A stretch of 64,000 bases of DNA from Macrolepiota albuminosa (lineage: Eukaryota > Basidiomycota > Agaricomycetes > Agaricales > Agaricaceae): NCBI GenBank assembly GCA_027475525.1, contig JAMWFC010000073.1, forward strand, positions 87,791 through 151,790, read 5' to 3'. Position numbers and translations under genes: made by a program. Positions 1-64,000 of this stretch are shown in pieces; positions within the stretch are counted from its first letter, which is position 1; each line of letters opens with the position of its first letter. The notes under the pieces were generated by a model. The model did not search any database. It saw only the letters and a program-made list of their open reading frames with translations, and had not been told where the DNA came from.

Positions 1-300
1 CTAAACCGTACATACAAAACAAAATTTCATCCACACTGTATATAAATAAACAGAGCCAAAAAAAAACATACCTATGGTGCAGACTACACCACCAAACCAA
101 ACACCACTCCAAAAAAAAAAAAAAAAACAAAAAAAGACAATGTCAAGGTCTAACACCAAACCAAACGCTACTCCAAAAAAAAAAAAAAAACAAAAACAAA
201 AAAAAAACAAAACAAAAACAAAAAAAAAAAACAAAAAAAGACAATGACAAGGTCTAACATGCCTATACAAATACAAACTAATTATAACAGAAGCCGTACA
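1..300. repeat. A-rich low-complexity tandem repeat
   Basis: Long A runs alternate with a degenerate unit of about 100 bp containing CAAGGTCTAACA and ACCAAACCAAAC, seen near 70-180 and 140-260. The minus-strand reading is almost all Phe and Val from the homopolymers and is not a plausible protein. Confidence 0.7.
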
Positions 301-3300
301 GACTAATTATGATGGAAGCTGCTCTTTCTATAATATGGACTCCGACGCAAAAGAGTGCTATGGCATTCCCAAATCTTGATATGATAGCATTGAATTGTAC
401 ATCTCGAATGACTGGATTAGCATAGCAGACTGGAATACAACAACAATTATCCTTATGATGAGAATATCTACAGTCGCTTACAAAAACACGCTGTGTATGC
501 TTTACCAAGAAATGATCAAGTATTTTGATCCATGTGATGAAGGACTGGATCTATTGTCAATGATAATGGCCCATCTGTTTATTCGCGATCTTCACGTGAC
601 GTGAACATGACTCTGAGTGTGAGCATCAGAGTGAGGCTTTGACTTTGATAGATGCGTCAAGTTTTGCTTTGACTTTAGTTTTGACGACAGGAACAAGAAA
701 ACAGGCACAGACATGAGCACCTTTCTCCACCTCTTTCGAGTCTTCTTCTCAGCGTCTATCCTGCTCGTTGTACCAGAAACAGAGACAGAGACAGAGGCAC
801 CTACAGCCGGAGCCGGAGAAACGCCGGGAAACACACACACAAGTGCGTCAGCCAACGGCGAGGTCACAGACAGCAGCACAAGCCACTGTGTACTTAAATG
901 CGGGGTTGATGAGGGGTGAATGTTGAACGTTGACCTGGGGATGGCTAGAACGCTCACAGGATGAAACGGGCAATATCTCTTGAACTCTAGGACGTCATCA
1001 TGTTCGTCGTTGATGAAAACGGCACAGCTGATATACGTGCCTCGTGCTCACATGTGTACAATCGTAGCTACTGAGAATAAAGTCAACAAGGACCTTAGTG
1101 TTGTCCAGGAGTCTCGAGTATATATGATGATGAAAGACAATATAACCATGGGACTGTGATTGAATGATATGAAATATAGATCACACATATAAAGTTTGAA
1201 CGTGTGATGTTGTCTTTTGACCAATCATTACGTAAGTGTTTGTCCACATGAACAATTACATAATGATTTTATTATTATTATTGTATATAATGATCATCAT
1301 TATACGTAATACATACGTCTCTTTCTTTCCTCCCTGTCTTTTCTTAAAATTTTCGATTTCAAACTATCTTACTGCTAGCTTGCTCATAGGTCATGTTACT
1401 GCACAACTCTGAGAATGCTATATGCTCATCGCTTCTTCTGCTAGAACAAACTGGTACCGTCAGTCTATGTTGTCGTGTACTCAGGATATATTCAAGTCTG
1501 ACATTTTAACCTATCAGACAATGATACAATGTTCAGTGCTAACATTAGCACTTTTAGCATTTGTCAAGGATTTTCCAACCATACTCTGAAGTGGCCTGGC
1601 CAATTGAAATTATATTAAAAAATGAGCAAACTCATACAATTTTAAGTAGTTTTAGAATCACCACGGCCAATCCAATGAGTTGTAATGCCGATGGTTGCCA
1701 TCATCCATATACTATAGGTTGTTGTTAACAAGTCATTATTAGCTGTAACCATGAGGAAAAGTGCTAATTGGTAGTGCTGCAAATTGACTCATTTGGAAAA
1801 TACAATAGCACACTATTTCATATATATAAAAAAACAAATCGTAATCTATTGAGCATCCAGTTATACTCAGTATTCAAATTGTGCTATATTTATAGTGCCA
1901 TCTATAAGCATATTGCATTGTGCTATTCTTTTTCATTACAATATCTTTGCTTAAACAATGATGCTTACAGTTTGCTAAGTAGCATCGAAGATGCTATTAT
2001 TTAGCACATTGTCTTATCACATCTGCTTGAGCACATCAGAGCTATGTTAGGACTTCTCACACACTATGCATGCCAAATGCTGGAGACAGTGTTGTACTGC
2101 ATAACGTCTAGTGCATCTAACCACAGTTAACATCATCAGCAAATATACTATAGGCAATCTTACATGAGTAAGTCTTATATATTCTATTTGTTGTAGGTAA
2201 TTTAATTTCATACACAATACTTAGTAGGCCTTATATTATATAGATAATTTGTATATCATTATATTTTACATCTAATGTACTATAGTATATTAACAGACTT
2301 TTATATATCTAATCTTATAACTAATTATAGGATTTATATATGTATTTTAAAAAATAAAATAAAATAAAATATAAAATAAATAATAAAAAACAAATATATA
2401 TTTTGCAACTAGTTATAAAAATATTTTAATGCACAATGAATATAATTTATTTTATTAATATAATTATATATTATATAAACATTCAGTTGGACAACTGGTT
2501 TACTTACATATTTTTAATTATTTATTTATTTATTTTACCATTGTTTAACCAGTAAAAGAAATGGTTAGTCATATTTTTTCACTTATTTGTTGTTTTTAAA
2601 TCATCAAAAAAATATTTCTATAGTGCAACAAACTGCAAAGATGATATAATATATAGTTGCATATATTAAAATTGTTTTATTATTTATTAATTATTGGTTT
2701 GGGCATATGATACCATGTTGTGATCCTCCATCATTCTATATAATCAATTATATGTGAACATTTTATGTTATCTGAATTAAATGTAATCATATATTATATA
2801 AGCATTTAATGGAACAATCAATTTATTTATTTATTATTACTCTTGTTACTGATTATTAACTTATAAATTAATTAACTAAATAAAGTGATAACTTATTATA
2901 TATGAGTCTATATATTAGCATTCAATTGGCTAATTGGTCAGAAAGTACATAGTAAACCTATAGATTTATTTAATGTTATGTTATTTTCTAAAAATCTAGA
3001 CAACAGAATATTTTAAATTTAAAATAGTGCAAATATATAGTATACTTTATGTCACCGATGCATATCTTATATAATATTGTTTTATTTATCACAAAATGAA
3101 TGTACATAATTCTGTTATCTTTTTTTGCTCCCCTCATGTTCTTATTACTTTTCTATGCCTTTTAGATGTTGCTTTTTTTGTTGTCTGTTTCTTTTCTGTG
3201 GTTTCTTATATTGAATATCTTGCATCTAGCTTTTTAATACAAGATGCTATTATACATTCTAGAAAATGCATTATCCTGCTTGAATAACATGGCTATCATT

Positions 3301-3568
3301 CTATGTTGTCATGTACTTGCTCAACAGATAGCTGCTGAAGGCAAACACCATCTCTGTAAATCCATTTGTTACTTATTGCTCACTTCAGATTAGAATAATC
3401 TGAGGGATAAAATCCTGTCAATTAATACAGTGCAAGAAGAAATTCAGACTGTCTGATTTTTGGATTTATGCTGGTGGAAACAAAACTCTTTTGCATGAGC
3501 CTCTATGAAAAACACTTTGTGTTACTTAAACAACAATGCGACAAAATACAATATACTATATACTGGCT
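301..3568. other. Intergenic, mostly AT-rich, no gene recognised
   Basis: A short stretch at about 590-1070 has normal CpG content and purine repeats (GAGACA units) and may be host DNA or an unrecognised exon; I cannot support a gene there. From about 1.2 kb to 3.5 kb the sequence is very AT-rich with A/T homopolymers and many stops in all frames. No RNA gene or transposon end was recognised. Confidence 0.5.
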
Positions 3569-3788
3569 CAAAAAACTGCTCCAATATTTGACCTTTTTGA
3601 AAAGAATCACATAGTGTGCAACAATTAAATAAGCAAAAAATTGTAGAAAGTCACATGACATATAACTGCATACTGGCTTTAAAATGATGTATAAATCACA
3701 TGATTTGAACAAGAACTTGCTGATTAATAAATCAAATAAAATATTCAATCATTGGAGCAGTTTTTTTGACCCACTTTAATTTTCATAT
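3569..3788. repeat. Left inverted repeat of Tc1 element
   Basis: It pairs with 4914-5133 at roughly 90 percent identity by eye. The outer word CAAAAAACTGCTCC and the inner word GGAGCAGTTTTTTTGAC are opposite copies of one motif, possibly paired transposase sites. Confidence 0.85.
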
Positions 3789-4775
3789 CTAGTACTTGGT
3801 GCCTCTATAACTGCTTTGATCCTTCTAGACATGTCCTCTATGAGGCTTTAGCATACCTCTAATGGTATTTTATTCCACTTCTTAACCATCCTCTCCCACA
3901 ACTCATACATTCCTTTGGGGGTACCTCATGCTCTAAAAGTTTGCATTTGATGTAAACCCAGAGGTGTTCAATGGGATTGAGGTCAGGGGATTGGGCCAGC
4001 CAGGATATCACAATGATGTTGTTATTAGAAAACCAGGCTGTTGCCTGTTGGAAGATGTGATTTGAATTATTGCCTTGCTAAAAATATTGTTCTTCCTTTT
4101 TTATTTCCAACTTCTCAAAGCTTTCCATCACTCTCTTATCCAAAATCTCACAATACTTTGCAGCATCCATCTTTTTCTAAACTTCTATGAGCTTTCCCAC
4201 TCTATTCCAACTCATGCAGCCTCATACCATTAAATTTTTTCCTCCTCCATGCTTGGCAGTTGGCATAATAGTACAGTTTCTCCTGGAATTTTCCACATAT
4301 ATACCTTCTCATCTAATCCAATCCAATCAATTTTTGTCTCATCACTCCACAAGATCCTTTTCCAATCTTCTACTGTCCAGTTTTTATGATACTGAGCAAA
4401 CTTGAGCCAGTTTGTATGATGAGCAGTTTTGAGCATAGGAACTTTCTTCTTTGTTGCTGAGCAAAAACCTGCCTTCTGCAATCAATTTTTGACTGTCTGA
4501 GGATTAACAGGATTGGAGATGACAGAATTAATGAACTGTATGGCTTGAACAGCATTATCCAGCTTCCCAGTAGTAATTTGACAAATAATAGACTGTTTTT
4601 CACATGCTGTAAGCCTGGAAGGACAACCTCCAGGATGATTTTCTTTGTTGCTCTCCAGTTCTTTGCTGATCCTCCCCACAGTACCCTTTTTCAGACTAGT
4701 TTTTGCTTGGATTTGATGCTGAAAATACCCCTTATTGAGGAGAGAAGCAACAAAAGAACAATTAGCAGCAGAAAC
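3785..4775 (-). pseudogene. Tc1-family transposase (DDE), broken
   Basis: Read on the minus strand, the N-terminal third (about 4775-4490) shows a helix-turn-helix pattern with KKGTVGRI, and GGCPSRLTACEK follows as the second helix region. The catalytic core has WKRILWSDETKI (about 4360), the usual Tc1 block around the second aspartate, and WLAQSPDLNPIEHLW (about 3975), the block with the third acidic residue and the SPDLNPIE signature. Several in-frame stops separate these blocks, many explained by C to T or G to A changes. The family moves by cut-and-paste into TA sites; this copy cannot make an active enzyme. Confidence 0.85.
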
Positions 4776-4913
4776 AGATTATATAATGGTGGTAGAGTGT
4801 CAAGGTGATTGATTGAAGTTGAACATGTCAAATTAGTACAAACAAGGTCATATGACATTGTTTATACTTTCTCCAAGATGTTTCCATCTTCTACTGCTGA
4901 AAAGTATTGAGAA

Positions 4914-5133
4914 AATATGAAAATTAAAGTGAGTCAAAAAACTGCTCCAATGATTGAATATTTTGTTTGATTTATTAATCAGCAAATTCTTGTCCAAATC
5001 ACATGATTTATACATCATTATAAAGCCAGGATGCAGTTGTATGTCATGTGACTTTCTACAATCTTTTGCATAAATAATTGTTGCACACTATGTGAATCTT
5101 TCCAAAAAGGCCAAACATTGGAGCAGTTTTTTG
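4914..5133. repeat. Right inverted repeat of Tc1 element
   Basis: This is the reverse complement of 3569-3788. It starts inside with GTGAGTCAAAAAACTGCTCC and ends with GGAGCAGTTTTTTG at 5133, next to GTATACTC. Confidence 0.85.
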
Positions 5134-5727
5134 GTATACTCATAGAGACTGGAATGCTAGACATCTCACGATGAAGGGATTCAATCAGAACAAATGACTT
5201 GTAGCTGCTTTTCATGTACATCTGGGCAACAATGAGCAACAATGAGACAAAGTATTTATTTATTTGGTTTCAGATGCTTCATACAGCTGGACAGCTTGTT
5301 GTATTACAGTCAATCACATCATTCCAATTTGATTGAATCAGCATCATATGTTCAACAACACATCAAGAAAGATTGTGAGTCTTACATTTAATCTTGTATT
5401 CATTCATCAACTGATTATATTAGTGTGGGCACATTACAGAACTCGCACAAGAGTGACATATCTAGTCTGGTCATATTTTGTATGTAAGTCATTTTCATAC
5501 ATACCATTTACCAAGCCTTATATATTGTCCAGATAACTTGCATATTATATCATAATTTAACATACTATATTATATGTTGATGTATGAGTATATTCATAAA
5601 AGTGTAAAAAGTAAAAAAGAATAATTAAAAATAAAAAAATAATATTAAAAATATATGAACAAATTGTCAAGTTTGCGACAAGGTAGATCTCGGACACGCC
5701 GTGCTAGCAACGGCCCATACAAGCAAG
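5134..5727. other. AT-rich intergenic DNA
   Basis: No gene recognised. The sequence is AT-rich up to about 5660, then changes sharply to CpG-containing DNA that runs into the 199-bp repeat and the FMO locus. The change marks the edge between decayed transposon DNA and host-type DNA. Confidence 0.5.
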
Positions 5728-5926
5728 TTGCTGACAGCGTGTCTGATGGCCTCGGCACCACCGGCAATGGTGCCCAACTAGCCGGCCCAACGTTTAGAAA
5801 GTGAAGTTCAACATAAAAGCCGTAATATTGAAGGAAGCGGTATGTAAAGGAAAACCCGTCTAATTAGACATGGAATATGTATCATGTGCCATGTCTAATT
5901 AGACAGGGTAAGTGTAGCTACAGGTG
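5728..5926. repeat. 199-bp direct repeat, copy 1
   Basis: It matches 55095-55289 in the same orientation with only a few differences, one being loss of about 4 bp in copy 2. It contains the palindrome GTCTAATTAGAC twice, separated by about 25 bp, with the two copies and their flanks (ACATGG and CCATGT) forming a larger inverted repeat. The A/T-rich palindromes sit in otherwise GC-normal DNA. Copy 1 lies about 330 bp beyond the 3' end of the FMO gene. It could be a small non-autonomous element or part of a duplicated segment; no coding capacity is seen. Confidence 0.9.
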
Positions 5927-6253
5927 GCGTTATATACTTCCCATGTACTCCGCACTGAAGTAAGTCCGGGTGGCTACAACCATCACGGGCCTAAACTATA
6001 AAGAGGACCCATGATATGTATCTTCTATATTTATAAGACGATTTCCAAATACAAAATAATCTTCAAATCTATTTCTATCAGGTGCTCAGATCCATATTTT
6101 CACAACAGTATGGCTTACATTTTTGATGTAGAGACACAACTTCGCTAGACACCTCGAGCAATTTGAGTAATATGGTTTCATTGCACACCACCCACAAAAA
6201 AAAAGACTCAAAAGACTTAATTGTGTCAAAGATTGACAAATAGACATATCACG

Positions 6254-8724
6254 CTACATATACCGTTCAATTGGAACCTTTTCTTCCATAGCCTTGATTT
6301 CTAAGAAATCGTCAATGTCGTGACCGTGCAATTATCGAGAAAGGACTCACGCAGCGCTAGATGTTGCGAGTAGAATCGGTTAGCCTGGAAACTGCCTAGT
6401 GAAGATAATCCATGTAACACAAGATACATGACAAAGAACATTGCAACACACCACCTATGTACCACAGGCCTGTGCGATGCAATGGACGGCAGACATTCAT
6501 TTCACCCTCTTCATTTACACCAATTAGTCTGGGGCAAGTATCTGCTACTTCATTGCCACAGATCTTGCGAAACGTTTCGCGTGTGTCTCCCACTCTACAC
6601 CTTGTAAGGATAGTGAAGGGGTCGAACATTTTGAAACTTACCCTGTTGCAAAGATAACCACATCGGCCTCCACCCTGCTACCATTTACAAATTCCATCCC
6701 GTTTTCATAGAAGGATAAAAGGGCGCTGTCATTCTTGAGTTTGATCTTTCCATCAATTATCAACTGACTTCCTCCAGTATCTGAAGTCGTTTGATAAACA
6801 TGATTGATTGCGAGTAACATGGACTACAAACCGAAGTAGTGCCCTCCAGCTCGTTCTTTTATTTGCAAGAGTATACCGGCTTCTTTGATACCACTGCTTG
6901 TCCTGAATCCGACCTTGTTAAGTTTGGCAAGGGTATCCCTGATTAAAATTCAATGACAAGAGAACATCATCAATTCAAGACACATTACGAATAGTCCTGA
7001 AGGATAGCTTGTGTTGAGCGTTGCGCCAATCCACCCTCAAGCAATAGATGGGGTATAGAATGAAACAAATTGTCGGCAAGTTCCAGAGGTGGTCCTCCTT
7101 CTGCGTAAAGAGCTATGTAGGCAGAAAATCGTCACTACAGCAGAAACATATATCCGTGCTGACCTCACCACCCCCGAGGAATTTCCATTGCCGATCTAAG
7201 TTCATGACGAACGTAGAACTTCGCTGGAACATAGTGACATCTATGACTAGATGGAAGCATTGTTTCCAGTAACCAACAACAAACTTACCAACATTCTTCC
7301 TCGCAAGATCTGAAGCGATGTCATGACCTTGACAACAATTTAGAATGTGTATATCCCTGTCACATGTCATTGACCTACCTGAGTTTCCAGACCCAATGAC
7401 AAGTACCTTTTTCCGCAGATACTCATCAGGCCGTCTATATTGAGAAGAGTGCAAGGTTATTCCCTTGTACAGATCCTGGGCAATGATAAGCAGAGGGGAA
7501 GCGACATAAGACCCTAAGACCTACGGAGTTATGGACATTAGGTATATTAGGATGCCCATCGCCGATGCCCGTGGCAAACACTACCAAGATATGATTCAGA
7601 AGGCAATCAAGGAAAAGGGATGAATGCTAAACCCAAGTGATTGACAACAAAGACACGAAGCGTTCCATCCTGTCTGCGAACATTTACGGACCACGTATCG
7701 TTATCATTCTGAATGGCGCTTTCCACAGTTGATGATGTCCAAACAGGTAGGTCTAAAGTGGTGGCGTAGCTCTCTAGCCATTCTGCCATCTGTTGAATCA
7801 TTTGAATAAGAGATCGGAAGACTTAAAGTTACTAGGTGTTACCTTGAGAGAAGGGGTATAAACAGGCCAAGTGGGCGGAAAGCTAGAGAATAAATCATCA
7901 TATGAGCGTCGGCATTTCTGGAACCAGAAAAATGATTGACGGGAGGTAGGGCATATGATCATTCCCTGCCTTTTATTTAATTCAGCAGTAGCGATGCAAT
8001 AGGGGCAGAACTTACAGACAGGGAAATGGAGGCAGAGTGCATCGTATCTTCGTCGCCACGAGTCACCAATCCGACCATCTTTCTCTACCATCAAGGTGGG
8101 GACGTTAAGATATTTCAGCCTCGCGGCCAGTGACAGGGCGCTTTGTCCTGCTCCAATAATAAGGACTGAGGGGTCCGCAATGTCTGCGCTTCTCTCGCGA
8201 CTAAGGTTCTCTGCCCATGAAATTCCTGACACAACTTTGCGGCTCCGAGACGGACCGATTGCTGGAGGAAAGTTTTTCAAAGTTTCTAGGTTTGTGAAAA
8301 TAATGAACGCCTTCCATTCTCCCGATGAGGTAGGAACGAGGCGAAAGACCCCAGAGCAGTGGCCACTATCAACATCAAATTCAAAAGTGCCCACAATCCA
8401 AGCCAAATCAGGGTAGGGCCTCTGAAGCTCGACAAACTCCTTCTGTCTGAGTGCACGCATCGGTGGAGCGTTACGCTTGTTTAACAAACCCCTTATGTTG
8501 TCCCATCCCTCCAGAGTATGCATATCCCATGTCAAAGCGAGCAGATCCCTCCACAGAGCATCAGGATGCAGCAACTTGAGCGTTTCTTCAGTGTTACCAA
8601 TAGATTTAGCAAAAGAGGAGAACCAATTCTGCGTTATGAGGGTCGGATCCAGCTCAGTTGGCACGACAGCACCGAGCTTATTCAGGGAAGGTACGCGAGA
8701 TATCCAAGTTGGCGAGTTTTCCAT
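6254..8724 (-). CDS. Flavin-containing monooxygenase (FMO-like), 14 exons, 599 aa
   Basis: A predicted flavoprotein monooxygenase that would use FAD and NADPH to oxygenate a small molecule. Exons, 5' to 3': 8724-8016, 7965-7941, 7882-7843, 7789-7633, 7580-7525, 7475-7379, 7327-7289, 7240-7172, 7112-6989, 6938-6832, 6780-6642, 6600-6455, 6395-6351, 6300-6254. They total 1800 nt and stay in frame. The FAD site GAGQSA is at about residues 191-196 (after VLII), the NADPH site GSGNSG at about 357-362, and FATG motifs at about 312 and 518. The C-terminus has LWYIGGSFQANRFYSQHLAL, usual for fungal FMO-like enzymes. About 180 residues precede the first Rossmann fold and may be an NTF2-like domain. 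Exon 2 is only 25 bp. The start ATG is followed by an uninterrupted 236-codon exon. CpG content is normal, so the gene is probably functional; the substrate is unknown. Confidence 0.93.
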
Positions 8725-9401
8725 GATGGTTATTCAATGGGTTGGATGAAAGAACAGACACAGTTTACATAGGACTTGTCTTGACGTGAGAACAGTATAT
8801 ACATACATGTCACATGTCGGAGCAAGAGCATGTGCTCTCACTCGGAAATTTTTTCATTTGACAAGTGATAAGACATTTTCCCAATGGGGTAGTTTACAGA
8901 ATGTTTTTTTCCTCACGATATGTTGTGATGGCTTTAAGGTTCATCAGAAGAGAACTCTTCTAGTAATCAATCAGAAGAAGATACCCGATAGCTTAGGTCC
9001 TCTCCAAGTCGGACGTCACTGAGAGTCAAAAAGTGTTTCAGCTCATAATTTATGTCCACATAACAATATAACACACACAGCCACCTCACGTTTGAAAATT
9101 ACTTCTCAGGCTTCATGCCCCACTTAAGTCCGATGTCACCAACAGCTGAACTCCTTTGGCACTTTGTGTTCCAAGTGCACTACGATTCTTTTATTCTTGT
9201 CAGTCTCATGGTCCTGCTAATGAATTTCACCACTTTCACTTGTGTTTATGTCTTTCTGTGCCCGATTGAAATGTCTACCTTTGTCTTCCACCAATCCAAT
9301 GCTCAGAGGGCTTGAATATCTATCAGTAGTCTTTGTGAATGGTTGATCTCATAGTCTTTGTAGAAGTATGACTGTATCTACTTGTTTCTATCTATTTACT
9401 T
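8725..9401. other. FMO upstream region and intergenic DNA
   Basis: This stretch lies upstream of the FMO start. No confident TATA box or conserved site was identified. Normal CpG is kept to about 9020, after which the sequence becomes CpG-poor and joins transposon DNA. No gene is supported. Confidence 0.4.
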
Positions 9402-11723
9402 CTATCTCTGATCATTCAACCGTCCGCTTTTATTTAGTGCTGGAAGCTTTAAACGTCGTAGTGCTCGGCCCCATTCAGGGTATTTGGCTAGAATTGTTGC
9501 AATCTCAGTAGTTCCAGTAATTCTTGACCCAAGTTGCAATGCATTATCATTTGCATCATTGCCAATCATAGTTTGCAAGATATCAAATAGAGTTTCAAGT
9601 CTATCTGTTCCTAGAAGAATGATATAATACTGACCCTGCATCAACTTTAGCTTTTGCAACACAGAAGTAGACATTTTTAATCATAATTATGATATCAACG
9701 TATGACTGGACGGGCATAAGCTGTGTTGAAGCTCTATTCTCAGCAAAAAAGTGCCATGAGAAGGTGGGTGGCAGCACTAAGATGCTTGAGTTGCTCGGAA
9801 AGGGTGAGGTCAACACAAATGAATGGGTTCAAGATGTAGTGAAAGAGGACACCAAGGATCTGTAATAATTTTTGAGCATCTTGAAATCCAGGTGAACAAT
9901 CGGTTGGAGCAGGTGGAAGGAGCTATATCTCCTGCAATACTTGATAGGCCAGTTTGATATCCTGTTTATCATTAAGATTCAACAGATTCTTGACTTGTTT
10001 GGAGTTGACATTATTAGACAAGAGGTGGGACTGAACAATAGAGGAGGTGATATGAACTCCATGGACCAGTATTCCTTTGATGTGGAGACCAAGATTTCAA
10101 AGCCTTTTGAAGACATGCTTAGAATCCTTATCACAAGTCAGATCATTATCACTGACTTCAAGATTAAGGAGATGAAGTGGTGCAAGAAGTTATAAATCAG
10201 AGAACTGGGTGAAAGTCTGCACTTGAAAGTGAGTTGAACAAGAGCTTCTCTGCAACAAAATTCACCATCTGATGCAATGCAAACAGTATGAGTCTCTGTC
10301 TGCTTGCTTGCTATTAGTGCATTTTCAAGTAAATTTGCATGTTCTGCACTAGTCTCACACTTGCATGAGCCAGAAACCATTATTGCACATGCACTATAAA
10401 TCACATAACAGACCAATGGCACCCACTGTTGCCTAATGACTATGAGAATGTCTCACATGTGTAATTCAAATGTTCCATGCACCTCTGTAGCAAGATGTTT
10501 TTTTTTTCAATTCCTTGCAGCAGTAATTCAATTTCCTTGTCTGAAACAAACTTCAAACTTGTCTTATGCCTATGTTCTCAACATATACCCAATATTTTGT
10601 TCGTTCTAGGATTAAAATGTGGCTGCTCTTCAATTTTTAGCTTGTCAAACATTAAGACCTGGTGAACAACCCAACTTGATTTCATGGCCACATGCATGGG
10701 ACTGAATACATTTTGAATATTAGTTTCAACCTCATAGAGAGTTGGAGCCTGTGTTGATACAATGAGTAGAGAAATAAGGCTGTGCCAATACAGGATGCTG
10801 GTAGAAGGAAGACCTAGTGCATGATGAGTGATTCCTGTGATATAAGCACCTCCCAACTTCCAAAGAAGTAGTCCTCACAACATGTCCTTCTCTTCATAGC
10901 TGCATGGTTGATAGATTTTTTCTGCAGCATGATTATACATTGCAATCAGATTTTGAATGCCTTCCTTGTGTTTAAAATTGATCTTGACAAGACAATCCAC
11001 ACATCCAAGCTTTCCACTCCCAACTGCAATAATCCACTGCTTGTAGTTCTCCAGAGCTACTGCCTTCCCAATAAGTTTCCTTGCTTTATTGAAATGCCCC
11101 ACACATAAGTCCTTGATGAGTTTCTGCTTCTTTCAATTGCTTTCAATCAGCCTACCAATGCCATGATAGCTGAGCTTTAAGCTTTCATAGATACTCTTCT
11201 CTATTCACAAGAGGATACCATTGAGATGAGGATTCTCTTTCAATCCTTCACACTAATCAAACCTCTTCACATTTTCAAACAGATTCTTCTGGCAACCTCA
11301 GGCTTGAAAAGTTAGTATACCACTATTGACATAAGAATTCCAGAGATCTTTAAGTTCATCCATAAAGGCCATCACAATAGTTAATCCTGGACAGACATGC
11401 TTGTTAATTATGTGTACTTGCATTAGTAGTAGCTCATCGAGCAGAGCATCACCATCAATGATTTGTGTTGATACAGATAGAGCTGGTGCTGATACAGTGG
11501 GTAGAACATAGGGAGCATGTGGAGCAAAAAATTTGGCTGCATTCTTGCAACTTTGTATGGTAGCTTGTTGCTTTTTATATGCCATTAAATTGTTAGCACA
11601 TGCTTGTGTGTTACAATGACATTTGATGAAATATGAATGTACATATAGCAGTCTGGGCAATCTGGGCAGAGTACCTTGCAATCTGCTCCAACTGAAAGCT
11701 CTTTCTAAATGTTTATCTTGCAT
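9402..11723 (-). pseudogene. Repetitive transposase-like protein, broken, family uncertain
   Basis: The minus strand carries a long degraded protein read from 11723 down to 9402 in several frames. Recognisable pieces in order: ALENYKQWIIAVGSGKLGC (about 11040), ITHHALGLPSTS (about 10830), IMVSGSCKCET (about 10370), DLTCDKDSKHVFKRL (about 10120), PPAPTDCSPGFQDA (about 9890), LMPVQSYVDIIIMIKNVYF (about 9700) and GSRITGTTEIATILAKYPEW (about 9500). From memory this matches a high-copy hypothetical protein of Agaricomycete genomes. The KDxKHVFKRxR block recalls P-element/THAP9-like transposases, but that is a guess. Stops, frameshifts and missing CpG show it is dead. Confidence 0.5.
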
Positions 11724-12079
11724 TGATCAAATGAGCATTGAGCAGGATTTTCCAATGTTATAATGTTCTCATCTCTAGATAGTCAATCAGAGTGATATTA
11801 GAGTTGATTGGAAAATAGCTTAATATGTAGATTATTAAAGTCACAATTTTTGCCAAAAATGTGTTATTTCTAATGTTTTGACTAAGTTTGAACAATTATC
11901 TAACTTAAATAGGCCTATTTTTGATACCAAAAAAAGTACGTCAGATTTTTTTTAACCAGACCAATCAATCAACCAACCAACCCTATGTCAAAAATTGATT
12001 ACATGAATATTCCTTGATGTATTATACAAATCTTTAGCTACTACTTTGAGAAATCTCAGGGGTTTCTTGAGAAAAACCT
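11724..12079. other. AT-rich DNA without recognised features
   Basis: Very AT-rich sequence with short A and T runs lies between the decayed transposase and the repeat copy at 12080. Nothing was recognised. Confidence 0.4.
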
Positions 12080-12690
12080 GTTAGAAACATGTTATATAAT
12101 TCCTAAATTGTTTTTCTCAAGTATTATATAAAATCTATTTCAAAAAAAAAAAAAACAGAAAACAAAAGTTAAAGTTTCTTAATAATTTCTTTTGAGATAA
12201 AGAAAAAACTTTTCTTTTGTTTATTCCTGAAATACAGATAGATAAAATTAATTGTGTTTCTGATATTTTTTTCAAAAAGAAAATGATGTGTACATTATTG
12301 TGTTTCTTTATAAATACTTGTTGTATTTCTTTCAAGTGTTTTCAAGGGAAAATTCTTTGTTTCTCTCACAAAAATGTATTAGAAAAATCTTAAATGTTTC
12401 TTGGAAAACATAGATTAGATAATCTTTGAGTATTTTTATAGAAACACAGATTAAAAACACTTATTGCATCAATGAGCACGTCATGGATTATACAATGCAC
12501 AATACACTCATCAGTGCTGCTTACTGGGTTTTTTGATTGTGATGTGCTCATTAAAATTTATATTTAAATCAAAAAAAAAAACACAAGTAAAATAATATAA
12601 TGGAATATGTAAAATGAGATTGTATATATATAATGTGAAAAAAATGAGATATTCAATCAGAAAAAAATAAACAGCAAATAAAAGTAAATA
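12080..12690 (-). repeat. AT-rich repeat family R1, copy 1
   Basis: Its reverse complement aligns with 37980-38515 over most of its length. Shared landmarks in the same order include TACAATCTCATTT, TTTTTGATTTAAATATAAATT, GAAACAAAGAATTTT, AACACTTGAAA, ACACAATTAATTTTATCTAT and GAAATAGATTTTATATAATA. The two copies are inverted relative to each other and flank the block that contains the KDZ element. Its nature (LTR, element tail or intergenic duplicate) is unknown. Confidence 0.75.
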
Positions 12691-12699
12691 TAATTGCAA

Positions 12700-15600
12700 T
12701 CACAATATATGATTGCAAAAAAATGATGACTTTGTAGATGTTTCAGATGAACATATACTCTGTCCACAGCACAAAGATAGTGATTGCCTCAGATACACAA
12801 AGCTACAAGATTTTAACTAGATTGTATACAAAGCTTGCACTACTTGTCAAGGTAAAAATCAAGTTTGTAATAAGTACACTCTTTAAAAAACAGAAATTCT
12901 TGAGATACTTACATGCCTTGTTGACACAACTGTGATGTATTCATTCTATTCTATTTGCATACAATGTACTTCAATATCAGAAACCATTGCAGCCTTGAGT
13001 TGTGTATCTATATAGGCGCTCCACATGCTTGCTCCAAGCTCAGGCCATGCTGCATATAGATTATAGACAATATCTGAAGGAAGATGATGCAGTCTGACAA
13101 TTCAAATTCCTTGCATCTGCAGCTTGACCAGGCCTACAGAAGTGATAGTCAAGCCTGTCTTTAGAAGCTTGATTATCTGCTCAATAATGAATGGAGCAGA
13201 AATACTCTACAATATTATAGAGCTGTTACCACAATGACTTGATTTAGTTATATACAAAAGACTTGTGTGGCAAACATGAGACTGCATAGACACATGAGAT
13301 GGAATGACATAATCTGATCAAGCCCTTCTGAAAGCATCTGCAAAACAAAAGGAGAGAGCAACAAGTGAATCTTTGACTTCTGATGAGGATTCATTGAAGG
13401 TCTGCTACTCATTTGAATCAAAAAGCAACATTGCTTCACCTTGTTTGACTGTGAAGATGCCATTTGTTTGGGGTTGAACAAGAGTCTCAAATAATGATAT
13501 GCAATCTTTTACAATCTTGGAGCAACTTTGCTTGAAAAAGAGAAAATTCCATCCATGGTCTTATTTTGTTCCATACACACCTTGCACTTGTGTTCTGCAG
13601 GCACAGTGTTTATCTGAGGAGGCCTTTGGTGTAATCTGAGGAGATCTGGACTTTAGCTTGTTGCACATGCATCTTACACCTGCCTTCTGTAGTGAACCTC
13701 AGCCATGTTGCTAATAGCTAAGGGTAAAGGCCTCTGCATAATAGTCAGGCTCTGTCTGTTTGATCAAGTTAATGTGACTACTGGCCAGCAGAGCCAATCT
13801 TGCCCCACCCCATCCATATTCCACCATCATCTTTCATTTCCTGTGCTTGCCCCACTAGCTCATGCTCAGTCATGGGTGACCCATTAGAGCATCTTGGATT
13901 GAGGCTGATGACTGTATGGCTGTCTTTCTATTGGTGTATGAGCATCAGGACTTCTATTTCCTCCCAGCCACTCTGCACCTTCCACCCTGCATCTATTCAT
14001 GCTCTCTTGGTTCTTCTCTATTTCTTTGGAGGGGGGAGAGGATATATGGATCTCAGGACAAATTTTGAAAGGGCATATAGGAGGGGAGAACAGATTGACT
14101 ATATGGAATGGAGGACAACTTGACTATGTGAATGAACAGAACATATGATGAAGGAGTGTGGCATGGAATGAGCCAACTGTAGGAAAATTTTTTTCTCTTC
14201 TGTCAGATTGGAATTCAATCTCAAAGAGGGGTATATAATGGAGCAAGCTGTTACAGCCTATGTTTAGTCATATTTAGCACAGCCACTCTTTAGTCTTTAT
14301 CCTTTACTACTGTTTCTATGCTTGTGTAATCACCATTCTCTCTATAAAACTAGGTCTTACACACTTGGGACACTTAAGGATTCAAAAACTCACCAAAACC
14401 CTGTAACTACATTACATTGTGCCAGGATCATAACATGGTCTCCTCATACTCATCTGATCTCTTGGTCAATGTATGTACTGACAACCAAGAGAGTTGAGAG
14501 AGAACTCATGCTTTTACCACTCATAAACAGGACTAAAGAGTTTGATAAACTCTGAAATGTGAAATGCAACATGATAGTTGAGAAGGCAGTCATAGAGTAG
14601 AAACAGTTACTGGAGCCCATTTCAATTTTTTATCATGAACTTGAGATAACAGGTGCAGTGCTCATTGCTAGTAACTTGAGAGGTGGCAAGCACAACTGCT
14701 GATATAAGTGACATGGTAAGTTGCAGAAAGTCTAATTTGTTTTGTTCAAGGTGCTTGGACCAGAGACATATCAACAACAGGGGCAAATTCAAACAGCCTA
14801 AAGTTTGCCACTCATCTGCTTTGAGCTTTGATTCAGATGAAAGAGGGACCAAAAACATATATAAAGGCTTTATGAACATCCATCTTCATCTTTTCATCTG
14901 TAAAAACACTTCCAGGCTGCTAAATCTCATCATCTGCAGCTTGTTTTGATTACTATTTAGGCTAATTAGCTGTGCAAAGAAATGAATAAATTGAGCTGTC
15001 CTACCTAGGTGATAATAGCTTGAGCATAATACTCTTTAATAAATCTTGTAGGCCAAGGAAAGCAACATACCACAAAGCCAGAAAACTGGCTTTGGACCAT
15101 TTTCTAACTGCATCTTCATATTTTTGTTGCTGTTCAGTAATTGCATTTGGCTATGATAATCATTTAACAAGCATGCAGACATTCTTGGCATATGATTTGT
15201 TCTCCAGTTGGGGATTGTCCACTGAAAAACATATCTTGACATCAAGACCTTTTATAGGCTTTTCCCTCTCTCAACCTTTCTTTGTCTTTTCCTTGTTATA
15301 GCCAAGAATGCTGCATAAATGCCCCTTAATCAGACCAAGGAACAATGATGGTTTGTAATCTGGTAGTCTAAGAAGCTCAGTCTATCAAACACCTGAATTG
15401 TTGACAATATCTTGAGCATCTTCTGGAGAGGAAGCATTGAGGTACTTCTCTGCCTGCTCTGTGGATTCTGCATTGGTGCACAGTACCCAGAAATCATAGT
15501 TGCAATTATTGTATCTATGAAGTGATCTGAAACATTTGCACTGAGAACAAAACTTTTCATGGCTTATTGCAGTAAAGCCTTCCACTTTTCATGTCATCAT

Positions 15601-15810
15601 CAAGTCACAAATCACAAGGATGATAGCACAGTGGATAATGTGCCCATAAAGATACTTGGCAGTCTGGTTGAAGAAAACATCTGTCCAAAGTTTGAGGACA
15701 GTGTTGACAATGGGATTCAAACCATTCACTTCCACAGAGTGTTTACATAGGCCAGGAATTAGCTGCACAAACAAATTTTTATCAGAGGTTGATACTAAGT
15801 GAAACAATAA
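12700..15810 (-). pseudogene. CACTA/Plavaka-like DNA transposase remnant
   Basis: At the 5' end on the minus strand (15807-15390) two blocks lie in the same frame: LWTDVFFNQTAKYLYGHII, then DLMMT, a TGA, and KVEGFTAISHEKFCSQCKC. This resembles the CACTA-family region in which an Arg-Lys-Val-x-Gly-Phe segment precedes a CxxC zinc-binding motif and a small block ending in a Trp-Ser-Glu-Leu-Leu-type sequence. The TGA sits where arginine is usual, so CGA to TGA is likely. Further down, weaker blocks (FHISEFIKLFSPVYEW near 14560; PSDIVYNLYAAWPELG near 13050) keep the direction. No terminal repeats were found and CpG is nearly absent. It could be a composite of several remnants. Confidence 0.5.
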
Positions 15811-16079
15811 TACTCAGTCCACATGCATCAAAGCAATAACAAATTAATATATTTATGACCTAAGTGAAACAATAATACTAAGTAATGAAAAAAGTGAGTT
15901 CCACTAAATAAGGTAAAGTAAATTTGTAGACATACCTCAGTTCACATGTGTCAGAGTGCTAACAAACTGAGATATGTCTGATAAGGAAAATTTTATTTTA
16001 TAGGTGGCATGCATCAAACACATGTGATGAGGCTCCTGAAGCCAATGACCAGGACCCATTAGTTGCATCTACCCTTTGA
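15811..16079. other. Spacer between CACTA-like and copia remnants
   Basis: CpG-poor sequence with a short duplicated word AGTGAAACAATAATACT at about 15796-15880. No gene recognised. Confidence 0.4.
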
Positions 16080-17034
16080 CACTTCTACTTGTGTGGAGGT
16101 GCAAGCCCATCACCTTCATAAACTTCCAATGCTTCTCATATGATAAAGCCTTTATGAATATGTCTGCGACCATGTCTTTAGTAGGTACAAACTGGACAAT
16201 TGCTTCTCTCTTTGCCACCAAGTTGTTTTGTAAGTAATGGTATTGTATGTGTTTTATATGAGATCTATATTAAGCTTCCTTGATGAGGATTATTGCAGCT
16301 TAGTTGTTGCACATCAAATTTGATGGTTCTTCTTAAGGATGCCTAATATCATTGAAGAATGTTTTAAGCCATGCCAAGTGTTGTCTGGTGTAGCATAGCC
16401 ATATATACTCTGATTTAGTGGAGGACAGCACTACCATAGTTTGTTTCTTATTCACTTAGCCAATGATGCTGCATACTGAAATAAATACCTAGCCAGATGT
16501 TGATTTAGAAGTGTCAGGGTCACCAGACTAGTCTGCATCTGAGTAGCCATGAAACAGCATGTCTATGCTTACATGGTTTCTGTCAAACCTCAACTCCATG
16601 CTGCTTGTTGTGTTGAGGTACCTCAATATGCATTTTGCTGTGGTCCAGTGTTCACATTTCAAACTCATGCTGAAGCAGCCAAGTACTCCCACTGAGTAAG
16701 CAATGTCTGGTCTTGTCCACATCATGGTGTATATAAGAAAACCCACTATGCTCAAGTAGCTGATTTGTTTCTCTCCTATTTTCATCTCAGTAATTGTGGC
16801 ATTGCTTTCAGGGCCTTTGGCAGTCAGTCTTAAACTAGCAGCCATTGAAGTTCAGATTGGCTTTGAATCTGACATTCCACATCTTTCAATGATTGTTTTG
16901 ATATACTGTTCTTGGGATAAGCTAATAGTGTGCTTTCTTTGGTTTTGTCTGATTTGCATGCCTAAGATATAAGTGGCAGCTTCAAGGTCACACATTTTAA
17001 ACATGTTCAACAGTTGCTGTTTGATGTCATCCAT
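16080..17034 (-). pseudogene. Ty1/copia polyprotein remnant (RT end and RNase H)
   Basis: From 17034 downward the minus strand reads DLEAATYILGMQI and SLSQEQYIKTIIERCGM, then at 16770-16530 YLSIVGFLIYTMMWTRPDIAYSVG and LRYLNTTSSMELRFDR, ending with HGYSDAD. These are the C-terminal reverse transcriptase and RNase H blocks of copia elements. The RNase H tail continues with stops through a KHIQYHYLQNNLVAK block near 16240 to about 16080. Integrase and the earlier RT are missing, so the copy is truncated at its 5' side near 17034. No LTR was identified. CpG is depleted. Confidence 0.85.
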
Positions 17035-17079
17035 GAAAGGACATGAGTTTGCTCCATGTTCTCTTCTTACTGCTGCTTT

Positions 17080-18530
17080 AAATTCTCAAGGCCAATTTCA
17101 AAGCTGAGCTCAAAGAAGCAAGAGACAAATTGCAGAGCATGGAATCCAAACTAGACACAATGAGCTACAAACAAGATGTTCTCAATATGAAGCTTAAAGG
17201 CTAGCTAAATATAACAAATGCTCTTGTGGCTGATCTCAAAGCCAAACTCACATCTATGAAGATTGTTCTATACTGACTCTATGATATAACCTCTTTTCAT
17301 TGTAGTGTTGCACTTCAGACAGTCCACCAGATCTTGCTTAGAATATTTGAAGAGAGAAATATGGAACTAGAAGAAAATAAGTTGAAATTAGACATGACTA
17401 AATCAAGTTAGGTTGAACTTTCTGTCAAGCTTGAGCTTGAAGCTGTATCTTTATTGGAGCTTGAAGCTAACCTTAAGATTACCAATTTAAAATTGCAAGA
17501 AGTACTGGAAGTGATGGACAGCAAAAAAAAAAATGCTCTCATAGCTAGTTTCAATGCTGAACTTGAATTTATGAAACTCAATTTTAAGGGGATATATCTC
17601 TGAATTTGCTCTATAATATACCTCTTCTCTACAGCTTTGTATTTCAGACAGCTAACAAAAACTTGCTTAAAATGACTCTGGAGGAAGATGCAGAGCTACA
17701 AGAAAATAAATTGAAACTAGATGAGGTCCAAGCATTACAAGTTGAATTTTCCAACAAACTTGATGCTGAAGCTGTGTTATCAGCATTTATCAGATATAAA
17801 TTGCAACAGGTGGAGGTATTTCCTCTTTCAATTATTTTTAATCATGGCTATTGAATCAGCTTTTCTAGACAGCCACCAATCAGGCCTATGAGGCAAAGAA
17901 TAGTGCCATACAAGACCTCACTTCTGAGTTGTTGCAAATCAAAAAGGATCTCTATGATATTCAGCTCTACAAGGATGCTTTTGAACAGCAAGCTTTAACA
18001 GAGCTTCATTCAAGGACAATATCATTCATCAGTTATGCAATAAGTTGTCAGCTATGCAAGCAAACTTCTCAACTTCTATATAAACAAATTCTGCAATTGC
18101 TTTGTCATTGTCAGCAGTAAGTTTGAACTCATTCTGTTGTGACCTCCATTTGCTTACACTTGTCATATTTGACAGACACTTCAAGGAAGGGAGAATGAAG
18201 TTTGAAAATTAAAGCATTGATATTTGTTTTTTTTTTCCTTCTAAGCACAATAGCTCACTCTGAGAAGGAATTATACAATATGCAGCAGGATAAGGCATCT
18301 GTAGAGGACATTCTGTCTGCAGCCCATGTCTTGACTACTAAGTACAAAGCTAAAGTGGAGTCAATAGATTCTGAATTAATCAATGCCAGAACTTGACTGG
18401 AAGTTGTTGAAGCTGAGAAGATCATGCTTACTGCTAAGCTAGACATGTTCACAATAATGTACACCCTTTCAGACTCTTGTTCCAGAATTCTTGTCCTTGA
18501 GTTCCTTACTCAACTAGATCTCTGAAGTCT
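17080..18530 (+). pseudogene. Broken coiled-coil protein gene
   Basis: Several short plus-strand open stretches encode highly charged heptad-like sequence: AELKEARDKLQSMESKLDTM (about 17100), ENKLKLDMTKSS (about 17380), ANLKITNLKLQEVLEVMD (about 17470), ENKLKLDEVQALQVEFSNKL (about 17710) and KASVEDILSAAHVLTTKYKAK (about 18290). The ENKLKLD block recurs, so the parent protein had internal repeats. Intron-like segments separate the blocks, including T-rich stretches ending in CAG. Stops and missing CpG show decay. It resembles myosin-tail-like coiled coils only in composition; the family is not recognised. It lies just left of the KDZ insertion. Confidence 0.45.
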
Positions 18531-18589
18531 CAAAAATCATCATCTTGCTTACAGCTATCAGCTCTGAATGCACTGCCAATATATATATT

Positions 18590-18810
18590 GTTATTGCTTT
18601 GCAATCCTATATCAAGGTTCCCTTTATAATCATCTTCCTGTTGGCTGTTATATGTTACTTTTGTTTGCCATTTATATCTTTCTGACTGAATGCCTTATTG
18701 TTTTCCACTTACTGCTATAAAATGTTTTATTTCATATGTGCAATCTCATTTCATGTATTCTAGTATGTTTTTACTTATCTTTAGCTTTGACTTAAATGTA
18801 AAAGTCAGAC
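18590..18810 (+). repeat. AT-rich repeat family R1, partial diverged copy
   Basis: It resembles 37960-38120 in the same orientation, with shared landmarks TGCAATCTCATTTCATG versus TACAATCTCATTTCATG, TTTTTACTTATCTTTAG, and a GACTTAAATGTAAAAG versus GATTTAAATATAAATT end. It lies about 120 bp left of the KDZ end. Similarity is moderate by eye. Confidence 0.45.
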
Positions 18811-19548
18811 AGTTAATCAGTAAGCCTTTCAACATTGCTTGATGGATATGCTGACCATGTCATAAGCTTTAGGATCACTTTGATCTCATCTTTAATAAGC
18901 CAGCCAGAAAGATTGCCACATAGAGACATCACAACGGTACGTGTCATACGTTGTACGGGAGCCCGCTTTGTGCTGTACCATACGTGTCCAGCGGAGTCCA
19001 CTACACTGGAGCGGAGCAGTCCCCACAGTGCCATAGAATACAGAGCCACGGACGTGTCACAATGTGCTGTATGACACGGTCCAGTGGATCGATAAAAGGC
19101 GGGCACACACATGCGCATGCAGGCCCGGCGGATGCCAGCAGACACTAGCGGACGTCAATGTGCGTCAGCGGCCGCCGGCGGGCATCAGCACACGAGTGAA
19201 AACCTCCTCCATTGGCGGACTTCATGGCATGAATAAACCCTCCTCGAGGTTCCCCATTTCCCTCCCCTCTCCATTCCTCCCCGCAATAACTCGAGGCTGC
19301 ACATCTCCCCTTCCATCCTTTTCCCACCCCCGACGCCAGTGTACGTCCACGAAAGGGCCCTGAAAATCTACGCAGGCCTATGCAAGCCACCAGCGGACAT
19401 CCATGCAGACGTACGTTGACGGACTCAAACCTACGCGGGCCCTCCCAGGCCTGCGCAGGACACCAGCGGACATCCACAGAGGCCTACGCAGGTCCACGGG
19501 GTCTGGTTGGACCAAGAAAAAAGGTAACGTCGACTTGCCCGTTGTATG

Positions 19549-19626
19549 CCTGTGGGGGGGAATTGAACCCCTGGCCTTGGGAAAGCCTCCAGCAACGGAA
19601 CGCACATTTAACCGTTGCACCACAGG
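19549..19626 (-). repeat. 78-nt tRNA-like module in left TIR
   Basis: Reverse complement of 34480-34557. The acceptor-like ends CCTGTGG and CCACAGG pair perfectly. The T-arm differs from the right copy by one base, giving AGGGG against CCCCC. B-box-like GGTTCAATTCC is present. Confidence 0.6.
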
Positions 19627-19794
19627 TCCGTTACTAACGGATAGATTCAAAGGTCGGATAACACAATGAACGGACGCCCACCTACATTTCCGCAGGTTCC
19701 CGTATGGATTTTTTGAGGTGGAAGGGGGGTGGCATACCTCCCAAAAGAGTTTTCGTGGCCTGAAAGGGGCGTTGGCATCAGCAGCCATCAGCTG

Positions 19795-19990
19795 GCCATC
19801 AGCTGGCATCCGTCGGAGTTCGCCGGCAGCCGTCGTGACCCGCTGGCATCCGTCGGCATCCGTCGGCATCCGTCGTGCATCCGTCGGCATCCGCCGGATA
19901 TCCGCTGGTATCCGTCGGAATCCACGGGAATCCGTCGGCAACCCCCGGCATCGTCCGGCATCGTCCGGCATCAGGGCGGGAGAGAAGGAA
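19795..19990. repeat. GC-rich short-word array (GGCATCCGTC units)
   Basis: The word GGCATCCGTC and variants (GGTATCCGTC, GGCATCGTCC) repeat roughly every 11 bp. The right TIR has the mirror array near 34150-34320, with fewer units. Such subterminal repeats often act as transposase binding sites in DNA transposons; that role is inference here. Confidence 0.7.
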
Positions 19991-20118
19991 ACAGGGTGCG
20001 TGGGTGTCCGCCGCATGGGGTGGCGTCTCGGAGAGCGTGATCCGGCATCAGGGCGGGAGAGAAGGAAACAGGGTGCGTGGGTGTCCGCCGCATGGGGTGG
20101 CGTCTCGGAGAGCGTGGG
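19962..20118. repeat. 78-bp tandem duplication inside left TIR
   Basis: The block starting CCGGCATCAGGGCGGGAGAG at about 19963 is repeated at about 20041, ending with GTCTCGGAGAGCGTG each time. The right TIR has one copy. A second nearby duplication involves the AGCGGACGTAGCAGACGTCG segment at about 20200 and 20275. Confidence 0.8.
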
Positions 20119-20509
20119 GGGTGGTGGAAGAGGGATGGGGGTGGGGAGAAAGAGGGGGAAGGGGGAAGGGGAGGAGCGTGGGTGTCCGCTGGTACCCCAG
20201 CGGACGTAGCAGACGTCGGACGGAGAAAGAGGGGGAAGGGGGAAGGGAGGAGCGTGGGTGTCCGCTGGTATGCCAGCGGACGTAGCAGACGTCGGACATC
20301 AGGTCAGGGGCAAGGAGGGAATCGGGGTGCATGTGGTGGATGGGGGTGGCGTGTGAGGTAGTGTGGGAAGTGGAGAGGATGGCACTGGGGAGAAAGAGGG
20401 GGAAGGGCGGAAGAGGGTGCATGAGTGTCCGCTGTCCGCTGGCATGCCAGCGGACGGTAGCAGACGGTAGCTGACATCAGCATGTGAGCCAGCTGACATC
20501 AGCGGTGCA

Positions 20510-20592
20510 ACCAGTCCCAGTGGTTCAGTGGAATATTCATTTATTGATATTCAATATTGTGTACAGTGGTGGGTTCTACTCCTACTTCACCT
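20510..20592 (+). repeat. tRNA-like module in left TIR
   Basis: A-box-like TGGTTCAGTGG at 20521-20531 is followed by the family signature AATATT and, about 50 bp later, B-box-like GGTTCTACTCC. The mirror copy is at about 33714-33796 (minus). Confidence 0.55.
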
Positions 20593-20971
20593 TAACAGGG
20601 ACTAATGCTGTGTTTTTATATGGGTGCATTTTTGCTCTACATATACATCGCACTGACCTGGAGTATGCGCCTGTGGTAGTGGATCTGACCAAAACTCTAG
20701 GAATTACTGAAGCGAGATAGGATGGAGGAGTTGACACATGAGATCATTCCAGCGCTCATGACAAGTGACGATACACCAGGGCTGACTACTTTTTTTACAA
20801 AGATCAGCACAGAGGTAGTCAGCCACAGTGCATCATCAACTTGTCATGAGCACTGGAATGAACACATGCACGAACTCGTCCATCTTATGCCGCTGCAGAA
20901 ATCTTTGGAGTTTTCAACGGATCAAATTCATGACGCTAGCGGACGTCAGCGGCCTGCTGCTATTATATAAT

Positions 20972-21056
20972 GTGAACTAGTGGGAGTCAAACCCACTTCT
21001 TGTGCACAATATGAAATATCAATTGATGAATATTCCATTGTACCACAGGCGCTTGC
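20972..21056 (-). repeat. tRNA-like module, left arm
   Basis: On the minus strand it reads GCGCCTGTGGTACAATGG, AATATT, then AAGTGGGTTTGACTCCCAC, a perfect 5-bp T-stem with a 7-nt loop. The mirror copy is at 33255-33335 (plus). Confidence 0.6.
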
Positions 21057-21558
21057 TACAAGTCAGGACGGTGTTCATGTAGTGCACAAACGGACCCATA
21101 CAGAATTTGAACGGATAGAGATTTTACTGCAACTGGTGCATCTGTATTGAATTGACAATATTAGACTGATATTTATTTACACCATAGAAGTATACAGGAA
21201 AGAGGAAAAGTACAGCGGTGGGTTCTACTCCCTCTACTCCACCTTAATGGGGTCTAATAGTGACAATGGAATATTGAGGGGCGGGTTGGACTCCTGCTAG
21301 TGACAAATATTTTAATAGGGCCTGTAAGCCCTAATAAAATATCCGTTCATCACTCGCTAGCATCATCAAGTTGATCCGTTAAAAACGCTAGAAATTACTG
21401 AAGCGGGTATGGGTTGGCCAAAGTTGCGCATAGTCACGAGATCTGGAATGACCACATGCGCAAAGACGATCAACCCATGCCACTGCAGAAATCTCTGGAG
21501 TTTTAAACGGATCACATTAATGATGCTAGCGGACATCAGCGGCCTGCTGCTCTAATAT

Positions 21559-21640
21559 GCACTAGCAGGAGTCGAACCCACCTCTTGTGCACAATATGAA
21601 ATATCAATTTATCAATATTCCATTGTACCACAGGCGCTTA
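21559..21640 (-). repeat. tRNA-like module, left arm, outside TIR
   Basis: On the minus strand: CGCCTGTGGTACAATGG, AATATT, then GGTGGGTTCGACTCCTGC with a perfect B box GGTTCGACTCC. It lies inside the TIR edge, so it is not just a mirror copy. Confidence 0.6.
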
Positions 21641-21836
21641 CTTAGAAGGGGGTCAAACCTGCCTGTCAGTGGCCTATGGTAGTTGATCTGACCCACTCAA
21701 TTTTCAGTATTGTGTGGAGTGGCAGGTTTGACTCCCCTAGTCCAGACTTCCCTAGTCCACCATAATGACGTATAATGGTGTCTTTTTATACTGCTGCATT
21801 TCTGCACTAGATGTAAACTGTACTAATTTTTGGTAA

Positions 21837-21917
21837 GGACCTGTGGTCGAATGGAATATTGATACATTGATATTTCATATTGTGCACAAGAGCCGGGTTC
21901 GAATCCCACTCGTGCAC
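21837..21917 (+). repeat. tRNA-like module, left arm
   Basis: A-box-like TGGTCGAATGG at 21844-21854, AATATT signature, and a consensus B box GGTTCGAATCC at 21896-21906. Another isolated consensus B box, GGTTCGAGTCC, is at 21992-22002, and a weaker relative with CTGTGGTCTAGCAG is at about 22190-22262. Confidence 0.65.
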
Positions 21918-22357
21918 ATCATTAGACATGACATAACTTTGTTTTACTAATTGTTATTTACGTCTATATTCTTTCTACTGCCCAATTCGAGGGTTCGAGT
22001 CCCCCTTGTGTAATCGTTGAAGAGTGTGTTGTTTTTTGCATTCATGAGAGTGGCATAACAGAACAAAACAATGGGACGGTTAATCTTAGTGGACCTGAGT
22101 CCTGTCCAAACTAATTGAAATGTCTGTAGTAAAGTGCTGTAGCCTAGTACACAATACTAGAGTGATATTTATGTATAATCCACAGAATGTCCTGTGGTCT
22201 AGCAGAATATTGTCAGTTTATGTTCCTTCTAGTGCACAACTGGAGGTAACGGATCAAACGGATTTATAATGGATTTGTCAGCGGCACAATGGGACGGCTA
22301 ATCTTGACGAAAAATAACCAACGGAAAAGCCAAGAATTATAGTAACTAAGGATTAAA

Positions 22358-24401
22358 TTACTCATCCGATGTGTATTCCTCCTCTTCATTAGATTCATGT
22401 AATGTGTCTGAATAGAACAAATCCTCATGAAGCAGGTAGTCTGCTGTCAAAAATGCAAAGTCGTCCGGTGTATATGGCCCTTGAGGTCTGGGAAGTGTGA
22501 TGTCTTCATACTTTGCTATCAGGCCTGACGATGAAGATGGTGAGGGTGACTCTGACATATCAACAGACACATCATCAGTACGACCAGCTTGATTGAAAAG
22601 GCCAATGGGCCTACATCGACCATGTTTTGCTCTAGCGCGAAATTCTTGTTCTGTTGAAATAAATTAACTATGATTACCAGTGCCAAATTATACTCACGTT
22701 GTTGATACAATTCGTTAATTCTTCTCTGATCCTCACGTCGAGTCATACGTGACTCATATTCCTCCCACTCCTGGACATTGTTACCAGTAGGTAGGGTTGG
22801 GGAAGGAGATTGTTGGAAGGGGGAAGACGGGATTTGAAGAGCCGTTACATCAAAAAGCAGTGGAAGATTTTCTTCGTCATCGGCTGCCATGCCTCCATCC
22901 GTCTCTTCTGCCGTCACAAGAAATAGCAGCGGAAGGTTTTCTTCATCCTCGGTCGCCATACGTCCGCCGCTCCGGACTTCTGTTTGTCTGCCGTCACCGG
23001 CCACCACGGTCTCCACGTCCATCTCCTCTTCTGCAGGAATGAACAAAGGGGGCAAATCATTGTCTTCGGTCTCCTCTTCCGCAGGAATGAACAAAGGAGG
23101 CAAAGAATCCTCTTCCATCTCCTCTTGCGCAGGAATGAACAAAGGCGGCAAAGATTTGTCTTCCGTCTCCTCTTCCGCAGGAATGAACAAAGGCGGCAAA
23201 GATTCGTCTTCCGTCTCCTCTTCCGCAGGAATGAACAAAGGAGGGATACCCTCTAAGTCAGGGTCACTAATGGATGGATTAGGGATATCCACCTGGTCGT
23301 CGTCAGTTTCCCCCAGCTCCCTGAATGTCCCACGGACATGAGCTGCTGGGGCGGAAGGAAGTTGGGATGCCGGTTGAACCACAACGTGAGAGTTTTCCAT
23401 TGTAGGGCCATACACCAGTCCAGGTTTACTCTGACTGTAGAGGTGGTGGAATGGATGTTGTGCGTTCAAGGGTTCGATATGTGTCAAGGATGGCCATTGG
23501 AGAGAGTCGACATCAGGGAGAGTGGTAGGATGCGCCATGGAGAGGCAGTCTTGAGGATCAGGCTGCTCACCATCAATACTGTTGGTATGGGACTCGATGC
23601 CTGTCAATTGGCCCGTCCGAGCAGGATCCACAGACCTGGCAACAGAACTGACAACGGAAGCAGCAACGGACTTGCTGCCAGCAAACAGGCGGATCATATC
23701 GTTGGCCGTTGGCACATGTTCCGTCCTATCCAGCGACCGCCACTTGTCTAGGGCTAGAAGCGTCCGCTGGTGGCCCCTGGTGGATCCGCTACCTGCAAAC
23801 ACACGGAGCAAATCGTCTGGTGCTGGGATGGACACCAATCCATCGGATGGCAATGTCATGGGCGGCCAGCGGTTGCATGCCAAGAAGCTTTCAAGAGAGT
23901 GGAAGCCTTGCTGATGTACGAGAAGGCAATGCTCCAGCATTTCATTGCTTAAGACCTGAACATCCTCTCGGCCAATGTGGTTCCACCAATCACAGCCATA
24001 CAGATTTCTAATAAGACCTTGACGGCCATCAACAAACTCCAGGATCTCTGTGGGCAAAGTTTGCTGATTTTGGAGAGGGAAAAATCAGCTCATGCTTTTG
24101 ATAATGTCTGGGACATTGCAGACCACATTATTCAGTGATGCAGCCCCCAGATATGACAATACAAAGTTCTATGGCACACAGTCAGATCCTAATATATTTA
24201 CACATTTTGAAGTTATCTTACCAACTCCTTGTCTAGATGCTGGATAATCCATGCCTCTTCCGCTTCAAGACTTGGCGCAAGATTGCCAAATATGGAAAGT
24301 GCTGCAATGAGGCATGACTCAATGTAGTCAACAACCTCTTGCAAATTTTCTAGTACAGTAGCTTGGGACATGACATTGTGTGGTACAGAGGTAGACGCCA
24401 T
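22358..24401 (-). CDS. Acidic repeat protein carried by KDZ element, 612 aa, unknown function
   Basis: Three exons (24401-24222, 24063-22698, 22650-22358) total 1839 nt in one frame, with introns GTAAGA...CAG and GTGAGT...CAG. The N-terminal 150 residues are mixed alpha-like with a WWNHIG patch. Two related stretches around FAGSGS and FAGSKS lie at about 149-191. Residues about 333-408 hold five 16-residue repeats of the type PPLFIPAEEETEDESL, followed by two diverged copies with NLPLLF. The C-terminus is Ser-rich and acidic. No catalytic motif or known domain was recognised. It lies 3' of the transposase on the same strand, with 173 bp between them, and is intact, which argues for a role in the element rather than decay. 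The start ATG at 24401 opens a 60-codon first exon. Confidence 0.8.
23025..23255. repeat. 48-bp coding minisatellite
   Basis: Five in-frame 48-bp units encode the PPLFIPAEEETEDESL repeats. On the plus strand each contains GCAGGAATGAACAAAGG. Length change in steps of 48 bp would keep the frame. Confidence 0.85.
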
Positions 24402-24574
24402 TGCACTCTTGCTTGTAGAAGGGGATACTGCTATGTATCAGATTTTTGTGCCTTGTAAACAAAAGTGATTTTCAACAATTCCATTGCACATGACTGTCAC
24501 AAATCCGTTCTGATCATCCGCTGATGGCAGCAAGCTGCATCCGTCACATCAATCCGTCTCTGCATCCACCATTT

Positions 24575-27500
24575 TCACAGCGGATCTCTTGCAGTTTGGG
24601 GGGGAATAAAATCAGGAAGCACCCGCCTAAATTTATCAATTGCCATCGAGGCCAATTCTTGCCACATGGCCACCTTTTTGTGGGCATATGACTGGAGACC
24701 TCTTTTCTTCACTGACATACCACGCTTCGACCAAATATCTGCCTGGTTGAAGAAATACCGAACTGTCCACTCCATTTCACTCGTGACAAGCTGACATTCC
24801 TCTGTCCATCTGCTGCGTTGTGCTCTAGCACGTAGATAATGAACACGATTAACTGAAGAGATATGTTCACAAATGGATGTAATGATAACGGAAATGTTAA
24901 CAAGAGGACTCACATTCAGAAATAGTTGTAGATTCATTTTCTGCATCAGAATTAGAGTGCCATATCCAAGATACCTTGATCCTTGATGAACCAGGAATGT
25001 TGGGATCTCGTATAGCTGTGCTTGCATTCAAATCTGCTTTCTGTAGAACTGGATACTTTCTCTGAATGCTGGGGTCCGATCCCAGTCGCAGCAGAGCACT
25101 GCGGCATTGTGCATAGGCACGAGCCTTCACCAGGATTGAGGCCTGGATTCTTTGAAGAGATGCGCGAGCTCGAGTTTTCACATTCTTGCTTGGGGCGACC
25201 CAGACGACGTGAGAATATAGGAATGATTTCTCTGCAATGAATTCCCGAAGGGCTTGCAGGAGCCTTTCAATTTGAATCAAGCGCAGATTGCGCTCTATCA
25301 TTGTTAATGGTGAGACATTACCCATGATCATAGATGGGAAGGAGATTTCAAAATCTTCTGGAACAACTACATCCGTTGGTTCAAGGTTATCCGCCGGCGG
25401 TACCAGCGGATCCGCTGGTTGTCCATCTTCCGCCATTTCATTGTCGTCAAAGGCTCCAGGAACTTCATCCAGTTCCAGGGGGGCAGTCCGCCTTCCACCA
25501 GCAATGAACCCGCTCCTGTCCTGAGAAGCAGCAAGGACATTGAGTCGAACCCTTAATATTTCTCTTTCCGCCTCGACCTTTTGCCGATCATCATTGCTTG
25601 CATGCCGATTCAAACGGCGAACCTGGTCCTGAATTGCAATTCTGAGCTTCCAATTAGTGAAATAGTTTGGGCCATCAGCAATACACCTTACTGCTGCTCC
25701 TCAATGTCAAGGGCAAGTTGAATCCAGAAGGAATGAATATCCATCGCTGCAACATCCGTTGAGTGGTTTCCACTGTCTGCTGCCATTCGGTCTTCACTTG
25801 CACTATTGAAGGTCATTGTACGAGCTTTCAGAATATCCATTGCTTTACGGTTTCCCTCCTCTCTGAGCCTTTCTGCCTTAGCTATTCCGGCTTCCCAGCT
25901 TGTTAGTAAATCCGTTGATATTCCGACGGATCGCTCGGTGAAATATTGAACGGCTGCATCTCTCATCTCAACAGCAGTCCTGTACTTTCAACATAGGAAT
26001 GGAACCATGTCAAGCAGCTTCTTCCAGTTTGAGTCACACATGTGATCATCAAGGATTTCTGCCCAATGTTCCAAGGTAGCCATACGGGCCATCTGTGAGA
26101 CTTCATTTAGTGTAGACCAGAGACTTTCAATTATCTCCCCAGCCAAATGACCGGCCCCAGGAATGAAGGACGGGGCAAAGCGGAAAAAACAATCCTCCTT
26201 ATGCCCATGGACATGAAGAAGTCCTATTGCAAAGTCCACGAGTAGATTATCTGGCAGGACTTCTCCGGCCTCGGCAAGCTGTTCAGAAAATTTGACACAC
26301 CACTGGCATGCTATGTCATATACCAGTAGGAGACGCTGAATCCCATCCATGTTGGTCATCTTAACTGCCCGTGTGATGGAAAAGTCTGTGTAAACCTGGC
26401 CTTCACCATGGGTCAAGTTTGTTACACTATTAGGAGCAAAGCAGCCGTGCCGTGTACATGCCGTTGCAACAATACCAGTAATGTCGCATGACTTGTTCAT
26501 CATCAGGGCCTTTTCAATAGCTTTGAATGTGTTTTCACAGGCGGCTCCCTGGACAGCCGGAGGTCCAGCAGACGGCCGACGGACAGGATTGAATTGATGA
26601 GCGGACGGCGGACAGGTAGAGTTAAAGAATGTCACTCACCGTTGGCTGTTCCTTTGCGCGCTTGAGATAGTGGGTGAGCTCATCCCTCCTGGCCATCATA
26701 CCACCGCCTTCTGAATGCCATACATCATGAGCAGGATTAGAATGTTGGACGTGATCCGCCTTGAAGTTGCCGTCCATCATTAAAGAACGATTGAACTTCC
26801 ACCGGACAGGATCTTCTTCCCAGTTGGATGGAAGATTGACTCCTGGTTGGGGACAAGTTGGACAGAATATTGCAAGTTCACCACGGTCCGGCGCCATGGG
26901 ATGCCTCAATTCATCATGGCCGAAGCCTGCCCACTTCAACTTCTTCAGCCACCGCCATGAACGAGAAAGTCGTCGTAGCTTGCGGTAAAGGTTATCCACC
27001 TCACCAGAAGATGCAATTGGGGAAGTTATTCTTGCAATTTTCTGCCAGTACTGGTAGGCGGATGCTTTGCACTCTAGATTTGTCAGACGGAAGTCGTCCA
27101 GCACAGCCGTTGTAAAATATGTTTGTGTCCGATCAAATGTACTGGGGACCAGCTGCGAGCGGATGGTATCCTCCACCAAGACATCCATCCCAGAACACTC
27201 ACATGAAATGACAGTGATGTAGTGTACTCCAGTTGTGTGAACAATCTGTTGTATTGGATTCCCAAAGCAATCATATCTGTCCATACGGAACCCGTTCGTG
27301 GCTGGCCGATCTTCTGGAATATCTTCTATTGGCACATTATTCTCTGGGTCCTCTTGCTCTTCCTCTTCCATGATTTGATCAAGGCTGGCATCCTGAAGTC
27401 TGCTCAGGAAATCTGAAGTCATGGATGGATGCGCTGCCGGATGTCCCGGATCGCTATCCGCTGATGGAAGTTCAACATCCAGTTGATATTCGAGTCGTAG

Positions 27501-28210
27501 AAACTCTTGCTCCTGAATGTCCTTTTTCCGCTCGTGGTCCTCAAGAGCCCTGACCCTGACCTTCCCTTGATGACAGTTTGCATGCAATGAATTGTGTTGG
27601 ATATAGAAATACCCTCCAGTATCCAACATATTCATTGGTTGGAAATACCTACCATTCCATACTTCAGGTCGGTGAAACGGGTTGGAGTCGTGCATGCAGC
27701 GGAAACATCCGCGACAGAATATTCTTGACCCAACGCAATCACGGCATCGCCATCGTGCGAGGTAATGGTCAGGACAAGCAAGGCAATCAGTAAGGTCATC
27801 CATTGATTCACGACCAAGCAATCCATTGAGCAACTGTGGAACATGGTTGATGAAGTCGTTAAGATAATCTGCCTGTGTCTATGTATGAACTTGAATAATT
27901 CGCTCTCAATAATAGCATACATTCAAATCACCTTTACATGCCTTATGGATACGGGCATTGTATCATCTACATCATCTACCGTTGGATTATTGTCCAAGTG
28001 TGCAAAGTTATCATCATCTGCAAATGCCGCAGATGGTGCACCAGTTACAATGGGAGCGGGACCCAGTGGTAGCCGTTGTGTTATGAGGACTGGCAACCCT
28101 CGTGTGTTCTGAGTGAGTTGTGTCCTTTCCTCAGCAAACGGGATGAGGTCCCTTTGTCTGATGACTGTTGTTTTTGGTCGCTTGCGTTTCTTTAGAGAGT
28201 TCAGGTTCAT
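24575..28210 (-). pseudogene. KDZ transposase with CxC2 cluster, one nonsense codon
   Basis: Exons 28210-27938, 27833-26640, 26548-25692, 25641-24914 and 24852-24575 give 1110 codons including the stop. Residues about 107-150 form the CxC2 cysteine cluster (CLACPDHYLARWRCRDC, then CRGCFRC and a downstream His). FCPTCPQPG is near 425. MDGNF near 450, VYDIACQW near 566 and GEIIESLWSTLN near 635 carry the likely acidic catalytic residues (family knowledge plus inference). The last 350 residues match the usual helical KDZ C-terminus, with RVHYLRARAQRSRW after the last intron. Codon 676 (25990-25988) is TGA, between FLC and KYR, where related proteins have arginine; CGA to TGA fits. The frame is open on both sides, so loss is recent. 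The start was set at the first ATG, 28210. Confidence 0.9.
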
Positions 28211-28452
28211 GATCAAAATATCTATGGCCAGGACCTAGCCATTGTATGGGATATCTAATGAGACTGCTCATCGATATCGGCAATATGCCCCAATTTTGAC
28301 AGGCTGGATACCAGCGGACAGCAGACCCTATCCGTCAAAGACAAACGGAATCCGTTTGTCATCAACGGACACTGAATGGAAAATCTATATTTTATCATGT
28401 GATCCTTCGGTTGAGAACTGTGTGGTTGCAGAAAATTATATTGTCTACAAAC
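28211..28452. promoter_or_regulatory. Divergent intergenic region between transposase and large unknown gene
   Basis: The two start codons are 242 bp apart and point away from each other, so this stretch must hold both promoters. It contains several TCCGY words (ATCCGT and ACGGAT between about 28310 and 28370) but no clear TATA box that I can defend. Confidence 0.55.
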
Positions 28453-30676
28453 ATGTCTGCCCTCCTGCAACCGCCTGAACCAATATTTTCACCAAAGAAA
28501 AGACAAGTGGAACCGATATTTACAGCAGAAGAAAGATCTATCTTTGAACCATACAAGGAACTCTACCGCTCCTCAACTACTCCTCAAGCTCGGACTGCTA
28601 TCTTGAAGGATAAAATCCTAACGGATATTTTCAACTACTGGGCCACTAAGGGGACAGAGCCAAAGACAGGGGAAGAGTGGGCAGAGAGAATTAAAGTAGG
28701 TACAGCAACTCATTGCAAAGAACTAGACATCATTTGCTTGAATAGAAGGTTGTCCAGTATATCAAGAATTGCTGGCGCCCTTATTACCAGCATAAAGATC
28801 CAAAGGTGCTCCTGAAAACTTCACTGCGAGATGTTGTCCGGCAGACAATGGCAAAGGAGATAAACGAGGAGATCCAGAACTTGTTGAGGGGTAAGGATCA
28901 CAACGCCTCGGGATTGGATGCATTTGCACAATATAATGTGGCTGTCAAAAATGTTATGCATCAACTCACACCGCAGGAGGAAAGTCGTTTATGGAAGATG
29001 GCGGCAGAATGGAGCGAAAAAGGAAATCCACCAGAAATTCAGCGCAAGTTGGTACTGCTTCCGTCCCCCATCTGTCCTCTATTCGTTGTACATCCGTCCG
29101 CTTGATTCCGCTTTCTAATCGTTGTCTCTCCAGGAAGGCCCAAAAGCACGGTTTGAAGCGTGTGGACGATGCAGATGTGCTTCGATTTAGAGAGATGGGC
29201 ATGTTGAGTTGGACTGTTGTTGGTTGGTATGCAGATGAAGGCATGACTATTAGAATGTATGTGGTGCCATCATTCTTTAAACAATTTTGACACCAATTAT
29301 AGTCATGACAATATGTCATACTTGACCCATGCTAACCAACCTACCTTTCAAGACTCCTTTCCTGACCTTGTTAGTGACCTCAACAAGAAGATGATGGATT
29401 ACATGTCTGCTCTTCTTGGTAGAGACATGCCGTCCAACATGCAATCACCCCATGATTTGACTCCTCCTATCCTTACATGCCATGACCTCATCCTTGATCT
29501 GGATAGGGATGGATTCCCAATATTACCAGCAGATCCAGGACCAAATATATTTCAAACTCGGGCAGAATTGGAAATGCTTGTCCGGGACTATCTAAATACT
29601 CATTACAGTGAATCCTAGTTTTCTCCACCTTTGCTCATCATCTGATCACCCCATCAGAAATTGCGTCTGGTTACCGTTATGAATCTGCTCCTTACAAGGC
29701 AGTGAGGACCAATGATCAGCAATTCATACATTCAAGGTATCTTCCAGAGGGTCTGATATTCCAAGATCCTCATAATCTTGGTCGGCCTGAGCTATTGCGT
29801 CTGCTGAACTTCTGGAGAGACCGTCAAGGACAGTATGGATCCGGTGACACCTTCCGCTGGACGGTTTATCTCAACCGTCACAAGCAGCCAGTAGCTGCCG
29901 AGTACGGCACCTGAGCTGATTGTGAAAAAAATGCAGCAGCAGCAGCAGCACGTAAGGCTACATGCAAAAATGGAGGGAAAAATCAGAATCAGAGGCCAAC
30001 ACCATCAGCGGTAGTCAATGGCAACAGTAGGACCATTGCTAATGATGGAGCCGCTGATGGTGGATCCGCTTTAGTCACTGGATCTGCAGCCAACTTGGAG
30101 TGGCAACGGGGGCCTACACTTCCCCTGTCACCTAGCGTACCACACACACCACTGCCTGACTTACAGGAGGAACCTCCTGTCTTGCGCTCACCGCACACTC
30201 CCCAGCCTCAGCACCACAACAGATCCACAGTTCACAATGAATCCCAACCAAATGTATCAGCTTCCATTCATGACGAGTCCGCTCTCGACGAATCCGTTCA
30301 TGACGGATGTGTTGATGGTACAGCAGTGGTAGATGCCACTACCATCCACCTCTTACAACAAAGAGGATGGAGCCATCCAGACCCTCCAATTAATGGCCCT
30401 AGTGATGGTTCCCCTAGATATAGAGTGTCAAGAAGGGTGCTCGACATTCTTCAAGATGAGGACAATGACCAATTTGAAGGTGAGGGAAGGCCGGCATTAC
30501 AAAACCAAAAGAAGCGCAAGGCATTGCCTAACCAATTGTCAACAAATTCCAAGCGACCCCGCAAGTCTCAAGCACAAATGTTACAGGAGGATGCAGCTCG
30601 ATACATTGATATGTCTACACCAGCAAAAAGGAGTAGCAGCCACACTAAGGTCATTCGACCAGTCCGCCGTCATTGA
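28453..30676 (+). pseudogene. Large KDZ-borne protein of unknown function, one in-frame TGA
   Basis: Exons 28453-28695, 28746-29047, 29134-29256, 29303-29607 and 29658-30676 total 1992 nt (664 codons). The middle contains QYIKNCWRPYYQHKDPKVLL, RFREMGMLSWTVVGWYADEG and, near residue 350, NDQQFIHSRYLPEGLIFQDP. From memory such blocks recur in hypothetical proteins of mushroom genomes; I do not know a function. The C-terminal third is Pro- and Ser-rich with a basic KKRKALPNQ and KRPRKS patch, possibly nuclear localisation. Codon 410 (29912-29914) is TGA, and the same frame continues at once into an Ala-run and the C-terminal domain; CGA to TGA is likely. An alternative is a short intron removing it, but the obvious donor (GTACGG) does not keep phase with the nearest CAG acceptors. 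Confidence 0.75.
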
Positions 30677-30957
30677 TGTGGGGAAGGGGGGAATGTTATA
30701 TTACATTTTGTAAACTATAGGGTTACAAAAATGTACGAATGTGTGTCATAATGAAAAAAAAAATATGTGATTGTCCATCTTCACTTCTCTTCTGTTGCCT
30801 TCCGTCTCTCAGTAAGCCGACTGGATGATCGGGTCCGTTGCATCGGCGGCCAACTACTTCGGGAGTTGCTGCAAGCCCGTCCCCTTGGGCCAGGGAGAGG
30901 GTCCTCGGCAGGGACTGGCGAAGGGACGGAAGATGGTTGAGGGGGTGACGGAGATGT
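30677..30957. other. Convergent 3' region between two KDZ-borne genes
   Basis: The unknown gene ends at 30676 on the plus strand and the zinc-cluster gene ends at 30958 on the minus strand. The gap holds T/A runs near 30700-30770 that could serve polyadenylation. Confidence 0.5.
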
Positions 30958-32406
30958 TCATGCGGGAGTCATCCCTGAGGATGTTTGTTGAAGCAGGATC
31001 TGCTCTTCCGTCTGACGGATATGTCCGGCGTGATCTTCAAATGTCTCACCCGCAAGAGAAACATTTGTTTGCAGGGTTTCTATGCGGCCACCAAGCGTGT
31101 CAACCTGAGTCTGATAGCTACGGAAGAAGTCCTCAATACGCGGTAACCAGCTTGCCTCAGCCATGACAAACCTGTCCTGCACCTGCTCCCCAACATCCCG
31201 CAATGCTTCCTGGAACCCATTCTCCATCCTGTCCAAACAGCTCTCCACCCCTGCCATTACACCAGCCACAATGTCCTCACTGTGACTAGACTCCATTGCC
31301 CGCTCCTTGCCCTTTCCCTTGACCGGAAGAGGGTCCACTGGGCGGTTGGAGGTCGACGGTTGGGATGGACGGACGGACGGTTTTGATGGTCCCGCGATTG
31401 GACTGGTTGGTTCATCTGCTAACTATTGGTTAGCTATTTGAGCAGGAAAAGAGTTTCATACCATCATCACTCTCAATAATCGTCACTGACTTCTTTCTCA
31501 GTGGTTTTTTCCCCTTTCCCTTGTTGCTGGGCTTGACGGTTTTCTTGACAATCATCAGGCTGCATGTTCGTTTGCGAATGAGCTGGCAGAGATTGCATGC
31601 AGTGCCGCCCTTTGTCCTGACACACTGTAGCCGCTTACTTGCACAATATTGGCAAGGGGGGTTGATGTGCTGACCCTCGCGACGAGGTGCTGTCCTCAGA
31701 TACCTGCCCAACAGCATCCCTCCAGTAATTTCCCCCTTCGGTATTCTGCCCTCTTGTTCTTCCTCTTCCTCTTCCTCTTCATCCTCGTCCTCATCCTCGT
31801 CCTCCTGCTCCTTCTGTCGACGATAGGTACCAGGAGGAGGTTGACCAATATAGGTCACCCATTTTGGCTTCTTGGGATTTGGCGACGGACCAGACAAATC
31901 TCCTGCCACTGGAGGACTCAGTCGTTTTCTCTTCTTCGGAATCGGTGATGGACCAGACGAATCTCCTGCTGCTGGCCTATGACCTATCCGGTCTTCTTGT
32001 GCTGGTACCGTCGACGGACCGGCCTCGGTCAACAGATCAGGTCGTTCTTCGCCCCCACTTGGTTCCTCCCCCCTTCCGCTCCTCTGGGTCCATTTCTTCG
32101 CAGCGTCCTTCAACCGCCTGGTCATATCCTCGTCAGAAAGCTTGCTCTGGAGTAGCGGGATAACTTCGTTGATGAAACTTCTCCTGGCATCAAGGAGGAG
32201 TTTCTTGTCATCCTTGACGTCCCTAACCTTGAACCACATGTCAATCTACAGGACGACTATTAGTGCATGTCTATTAGGCAGGAGTGCTTGTATCTTACCA
32301 GGTCCTTCTGCTGTGCTTTGAGTTGTCGCAGGTCTCCTCTGAGAGCAAGGTATAATACTCGAACATCCGCGTCAACGACCCGTTGGTGGAGTTCTTCGTT
32401 AGACAT
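30958..32406 (-). CDS. KDZ-borne protein with Zn2Cys6-like cluster, 450 aa
   Basis: Three exons (32406-32299, 32245-31462, 31418-30958) total 1353 nt in frame. Residues 234-264 have six cysteines spaced CX2CX6CX8CX2CX7C, which fits a fungal binuclear zinc cluster (CQYCASKRLQC, then CNLCQLIRKRTC). Before it lie a basic PKKRKR patch and a run of Glu/Asp (about 182-200); after it a basic KGKGKKPLRKK segment. The C-terminal exon is predicted coiled coil (DRMENGFQEALRDVGEQVQD and RIETLQTNVSL). In the family sense this would be a DNA-binding protein; its placement at mid-protein rather than at the N-terminus is unusual for a classical transcription factor. It is intact, converges on the unknown gene, and may regulate the element or help bind its ends; that role is inference. 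An ATG 42 bp upstream (32448) is also possible. Confidence 0.8.
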
Positions 32407-32602
32407 GGCGGATGGAGGATTAAAGAAACGGACGAGAACTTTACACAAAGCAAGTTCTGAAAATAGATATCATGTGACCCTGTTTAAGTTACAAAAGAAG
32501 TTTGATTTATTGCTTGACAAAACCTTACTTTGTTTATCTTACAGTTTAGTAAATAACAATTAGCTAAGCAGGCCAAAAAAGGCAAACGTCTTAATGTTCA
32601 TT

Positions 32603-32686
32603 GCACTAAGCAGGAGTCGAACCCACCTACTGCAACACACAATGAAGACCAATGGATAATATTCCACTAGATTATCGATGCTTACT
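32603..32686 (-). repeat. tRNA-like module, right arm 1
   Basis: Minus strand: GTAAGCATC, A-box-like TAATCTAGTGG, AATATT, and B box GGTTCGACTCC followed by TGCTTAGTGC. Confidence 0.6.
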
Positions 32687-32800
32687 GTACACTGCTATAG
32701 TCTAAATAGATATCATGTCACTATGTTTAAATTAGGACCTTACTTTGTTTATCATACTGTGTAGTAAATAACAATTAGCTAAAAACAGTGAGACGAAAAT

Positions 32801-32878
32801 GCACTAGTAGGAATCGAACCTGTCTACTGCAAGACATAATAAAGACCAATGGATAATATTCCACTAGACCACCAATGC
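32801..32878 (-). repeat. tRNA-like module, right arm 2 (78 nt, Gly-tRNA-like 5' half)
   Basis: Minus strand starts GCATTGGTGGTCTAGTGG, which from memory is nearly the 5' half of eukaryotic tRNA-Gly. It has a consensus B box GGTTCGATTCC and ends CTAGTGC; the 5' GCATTGG and 3' CTAGTGC strands pair over 7 positions if two G-T pairs are allowed. The anticodon region is replaced by an AATATT-containing segment. Confidence 0.65.
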
Positions 32879-32960
32879 TTACTTTACATTGCTATAATGT
32901 AAATAAACATCAGTCTATTCTTCTGTGTGTGGTCAAAAATATTTGAGTTCGATCTCAATA

Positions 32961-33038
32961 CACTAGAGGGAGTCGAACCCACCTAATGCAAGATACAAGG
33001 AATACCAATGAGAAATATTCCACTACACCACAGATGCT
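32961..33038 (-). repeat. tRNA-like module, right arm 3 (78 nt)
   Basis: Minus strand: GCATCTG, consensus A box TGGTGTAGTGG, AATATT, and consensus B box GGTTCGACTCC. Its length equals that of the module at 32801. Confidence 0.65.
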
Positions 33039-33254
33039 TCATGTATAATGCTATGGTGTAAATCAATATCAGTCCAATATTCCGCTACAAACCATGGTTT
33101 TCCTCTTTCCTGTATACTTCTATGGTGTAAATAAATATCAGTCTAATATTGTCAATTCAATACAGATGCACCAGTTGCAGTAAAATCTCTATCCGTTCAA
33201 ATTCTGTATGGGTCCGTTTGTGCACTACATGAACACTGTCCTGACTTGTAGCAA

Positions 33255-33335
33255 GCGCCTGTGGTACAATGGAATATTCATCAATTGATATTTCATATTG
33301 TGCACAAGAAGTGGGTTTGACTCCCACTAGTTCAC
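33255..33335 (+). repeat. tRNA-like module in right TIR
   Basis: Mirror copy of 20972-21056: TGGTACAATGG, AATATT, then a T-arm GTGGG-TTTGACT-CCCAC. Confidence 0.6.
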
Positions 33336-33713
33336 CTTATATAATAGCAGCAGGCCGCTGACGTCCGCTAGCGTCATGAATTTGATCCATTGAAAACTCC
33401 AGAGATTTCTGCAGCGGGATAAGATGGGCGAGTTGACGCATGTGGTCATTCCAGTGCTCATGACCAGTTGATAATACACTGTGGCGGGCTACCTTTGTGC
33501 TGGTCTTTGTAAAAAAGGTAGTCAGCCCTAGTGTATCGTCACTTGTCATGTGAACTGGAATGATTTCATGTGTCAACTCCTCCATCCTTTCTCGTTTCAG
33601 TAATTCCTAGAGTTTTGGTCAGATCCACTACCACAGGCGCATACTCCAGGTCAGTGCGATGTATATGTAGAGCAAAAATGCACCCATATAAAAACACAGC
33701 ATTAGTCCCTGTT

Positions 33714-33796
33714 AAGGTGAAGTAGGAGTAGAACCCACCACTGTACACAATATTGAATATCAATAAATGAATATTCCACTGAACCACTGGGACTGG
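33714..33796 (-). repeat. tRNA-like module in right TIR (second)
   Basis: Mirror copy of 20510-20592, with TGGTTCAGTGG and GGTTCTACTCC on the minus strand. Confidence 0.55.
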
Positions 33797-34479
33797 TTGC
33801 ACCGCTGATGTCAGCTGGCTCACATGCTGACGTCAGCTACCGTCTGCTACCGTCCGCTGGCATGCCAGCGGACAGCGGACACTCACGCACCCTCTTCCGC
33901 CCTTCCCCCTCTTTCTCCCCAGTGCCATCCTCTCCACTCCCCACACTACCTCACACGCCACCCCCGTCCACCACATGCACCCCGCTTCCCTCCTCCCCCC
34001 TGACCTGACGTCCGCTGGGGTACCAGCGGACACCCACGCTCCTCCCCTTCCCCCTTCCCCCTCTTTCTCCCCACCCCCATCCCTCTTCCGCCACCCCCCA
34101 CGCTCTCCGAGACGCCACCCCATGCGGCGGACACCCACGCACCCTGTTTCCTTCTCTCCCGCCCTGATGCCGGACAATGCCGGACGATGCCGGGGGTTGC
34201 CGAGATACCAGCGGATATCCGGCGGATACCGACGGATGCATGACGGATGTCAACGGATGCCAGCAGGTCACAATGGCTGCCGGCAAACTCCGACGGATGC
34301 CAGCTGATGGCCAGCTGATGGCTGCTGATGCCAACGCCCCTTTCAGGCCACGAAAACTCTTTTGGGAGGTATGCCACCCCCCTTCCACCTCAAAAAATCC
34401 ATACGGGAACCTGCGGAAATGTAGGTGGGCGTCCGTTCATTGTGTTATCCGACCTTTGAATCTATCCGTTAGTAACGGA

Positions 34480-34557
34480 CCTGTGGTGCAACGGTTAAAT
34501 GTGCGTTCCGTTGCTGGAGGCTTTCCCAAGGCCGGGGGTTCAATTCCCCCCCACAGG
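34480..34557 (+). repeat. 78-nt tRNA-like module in right TIR
   Basis: The geometry follows a tRNA: 7-bp acceptor stem CCTGTGG/CCACAGG, a 3-bp D-stem GCA/TGC closing a GG-containing loop, and a perfect T-arm GGGGG-TTCAATT-CCCCC joined directly to the acceptor strand. The anticodon region does not fold canonically: a 4-bp TTCC/GGAG stem with a 6-nt loop, then a long variable-arm-like segment. I call it tRNA-like, not a tRNA gene; no isotype is assigned. Confidence 0.6.
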
Positions 34558-35319
34558 CATACAACGGGCAAGTCGACGTTACCTTTTTTCTTGGTCCAAC
34601 CAGACCCCGTGGACCTGCGTAGGCCTCTGTGGATGTCCGCTGGTGTCCTGCGCAGGCCTGGGAGGGCCCGCGTAGGTTTGAGTCCGTCAACGTACGTCTG
34701 CATGGATGTCTGCTGGTGGCTTGCGTAGGCCTGCGTAGATTTTCAGGGCCCTTTCGTGGACGTACACTGGCGTCGGGGGTGGGAAAAGGATGGAAGGGGA
34801 GACGCGCAGCCTCGAGTTATTGCGGGGAGGAATGGAGAGGGGAGGGAAATGGGGAACCTTGAGGAGGGTTTATTCATGCCATGAAGTCCGCCAATGGAGG
34901 AGGTTTTCACTCGTGTGCTGATGCCCGCCGGCGGCCGCTGACGCACATTGACATCCGCTAGTGTCTGCTGGCATCCGCCGGGCCTGCATGCGCATGTGTG
35001 TGCCCGCCTTTTATCGATCCACTGGACCGTGTCATACAGCACATTGTGACACGTCCGTGGCTCTGTATTCTATGGCACTGTGGGGACTGCTCCGCTCCAG
35101 TGTAGCGGACTCCGCTGGACACGTATGGTACGGCACAAAGCGGGCTCCCGTACAACATATGACACGTACCGTTGTGATGCCCTACCCTGAGATTGCACAA
35201 TTGGTGGCTGAAAATACTGTCAATCTCATTGTGCAGGTATGTGTTAGATATTTCTATCAAAATATATTTCAGCCAACCTCTGCTTAACAAGCCTGGGCAT
35301 AAAACAACAACTCAAGAGC

Positions 35320-35640
35320 AGTCATCAACTAGGTACTTGTAGGTGACTTCAACAGACACTACTTGATGTGGAATAGCCTAAAGAACAGTCATCTGTTCAC
35401 AAGCAGAAATCTTGACATGGCTGACATGCCCATAAGCTTACTCACTTGACACAGAAAGGTAATGTCATTAAAGGCAGAGACACACTTGAAGTCAAAAATA
35501 CTAAGAACTACATGATCACACAACATATTCATTTCTGACACCATCTTCAACAACACACAGCACAGGCAGGTCATCTGTGTCCTCTATGCATGCCCCAAGG
35601 ACAGGTTTGCAGCCCCTTTATGTTCAGGCCAGACAGACAC
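35320..35640 (+). pseudogene. LINE endonuclease-domain fragment
   Basis: The plus strand reads VLVGDFNRHYLMWNS followed by HLFTSRNLDMADM, then a stop and a short decayed tail. LVGDFNxHxxxW is the signature of the apurinic-type endonuclease of LINE elements, and an HLFT...LD block soon after it is usual in basidiomycete copies. Only a piece of the domain remains; no reverse transcriptase follows. CpG is absent. It starts about 140 bp right of the KDZ element. Confidence 0.6.
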
Positions 35641-37040
35641 AGCAGCTGAGAAAAAGGTTTTCTGGGCTTGCATATGCTGATTGAGATGGGCACAAGGATA
35701 GCAATGACATTCTGAGTCCAGATGATGATGGTGAGAAAGAGGAGACCATCAAAGAAACCAGTGCCAGCATCACTAGGACGTTGATCAAAATAAGAAGAAC
35801 CAAATCAGAAGTGGGCCATAGGCTGAGGGAGCATGGTTTTGCATACAGTAGGCCAATGGGCACAAGAGTGCAGTCAAGCCATATTTCAATGTTCAAGTAT
35901 CAGTACCCACAGATTGCATTCAAGTCTTGAGTTTAACATTGGAACTATAAAAGCAAAAGCAAGCATGTCAACAAGTACAGTCACCTCATTTCAAGATGCA
36001 AAGAGGGCCAGTGTTCTTGCTGGTTTGCCAGGTAGTACATTTTTTCATGTTCCAACATTTTGACAATCAACCAATGTACCCCCCAGCTAAATGCCACACC
36101 CATGCAACATCAAATCAATCTGTCTCCTCTCTGCCTCCAGTTCCATATCAACACAACAACTCATGCAGTATCCCATGTTTCCCTCTCTCTTTTTGTACTC
36201 ACACATCTCTACCTCCACACAGCCCTGCTCAAAATCACCCTACTTGCTGTTCTTGAACTTATCTTCTGAATAAGATGACAACATACCCCTTGCATGACTT
36301 GTGCCCCTCCATGCTGCCTGGGCTTTGCCCTCTCCTTGCTCTTCTTCTCTTTGAACACATGGCCCAAGCTACTCATCAATATCAATGAGCTCAGACATAG
36401 GCCCTGGCTGCCCATAGCAGTGGGCTATCCAAAGAATGAAGAGGTGTTCACAGCTAAAAGGACATTGCTCAGTTCTATAGCTTTCATTGGGTCTTTGGGC
36501 TCAGTGGATTCTATATTAGTAGGCAGTGTAGTTGGGAAGAGTCTGAGGAATGATGGGAAGATGCTAGTGAAAGTGAGCATGAGCCTGTTCTGGCAATTTG
36601 TTAATCTGCCTGCAAGTCTAAAAAGAGGATCAGTCAAGCTTGTTATGGGTGTGGAGAGTAGTGAGACGATGGAGATAGGATTGGGAAGAGATTGAATTGG
36701 GTATTGGGTATTGGTGCAGTGGAGGTGGCAAAGTCTGCTATAAAGAGGATTATGACAGAGCCTTTGCAACTGAGATTAGGACAACAAAAGCAGCAACAAT
36801 AGGAGTGGTCAAGATGAGGTCAAGTACAAGTGTTGCTGCAAGCATTAGTACAGGTGCATCTATGAGTACAAGTGGGAAGACTGCAAGCAACACAAAGCAG
36901 AGTATGAAGTCAAGTACAAATGCTAGGAGGAGATATATAAACATGGGCCTCAAAAAGATAGAGAAATAGTTTAGTTCTTTCCAGCAGCACTGGTGCCACT
37001 AAAGTGGTGGGGATTTTAAATGTCCTGGGTGGAGGGAAGG
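35641..37040. other. CpG-poor DNA with no recognised gene
   Basis: Ser/Thr-rich open stretches such as 36700-36970 come from simple sequence (AGTACAAG, AGCAAC words) and are not convincing genes. Nothing else recognised. Confidence 0.4.

Positions 37041-37042
<2 letters not shown>

Positions 37043-37085
<43 letters not shown>
37043..37085. repeat. (AG)n microsatellite
   Basis: About 20 uninterrupted AG units. Confidence 0.95.
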
Positions 37086-37088
<3 letters not shown>

Positions 37089-37479
37089 GCTGCCCCTTGT
37101 GAGGCAGCACAGCAGCACTTTGATACCTAGATCCATGTTAGCATTATTGTTGTTGCCTATTCCTAGTATCAATACCAGTACTAGCACTAGCACCACCAAC
37201 AGCAGCCTAGGTATGGAACAGGGACAGATAATAGACAGGTATGGGCTTAACAACCTTAATGTGCTCAACAGCCACAACAGCCATAATCACAATATGGGCA
37301 TGAGTAGCACAGCAGAGAGCATGATTGCAAATGCCTAGCTAGCTATTTGCAAGTGGGCACCAGGAAAGTCCTGCAGAGAGCTTGATGGGCAACTTAAGTA
37401 GTGGCTAAGGAATGGCAGCAATTTGGGCATGGAGATGAACTATGTGAAGAGGTAGAGTGTGAGCTTTGAGGATGATATC

Positions 37480-37885
37480 ACCAACAATGCTTTGCTTTGA
37501 TGTGTCAACACTAAAAGAGGGCATTTGGACACTCTCTGAGATTCTGGCTGTCAATAAATTAGCAGAAAAAAGTGGTAGATAAAGGGCAGGCCCTAGCACA
37601 AACAATGCTAAACAAAGTTCCAATAATGCTTTGTTTGGATGTGTAAATGCTAAGAGAGGGCATTTAGATGTTTTCTGAGAGTCCTAAGCAGCAAAAAACT
37701 AGCAGGAAGGAGAGGAGGAAGAAGGAATAAGTAAAGGGCAGTCCCAAGTATGATCAATGCCAAACAAAGTGCCAACAACACTTTGTTCTGATGTCAACAC
37801 TGAAAGAGGGCATTTGAATGCTTTCTAAGAGTCTGACAGTCAACAAGCTGACAGGAAGGAAGAGAGGAAGGGCAATGGGCAGACA
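37480..37885. repeat. Three tandem units of about 145 bp
   Basis: Each unit contains AACAATGCTTTG or a variant, TGATGTGT, AAAGAGGGCATTTG and a late GGAAGAGAGG or similar purine block. Units begin near 37483, 37626 and 37775. No coding frame is kept across units. Confidence 0.75.
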
Positions 37886-37979
37886 CCAAAAATGTCATCT
37901 TGTTTATAGCTATGTCTATAACCTTGGCCTTTTGCTTTAGATGCATTGCCATTCTATCTATCGTCATTTCTTTGCAACT

Positions 37980-38515
37980 TTATGGTTATTTCCTTTATTA
38001 TTATCTTTCTGCTAGCAATTTTATTTACTTTTATTTGGCATTTTACATATATACAATCTCATTTCATGAATTCCATTATATTGCTTTACTTGTTTTTTTT
38101 TTGATTTAAATATAAATTTTGATGAGTGTGTTACAATTAAAGAATCCGATGAGCAGTGCTGACAAGTATGTTGCATATGGTATGATGTGCAACATGCTTG
38201 TCAATGCAATAGATATTTCTAATCTGTATTTTCTGAAGAATATTTAAAGTTTTTCTAATATGTTTTCTATAAAAGAAACAAAGAATTTTGTCTTGAAAAC
38301 ACTTGAAAAAAAAAACACAATAATGTAAACATCATTTTTTTTCTTGAGAAAAACTCTAGAAACACAATTAATTTTATCTATTTGTATCTCAGGAATAATT
38401 AAGAGAAAAATTTTTACTTTATTTTAAGGAAAATCATTGAGAATCTTTAATTTTTTTTTTCTGTTTTTTTTTGAAATAGATTTTATATAATACTTGAGTA
38501 AAGCAATTGAGATAT
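37980..38515 (+). repeat. AT-rich repeat family R1, copy 2
   Basis: Inverted relative to 12080-12690; the landmarks listed for that copy occur in the same order here. It directly adjoins the DIRS-like element's recombinase end. Confidence 0.75.
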
Positions 38516-38599
38516 TATATTCTCCAAGAATCTCTAGTAATGAAGAAAGGCATCTGATATCTATCTATCCATCAATTTGACAATGTTTGGAGAAACACC

Positions 38600-39441
38600 T
38601 TATAGCAATAAATATGTTGTGCCTTTGATATGGAAACAATGCTCTGTAATACAAGATTGATGTGTGTTAGCAAGAATCTCATTGAGTCTCCTCAGCAGGC
38701 AATACACAGTCATGCCTATCATGCATCCTGAAGAATTTCTAAAAGACATTATTGTGTCTATCTGAGAACATTTATTGACAAGAGCATGATTTTCCAAAGC
38801 TGCAATAGGATTGTTGATCTTGTGCTGCCCAGTAACCATGACTTTTTCTCCTTTCACTCTGCCTCTCTTAGTTCAAGGTAGATGCAATGTTCTTATTCCT
38901 ATTGCAAAAGAATTTCCAAAGCATTTCCATGTTTTGTACCCTTGAGTATATATTTCAACCATGAAGATTCTATCCATGGAAAATTGTTAAGAATGTGCCA
39001 GGCTGTAAGAGCAGAAATCTTTGCAGATGCAGTTTCTCTAGCCTTAGAACCAGCCATAAACGCTGCAAAAGAACACAGAAGATGCTTAGACACATGAAAA
39101 TCCCAAGATGTTTTGATATCCTTTTTTTAGCAAAAAGCAAAAAACTCTCTAACACAGGCATCATATTTATCCAGAGTAGATTTTGACCACATGTGATTAA
39201 TGACAAAATTGACTTTGTAGTTGTCCTTGTCAAGCTCAATCAGATCTATGGATATGAGTTTCTTGCAGGAAGTCAGGAATGAAAAAGTTTGTAGAGTATG
39301 GGGTCTAGACAGTTTATCAAAGTTCTTAGAAATGTCATATAGATTGAATTGCAGAGCATGTAATTTGTTGTTCAAGATTTTGCCACCTTTGTAACCTCCA
39401 CACCCACACTGAGTGAATACAAAATCATATTTATATGGCAT
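38600..39441 (-). pseudogene. Tyrosine recombinase of DIRS-like element
   Basis: Pieces in order: LQTFSFLTSCKKLISIDLIEL, MWSKSTLDKYDACVREFFAFC (core-binding part, about 39180), AFAAFMAGSKARETASAKISA (about 39040) and NPIAALENHALVNK, then HCFHIKGTTYLLL (about 38610). The last block corresponds to the HxxRxGG motif of the catalytic domain, with Arg and Gly replaced (HCFHIKGTT). Frameshifts and a missing middle make it inactive. Confidence 0.7.
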
Positions 39442-40730
39442 TGAAGAAAGATAAAAGATATGTTGTTAAAAGTAGGATGAAAAAAACAAATACTCTCAAA
39501 TTTGATGAGAAAGAAGTCTATTGTCAACCATATGGAGAGGAGGCAAATGCTAACATTTTGAAGAGGAGGCAAGCACTAATATGTAAAATCAGGAAAAAGC
39601 CAACACACAGTGGAGGTTGCTTATTGTCAGCTACTTGAAGAGGAGGCTTGTACTAATAAGTTAAACTAGAAGCAAATCAATAAGTGGTAAAGGCCATAGA
39701 CAAGAAATGATTAAAACTACAATGTCATACAGAGCAAATAATACCAAATATCTATTTGTCAACCACTTTGTTATGATAGATAGCATGATGATGATGATGA
39801 TGATGAACCCTTTTGTTTTTTGAGATCTATTTTTACAAGCATATTGTGTATTGTGTCTTAGGTCATGCAGTATAGTAAGGTATAGTATTTCTCCATATTA
39901 AAATCCTGACTTATCCACCATTATTGTGCTATCCCTATTTTCTCCTGACCCTTCTACTCTTGGCAATGCTTGCTAGTGTTTGGTTGGTGTAGGTCTTAAA
40001 AGACCAATCACCTATTGGTTCCCTCTAAGCTGTAACTCCTGGTAAGGCCCCACAATACTATAACCTCCCCTGCACCCAGATAGTATCTTCTAGATATGAG
40101 TCAGCTGAGTAGGCCAATGACAGTTCTGCCACTGCCAGTTTGAGCCAATGATAAGTAGCTGATCAAATTAACCTTACTCTGACCTCAACAACTGTGCCAA
40201 CCTATCTGATGGACCACATATTATGTTGGCAGCCTGATCAAACTATTGACACCTTCTTTTCCCACCTGCCCATACTAGGACATGCTTGGTCAGCAAGTTT
40301 AACATCTCTTGATTTCATCCCACTAGGCAACCCTAATTATTTTCCCTGTTTTGGACAGGAGTGCAGTGGTTACATTGCTTTATCAAGTCACATGTTGATT
40401 GGTTTACCTGACTACAGCCTGCACAACAAAGCCTCCCTAGTCAACATGTGTAGGCAGTGGCTTCCTGGTAGTGTTAAAATAACCCACATGATGTCTAAGG
40501 TGTTTTCTACAAGAGTACGATTTGAACTTGTATCCTCTCCACTTGCAAGAGCATGTGACCCTGCTTCAGACCATGGTGGTGCCAGCTGAGCCACCATGGC
40601 CCAATGAATAGTGTGATGAACATAATCCTTCACATATGCCAGAACAATGGGAGAAAGTGAAAAAAAATAAAGACTTTGGCAAAAAAATGCCTCTGGAAGG
40701 TCTATTGGCCTTGTTTAAATCTGTTGGTAC
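39442..40730. other. Internal DIRS-like region, unresolved, with a possible tRNA-derived insert
   Basis: Between recombinase and RNase H. A (GAT)n run lies near 39790. On the minus strand at 40511-40605, TGGCTCAGCTGG (a consensus A box) is followed about 60 bp later by AGTTCAAATCG, close to a B box after C to T change; this could be a SINE head. No clear gene. Confidence 0.35.
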
Positions 40731-40928
40731 CTATTTAATCATAAGCCAAATGTTATGCACTTGGAAGAAGTCCATAATGTGTCTCAGAATGAAGTTTTGT
40801 TCAATACTCCTTGAACATCCTGCTGTAAGAGCACCAACTACTTTTGTATTGTCTGATTTGAGAATAACATGACAATTGGTATAGCCCACATTGATGAGAG
40901 TTTTGACCACCAAATCAATGACCACCAT
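40731..40928 (-). pseudogene. DIRS-like RNase H fragment
   Basis: The minus strand reads ILKSDNTKVVGALTAGCSRS and ILRHIMDFFQVHNIWL. An Asp-Asn-x-x-Val-Val-Gly-Ala block followed by an N-x-I-L-R helix is the usual RNase H C-terminal part in these elements. Confidence 0.65.
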
Positions 40929-41529
40929 CTCTGCCCAGCCTATATCTCTGCCCTCTGACTTCTAGCCAATCTCTAAAGGCCATGTGAGCCAGTCAAGAAC
41001 TAATCCAATCCCCCATGATGTCAAAGCATCCACAAAGAGTTTGATATTTGTAGAATCTGGAGGTCGTTTGATTTTTAAACCACACCAGTCCTTACTTGAG
41101 GTTGACTTCTACTATTTGATTTCATCTGCAATCATGTTGTGAAGCCAATGTTTAAGGAAATGACTAGCATTGATAGGGAAAGAAGCTCAAAAGGCATACA
41201 GAGCAGAAATGTGGAAACAGCCCTGAGAGATAACCAGGCAGGCATGATTGAGCATATCAATTCAAGATTCTGTCATTTTCAAGGAAACAGAGTTGAGTTG
41301 TAACCACTCTTCCAGCTTAGACAAGTACTTCTCACATTGATTATTGAGTAGAGCAACTGTTTTATATGTGATTGATCATATGAACTCAATGTACTTGAAT
41401 GTGTTCAAGAACAGCATGAACTTTTCAGAAGCCCATGGCCATCCAAGATCATCTACTGTAGACCATATTAGGGATTTGTCATATGAATAAAGAAAGAGTA
41501 CATGGTCTTCAAGGGTAGCAAAAAAAAAA

Positions 41530-42475
41530 CGAAGTCATTGACCTATTTGAAAATGACATTGATGCCTGAGTGCAGGAAGATTTGAACAATTGCATTGGCA
41601 ATGCAACCAAATATGCCAGAAGAACAAGAAGCATCAAAATTCAGTCTGAAGTCAAAATAGACTAATCCAGCTATGGAAATGGCCAGCAAAGGCCAATCAC
41701 ATGGGCAAGTAGAGAAAATTCTGAAGGCAGATTTGATGTCAGAAAAAGCAACCTGCATGCTAGGAGGGGAATCTTTGAACAAAAGCCAACAATTGGCAAA
41801 GGTTCCTCGATTACATTGAAAGGCAGAAGAGTCTATCATGGAGTTGATTGATACTATATCAGAGTCATTTCAGAAAAATGAGAAATCAAGTGTTATGTGC
41901 TATTTACCACCTGCACTAGGAATTACATTCAAAGGAGCTGTACAAAAGGGACCAAAAAGAAGTTCTGCATCTTTGTGAATAAACTCAGGGGAGACCCAAC
42001 CAAGTTCAATTTCCTTAGAATATTTTGAAATTATGAAATCATGCACTTCAGAAGACTTGTAGTGATTTGGAGGAATGAATGACTTATCAATATAAAAGGA
42101 ATCCAAGCCAATGCTAAAACCATTGCAAAGGCCTTCCAGCACCTCTGTGAATTTGTCAAATGCCTCTGCCCTGCATAAGGTAGTTTCCCATCTGTCTGCA
42201 TGAAGAGAGGCTGACAAAGAAAACAAGTGTTCAAGCTGAACACGCTTGTGCTCCATGAGAAGATGATTCACACAGAGAGCAGACATGCATATGAGTGCAG
42301 GAGGTTCCCTTGCTGCAAGATGCAAAGCTATTGAATCTGTAGCATACAGAAGAGCCTGCTGGTGTTTTCCAGGTCTTGCCATCTTTACAAAGATATTTGG
42401 TCTTGCAACAGCAAGCAATGAGCTTATGGTCTGATGCTCTACAGGCAATGCATTTAGTAGGTCTGTGTGAGGCAA
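41530..42475 (-). pseudogene. DIRS-like reverse transcriptase, active site altered
   Basis: SFIPPNHYKSSEVHDFIISKY (about 42070) and GPFCTAPLNVIPSAGGK (about 41915) lead to a TAG where Trp is usual. FSDIKSAFRIF (about 41720) and LNFDASCSSGIFG (about 41635) are palm-domain blocks. The catalytic box near 41540 reads VNDF, where related elements have VDDF, and is preceded by another TAG for Trp. The changes are G to A, that is C to T on the other strand. Confidence 0.75.
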
Positions 42476-43133
42476 CAGGGTTGTTCTGCTGCAGAAAAAA
42501 TGTGTTGTTTGTCACATCCTTGCCTTTGGACTTGGGCAGAAAGGACTCTATTATGGCCAGTTTATTGTCCAAATGGGCAATCCTCACTGCATACTGCTGG
42601 TTGAAATATTCCTGCCAAATGTGGGAATGGAAATCATTCATCCAGGATATGTGTGAGTCTAATACAAAGAGTGAATGCAGATGACAATCATAATCAAAGA
42701 CCATGTCAAACTATACCTTAGCATCAGGCAAGTTCTTTAAATATTTAAAATGTCCTTCAAAGGAGTCTGCAATTTCTAGTGCAATTGGACCTCCTGCCCT
42801 GCAATCTTCTTTGGCCTGCAGGTGCTGATGCATAGCTGCCACTAGATTGGCACTGGCACTAACCCACTCATCAAATGAAAGCTTGCCTTCCTTAGAAATA
42901 TCAAAGAAAGTGCTAGGCAATCTGAGCTTCCCATTGGAAATCATGAAAGCTGATTTTGGGCTGGGGGGCTCTCTGGCTGCATGGCAGCAAGCCTCATTTG
43001 TCAGCAGATCTAAAGATATGTTGATGATGCCAACTATGGTTGGGTGTGCTGGATATATATGCAGTACAATGCCGTCTCCAGTGCCTGGCATATGTAGTTG
43101 TGAAGAGTCCTGACAGGGTCCTGGTATGCTCAA
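42231..43133 (-). pseudogene. DIRS-like gag/zinc-knuckle region
   Basis: Two long stretches cover 43133-42711 and 42704-42231. The first contains LSFDEWVSASANLVAAM; the second ends with SVCYRFNSFASC, CTHMHVCSLCESSSHGAQACSA, a cysteine/histidine cluster typical of the nucleic-acid-binding end of these elements. The segment feeds into the RT region at about 42475. One stop separates the two parts. Confidence 0.65.
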
Positions 43134-45026
43134 GCAGAGGTGATAGAACAGTGTGCTAGCTGATAGTGCCTTGGGTTCTACCTAGCAAACGGTAAGCACC
43201 TTAGCTTAAGCAAAGATAAAGAGAAAAAAATAAGTAGCACAGTGTAATGTGCCCATAGGTGGCACCGTAAATGACAAAGACAAGATAGACTAAGCTAGCA
43301 CCTAACTTAGTAATGAAGTCAGGCAGAGCTAGCACAATTTGAATGCTAAGTGTAACTAGGTGCTCAAGAGGTTACAATTTGTTCTTATGTACATGTAAAG
43401 TAGCTATTTTGTATACTATGTGCTACTGTATTTTGCAAGATAAGTCCATCTGCAGCCCTACTTCTTAGCACCTCTCCTCATGGTTCCCTTTAACAGTGAC
43501 CTGTCAATGGTGACCCATAGCACATGGATGATGGCAACCAATAGCATTATGACCCACAGCAACCAATGGCAACTCTAAATTGACTTAGAATTATATGAGT
43601 CTGCTTACTCTTAATATAATTCCAATTGACCAGACTGTTCCAGGATATGGTCAGAAAATCCTCAACAAATGCTGTGAGCACTAATGTTGGCACTACTCAT
43701 TGTATCAATTCTTGACAGGTCCAGATGTCAGGTTTAAGTATATCCTGTGCCGCCGTCATTGATTCTTTTAAACTTCTGATTGAGGTGCCTCGTCAAATGG
43801 CAGTGCCTACTGCTAACCCCTTCTAGGAGTGATCAGGGTTTGGTCAGAGTCTACTTCCTATTGTCATGTTAGCACTATATATTCTGAGCCTCCTCGGTCC
43901 TTGAAATAGATGAATAAAGTATGCTGAAGGACTGGTAACTGGTGATTAGGGTATATGGATAAGTCCTGCAATAGAGCAACAGAGCTAGGGCTGCTCTGTA
44001 CCCAAACTGGTTGCTAGAGTCTCCAGTATGTCAAGTGTTGGTTGACCTATAATGTCTCTTGATGCGCTCAGTCCGAATAGAAGCCTATCAATATATTCCA
44101 ACATCCTTGCTTCCAATGCCCTCCTGACCTTGTGTGGGAAGACCTTGTCTGCAGAGAAGAGCTGTTGACCAAGCACAGAGGGATGACTATGCATAGTGTG
44201 GGTGGGGTGAGCTATGTCATCATCAACCTCCTCCAAAAATATACCAGGAGCTCTACAATTTGTGTTGCAATGTCAGAGAAAGGCCTGAATGCCAGATACT
44301 ATATTACTACCCCGATGATTCCTGATTCAAGAACTCTGATCAGAGCCCAAAGGAGCAAGGGGGGCCACTCCAAACCTCTGATTTTAGATGGCCTGCAGGT
44401 GGGCCTGTAATGCTGAGGCAAATATCAGTGACTCCAAATAAGGTTATAGATAAGGAATGAAAACAAGGAGGTTGATGAACATGGACATGGACATATGAGG
44501 CCTTGAAAAAAGGTACATCAGACCCCAAAAAGGTACATAAGGCTCTATGAGGCACATGAGGCCCTCAACAAAAGGCACATAAAGCCACCTTACTGGCCTA
44601 TAAGCATGAGGCCCCACAGAGTATATATATAACAGTTATTGTGGTCTGCATGCATATGGTGACAAAGCCAGAATCCTAAATGTGCACATATAGAGATCCT
44701 CTGAAACCACAATAAGCACACATGACTTCAAACTCACCCTGTCTGGATACATCCCAACTGTAAGTCCACAAGAAATTCTGCAATTGGGCCTCCATCAACA
44801 TCACCACCTGACTGTCCTGTTCCTCCCTCCTGTCTCAATCTGGCTGCTGTAAATCTAGTGGTGAACTGTTAATCAATGGGGTTCACCCAGAAGGGATGGA
44901 TTGTTCCTGAGAATTGGCCTGACCTCTGAGTGGAGTGACATGATTAAGGATTCCCTCCAAGCATGGAGTAGACCTTGAGCATTGCAAACTGTCAGGGGAC
45001 TCCTCATTTCTTCCTTCTTTCACTCT
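43134..45026. other. CpG-poor repeat DNA, unclassified
   Basis: The segment near 43740-43990 (CTATATATTCTGAGCCTCC, then AATAAA) has the promoter-plus-polyadenylation look of an LTR, but paired ends were not found. Short open stretches on both strands have no recognised domain. Confidence 0.35.
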
Positions 45027-45031
45027 CTATT

Positions 45032-45351
45032 TGTTAGAACAATGTGATATTGTGAAGGGGTACCACATCACGACACAAAGGCCACACATGGCCACCGGTC
45101 TGCTTTGTCCACACATACTTATATTAAACTCAGTATTGACGCCCAGTACCCTCAGTTCGTTGAGACGTTTTGAGGGTACGCATTACTTATTATCCTACAT
45201 ACAAACAAATCACTAACTATGAATACCTAGAATTAACTTACGTGTTATTCACTAGGTATTCATCAATACAGTTTGTTGAGACGTTCTGAGGAATTAACTT
45301 ATGTGTTATTCACTAGGTGTGACAAGAACAGACATTAGTCAGATTCTAACA
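45032..45351. repeat. Solo LTR with 5-bp target duplication
   Basis: The 320-bp unit begins TGTTAGAA and ends TTCTAACA, an 8-bp perfect inverted terminus with TG...CA ends. It is flanked on both sides by CTATT (45027-45031 and 45352-45356). No internal retroelement follows. Inside are two copies of GTTGAGACGTT and of TGTGTTATTCACTAGGT or TACGTGTTATTCACTAGGT. Some CpG is kept, so insertion is relatively recent. Confidence 0.9.
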
Positions 45352-45589
45352 CTATTCCTTCACTCTCCTTTTATTCATTTCCTTCTTTCTTCTATCATTT
45401 TCTCATTTTGCTGTTTCTATTCTCTCAACACTATCTGTTAGTACTATTCTCAGCCTTTGAGGTGCTCTGGTTCTTTAGCTATCATTCAGACAAGTGTGGG
45501 CCCTTCAGCACTGCTTCCAGACCACTTACATAAGCCAGAGTTTGCCAGAGTTTGCCCCTTATTTGTGCAATTGTTTGTGTAGGCAATTT

Positions 45590-46439
45590 TCAAGTTTTTA
45601 AGGTTTTGTTGTACTGTACAGTTGTTTCCCATGCTTCAGAGGGGCCAGAAGCATCCAACCTGGCATAGAGAATCCCTAGACTTGTTCTCTTTGGATCTCC
45701 CTCTGCCAAGTGAGTAGTTATTATGATATTGTCAGTATATACTCTAACACACTTTGGATCTCCCTCTGCCAGCTGTGTGACTGAGCCACAGCCTCCAGAG
45801 GTTGCTCTTACACAAACAGCATTCAGGCATCTCAGGATCAGCAGGTAAAAACATAGGAAAAACAAGAACTGCATTGCACATAAACTCATCCACTGCTGCC
45901 AGGGTGATGGAAGCAAGTGCTTCCTGCAAAGAATTAGCTGCATGCAAATGTTTACACACCCAAGGCTGTACAGGCATTGGGGCCTGGTGAATCTTATCTG
46001 AGATGTGTTCTTCCTCCATAACCTCCAGCCTCAGCCTCTGATTTGCACTTCGCACCTTGTTTGTAAAGGCAGGATCACTCATCTCTACCAGAGCACCAGG
46101 TAAAAAGGTGGATGGTACCTCCTCCATCTCCAGAGCATGTGCCAGAGAATGCACAATAGGAGCAGTCAAAGCAGGTGTTTCCAAATTGTTTTTGTGCTCA
46201 TCCATTTTCTCTGCTGTCTCGGAAGCTATGCCCTCCCTCAGTGCATCTGAAGGAGCTACTCTCAAGGAGGCCACCAAAGAAGGTTGGAGAGTAAACACAG
46301 AGGTATATGTGGCTGGAAGCACCATGCCTAGCTTTCCACAAGTCCTTTTGTCTCTGCCTGTCATGACAATATGAAGGAACCACATAGTGTGTACACACTT
46401 GTAAAAGACTAGGAGCATGAGCTGGCAGTTGCAAGTCAA
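45590..46439 (-). other. Open frame of unknown nature in repeat DNA
   Basis: A 231-codon stretch (46439-45744) is open, with EMEEVPSTFLPGALVEMSD and MPVQPWVCKHLHAANSLQEAL, then a Cys-rich tail. No domain was recognised and no family is claimed. Part of the following DNA (about 45655-45775) resembles, in inverted orientation, a segment inside the hAT element at about 61585-61650, so this region is probably transposon-derived. Confidence 0.3.
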
Positions 46440-47216
46440 CCGACTTCAGTCATGCTTGGGTCACGTTTCAAAATATATGCTACATTCATCCCATCCCTCC
46501 TTTCTGTATCATTCCAAGAAACCCCAGAGATTTCCTGAAGTGCATGTCGTACAACTATACTGTCTCCATCCTGAAGTTTTGACTTTGAATTTCAGGTACG
46601 TACACACGATACTTTATTACTTTTGACTTTGTATTATTTACCGGGAAATATATTAACTATACCTGCGCTGTGTCAGGTAAGCCTTAGATTCTACTGCCAT
46701 TTGCACACTCCGGTCAGCATGATATCCTGAGTTTTTTTTCTCACATAACGTGTCAAGCTTTAATCATACTGTGCTGTGATGAGATATGCAACCAAGCCCA
46801 CTTGTGAAACTTCCTTTCCTCAGCTCCATCAGCGTACTTTTTGAGAACTGTAAAAATCTCATGCATGTATAGAGTCTATATAAAGATGTTACTATAGATA
46901 TTTCAAAGGATCCTTTGGTTGTTGAGCTTTAATAAATCTGATAGTGCTCAAAAAGTCTGATTTTGTGACCACCTCATCACTGGTGAAATGATTCTTGATA
47001 AACTATTGTACTTTTTACATGATAACATTGCTTAATACATTCAATACAGCTCAAATCTAATTTTCCGAAGCTCTACATACCCTGAAAAGGCCTCGATGAG
47101 AGGGATCTGTGTGGGAGCATGACATTCTCAATGAGATTGAAGCTTTGCATGCGGCCTGGCAGTGGCAATGCCTAATTTGGTAGCCTGCCCAAACAAGTTT
47201 CCAAGTCCTCGACAAA
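46440..47216. other. Intergenic, transition to CpG-normal DNA
   Basis: CpG begins to reappear near 46540. No gene recognised. The stretch includes the upstream region of the HTH-SAP gene. Confidence 0.4.
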
Positions 47217-48092
47217 ATGACACGCGCAGCAACCCACCATAACTCTCTGAGCAATTCTACAGAGAAACTCATTCAAGAGGCTCTTAGAGACCTAAAAAAT
47301 GGAGTATTTTGTACAGTGGCAGATGCTGCAAGGTATTACAAAGTCTACAAAAGTACACTCTGGCGTCGACACAATGGGTTAACACTACCGAAGAAAGAAA
47401 AATCGAAGCAAGGACGACGAATCAATACATCTGCCCGAGTGATGATGTCAGAGGAGGGGCTAGCAGAGGCGAGGAAAGAGCGGGCAATTCGGGAGGAGAA
47501 GAACAGACAGAAGGCAGAAAAGAAGGCCAAGAAAGATGCAGTGGATAAGGAAAACTTGATTCGTCGAGCCACAATGGGTACGCAGATGCTCTTTTCTGGT
47601 ACAATCAGAGGCCAGAACAAGACGGCACTTCAAGATCTTGCCTCGGTTCTTGGTTTATCTATAAACGGCACAAAGGCTGACTTACAGGATCGTATCGAGG
47701 CTAAGTTCACTGAGAATGAAGATTTGAAGAGTAAACCACAATTTGTTGGTTTATTTCATCGCAAACGCACTGCTCCCGAAGATTCAAGTCTGGGTCACGG
47801 CACACCACTACAATGTCGTCGACTTGACCTGTCCAATACTCCTTCTTCATCTGATTTCCCTCCGACTCATTCCTCTGCGACTTCGACTCAAATTAATCCC
47901 ATTTCCGTTGATCATCGTGCTCAGGATCTGAGTCTACAGGCTGGTCCTTCGACACATCAGGGACTTTATTCCTACCCCATAGATAGAACATATTACACTG
48001 GTGCATACTACTATAACTTTCCTCAGGAATATATCTCAATTATTGCGAGCCTTTGCGTGAATGAGCCGATTGTGAGCGGAGTCAGGATTTGA
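47217..48092 (+). CDS. HTH (psq/pogo-type) plus SAP-like protein, 291 aa, no DDE domain
   Basis: A single uninterrupted exon. Residues about 14-55 form a helix-turn-helix of the pipsqueak/CENP-B type (KLIQEALRDLKNG, TVADAARYYKVYKSTLWRR). Residues about 78-115 are a basic helix (EARKERAIREEKNRQKAEKK). Residues about 138-170 match a SAP-like DNA-binding motif (ALQDLASVLGLSINGTKADL). The tail is Ser/Thr/Pro-rich. In pogo-like transposases of basidiomycetes a DDE nuclease lies between such N- and C-terminal parts; here it is absent with no visible scar. It may be a domesticated DNA-binding protein or an internally deleted transposase. CpG content is normal. No TIRs were found. The start is the first ATG, just before the HTH. 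Confidence 0.75.
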   Translation: MTRAATHHNSLSNSTEKLIQEALRDLKNGVFCTVADAARYYKVYKSTLWRRHNGLTLPKKEKSKQGRRINTSARVMMSEEGLAEARKERAIREEKNRQKAEKKAKKDAVDKENLIRRATMGTQMLFSGTIRGQNKTALQDLASVLGLSINGTKADLQDRIEAKFTENEDLKSKPQFVGLFHRKRTAPEDSSLGHGTPLQCRRLDLSNTPSSSDFPPTHSSATSTQINPISVDHRAQDLSLQAGPSTHQGLYSYPIDRTYYTGAYYYNFPQEYISIIASLCVNEPIVSGVRI

Positions 48093-48609
48093 GATGTGAC
48101 CATGCATGACCGGCGGTTGCATATCTACGTACTTTCGGTATGTCGTGCTCGGCCATTGGCCGACGAAGTTTCCTCTCAAGTTTTTCGCAAATAAAAAATG
48201 TAGACCTTGAGATTGGATGTTCTTCTAGTTGATACGAAAAAATAAAGGTCATAAGCTGAAGGGACGGAGCTACAGAAAATCATTTGTTCAAAAGTTGCAT
48301 ATCTCGTCACGGCACAGTAGTCCGTCCTGCTCCATGTGCATTCGTTCCACGTTGCATATGGCAGTGGTGATGAACAACAAACATACTGTCTAAGGAGAAG
48401 CTCTGCCTAACCCTTGTTAATGCCAAATCAATCCTTCGCATTTGAAATTCAGACCTAGTATTTTCTCCATGGGTCATTCACGTTCGTGCGATTCAATCAG
48501 ATTTCCGATCGAACGTAATTGTTCCGTCGATCCTGATTGAACCACATGTGCTGAGTATTGATATCTCCTTTTTATTTGGTCAAAACCCCATCAAAGAGAC
48601 TCACTTACC
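48093..48609. other. Intergenic between HTH-SAP gene and hydrolase
   Basis: CpG-containing DNA with no open frame of note; it must carry the hydrolase promoter. Confidence 0.45.
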
Positions 48610-49883
48610 ATGATGATGACCACTCACACCTACACACTCGTTGGTGATATCGATATATTTTTCACCGACAGTGGCCCACCACCGTCCTCTGCTGATTACA
48701 CGACCTTGCTCATCCTTCACGGTAGTGCCTTTACAGGTCGTACGTTCGTTTCTGCAGAACTTATCAGACAGAATTGACTGAGCGAGCTGGACAGATGGTT
48801 TCGAGAGGCTGCACGACTATGCTCATCGATATAACTTGCGTACCGTCATTTGGAACCGCAGAGACTATCCTGGCTCTACGAAGTACACAGACGCCGAGAT
48901 AGACGACCTCAACAATGGGAAGAAGGTCTTTCTGGATCGCCTCGCGATTCAAGTTGCCGACTTCCTCAAGCAGTACATCGAGAAAGAATCTGTTCCGAAA
49001 ATCAGCGCTGACCGCAGAACCGGAGGTTTCGCCATTATGGGTTGGTCTATGGGTACAGCGACGGCGATGCCTCTTTTTTCCGATCCAAGCCTAATTAGCC
49101 CAGAGTTGTATGCCCTTTTGGAACAATACGTTAAGGACTTGGTCCTTGATGGTACGTAATGGTTTACCCACAGAATATTACATATTCATAAATTACTAAG
49201 ATCCTCCTTATCTCTCATTCGGCATCATACTTCCTCCTGATGAGAAGACCTACAACCCCTGGACTGACAAGGAATGCAAGACACCTGAAGAGCTCTACCA
49301 AAACTTTGGGTTTTGGGTCAGCTCATACTGGACACATCCCGATGTCTCTGGTACCATCCATGGGTTAAATTACCAGAGGCGCGGTGATGCTCCCACAGTC
49401 ACAACCTGGACTCCGGAACAATTTCAGAAGTTCTATGATGAACCGGCTGCTGTGAGGTCTGAGTTGCGCATGTAAGTGCCACAGCTTGTTTCATCTTGCG
49501 CTCCTCTTTAAATAAACTCATAGGTATGTTCCCCCAATGCAGCCTACATTGAATGATCTCGCCCACCGTGTACTCTATGATGAGAAGCTCGTCAATTCAT
49601 TTTTCCCGAAAGTACCTGTGACGTACATTGGCGCAACACACACGAATTGGCACTGTGTTTGGTCTTGGATTGAATGCCAAAGAATGTATAATGCATACTT
49701 AGCCAAAGGTGTCAGGATTCGGCCGACACGTTTCTTCCAAGTTCAAGGAGGGAATCACTTCGTGAGACTGTTTAATTTATGATGGATCTGTGACAACTGA
49801 TTGTATTCTAGGTTCACTGGGATCAACCCCGAGAGTTAATGGAATTTATTGTTGCTGGCATCAGAGGTGATAGAATCGCCTAA
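48610..49883 (+). CDS. Alpha/beta hydrolase fold enzyme, 354 aa, 5 exons
   Basis: Exons 48610-48736, 48795-49151, 49201-49471, 49524-49761 and 49812-49883 total 1065 nt in frame. The oxyanion-hole motif HGS is at residues 37-39 (after TTLLIL). The nucleophile elbow GWSMG is at 125-129 with Ser127 as predicted nucleophile. The catalytic His is probably in NHFVHW (330-334), just before the end. The acid is not assigned. No signal peptide or membrane segment is visible, so it is likely cytosolic. Such small fungal hydrolases cleave esters, lactones or epoxides, often in secondary metabolism; the substrate is unknown. Two further ATGs follow the first directly (48613, 48616), so the exact start is uncertain by two codons. 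CpG content is normal and the gene appears functional. Confidence 0.92.
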
Positions 49884-50676
49884 TTGAATCTGTCATGATT
49901 TAGCAAGTTCAACAATATCAGTGAACTATTCTATTAGAGCTACAGGACAATATACTTGTGTTTATATGTGTAAGTTTAGGTTTTCAAAGCGGGCTGAACT
50001 GAGTAAGTGTTATGGAATTTAAAGTGTGAGTTCTTGTTGGAATCTGAACTGTGCCCTTGCTGGGATTCATATGTCAACAAATAATTGATTTACTAGATCA
50101 TGACAATTACTGAATTTGACAGTCTGCCTTATGACATGCTGTCATTACAATCAATGATTAATGTGCCATGGCTTATCATGAAGCAACAACAGGCTATGCT
50201 TGAAGCCAAATAATTCTATTCAGACTCTTCTGACAGTGATCAGATTCTCTGTAACAAAGTTACAGAGATTTAGTAAGAGCTTAGAGTTCACACCACACAG
50301 AATCAGACCAGTCCAGTCTATTGACTATGTAGAGTGAATACAAAATAAGTATTTATATATATGTAAATAACAATCATATTATAATAAATATTATATAATT
50401 GTTGCTATATCTACTAACTAAAAGCTATGTGGCCGTGGCCACATAACGCACTATGCTACAATGACAGAACACAACTTTAAACTATATTTTGGATACAGAT
50501 ACCCTGGAGTCAATGCAGATAATATATAATACCTCCAATGTCAAGTTCATAATGCTAATTATGATTAGGTGTGGCAAAAATTGATTTTGTTCAACTGAGC
50601 AGGTAATCTAAACATCAGAGAAGTCATAGTATTGGATTAGAATATGACCATTCCTTTACTAACACATTTTAGGTCA
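49884..50676. other. AT-rich intergenic DNA
   Basis: No gene seen. CpG is lost from about 49900 onward. Confidence 0.45.
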
Positions 50677-50875
50677 GTGTTGTGGCTTGCTGGTAACATA
50701 AAATCAAAAAGACACCTCCCTACACATATGAATAATGGCATTTTCTCATGGGTATTTTATTGCTGCCCAAACTCAGGTTTTGATTCTAAATATGTAGCCA
50801 TATGGGTGAAGAAGTGCTCAGGGCATTGGCCTCCTCACAAGTATTCACTCCTTCAGAAACAAATAAATAAATAAA
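50677..50875 (+). repeat. SINE-like element (tRNA head and AAAT tail)
   Basis: TGGCTTGCTGG at 50683-50693 resembles an A box and GGTTTTGATTC at 50776-50786 a B box with one C to T change. The unit ends with AAATAAATAAATAAA at 50861-50875, a usual SINE 3' tail. Target duplications were not found. Confidence 0.45.
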
Positions 50876-51839
50876 GAGACAATATATTAGTCATCTAATC
50901 CTGTTATTGTGGCTGTGTATTATTTGAATATATAACAGTTGCATAGCCACTAGAAGCATGAAACTACATGTATTGATTGAATTCTATATTACTATATTAT
51001 AATTAACTAAATAGGTCATATATTAGCCATCTGTCTAATCCTGTTATGGTGGCTATATATCATTTGAATATATAATTAGTGCACAGCCACTAAATACATG
51101 AAGTTGCTTACTACATGTATAAGCTGAATTCCATATTATTACATTTTTTGAGGTGCAAAAATATATACTATATAATTGGAACACAAATTATCATTTTGCC
51201 AAACTTAGAATTTGCTATTCTGACATTCATATAAAAAAAAGATGCAGTTAAATCATCATGATTTTGACCTTCAATTCTTTGATATTATTTTTATCTTCAC
51301 ATATCTTTTGAGGTAATATAATAATTGATTCATCAAAGTTGAGTTCAATCTTTCTTGGTCTACAATTTATAAAAGTATTGTATTTAAATAATATATCTGT
51401 CAGGTTTCTCCATTATCTTCATATATTTGGAGCTTCCTTTTCACTAGCTTGTAGTCTTTGTCTTTGAGTCATTGCTCCTTCCTCTTCTTGGTAACTTGTT
51501 AGTATGATCAATAATACCTTTATTGTTTATCTGACCACTTATTAGTGCAAATGTTTTTTCTAGCAACATTATCAATCTCAAAACTGTTAGTGTCTTGTAC
51601 TTCCCTCTCTTCAATGAAATGACTGCAAAGAAAATCTGGGCCACAACTATATCACTGAGTTGGATCCTCTTAAACCTTTGATTTGTATGAGGATCTATAT
51701 TTTCTAGTTATTGTCCATATATTCTTACATATTCCAACACATTTCACAGTATTTGCATATTGATCTAGGCATTGTGTCAATTAAAGTTATGGTCTAAACT
51801 AGATAAACAAACCAAAGATGCAGCACAGTGGGCAATTGC
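50876..51839. other. AT-rich DNA with an internal near-duplicate
   Basis: A segment with ATCTAATCCTGTTA and GTGGCT occurs at about 50895 and again at about 51033, both followed by ATTTGAATATATAA. No gene recognised. Confidence 0.4.
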
Positions 51840-52365
51840 CTGTTGCACACATAAATAGAGATGATCATCATATCCTTGTCATCACAGTACCCATAGACAT
51901 ACCTGTAAATCCACATGTATTGAACAAAATGTTGCCATTCCTCTTGAATAAAAATATTTGTATCCAGATGAAAGTGTGATATGTGGTTTCCTATATCCTG
52001 TTAAGAGTGTGAAAGGTTATCTAGATGTACTCTGCATTCTAGAAGTTACCAAAATAAAACAATTATCCAATACAGATCATGTCAGGGAGCTGAGAGAACT
52101 GGTAATTGATCACTCATGTAAACATGTTTGTTGACTATGCAGACAGTGATTGTTCAATAAGCAAATTCCAAAAAACATGCTAGCTAATGGCTTTTGAATT
52201 GGCCCTATATCTGACATGTTAAAACATCTTAATTGGATCAAACAGGTATTATTTGCTAGAGTAAAAAAGTCCTTCTGTTATGCTCATGTTTTAGCCCCTG
52301 GTCTGAGCAAAATGAAGGTGCATTTTATTGCTCTCAAATCACCTATTCAGAAGGTATATTGATGT
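51840..52365 (+). pseudogene. Helitron remnant (helicase-like protein N-terminal region)
   Basis: The plus strand at 52180-52365 reads LANGF, TGA, IGPISDMLKHLNWIKQVLFARV, then KMKVHFIALKSPIQKVY. An A-N-G-L/F-W-x-G block followed by a tandem of helices and a KMxxxxIxxxxPxxKVY block is the conserved region of fungal Helitron-type proteins next to the replication-initiator domain. The TGA stands where Trp is usual. A Cys block upstream (HSCKHVC, then CRQ) fits the preceding CxxC. The helicase itself is absent. CpG-poor. Confidence 0.6.
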
Positions 52366-53339
52366 GAAGTGTGTAAGTTTACTTTATTCAAAAGTAGCCT
52401 TAGTAAAATAAGACTGAACTTTTATTATATTTTGACTTTACTTCACAAAGTATGTGGGATAATTTTTATTGATTTTAAATTAGAATGCAAATAAAATTCA
52501 CACTCAAGATTTGGGAATCAAATAGTATTACTACTTTAATAGACCCAAAGTCAACCTGTATGCTGCTGGCCTAAGATGTCCACTTTCTGGGGACTCCAAG
52601 CCATGGCAAGTTGATTGCTTGCCTGACTCCTCCATTATTCCTATCCTTTTATATGTTTCCGCTCTATGCACAGACCACAATATGTTCATGTGTTTTTACA
52701 GTTGGTTTGTTATGTTGCTGTGCCAGGCTTTCAGTTATGGGTTTGCTGGGTCTGGGCACTCGGTTTTTGTATCTGCCGGTGCGTGGTGCATGTGGTTACT
52801 CAATTTTCCAGGTAACCTTTCTTCCGTTGCTTCACCACTCTTGTCTTCCCCTCTCTTCTCTTTTCCTGGAGCCTCCTGTCTCGTGCCTCATGCTGTGGCT
52901 GCAGCAGGTCATTTTGAATTGTCAATGACAATTGTGAGTGAGGTCAGGGTAACAGTTGGAAGGTTGGTTAATGAGTGACATCAAGGTTTTGCTGGAGCTT
53001 GATCTCAGATCATTTCCTGAGATCTTGTCACTGCTGAGCACCGCCCCTTCATCGGCTGTTGCCTCACAATCAAACTTTGATTGCTGACTTGTCCTTGCTG
53101 CTGTCTGTCTTTGGTTGTCGTCTTTACATGCTTCTGGGGTTTTTCTGAGGTAGGTCTCCTGCATCTACAGTTTTCAACACTTTTGTGCTTACAGTTTTCA
53201 GCATGCTTTTTTGGGGTATATTGGGAGCCTTATATTTGTAACTTTGCCTGCCTTGTGTAGAGGCCAGCATATCAATATCAAGTACTTCCACCTCCTGTAA
53301 TCAATTCCAATGACATGATTGCAATTTTATTTTCTGGTC
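52366..53339. other. CpG-poor DNA, unclassified
   Basis: Hydrophobic open stretches at 52611-52978 reflect composition (Ser, Leu, Phe-rich from pyrimidine runs) and have no recognised domain. Confidence 0.35.
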
Positions 53340-54872
53340 TTTGCAAAGTATGTCAAAGGACTGGGCCTCAAGAATCTGGAGGGATTCAAGCAATTCTTCT
53401 TCAAATCCAATGTGTTGGCATCATCTGTACAATATGCCAGCATCTTCTACCAAAAGCAATGCATATAAGAATACCTGAAGCATATGGATAAACAAGAGAC
53501 TTATCAACGTCTCAGTAAGTACATTTGCTTCCTCATGACTCTGAGGTGACAGATTTTTCTAGGTGACTTCCTTGTCAATAACTACAAGCACACATTGAAG
53601 CTCATCAATGGCTTATCCACACTGGAGAAAGAGATGAAGGACCAGAATGTTGCCAATTTTGAAACATTTAATAAGTGGTTGACTGAGGAGAAGGAATACA
53701 TGGAGGGACTGTTGAGGGAACCCCTGCAGGAGGTGCTACAGATGGAGTATTACAGTAAGTTGGTAAATCTTGCTGAAAACCAGTGAGTACAATTCACACC
53801 TACTTGGATGTCATATTGAATTTTATTGCACCATTCAAGGAAGAAGCTGAATAAAGTGCTGGCAGCATGGCTTTGTTATCACCTCCCAAACACATGGTGC
53901 ACAAGACTATACACAATCTACAGAGACAGAACATTGTCATGCCTTAGAAAACCTTGAGAAAGACCTCCAAGCCATGCAAGGCCTCAAGATGAAACTAGGC
54001 ATCACAACACATTGGACCTTTGCACACCCCAAGTGGAATACAATGGCAGAGATGATGGCCAAGCATCACTACCAGCAATGTCTTGATAAGTTAGAGGGGT
54101 TGATTGTGGCAAGAATGTTTGAATTAACTAAGATGAATATGCCACAGACCAGTGCATATTTGTTGCTTAACATTTGAATACTGCCATCTCATTGAGAATC
54201 TAGGATACATACTATGCAAGCATATCAGGAACACCCTCAAAGCTTGCTCACAGGCCATTTGAAATGCACTCAACCAGTACAATGCTGCTGCTCATGCTCT
54301 TTCCCCTCCTTGCCCTGAGCTTTCATGGGACCTTGTCATGGAATATGCATTCCTGGCAGACTTTGACTTACTATCAGACAGATGTGAGGATGTGCATGAA
54401 CACCCCTGGGCCACACCTGCTGCCTGTATAATGATGGATGAGTACTACAAAATTCAGTGCACTTATGAAGAGATTTACTGGCTCAACATTGAAATACAAT
54501 GACTTGTTACCTATATACGTGATGAAGAAGCATATCTAAAAAGAATGGAGGAAGTTATTGTGACAAAAGAAACGTGAGCACCTTCACTAGTTCAACTACC
54601 TTCACATACAATGCCTTCATGAGCTCTCCACTCTGCCAGGCTTCACAAGTTCCCTAATCCTGGGCATCAGAACAAATTGCCAAGAGAGAGAAGATGAGAT
54701 GAATGTGGATGAAGACTGTGCAGGGCATGAAGAGGAGGAATGGGGAGATAAAGAGGTGCCGTAGGTGGAATATGATACCAAAGGAAATGTTGAGGGCAGC
54801 AACAACGACGACAATGATGCCCAGCTAGCAGAGGAAGTGCACAGGATCATTGAAATTTCTTCTGACCTCTAA
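53340..54872 (+). pseudogene. Second KDZ transposase remnant (C-terminal region)
   Basis: Plus-strand blocks in order: KYVKGLGLKNLEG, KSNVLASSVQYASIFYQKQ, DFLVNNYKHTLKLINGL, EKEYMEGLLREPLQEVLQMEYYSKLVNL, GLKMKLGITTHW, CLDKLEGLIVARMFELTKMNM, then a low-complexity acidic end (about 54720-54860). This matches, from memory, the C-terminal half of KDZ/CxC transposases of another subfamily than the one at 24.6-28.2 kb. Stops, frameshifts and lack of CpG mark it as old. The catalytic half is missing. Confidence 0.6.
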
Positions 54873-55094
54873 TTCGGACCTTGTCTTCATCTCTATTCAA
54901 ATTATTATTGAATTTGCTGTATAATGTGCTTTATATTGTTATCCTATTTTTTCAAAAATTTCCAGTGAATTTTGACAGAGGGAGCGAGCTCATCGTGTCT
55001 GACGACTAGCAAGGGGGGGATCAACCGTCGGCGTCATCTCCAGGTATCCCCGACAAGTACCCGACACGACGTCCGTGATCCGACGTTGCCGACA

Positions 55095-55289
55095 TTGCTG
55101 ACAGCCTGTCTGATGGCCTCGGCACCACCGGCAATGGTGCCCAACTAGCCGGCCCAACGTTTAGAAAGTGAAGTTCAACATTAAAGCCGTATTATTGAAG
55201 GAAGCGGTATGTAAAGGAAAACCCGTCTAATTAGACATGGAATATGTATCATGTGCCTGATTAGACAGGTTAAGTGGTAGCTACAGGTG
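55095..55289. repeat. 199-bp direct repeat, copy 2
   Basis: Same orientation as 5728-5926, 49.4 kb away. One of the two GTCTAATTAGAC palindromes is damaged here (TGATTAGAC) and about 4 bp are missing. It lies 365 bp upstream of the adenylation gene start. DNA outside the repeat differs between the two loci. Confidence 0.9.
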
Positions 55290-55654
55290 CCGCGTTTACG
55301 TCGATACCTGCAGCCGGATTCAGTTTGGTAAGGTTACCCGGAATTTTTCCCACAACTCTACAGAAGATTTTTAGGTACCCAAATGGAAGCGTTGGGAGGC
55401 CGCGAAATGCACCTGGTTCCGCTTTCCATATAACCCTTCTGTCAATCTCGTCAATCTCACGATGCCTGTCGAGTTTCTGATGTACTCTGCTTAGAACATA
55501 TGTGTCATTGTAGAGTCATGATGTGGAAGGCTACACAACCGAAACGTGTATCGTTCGCATGCAGTAAAACATGTTTACCACAGTGTTGTTTCCCTCCTGA
55601 TAGATTAATTTCGGTCTTAATAAATAGCCACAGGTCAACGCTTCACTCTCAGTC

Positions 55655-58122
55655 ATGAGCAATCTAATTGAGCCATCCCACGTATCGAAAATGGAACAAC
55701 CTCCCGATGAAAGTTTATACGTCACGGAACTCTACGATTGGCAATACGTCCACAATCCTACTCATACCGCGTTTATACACTCTAATGGAGAGTCCGACCT
55801 TCAGACTATCACCTACCAAGAACTTGTTCCCGCGGTTCATCAAGCTGCACGACTCGTCGCTGGTATCATCGGTATCAATATCTCCGGGGATCGAAATGAT
55901 TATCCAGTTGTAGCCGTTCTATCTGCTGCCGGTGAGATTTGAATTCAATAACTTGTTAGAAGGTCCTTCTAACAGACTAGTTGAAGACACGATCTCTACT
56001 TTCACCACTTTTATTGGCATGCTGCGTCTTGGCGTTGTTTTTTTCCCCATTTCGCCCCGGTTTTCTTCGTCAGTTATTGCACATTTGTTGCAACAATCAG
56101 GTGCCACAGAGATTCTAGTCGATGAGCAGAATCCTCGTCTTTTTCAAGTCGCACAAAACGCTCGTACGGAACTACAGAGCCGTAGCACCGGACGGGAGCT
56201 TCCAGTTCCGAGACTACATCTTCTCCCCTCGTATGAGGAAATATATCGTGGCTATGATTCCTTCGAGCCCTTGCCAAAGAGGGTTTATCCTCTGTCGTCC
56301 TCTGCCATGTTTATACACTCTTCTAGTACGTCCTGACATCGACCACTCAAACCTTTACTAAATGCACACCAGACTCTTCTTCTGATTATCCGAAGGCTAT
56401 TCCATGGACGGTCGAGTTTATCTTACAGACTACCAAAATACCCGGTATGACGCTGGCTAGCCTTCCATGGCACCCTTTTCACTAATCTCTTTCAAGCAAA
56501 AAGCGTTCATGACCTTTCTGGCACGATCTGGAGCTGCCACAGCATTGAGCTCTTTCATACCATTGGACTCCAATTCTTATTTTGGCTGGTGAGTCGCTGG
56601 ATCTCTACCCCAATTTCTTGAACAACAAACAGTTTGTTAGCCAGCATTCACTTTGAAGCTCGCGGTCTTCAAACCATCTATACCAGCTATCAGACCCACG
56701 TCCGAGCTGGCATTCCAGGGCATGCGAGAAACGGGAGCTCACTATCTTCTCACGCATACAAGATTTTTAGAGGTGTGATATTTCCTGTAGCACTTATTTC
56801 TCTTGATACTCATTATTTCCAGGACTGGTGGCAGGATCCTCAAAAAGTGTCGTACTTGACAACTCTCCGAGCCGTGGTAGACGATGAACGGCACGTTGTT
56901 ATTATACATCTCTCACAATTCCTATAGATATTCGGAGGAAAGCTACTCAAACAATCTGTTGGCCACCACTTAGTCAGCCAAGGTGTTAAACTCTGCACCA
57001 TGTATGGCTCGTGAGTTGATGTGTTCATTTTTGCTTATGGCGCGTATTGACTTGCTCTTGCACAAGTACGGAAAGTGGTACCCTCAGTGCCGTGCCTTCT
57101 GGTAATGCATATTGGCATTGGCTCCAAATGGACTTTACGTATTAATCAACCATAGACCCCCAAGGGTTAGACTGGGAGTATTTCCAGCTAAATCCTCAAT
57201 GCACGTTCAACTTCAACGACCAAGGTGATGGCTCTTTCCTTGTCGTGGTGTTGGTTGGTATTATCCTTTCATGATACTTGTTTAGTGCTGATCCGTCCAA
57301 ACAGGCAACAGAAGGCCATCGCCCCCCTATGATCAATAAACAGATTTTGGGACAAGATGCTTGCGATACCGGTGATCTTTTGGCTCCTCACCCTACTAAA
57401 CCAGATTGCTGGAAGGTTATAGGTATTTTTAAGGGTTTTGTAAGTCTGTGATCATAGTTTCAGTCTTTGATGCCTTACAGGTCGCCTGGACGATCAAATA
57501 ATGCTCCTAACAGGAGAAGTCGTAAGTCCTGGAAGTCCGGTCGCGAACACAAACTATACTGACAAGTGATGGAATAAACTCAGATCAATCCTGTCCGTTT
57601 CGGTAATATTCGGATACTTGTTTCGGCAGGACTCAGCTGAATGTTTAATGCAGAGAATAATCTGTCAGAGAGCCCAGTGATAAATGGCGCAGTAATTTTC
57701 GGACGATCTCGCATTTGCCTGGGTGTTTTATTGGAACTTGCGGTCAATATTGATACTTCTAATGCTCAAGCAGTAGAAGTGGCTCGAAACTTGGTCTGGT
57801 AAGTCTTTTGCTAGGCTGAGACTCACAGTTTCAAACTTCTCGAATTGTCTAGGCCAAATATTGAGAAAATGAACGGTTCTGTTCCTTTAAAATGTCGTAT
57901 TGGGCGCGAGGTATTCTTCTCAACCCATTTCTCCCTCAGGATACATTTTACGTGCCTGGACAGATGATAATATTTGTTGCAGCTGACAAGCCATTAGTGT
58001 ATAGCCCTAAGGGGTATCCAAGGCGGCCTACTACACTCCTACAGTATCAGCATGAGATTGATTGTTGTTATAGGGGATCCAGTGACCCATTGTTGGTCAA
58101 CTACGTTGCCACTGCAGAGTAG
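55655..58122 (+). CDS. AMP-binding (adenylation) enzyme, NRPS-like, lacks carrier and reductase domains, 580 aa
   Basis: Fifteen exons: 55655-55931, 55981-56325, 56373-56444, 56497-56588, 56641-56772, 56823-56876, 56928-57010, 57067-57101, 57156-57249, 57286-57422, 57481-57521, 57584-57602, 57654-57798, 57853-57910, 57964-58122 (1743 nt in frame). Motifs: FIHSSNSSSDYPKA (phosphate-binding loop, about 203-216), TMYGSTESG (about 348-356), DTGDLL (422-427), GRLDDQIMLLTGE (441-453) and the C-terminal lysine loop YSPKGYPRR (541-549). These are ANL-superfamily features; the order and the PKGxPRR loop resemble basidiomycete aminoadipate-reductase-like enzymes, which continue into carrier and reductase domains. 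Here a TAG follows 30 residues after the lysine loop. It should activate a carboxylic acid as an adenylate. A hAT element lies 75 bp downstream. Confidence 0.92.
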
Positions 58123-58197
58123 TCTTATTGTGTACTGCTTCACTGGGTGGAAATAATTATACAATAGCAATGCAATTTGACTTTTGAAGATTATATG
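58123..58197. other. Adenylation gene 3' region and left hAT target site
   Basis: Includes the 8-bp ATTATATG (58190-58197) that is duplicated at 62026-62033. Confidence 0.8.
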
Positions 58198-58469
58198 TAG
58201 TGTTGTGCAGGGCCCGGCTCGGCCTGAAAGCCGCGGCTTGGGCTCAGCCTGATGAAGCTCAGGCTTGTACAAATTCAAAGTCAGGCTTTAGGAGGGGTTC
58301 AGGCCTGGTCCGGCTCAGCTTGGGCCCAAGCCGCGGCTTGTAGTAAGTATAGGTAGCCAAAATTATATAATTTGAGACTACATATCATTGTCACCATCAT
58401 CTACATCTATCAAGGTGTCCCATGGTTTTTGTTCCTCAATATCCTCCCGATCCAGGTCACTGTCATCAT

Positions 58470-61452
58470 CTACAGCTTCGAGTTCAGTCTCAAGAACTGA
58501 GGATGGTGCAAGGCACACTTCAAAAACTGAAGTGCCTCTACAACATTACCATGAAGCCGATTGCGACGTTTGCTAATTGTGATACCAGCTGCTGAAAAGG
58601 CACGCTCACTGGAAACTGAAGATGCTAAAATTGGAAGATGATCACAAGCAAGTGAGGCCCAGACAGGAATACGTTGAGAGCTCATTTAAAAGTATTTTGT
58701 GAGCTCAAAAATCAAGTTGAATAAGAAAAGTATGTACACCCCACCAGCGAACAAGGGGCATTCTCTCAGGAACAATGTCAATAGAGCTCAAATGCTGGTT
58801 AAACTCATAATGCCATGGCTCTGACTCCATAGCTAGATCATTGTCCTTGAAATCTTCAATGTCACTTGAATTCTCTGCAAGAAGACACTCAATCTTTGAT
58901 GCACTGGCCATGGGCTTCCGATGAGGTACTCCAGATCCACCATACATTTCTTCATAGCACTCTTTGAACTAAAAAACTGTTAGAAGGAATTATCAAGAGA
59001 TAAATCAAGACTTACAATCATTTCCGCACTCTTCAGAACCTCAGCTTGAAGTTCTTTAGACCAGTGCTTCTTAAAATAGGACATCTTTGTGTTAGCGTCA
59101 AGAACTAAAATACTTATAAGAATGATGAAAAAATCAGTAAGCTGATTTATACTCATGTATAGCAATGTATATGCATGAGATTCTGCTGTCTTCTCATAAT
59201 ATTCCTCAATCTTCTTAATACCTGCCTTGAGTGCATTCCAAAACTCGGAATATTGTACAACATTACAACACTTTGACCATGCCTCATGTAGTGCTTCCAG
59301 TGCAGGAAGGCCATTGTGGAGTGTAGGAGCACCCTCTGCAGAGAATGCCTGCTGGGCATTATTGGCAAACTAAGAAATGATCAGTACAAGTAAATGACAG
59401 GTTAGAAGTGTTGTACCTGTAAAAGTCTCACAAGATTCTTCACACGCACCCATTCCTCTGTAGAAAGCCTTAAAGTGACCATTTTTGCCTGCTTCTCAAT
59501 ACTGGGTTCATCATGAGAGATGTCCCAAATAAATGTATTAATATACTATAATAGTATAAGACGTTGCATCATATCAAATGTATGAATACATACCTTTTTC
59601 AAGTTCTCAGCATGTTGCAGCATGACAAAAGTTGAGGACCATTGGACTTTCATGTCTATGAGAAGAGTAATGGGCTGCTTTTCTAGCCTGTCCTTGTCAT
59701 TGCTCTGAAGCTTCAGGAAGGTTGCCTTCCGCTTTGCTGATGATTGCACCTAATCAAGATATTATGATATCAGTATATTATTTTAAAAATTGATGCAAAA
59801 ATTGCTTTAACTACAATTGCATGAACAAGCCCAACTACATCACGGCTTTGACCTTCAATATATGGTTCATGTTCTTCTGGATTGGCTGGATTATAGTGCT
59901 TTGATGGACTATATGTGCCAATTACAGCTTGAGTAGCGAGATTGATGACATGTGCAAGGCATCTATAAACCAAAATAAATAAATAATCAGGCAAAACTGA
60001 AGCAGATAGAAAGAATACTGGATATGATGTGCTTTCCATTCCACTTGCTTTATTTTTTGAGTCTTGCAAGATTCACAGGAATTAAGATGTTCTGCAAAGT
60101 TTTGAAGCATTGTCACAAGTAACCCATCCAATCTTATATGACATCAGTTATAAAAGCACACAAAAAAAGAATAAAATCTTACTTTCTGTTCAATTCCAAG
60201 ATGCTGGACAATTTTAAAGAGAGCTTGTCCAAGTCGAACCCCATCATGAGCAGTATTCATTAATGTAAAGCCTAAAAGAGTGCTTTTAGCCACCCAAATG
60301 CTAGGAGATACTTCCTCAATCCATTGTCCAGTGACAGCATAATAGGCATCCTGATTTCCAGCTTGCTAGGCATCACAACTCAAGCTAACCTCACCTTTGA
60401 CAGCATCACTCTAGCCAAAAGCCAAATGAGTCAGATATAATTCAGTATATAATAATGAGTAAACTTCACAAACATTCAGATGACGCTGAAGATCCACCAA
60501 ATTCTTTTTGAATATATCCATTATACATTCTTGTGTTGCTTTCCTGCCTGGAATTTTGATACTATTTGTAGCATAAGAGGCAATGTTAATCATTTCATGA
60601 AACTTGGGATGTTCTAATGCCAAAATTGGCTATCAAAATAAAATAAACCATCAAAGAAACTGGTTTTGCAACTTAAGACAAGTAGCATACCTGATTTGTT
60701 GCAATCAACCATTCTATGGCAACATTGCAAAACAGCTTATCTGAATACTTGATCACTTTTTCTTGAGATCCAGATTGGCGTAAGTGAGGATCAAGTGTGG
60801 CCTGCTTCTCATGCTCAGCCTCTTGAGCTGCCTTGCAAGCATTGACATCTTTAGGAAGCTTCAACTCAAAGTTGTTCTTGTCACACCACTTGTGATAAAG
60901 TCTCTGTAGAAGCCAAAACCAGTAAAAATAGACAAAATATAAGACTAAAACAACATACTGAATGACTAGTTATTGACTGAATATGACGACAGAGCATTGT
61001 TACTTGACTGATAATATTACATTCTTGACCACCTTGTTTCCTGTCATAAAAATTTAGTTAATCATGAATTGTAAAAGACTACACTCTCACATGCATAACT
61101 TGCATCGGCGACAAATCTTTCCATCACACTTTTGTGGTACATCAAAAAATTTGTCAATATCTTGAGTCTTCTCCTGCATAGTTTTGCATTGTGGCTTGTT
61201 AACAATAGTCTCATGATCAGATTCATCAATAGTTGCAGGCACTAGTGAGGCAGGTGCCATGTAAAGGTGGTCTGATGCTAAAGAATTTTCAGGTGGTGTT
61301 GCAGTTTTCCGAGTTGTGGCAACAGCCTGTGCATGTTTTCGAGCCTCAATAGATGCACTGTGAGCATCACAATGTGATGAAAGGATGCAGTCACCAATAT
61401 TGTCTTCATTGACAAGTTGACTTGAAGGAACACATGTGCGCTTGCCAGCCAT
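58470..61452 (-). pseudogene. hAT transposase, one nonsense codon
   Basis: A multi-exon minus-strand gene starting at ATG 61452. Order of blocks: CDGKICRRCKLC (about 61100, BED-type zinc-binding start), SDKLFCNVAIEWLIATNQ (about 60700), SLSCDA, TAG, QAGNQDAYYAVTG (about 60370), TLLGFTLMN, RCLAHVINLATQAV (about 59940), LIDMKVQWSSTFVML (about 59640), ALHEAWSKC and the C-terminal dimerisation region SSVSSERAFSAAGITISKRRNRL (about 58590). The TAG at 60366-60368 replaces the Trp of the usual C-D-x-W motif, a G to A change. Apart from it I saw no other lesion, so decay is recent; small exon errors cannot be excluded. Normally it cuts the TIRs and leaves 8-bp duplications. Confidence 0.85.
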
Positions 61453-62025
61453 GGATGAATCTGTGATCAGGTGAAATTTTGGGTGGCTATAAGAGTGCTA
61501 ACAATGGAAGTGTAAGGGCAACCCACACAGCTATCAAAAGGAGATCCAAAAGTGTATTTAATAACAGAATACTGGTACAATCTAAATCTACTCATCTGGC
61601 AAAGAGGGATCCAAAAAGAACAAGTCTAAGATTCTGCAGAGCTAGGAGTCCAAAAATTGACCTGACAAGTCATGTGACCAGGTCACATGAATGTCACATG
61701 GGTTGTGAGTTGTCAGACAATGCCTCACAACCTGTCACAAGCATGTGACCTGTGACATATCACCTTTGCAGAAAGTATGAGAAGTAAGAAAATGAGAAGC
61801 AAAGAAGAGAAAGAGTCCCCTAACAGAAAGTAAAAATGCCAGTGCAAATCATGATCACAATCAGTGGCTGTGAGGCCGCAGCACAGGCCCACAGCTCAGG
61901 CTTTTCAAAATTCAAAGCCGAGCTTCAGGCTCTTCCAAGCTTTGAAGAAAGCCTGGCCTGGCCTGGCTTATATGGGCTTAGCTTAGCTCGGCCTGCAGCC
62001 TCAAGCCCAAGCCAGCACATCACTA
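61453..62025. other. hAT 5' region and right terminus
   Basis: Upstream part of the transposase transcription unit. A block at about 61585-61650 (GGCAAAGAGGGATCC, AACAAGTCTA) resembles in reverse the DNA at about 45655-45720. The GC-rich end near 61870-62020 repeats GGCCTGGCCTGGC and AGCTTAGCTCGG. Confidence 0.6.
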
Positions 62026-62880
62026 ATTATATGGCAATACTAAAAGCTAGTGTATGGTAGGGATTGCAAGGGGTGCGTTATGCTGGACCCTGATTCAACC
62101 TCAAGAAACCAGCTTTGTTATGTGTGAAAAAGCAAGCTCTGGTATTTCTATGGTTTTGGTTTTCTGGATCTAACACCTGCAAGTTTTATTCAGGAATTTA
62201 CCAACTTCTCTGCCTCACCGATGATGTATTAACATATCACTTCTGTTTCTATGATGATGTTTGAGAAGAAGGATTGTGATATCTTGAAATCTGCTTTCAG
62301 ATTTAAAACCTCTATATTTCAGAATAGTTATATTTTGGGAAGTAATACTACACTTCAACTTTATTATTATCATTAAGTCTATCAGTGTAAAATTGAATTG
62401 AGTGAACTCTCTAAACTATGAATAACAGTGCAATTCCAGGTTTATTAAAGTGAGTGGCGTGACATGAAGAATAGTTTAGAGTACCAGTCAAAGTTAACCA
62501 GGATAAACTCTATCATTTAACTACAAGAAGTATTTAAAGTAAGTAATGTTTGTATGAAACAAATAAGAGATCGACTAATTGAATAGGTCCAATGACCACA
62601 CACACTCAAATCATTTACTGGATATGTCGGAGCACACCTTGAAAGGACCTATACGGCCTGTCCTGGCTTCAACATGTGTATGTATAATACAACACAATAT
62701 ACTTTACAACGCCACCTATCTGCTAAAACCCTAATAAATATGAGTTTCAATGATATAAAGAAGGGGCGTTTAGACATATATATATTAAAAGGTTTTTTTT
62801 TCTTTTTTTTTTTTGTGAATCATAGTTTTTCCAAAAAACAAATAAATGATGTTTTTTTTTTTTTTTTTAAACAAAAATAA
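62026..62880. other. AT-rich flank with long T runs
   Basis: Begins with the second ATTATATG. T homopolymers at about 62792-62815 and 62852-62870 lie just past the stop codon of the next gene (as A runs on its strand). No gene seen. Confidence 0.5.
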
Positions 62881-63894
62881 TTAATATGTAGCATTGGCAT
62901 GTCTCACAATGTTTGTTTTTTGGCATAATGCCATGGCATGCATGATAATTGGATTTTTCCTAATATAATGTTGGAAAGCTTTGGATGACCAACAGCCTGA
63001 AGCTTGTATAAGATGTGGGGCTACCCCTGCCTCAGCAAGAAAGGTGGTGCCACCAGCCCTTATAGACTGCCCTGATATTAATGTCAGAAAGAGCTTTCTC
63101 AGACGAGTGATAAAAAATGATTGGTTTGGATGCTCCTCTGTGTTTGTCAGCCATAGTTCACGTCTCAAAGGGAATTTTGCAGCATGGTTTCAAAGATAAA
63201 TGACAAACCACTTGTATGGGTCTGTGGAGTGGTCGTTCTTTAGAATAACGACTCTGTTGCCTTTGAAGAGTGTATCCGACTTTTGATCTGGCAACAGGAA
63301 TTCGTAATGACCATTGAAAATTTTAGCTGATAAATATTTAATAACTTTTCGGTCATTTCTGAGGTGTAAGCTATCCAGTTGGCACAGCTCACCCAAGCGG
63401 AGGAGGCCATAGAACCCAGTAAGCATGAGCGTGACAAGGAGGATGCTATCATAGTCTTCAACACTTGTGATGGATTGTATCGCCAGCAGGAGGTGATCAT
63501 GGGACAACAGTAGTTTCCTTTTGATGGGATTTGACTTCATATGGAGACAGCCTGTGAGTGTATTCCTTACTAGGCTCAAATTGCAGATTTCACAAATCTG
63601 TGGATAATAAACTTCAAGTTGGTTGCATATTCCAGCTAGATATGTGCGGACTGATCTCAGTTCGATGTGATGGGACATGTACACAATATAGAAAAATAAG
63701 GTGTCTTGCATCAGCTCAATGTCCATGTCATGCAGTCAGACAAAGTTTAAATAAGAATTCAGTGCAGAACAATAGGAAGAGAAGGTGCTAGCATCAATAA
63801 ACATTCCCAGGGCCAGAGACCGCTTTCTAACAAGCCTCTCCCTTGACCAGGCAACTCTAGCAGGTTGCCTGGGTTTTACAGGAGATGTGATCAT
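62881..63894 (-). pseudogene. Tyrosine recombinase (Crypton/DIRS-type), two nonsense codons
   Basis: One continuous minus-strand frame from ATG 63894 to TAA 62881, broken by TGA at 63738-63736 and at 63192-63190. Blocks: SYCSALNSYLNF and SVRTYLAGICNQLE (core-binding domain), LVTLMLTGFYGLLRLGELCQLD with the first catalytic Arg (GLLRLGEL, about 63400), KGNRVVIL, and the C-terminal SIRAGGTTFLAEAG then HLIQASGCWSSKAFQHYIRK, containing the second Arg region, a Trp-Ser-Ser segment and the nucleophile Tyr (FQHYI). Both TGAs are followed by open frame and fit CGA to TGA. In this enzyme class a Tyr cuts and rejoins DNA. No RT lies within the window 3' or 5' of it, so it may be a Crypton-like element or the end of a DIRS element continuing past the window. 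Confidence 0.8.
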
Positions 63895-64000
63895 TTTTGC
63901 GCTGCCCCCAGCAGCTGTCAAGGGGGTTGAAAGAGTTCAATGCTGAGTGAAGGAAACAACTTGCATGCATTGTCAAAACATTGTCTTGAAATCAGATTGG
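63895..64000. other. Upstream of tyrosine recombinase, window end
   Basis: An in-frame stop near 63943 closes the reading frame upstream, so the first ATG in frame is 63894 unless an upstream exon exists outside the window. Confidence 0.5.

Follow-up and report, generated by a model that had tools for sequence, protein, structure and literature searches.

The window, that is, the whole stretch of 64,000 nucleotides of Macrolepiota albuminosa analysed here, contains a KDZ element of 16,273 bp (18917..35189), which runs from 5'-CACATAGAGA to CCCTACCCTG-3', with CA..TG ends. It is flanked by a target site duplication of 7 bp, AGATTGC (left 18910..18916, right 35190-35196). Genes occupy its centre. 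The KDZ transposase domain (PF18758, E 7.9e-39) lies on the reverse strand at 25988..26635, and the CxC2 cysteine cluster (PF18803, E 3.7e-15), on the same strand at 26622..27878, belongs to a protein with its closest relative in Termitomyces (62% identity over 80%). Both marks of a KDZ DNA transposon, the PF18758 domain and the target site duplication, are present. Two arms enclose this centre, at 18917..22300 on the left and 32350..35189 on the right (the inner limits are approximate). They are inverted with respect to each other over about 2.1-2.3 kb, at 96-98% in the two longest blocks.

The outermost 10 bp (18917-18926 against 35180-35189) differ, reading CACATAGAGA at the left end and CAGGGTAGGG at the right end, before a common CATCACAACGG. 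All our counts refer to a single genome of 100.1 Mb in 129 contigs, where other copies of the element end alike, with CACATAGAGACATCACAACGG at one extremity and CAGGGTAGGGCATCACAACGG at the opposite one. Because the readable copies show the same two kinds of ends, the element is polar despite its long inverted arms. A reverse-matching 7-bp pair is found in the window and in six further copies (L054, L055/56, L057/58, L061/62, L063/64 and L071/72), with one extra base in that of L055/56; this scoring left out L067/68 and L069/70, which were not scorable, while of L073 a single end was read. Two copies located about 350 kb apart on one contig, L059/60 and L065/66, have the target duplication CTGAGCC in common, which indicates a segmental duplication or an assembly repeat. 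The outer part of the arms is GC-rich (19400-20480 and 33810-34750, with 1-kb bins at 0.55-0.61, bin 33001-34000 being at 0.46) and carries minisatellite-like palindromic repeats, GTCCGCTGG / CCAGCGGAC. The left arm also contains an inverted repeat (20682-20923) of 85 nt that encloses a loop of 72 nt and is 75% complementary. It is a weak match to a miRNA precursor, and a long hairpin RNA could form there.

The arms hold eleven complete tRNA-like modules, the gene-bearing centre none. The initial annotation had named eleven modules, restricted to the arms and in several cases without mirror copies, and all eleven are indeed where it placed them, in the arms. Named after their starts in that annotation, three pairs are mirror copies across the arms (19549/34480, 20510/33714 and 20972/33255), which leaves eight distinct types, while 21559, 21837, 32603, 32801 and 32961 have no such counterpart. 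Type 34480 is a four-arm module, with a 7-bp closing stem, two hairpins and a 5-bp T arm (34480..34557, forward strand, T6 at 34584-34589). Its mirror copy (19549..19626, reverse strand) has TGGTGCAACGG as A box, GGTTCAATTCC as B box and a T6, in the sense direction, at 19517-19522. Type A is found at 20512..20591 (forward strand, TTTTT at 20613-20617) and again at 33716..33795 (reverse strand, sense TTTTT at 33690-33694). There is no T-run behind type B, at 20970..21054 (reverse strand) and mirrored at 33253..33337 (forward strand), nor behind type C (21555..21639, reverse strand); type D (21835..21919, forward strand) has TTTT 35 nt past its B box. On the reverse strand of the right arm follow type E (32958..33039, sense TTTTT at 32935-32939), type F (32798..32880, sense TTTTT at 32781-32785) and type G (32601..32683, sense T6 at 32575-32580), the A box of which, TAATCTAGTGG, is broken. 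Incomplete units also stand on the forward strand of the left arm: an orphan B box, GGTTCGAGTCC, with a T6 29 nt on (21992..22037), a half module that keeps the AATATT part without a B box (22190..22244, a weak HMM match, E 4.7e-4), and remnants with B-box-like sites at 21221 and 21284 (21221..21294), another one being at 21725. The succession of A box, AATATT and B box that all modules were said to have in common is present in most of them. It fails in 19549/34480, which lack AATATT, in 32603 with its broken A box, and in 20510/33714, where the B box is GGTTCTACTCC.

An HMM built from nine window modules has full-length matches in the window at 20512-21919 and 32601-33795 only, with additional short or weak ones in the left arm; type 34480 is placed farther out than these, in both arms. 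With at most one mismatch, the B box GGTTCGANTCC occurs 20 times in the window against 1.6 expected, a number reached by none of 100 shuffles, and 17 of these sites are in the arms, two in the centre and one outside the element. Modules were duplicated jointly with flanking arm sequence, as repeats of 126-139 nt in the arms show, and at some places in the genome they follow one another head to tail every 77 bp.

What is new here is a T-run at the distance seen in host tRNA genes, past the B box, in about half of the modules recognized by their signature. This signature, GGAATATTN{24,42}GGTTNNANTCC (that is, GGAATATT, a spacer and the B box), has 503+507 = 1,010 matches in the genome, and none when the pattern is read backwards. 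TTTTT begins 24-34 nt past the B box in 257+276 of the 503+507 matches (at most 533), AAAAA at the same place in 5+1; five of 100 T5 rows among the matches listed are second records of the same place with a displaced end, which brings the real proportion closer to one half of the 1,010. In the window, T5 or T6 is found 24-36 nt past the B box in types A, E, F, G and 34480, and at the orphan of 21992. Counted as T5 at +24..+36, an interval picked after the data were seen, this makes 6 of 12 distinct B-box sites (background 0.0187, binomial 3.6e-8, or about 2e-5 when the related E/F/G are taken as one). Unique downstream contexts have a T5 within 75 nt in 23 of 42 cases, antisense contexts in 0 of 37, and for T4 the figures are 30/42 versus 10/37. 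Among 20 of the 63 host tRNA genes listed, 16 have a T5 within 30 nt of their 3' end, against 0/20 in the antisense direction. Nine of the 16 are at +18 to +24, i.e. about +29 to +35 past the B box, and as the tRNA ends 11 nt beyond the B box, module and host distances agree. The downstream sequences of type A, of types E-H (which are related among themselves) and of type 34480 seem unrelated by eye yet have the T-run, and it is therefore not one inherited block. The three parts of a type-2 Pol III gene, A box, B box and oligo-T, are found together here, with T5 in about half of the copies and missing from types B, C and D. The initial annotation had considered that the modules might be transcribed; these candidate terminators, which about half of the copies have at the distance usual in the host, add support to that idea, transcription itself being predicted from the letters.

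The search for tRNA genes that had also been proposed gave nothing positive. ARAGORN found no tRNA in the window, and no Rfam model exceeded its cut-off there, miRNA and snoRNA matches staying far under theirs. The Rfam tRNA model does span three copies of the 32603 type from end to end, at 19.4-19.7 bits for a cut-off of 29 (E 4.8-6). A recognized cloverleaf is absent from the window, and over 12 loci the score is at most 19.7 bits, again for 29. As the match to the tRNA model is not significant, descent from a tRNA rests on the A box, the B box, their spacing and acceptor-like ends. In the initial annotation, one module was said to begin almost like tRNA-Gly; two tRNA-Gly-shaped patterns had 0 matches in the host genome, so that this likeness stays no more than a lead.

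That the units give a functional small RNA, acting in trans, is an idea encouraged by the fold of type 34480, the four arms of which (closing stem, two hairpins, T arm) reach -37.7 kcal/mol with a z of -2.9, other types having z values of -0.4 to -4.6. When the pairing partner is slid by 1-3 columns, 41-55% of the cells pair instead of 84.8%, which is expected, since the structure was drawn from the same sequences. Against the idea, there is no covariation: over 14 sequences, picked by hand, the pairs of the acceptor, central and T arms are 84.8% intact, against 85.5% after shuffling, with one double change, and pairing partners shift from type to type. We consider a trans-acting RNA very improbable, and RNA function was rejected as the main reading for want of covariation. 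Judging from the sequences, what has been kept is the promoter, in many cases with the T-run; for the RNA fold the comparison demonstrates no conservation.

The promoter boxes behave otherwise. To measure their constancy, 88 HMM matches were reduced to 57 unique sequences, and 75 complete units, grouped at 90%, to 21 representatives, of which 18 were compared for changes in the boxes once three tandem partials had been removed. Of the 47 unique sequences scored, 45 have an A-box 11-mer that fits TRGYNNARNNG (10 of the 57 were left out, having no exact GGAATATT or being cut before the A box). None of 126 cells at its consensus positions departs from TRGYNNARNNG in the 18 representatives, and the seven consensus columns show one change in total, a permitted A/G, while the four N positions have 5, 2, 0 and 0 changes. 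For comparison, changes per column amount to 3.0 upstream of the A box and 3.73 further downstream. The B box has three changes over ten positions versus four at its single N. Unit picking demanded GGAATATT, which covers the last two positions of the A box, as well as the majority of the B-box letters, and a B-box pattern had served to choose some of the loci, so that the invariance of GGAATATT and of the B box is partly by construction. No such demand was made on the first nine positions of the A box, although the modules from which the HMM was made had A boxes. Departures are few: the A box TAATCTAGTGG in 2 of 47 sequences, the B box GGTTCTACTCC of type A, and GGTTTGACTCC in some type B copies. 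At the level of letters, then, the A box is kept among diverged modules, and the B box is kept too, with a selection bias. The initial annotation had reckoned with boxes that might not be conserved among copies; the 18 diverged representatives have them conserved. AATATT, right behind the A box (e.g. 21855-21860), is kept in most core modules, its invariance among the 18 representatives being due to unit selection. To our knowledge it has no Pol III role and matches no Pol III element.

The tRNA-like units are linked to the KDZ family of the window. Among 20 random stretches of 10 kb, one of which happened to overlap the window, modules are present in L013 and L027 only and strict B boxes in L013, L014, L016 and L027 only. 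These four all carry the same KDZ family as the window, and the remaining 16 have neither modules nor strict B boxes. The joint A box and B box pattern gives nine sites across the 20 stretches, all in the four KDZ-family ones. As few strict B boxes would be expected by chance anyway, the lack of modules in the 16 stretches carries more weight than the lack of B boxes. All eight loci retrieved with the first pattern proved to be KDZ arms, and the order of modules is alike from copy to copy (by eye). With an earlier pattern, and among the KDZ matches listed, a KDZ domain is found within 12 kb of 48 of 100 module places, against 6.9% for random positions; that this is only about half may reflect copies without the gene. 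Module places to be read and divergent KDZ loci were picked by hand. Five of the latter have no module in the 10 kb round each domain, and the modules are thus a trait of the window's family, not one shown for KDZ elements at large. A viral collection had no exact match to the A box and B box pattern.

This distribution bears directly on the possibility that the modules are an independently mobile SINE family of the ordinary kind, by which KDZ arms were hit by chance. tRNA-derived SINEs begin with a tRNA-like head that has A and B boxes, as the modules do. Unlike them, modules are clustered in arms, often have a T-run and show, by eye, no A-rich tail. Within 1.5 kb, 92 of 100 copies among the matches listed are clustered, when about 3% is expected, and 160 kb of random sequence devoid of the KDZ family contains none. 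Dispersed, independent insertions are not what we see, save at one of six seemingly isolated places. Set against nine arm loci and the element of the window, five of these are inside KDZ-arm sequence, some of them with further decayed modules. The sixth, L095 (C6:336500-337100), is a diverged module whose similarity to the arms is limited to the module itself, outside recognizable KDZ arms; maybe another element carries the unit there. Ordinary SINEs are hardly credible as an explanation. The scattered SINEs that the initial annotation had opposed to its own view are mostly not found, the 16 random family-free stretches being empty of modules and L095 isolated, and its question whether modules always sit in KDZ arms has a positive answer for five of the six seemingly isolated places and within one KDZ family. 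Its interpretation is supported in part: tRNA-like modules that carry Pol III boxes and keep to the arms of KDZ elements are well supported, and insulation or the marking of ends for the transposase would be possible roles.

It may still be that the units are mere passengers. A tRNA gene or a tRNA-SINE would have entered an ancestral KDZ element on a single occasion and been duplicated with its arm, and boxes and T-runs would persist through the youth of the copies rather than through any function. Duplication together with flanking arm sequence, in the repeats of 126-139 nt, agrees with this, as do the identity of copies (97-100%, 40 copies scored per type for two types, of 573 and 429 candidates), the missing T-run of types B and C and the off-consensus B box of one type. 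Youth does not explain why the consensus positions of the A box are invariant between types while the flanks and two of its N positions vary. Nor does it account for type F of the window, in which the segment AATTTTTGACC of related copies is absent, and with it their T5 site, a T5 being found at the new junction (by eye). We hold passengers to be rather unlikely. The modules could also be subterminal repeats, on which the KDZ transposase docks, their likeness to tRNA coming from their origin only. They are numerous, in both orientations and in both arms, and linked to the window's KDZ family. L054 (C126:584700-588000), a 3-kb derivative made of the two arms only, with its 7-bp duplication intact, has retained one type A module and, in each arm, a module of type 34480. 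This single derivative, however, lacks types B-H, modules are absent from the five divergent KDZ loci examined, and docking predicts neither a T-run at host-like distance nor a constraint specific to the A box. We regard subterminal repeats as improbable.

We lean towards another reading: that the modules are type-2 Pol III units derived from tRNA, kept in KDZ arms for promoter function, with a boundary role in cis. They look like Pol III genes in which the tRNA was lost and the gene kept, which would fit transcription or occupancy by TFIIIC, TFIIIB and Pol III. An ancestral KDZ element would have acquired tRNA-derived units once or a few times; these would have multiplied inside the arms, at some sites in tandem with the period of 77 bp, and selection for promoter function would keep them while the tRNA body decays. 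TFIIIC would bind, and Pol III might transcribe the units into RNAs of roughly 100 nt. The element could benefit in cis, arrays of TFIIIC and Pol III holding both arms nucleosome-poor. We infer the boundary role by analogy with the B-box arrays of the fission yeast mating-type region: arm arrays would separate the genes of the transposon from flanking heterochromatin. With intact start signals in the A and B boxes and stop signals in about half of the units, the sequence suggests that the element is equipped with Pol III genes or chromatin boundaries that move along with it, and the modules are probably occupied by TFIIIC and Pol III as boundaries in cis.

Several observations count against this Pol III reading. 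A T-run is lacking in types B and C and amounts to TTTT in type D, and about half of the modules recognized by the signature in the genome have no T5 at the expected distance. Type A has an off-consensus B box, and 32603 a broken A box. Divergent KDZ loci are without modules, L095 is outside a recognizable arm, and only 48 of 100 module places are within 12 kb of a KDZ domain among the matches listed. The conserved AATATT fits no Pol III element that we know of. Furthermore, a boundary made by TFIIIC alone would not need a terminator, which counts against the boundary part of the reading. As a more tentative possibility, the arms might be portable boundaries, paired Pol III arrays insulating the transposase genes from silencing at every new site of insertion and spreading hundreds of TFIIIC sites through the genome.

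Pol III promoters are a known trait of retroelements, SINEs and TRIMp3 in particular. About 1,000 signature units linked to the arms of one DNA transposon family, every second one followed by a T-run, would show that DNA transposons are also able to maintain Pol III units. Such arm units could explain tRNA-like pseudo-hits in mushroom genomes, and they provide a natural test of whether arrays of TFIIIC shield a transposon against being silenced. The initial annotation knew of no described case in KDZ elements, and among the matches listed in open-licence PubMed Central titles and abstract openings no KDZ case was found, nor was any DNA transposon carrying Pol III units evident.

Three known systems come close. 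The Laccaria KDZ elements Kyakuja-1_LB and Kyakuja-2_LB are described with a 7-bp target site duplication, 5'-CA..TG-3' ends and no TIRs (PMC12730594). The window element, likewise of the KDZ group, has the 7-bp duplication and the CA..TG ends; unlike Kyakuja as described there, it has inverted arms of 2.1-2.3 kb with differing outermost 10 bp. We call it Kyakuja-like by these two features of its sequence, a label with no tree behind it that claims no membership of the lineage. In the main text of the Kyakuja paper, the terms 'tRNA', 'Pol III' and 'RNA polymerase III' do not occur (PMC12730594). Helenus, Ajax and Cassandra (TRIMp3) have a tRNA-like or 5S-like Pol III promoter in their terminal repeats, with conserved regions round the A and B boxes, and Helenus occurs in Agaricomycetes too (PMC10886601). 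TRIMp3 are LTR elements with target site duplications of 4-5 bp, whereas we find, in place of the LTRs and 5-bp duplication of a Helenus TRIM, the inverted arms of a KDZ DNA transposon, each with several diverged units, and a 7-bp duplication. Finally, IR-L and IR-R of the fission yeast mat region contain five B boxes each, which recruit TFIIIC and form a boundary with Epe1 (PMC4502379). There as here, paired inverted repeats with several B boxes each flank a domain, a likeness which in our case is one of sequence. Those repeats belong to a host locus studied for its B boxes, in contrast with a mobile element where the A box joins the B box, often with a T-run, in about 1,000 units. From these published descriptions, TRIMp3 elements such as Helenus are the nearest structural parallel, the fission yeast mat region the nearest working model and Kyakuja the nearest element.
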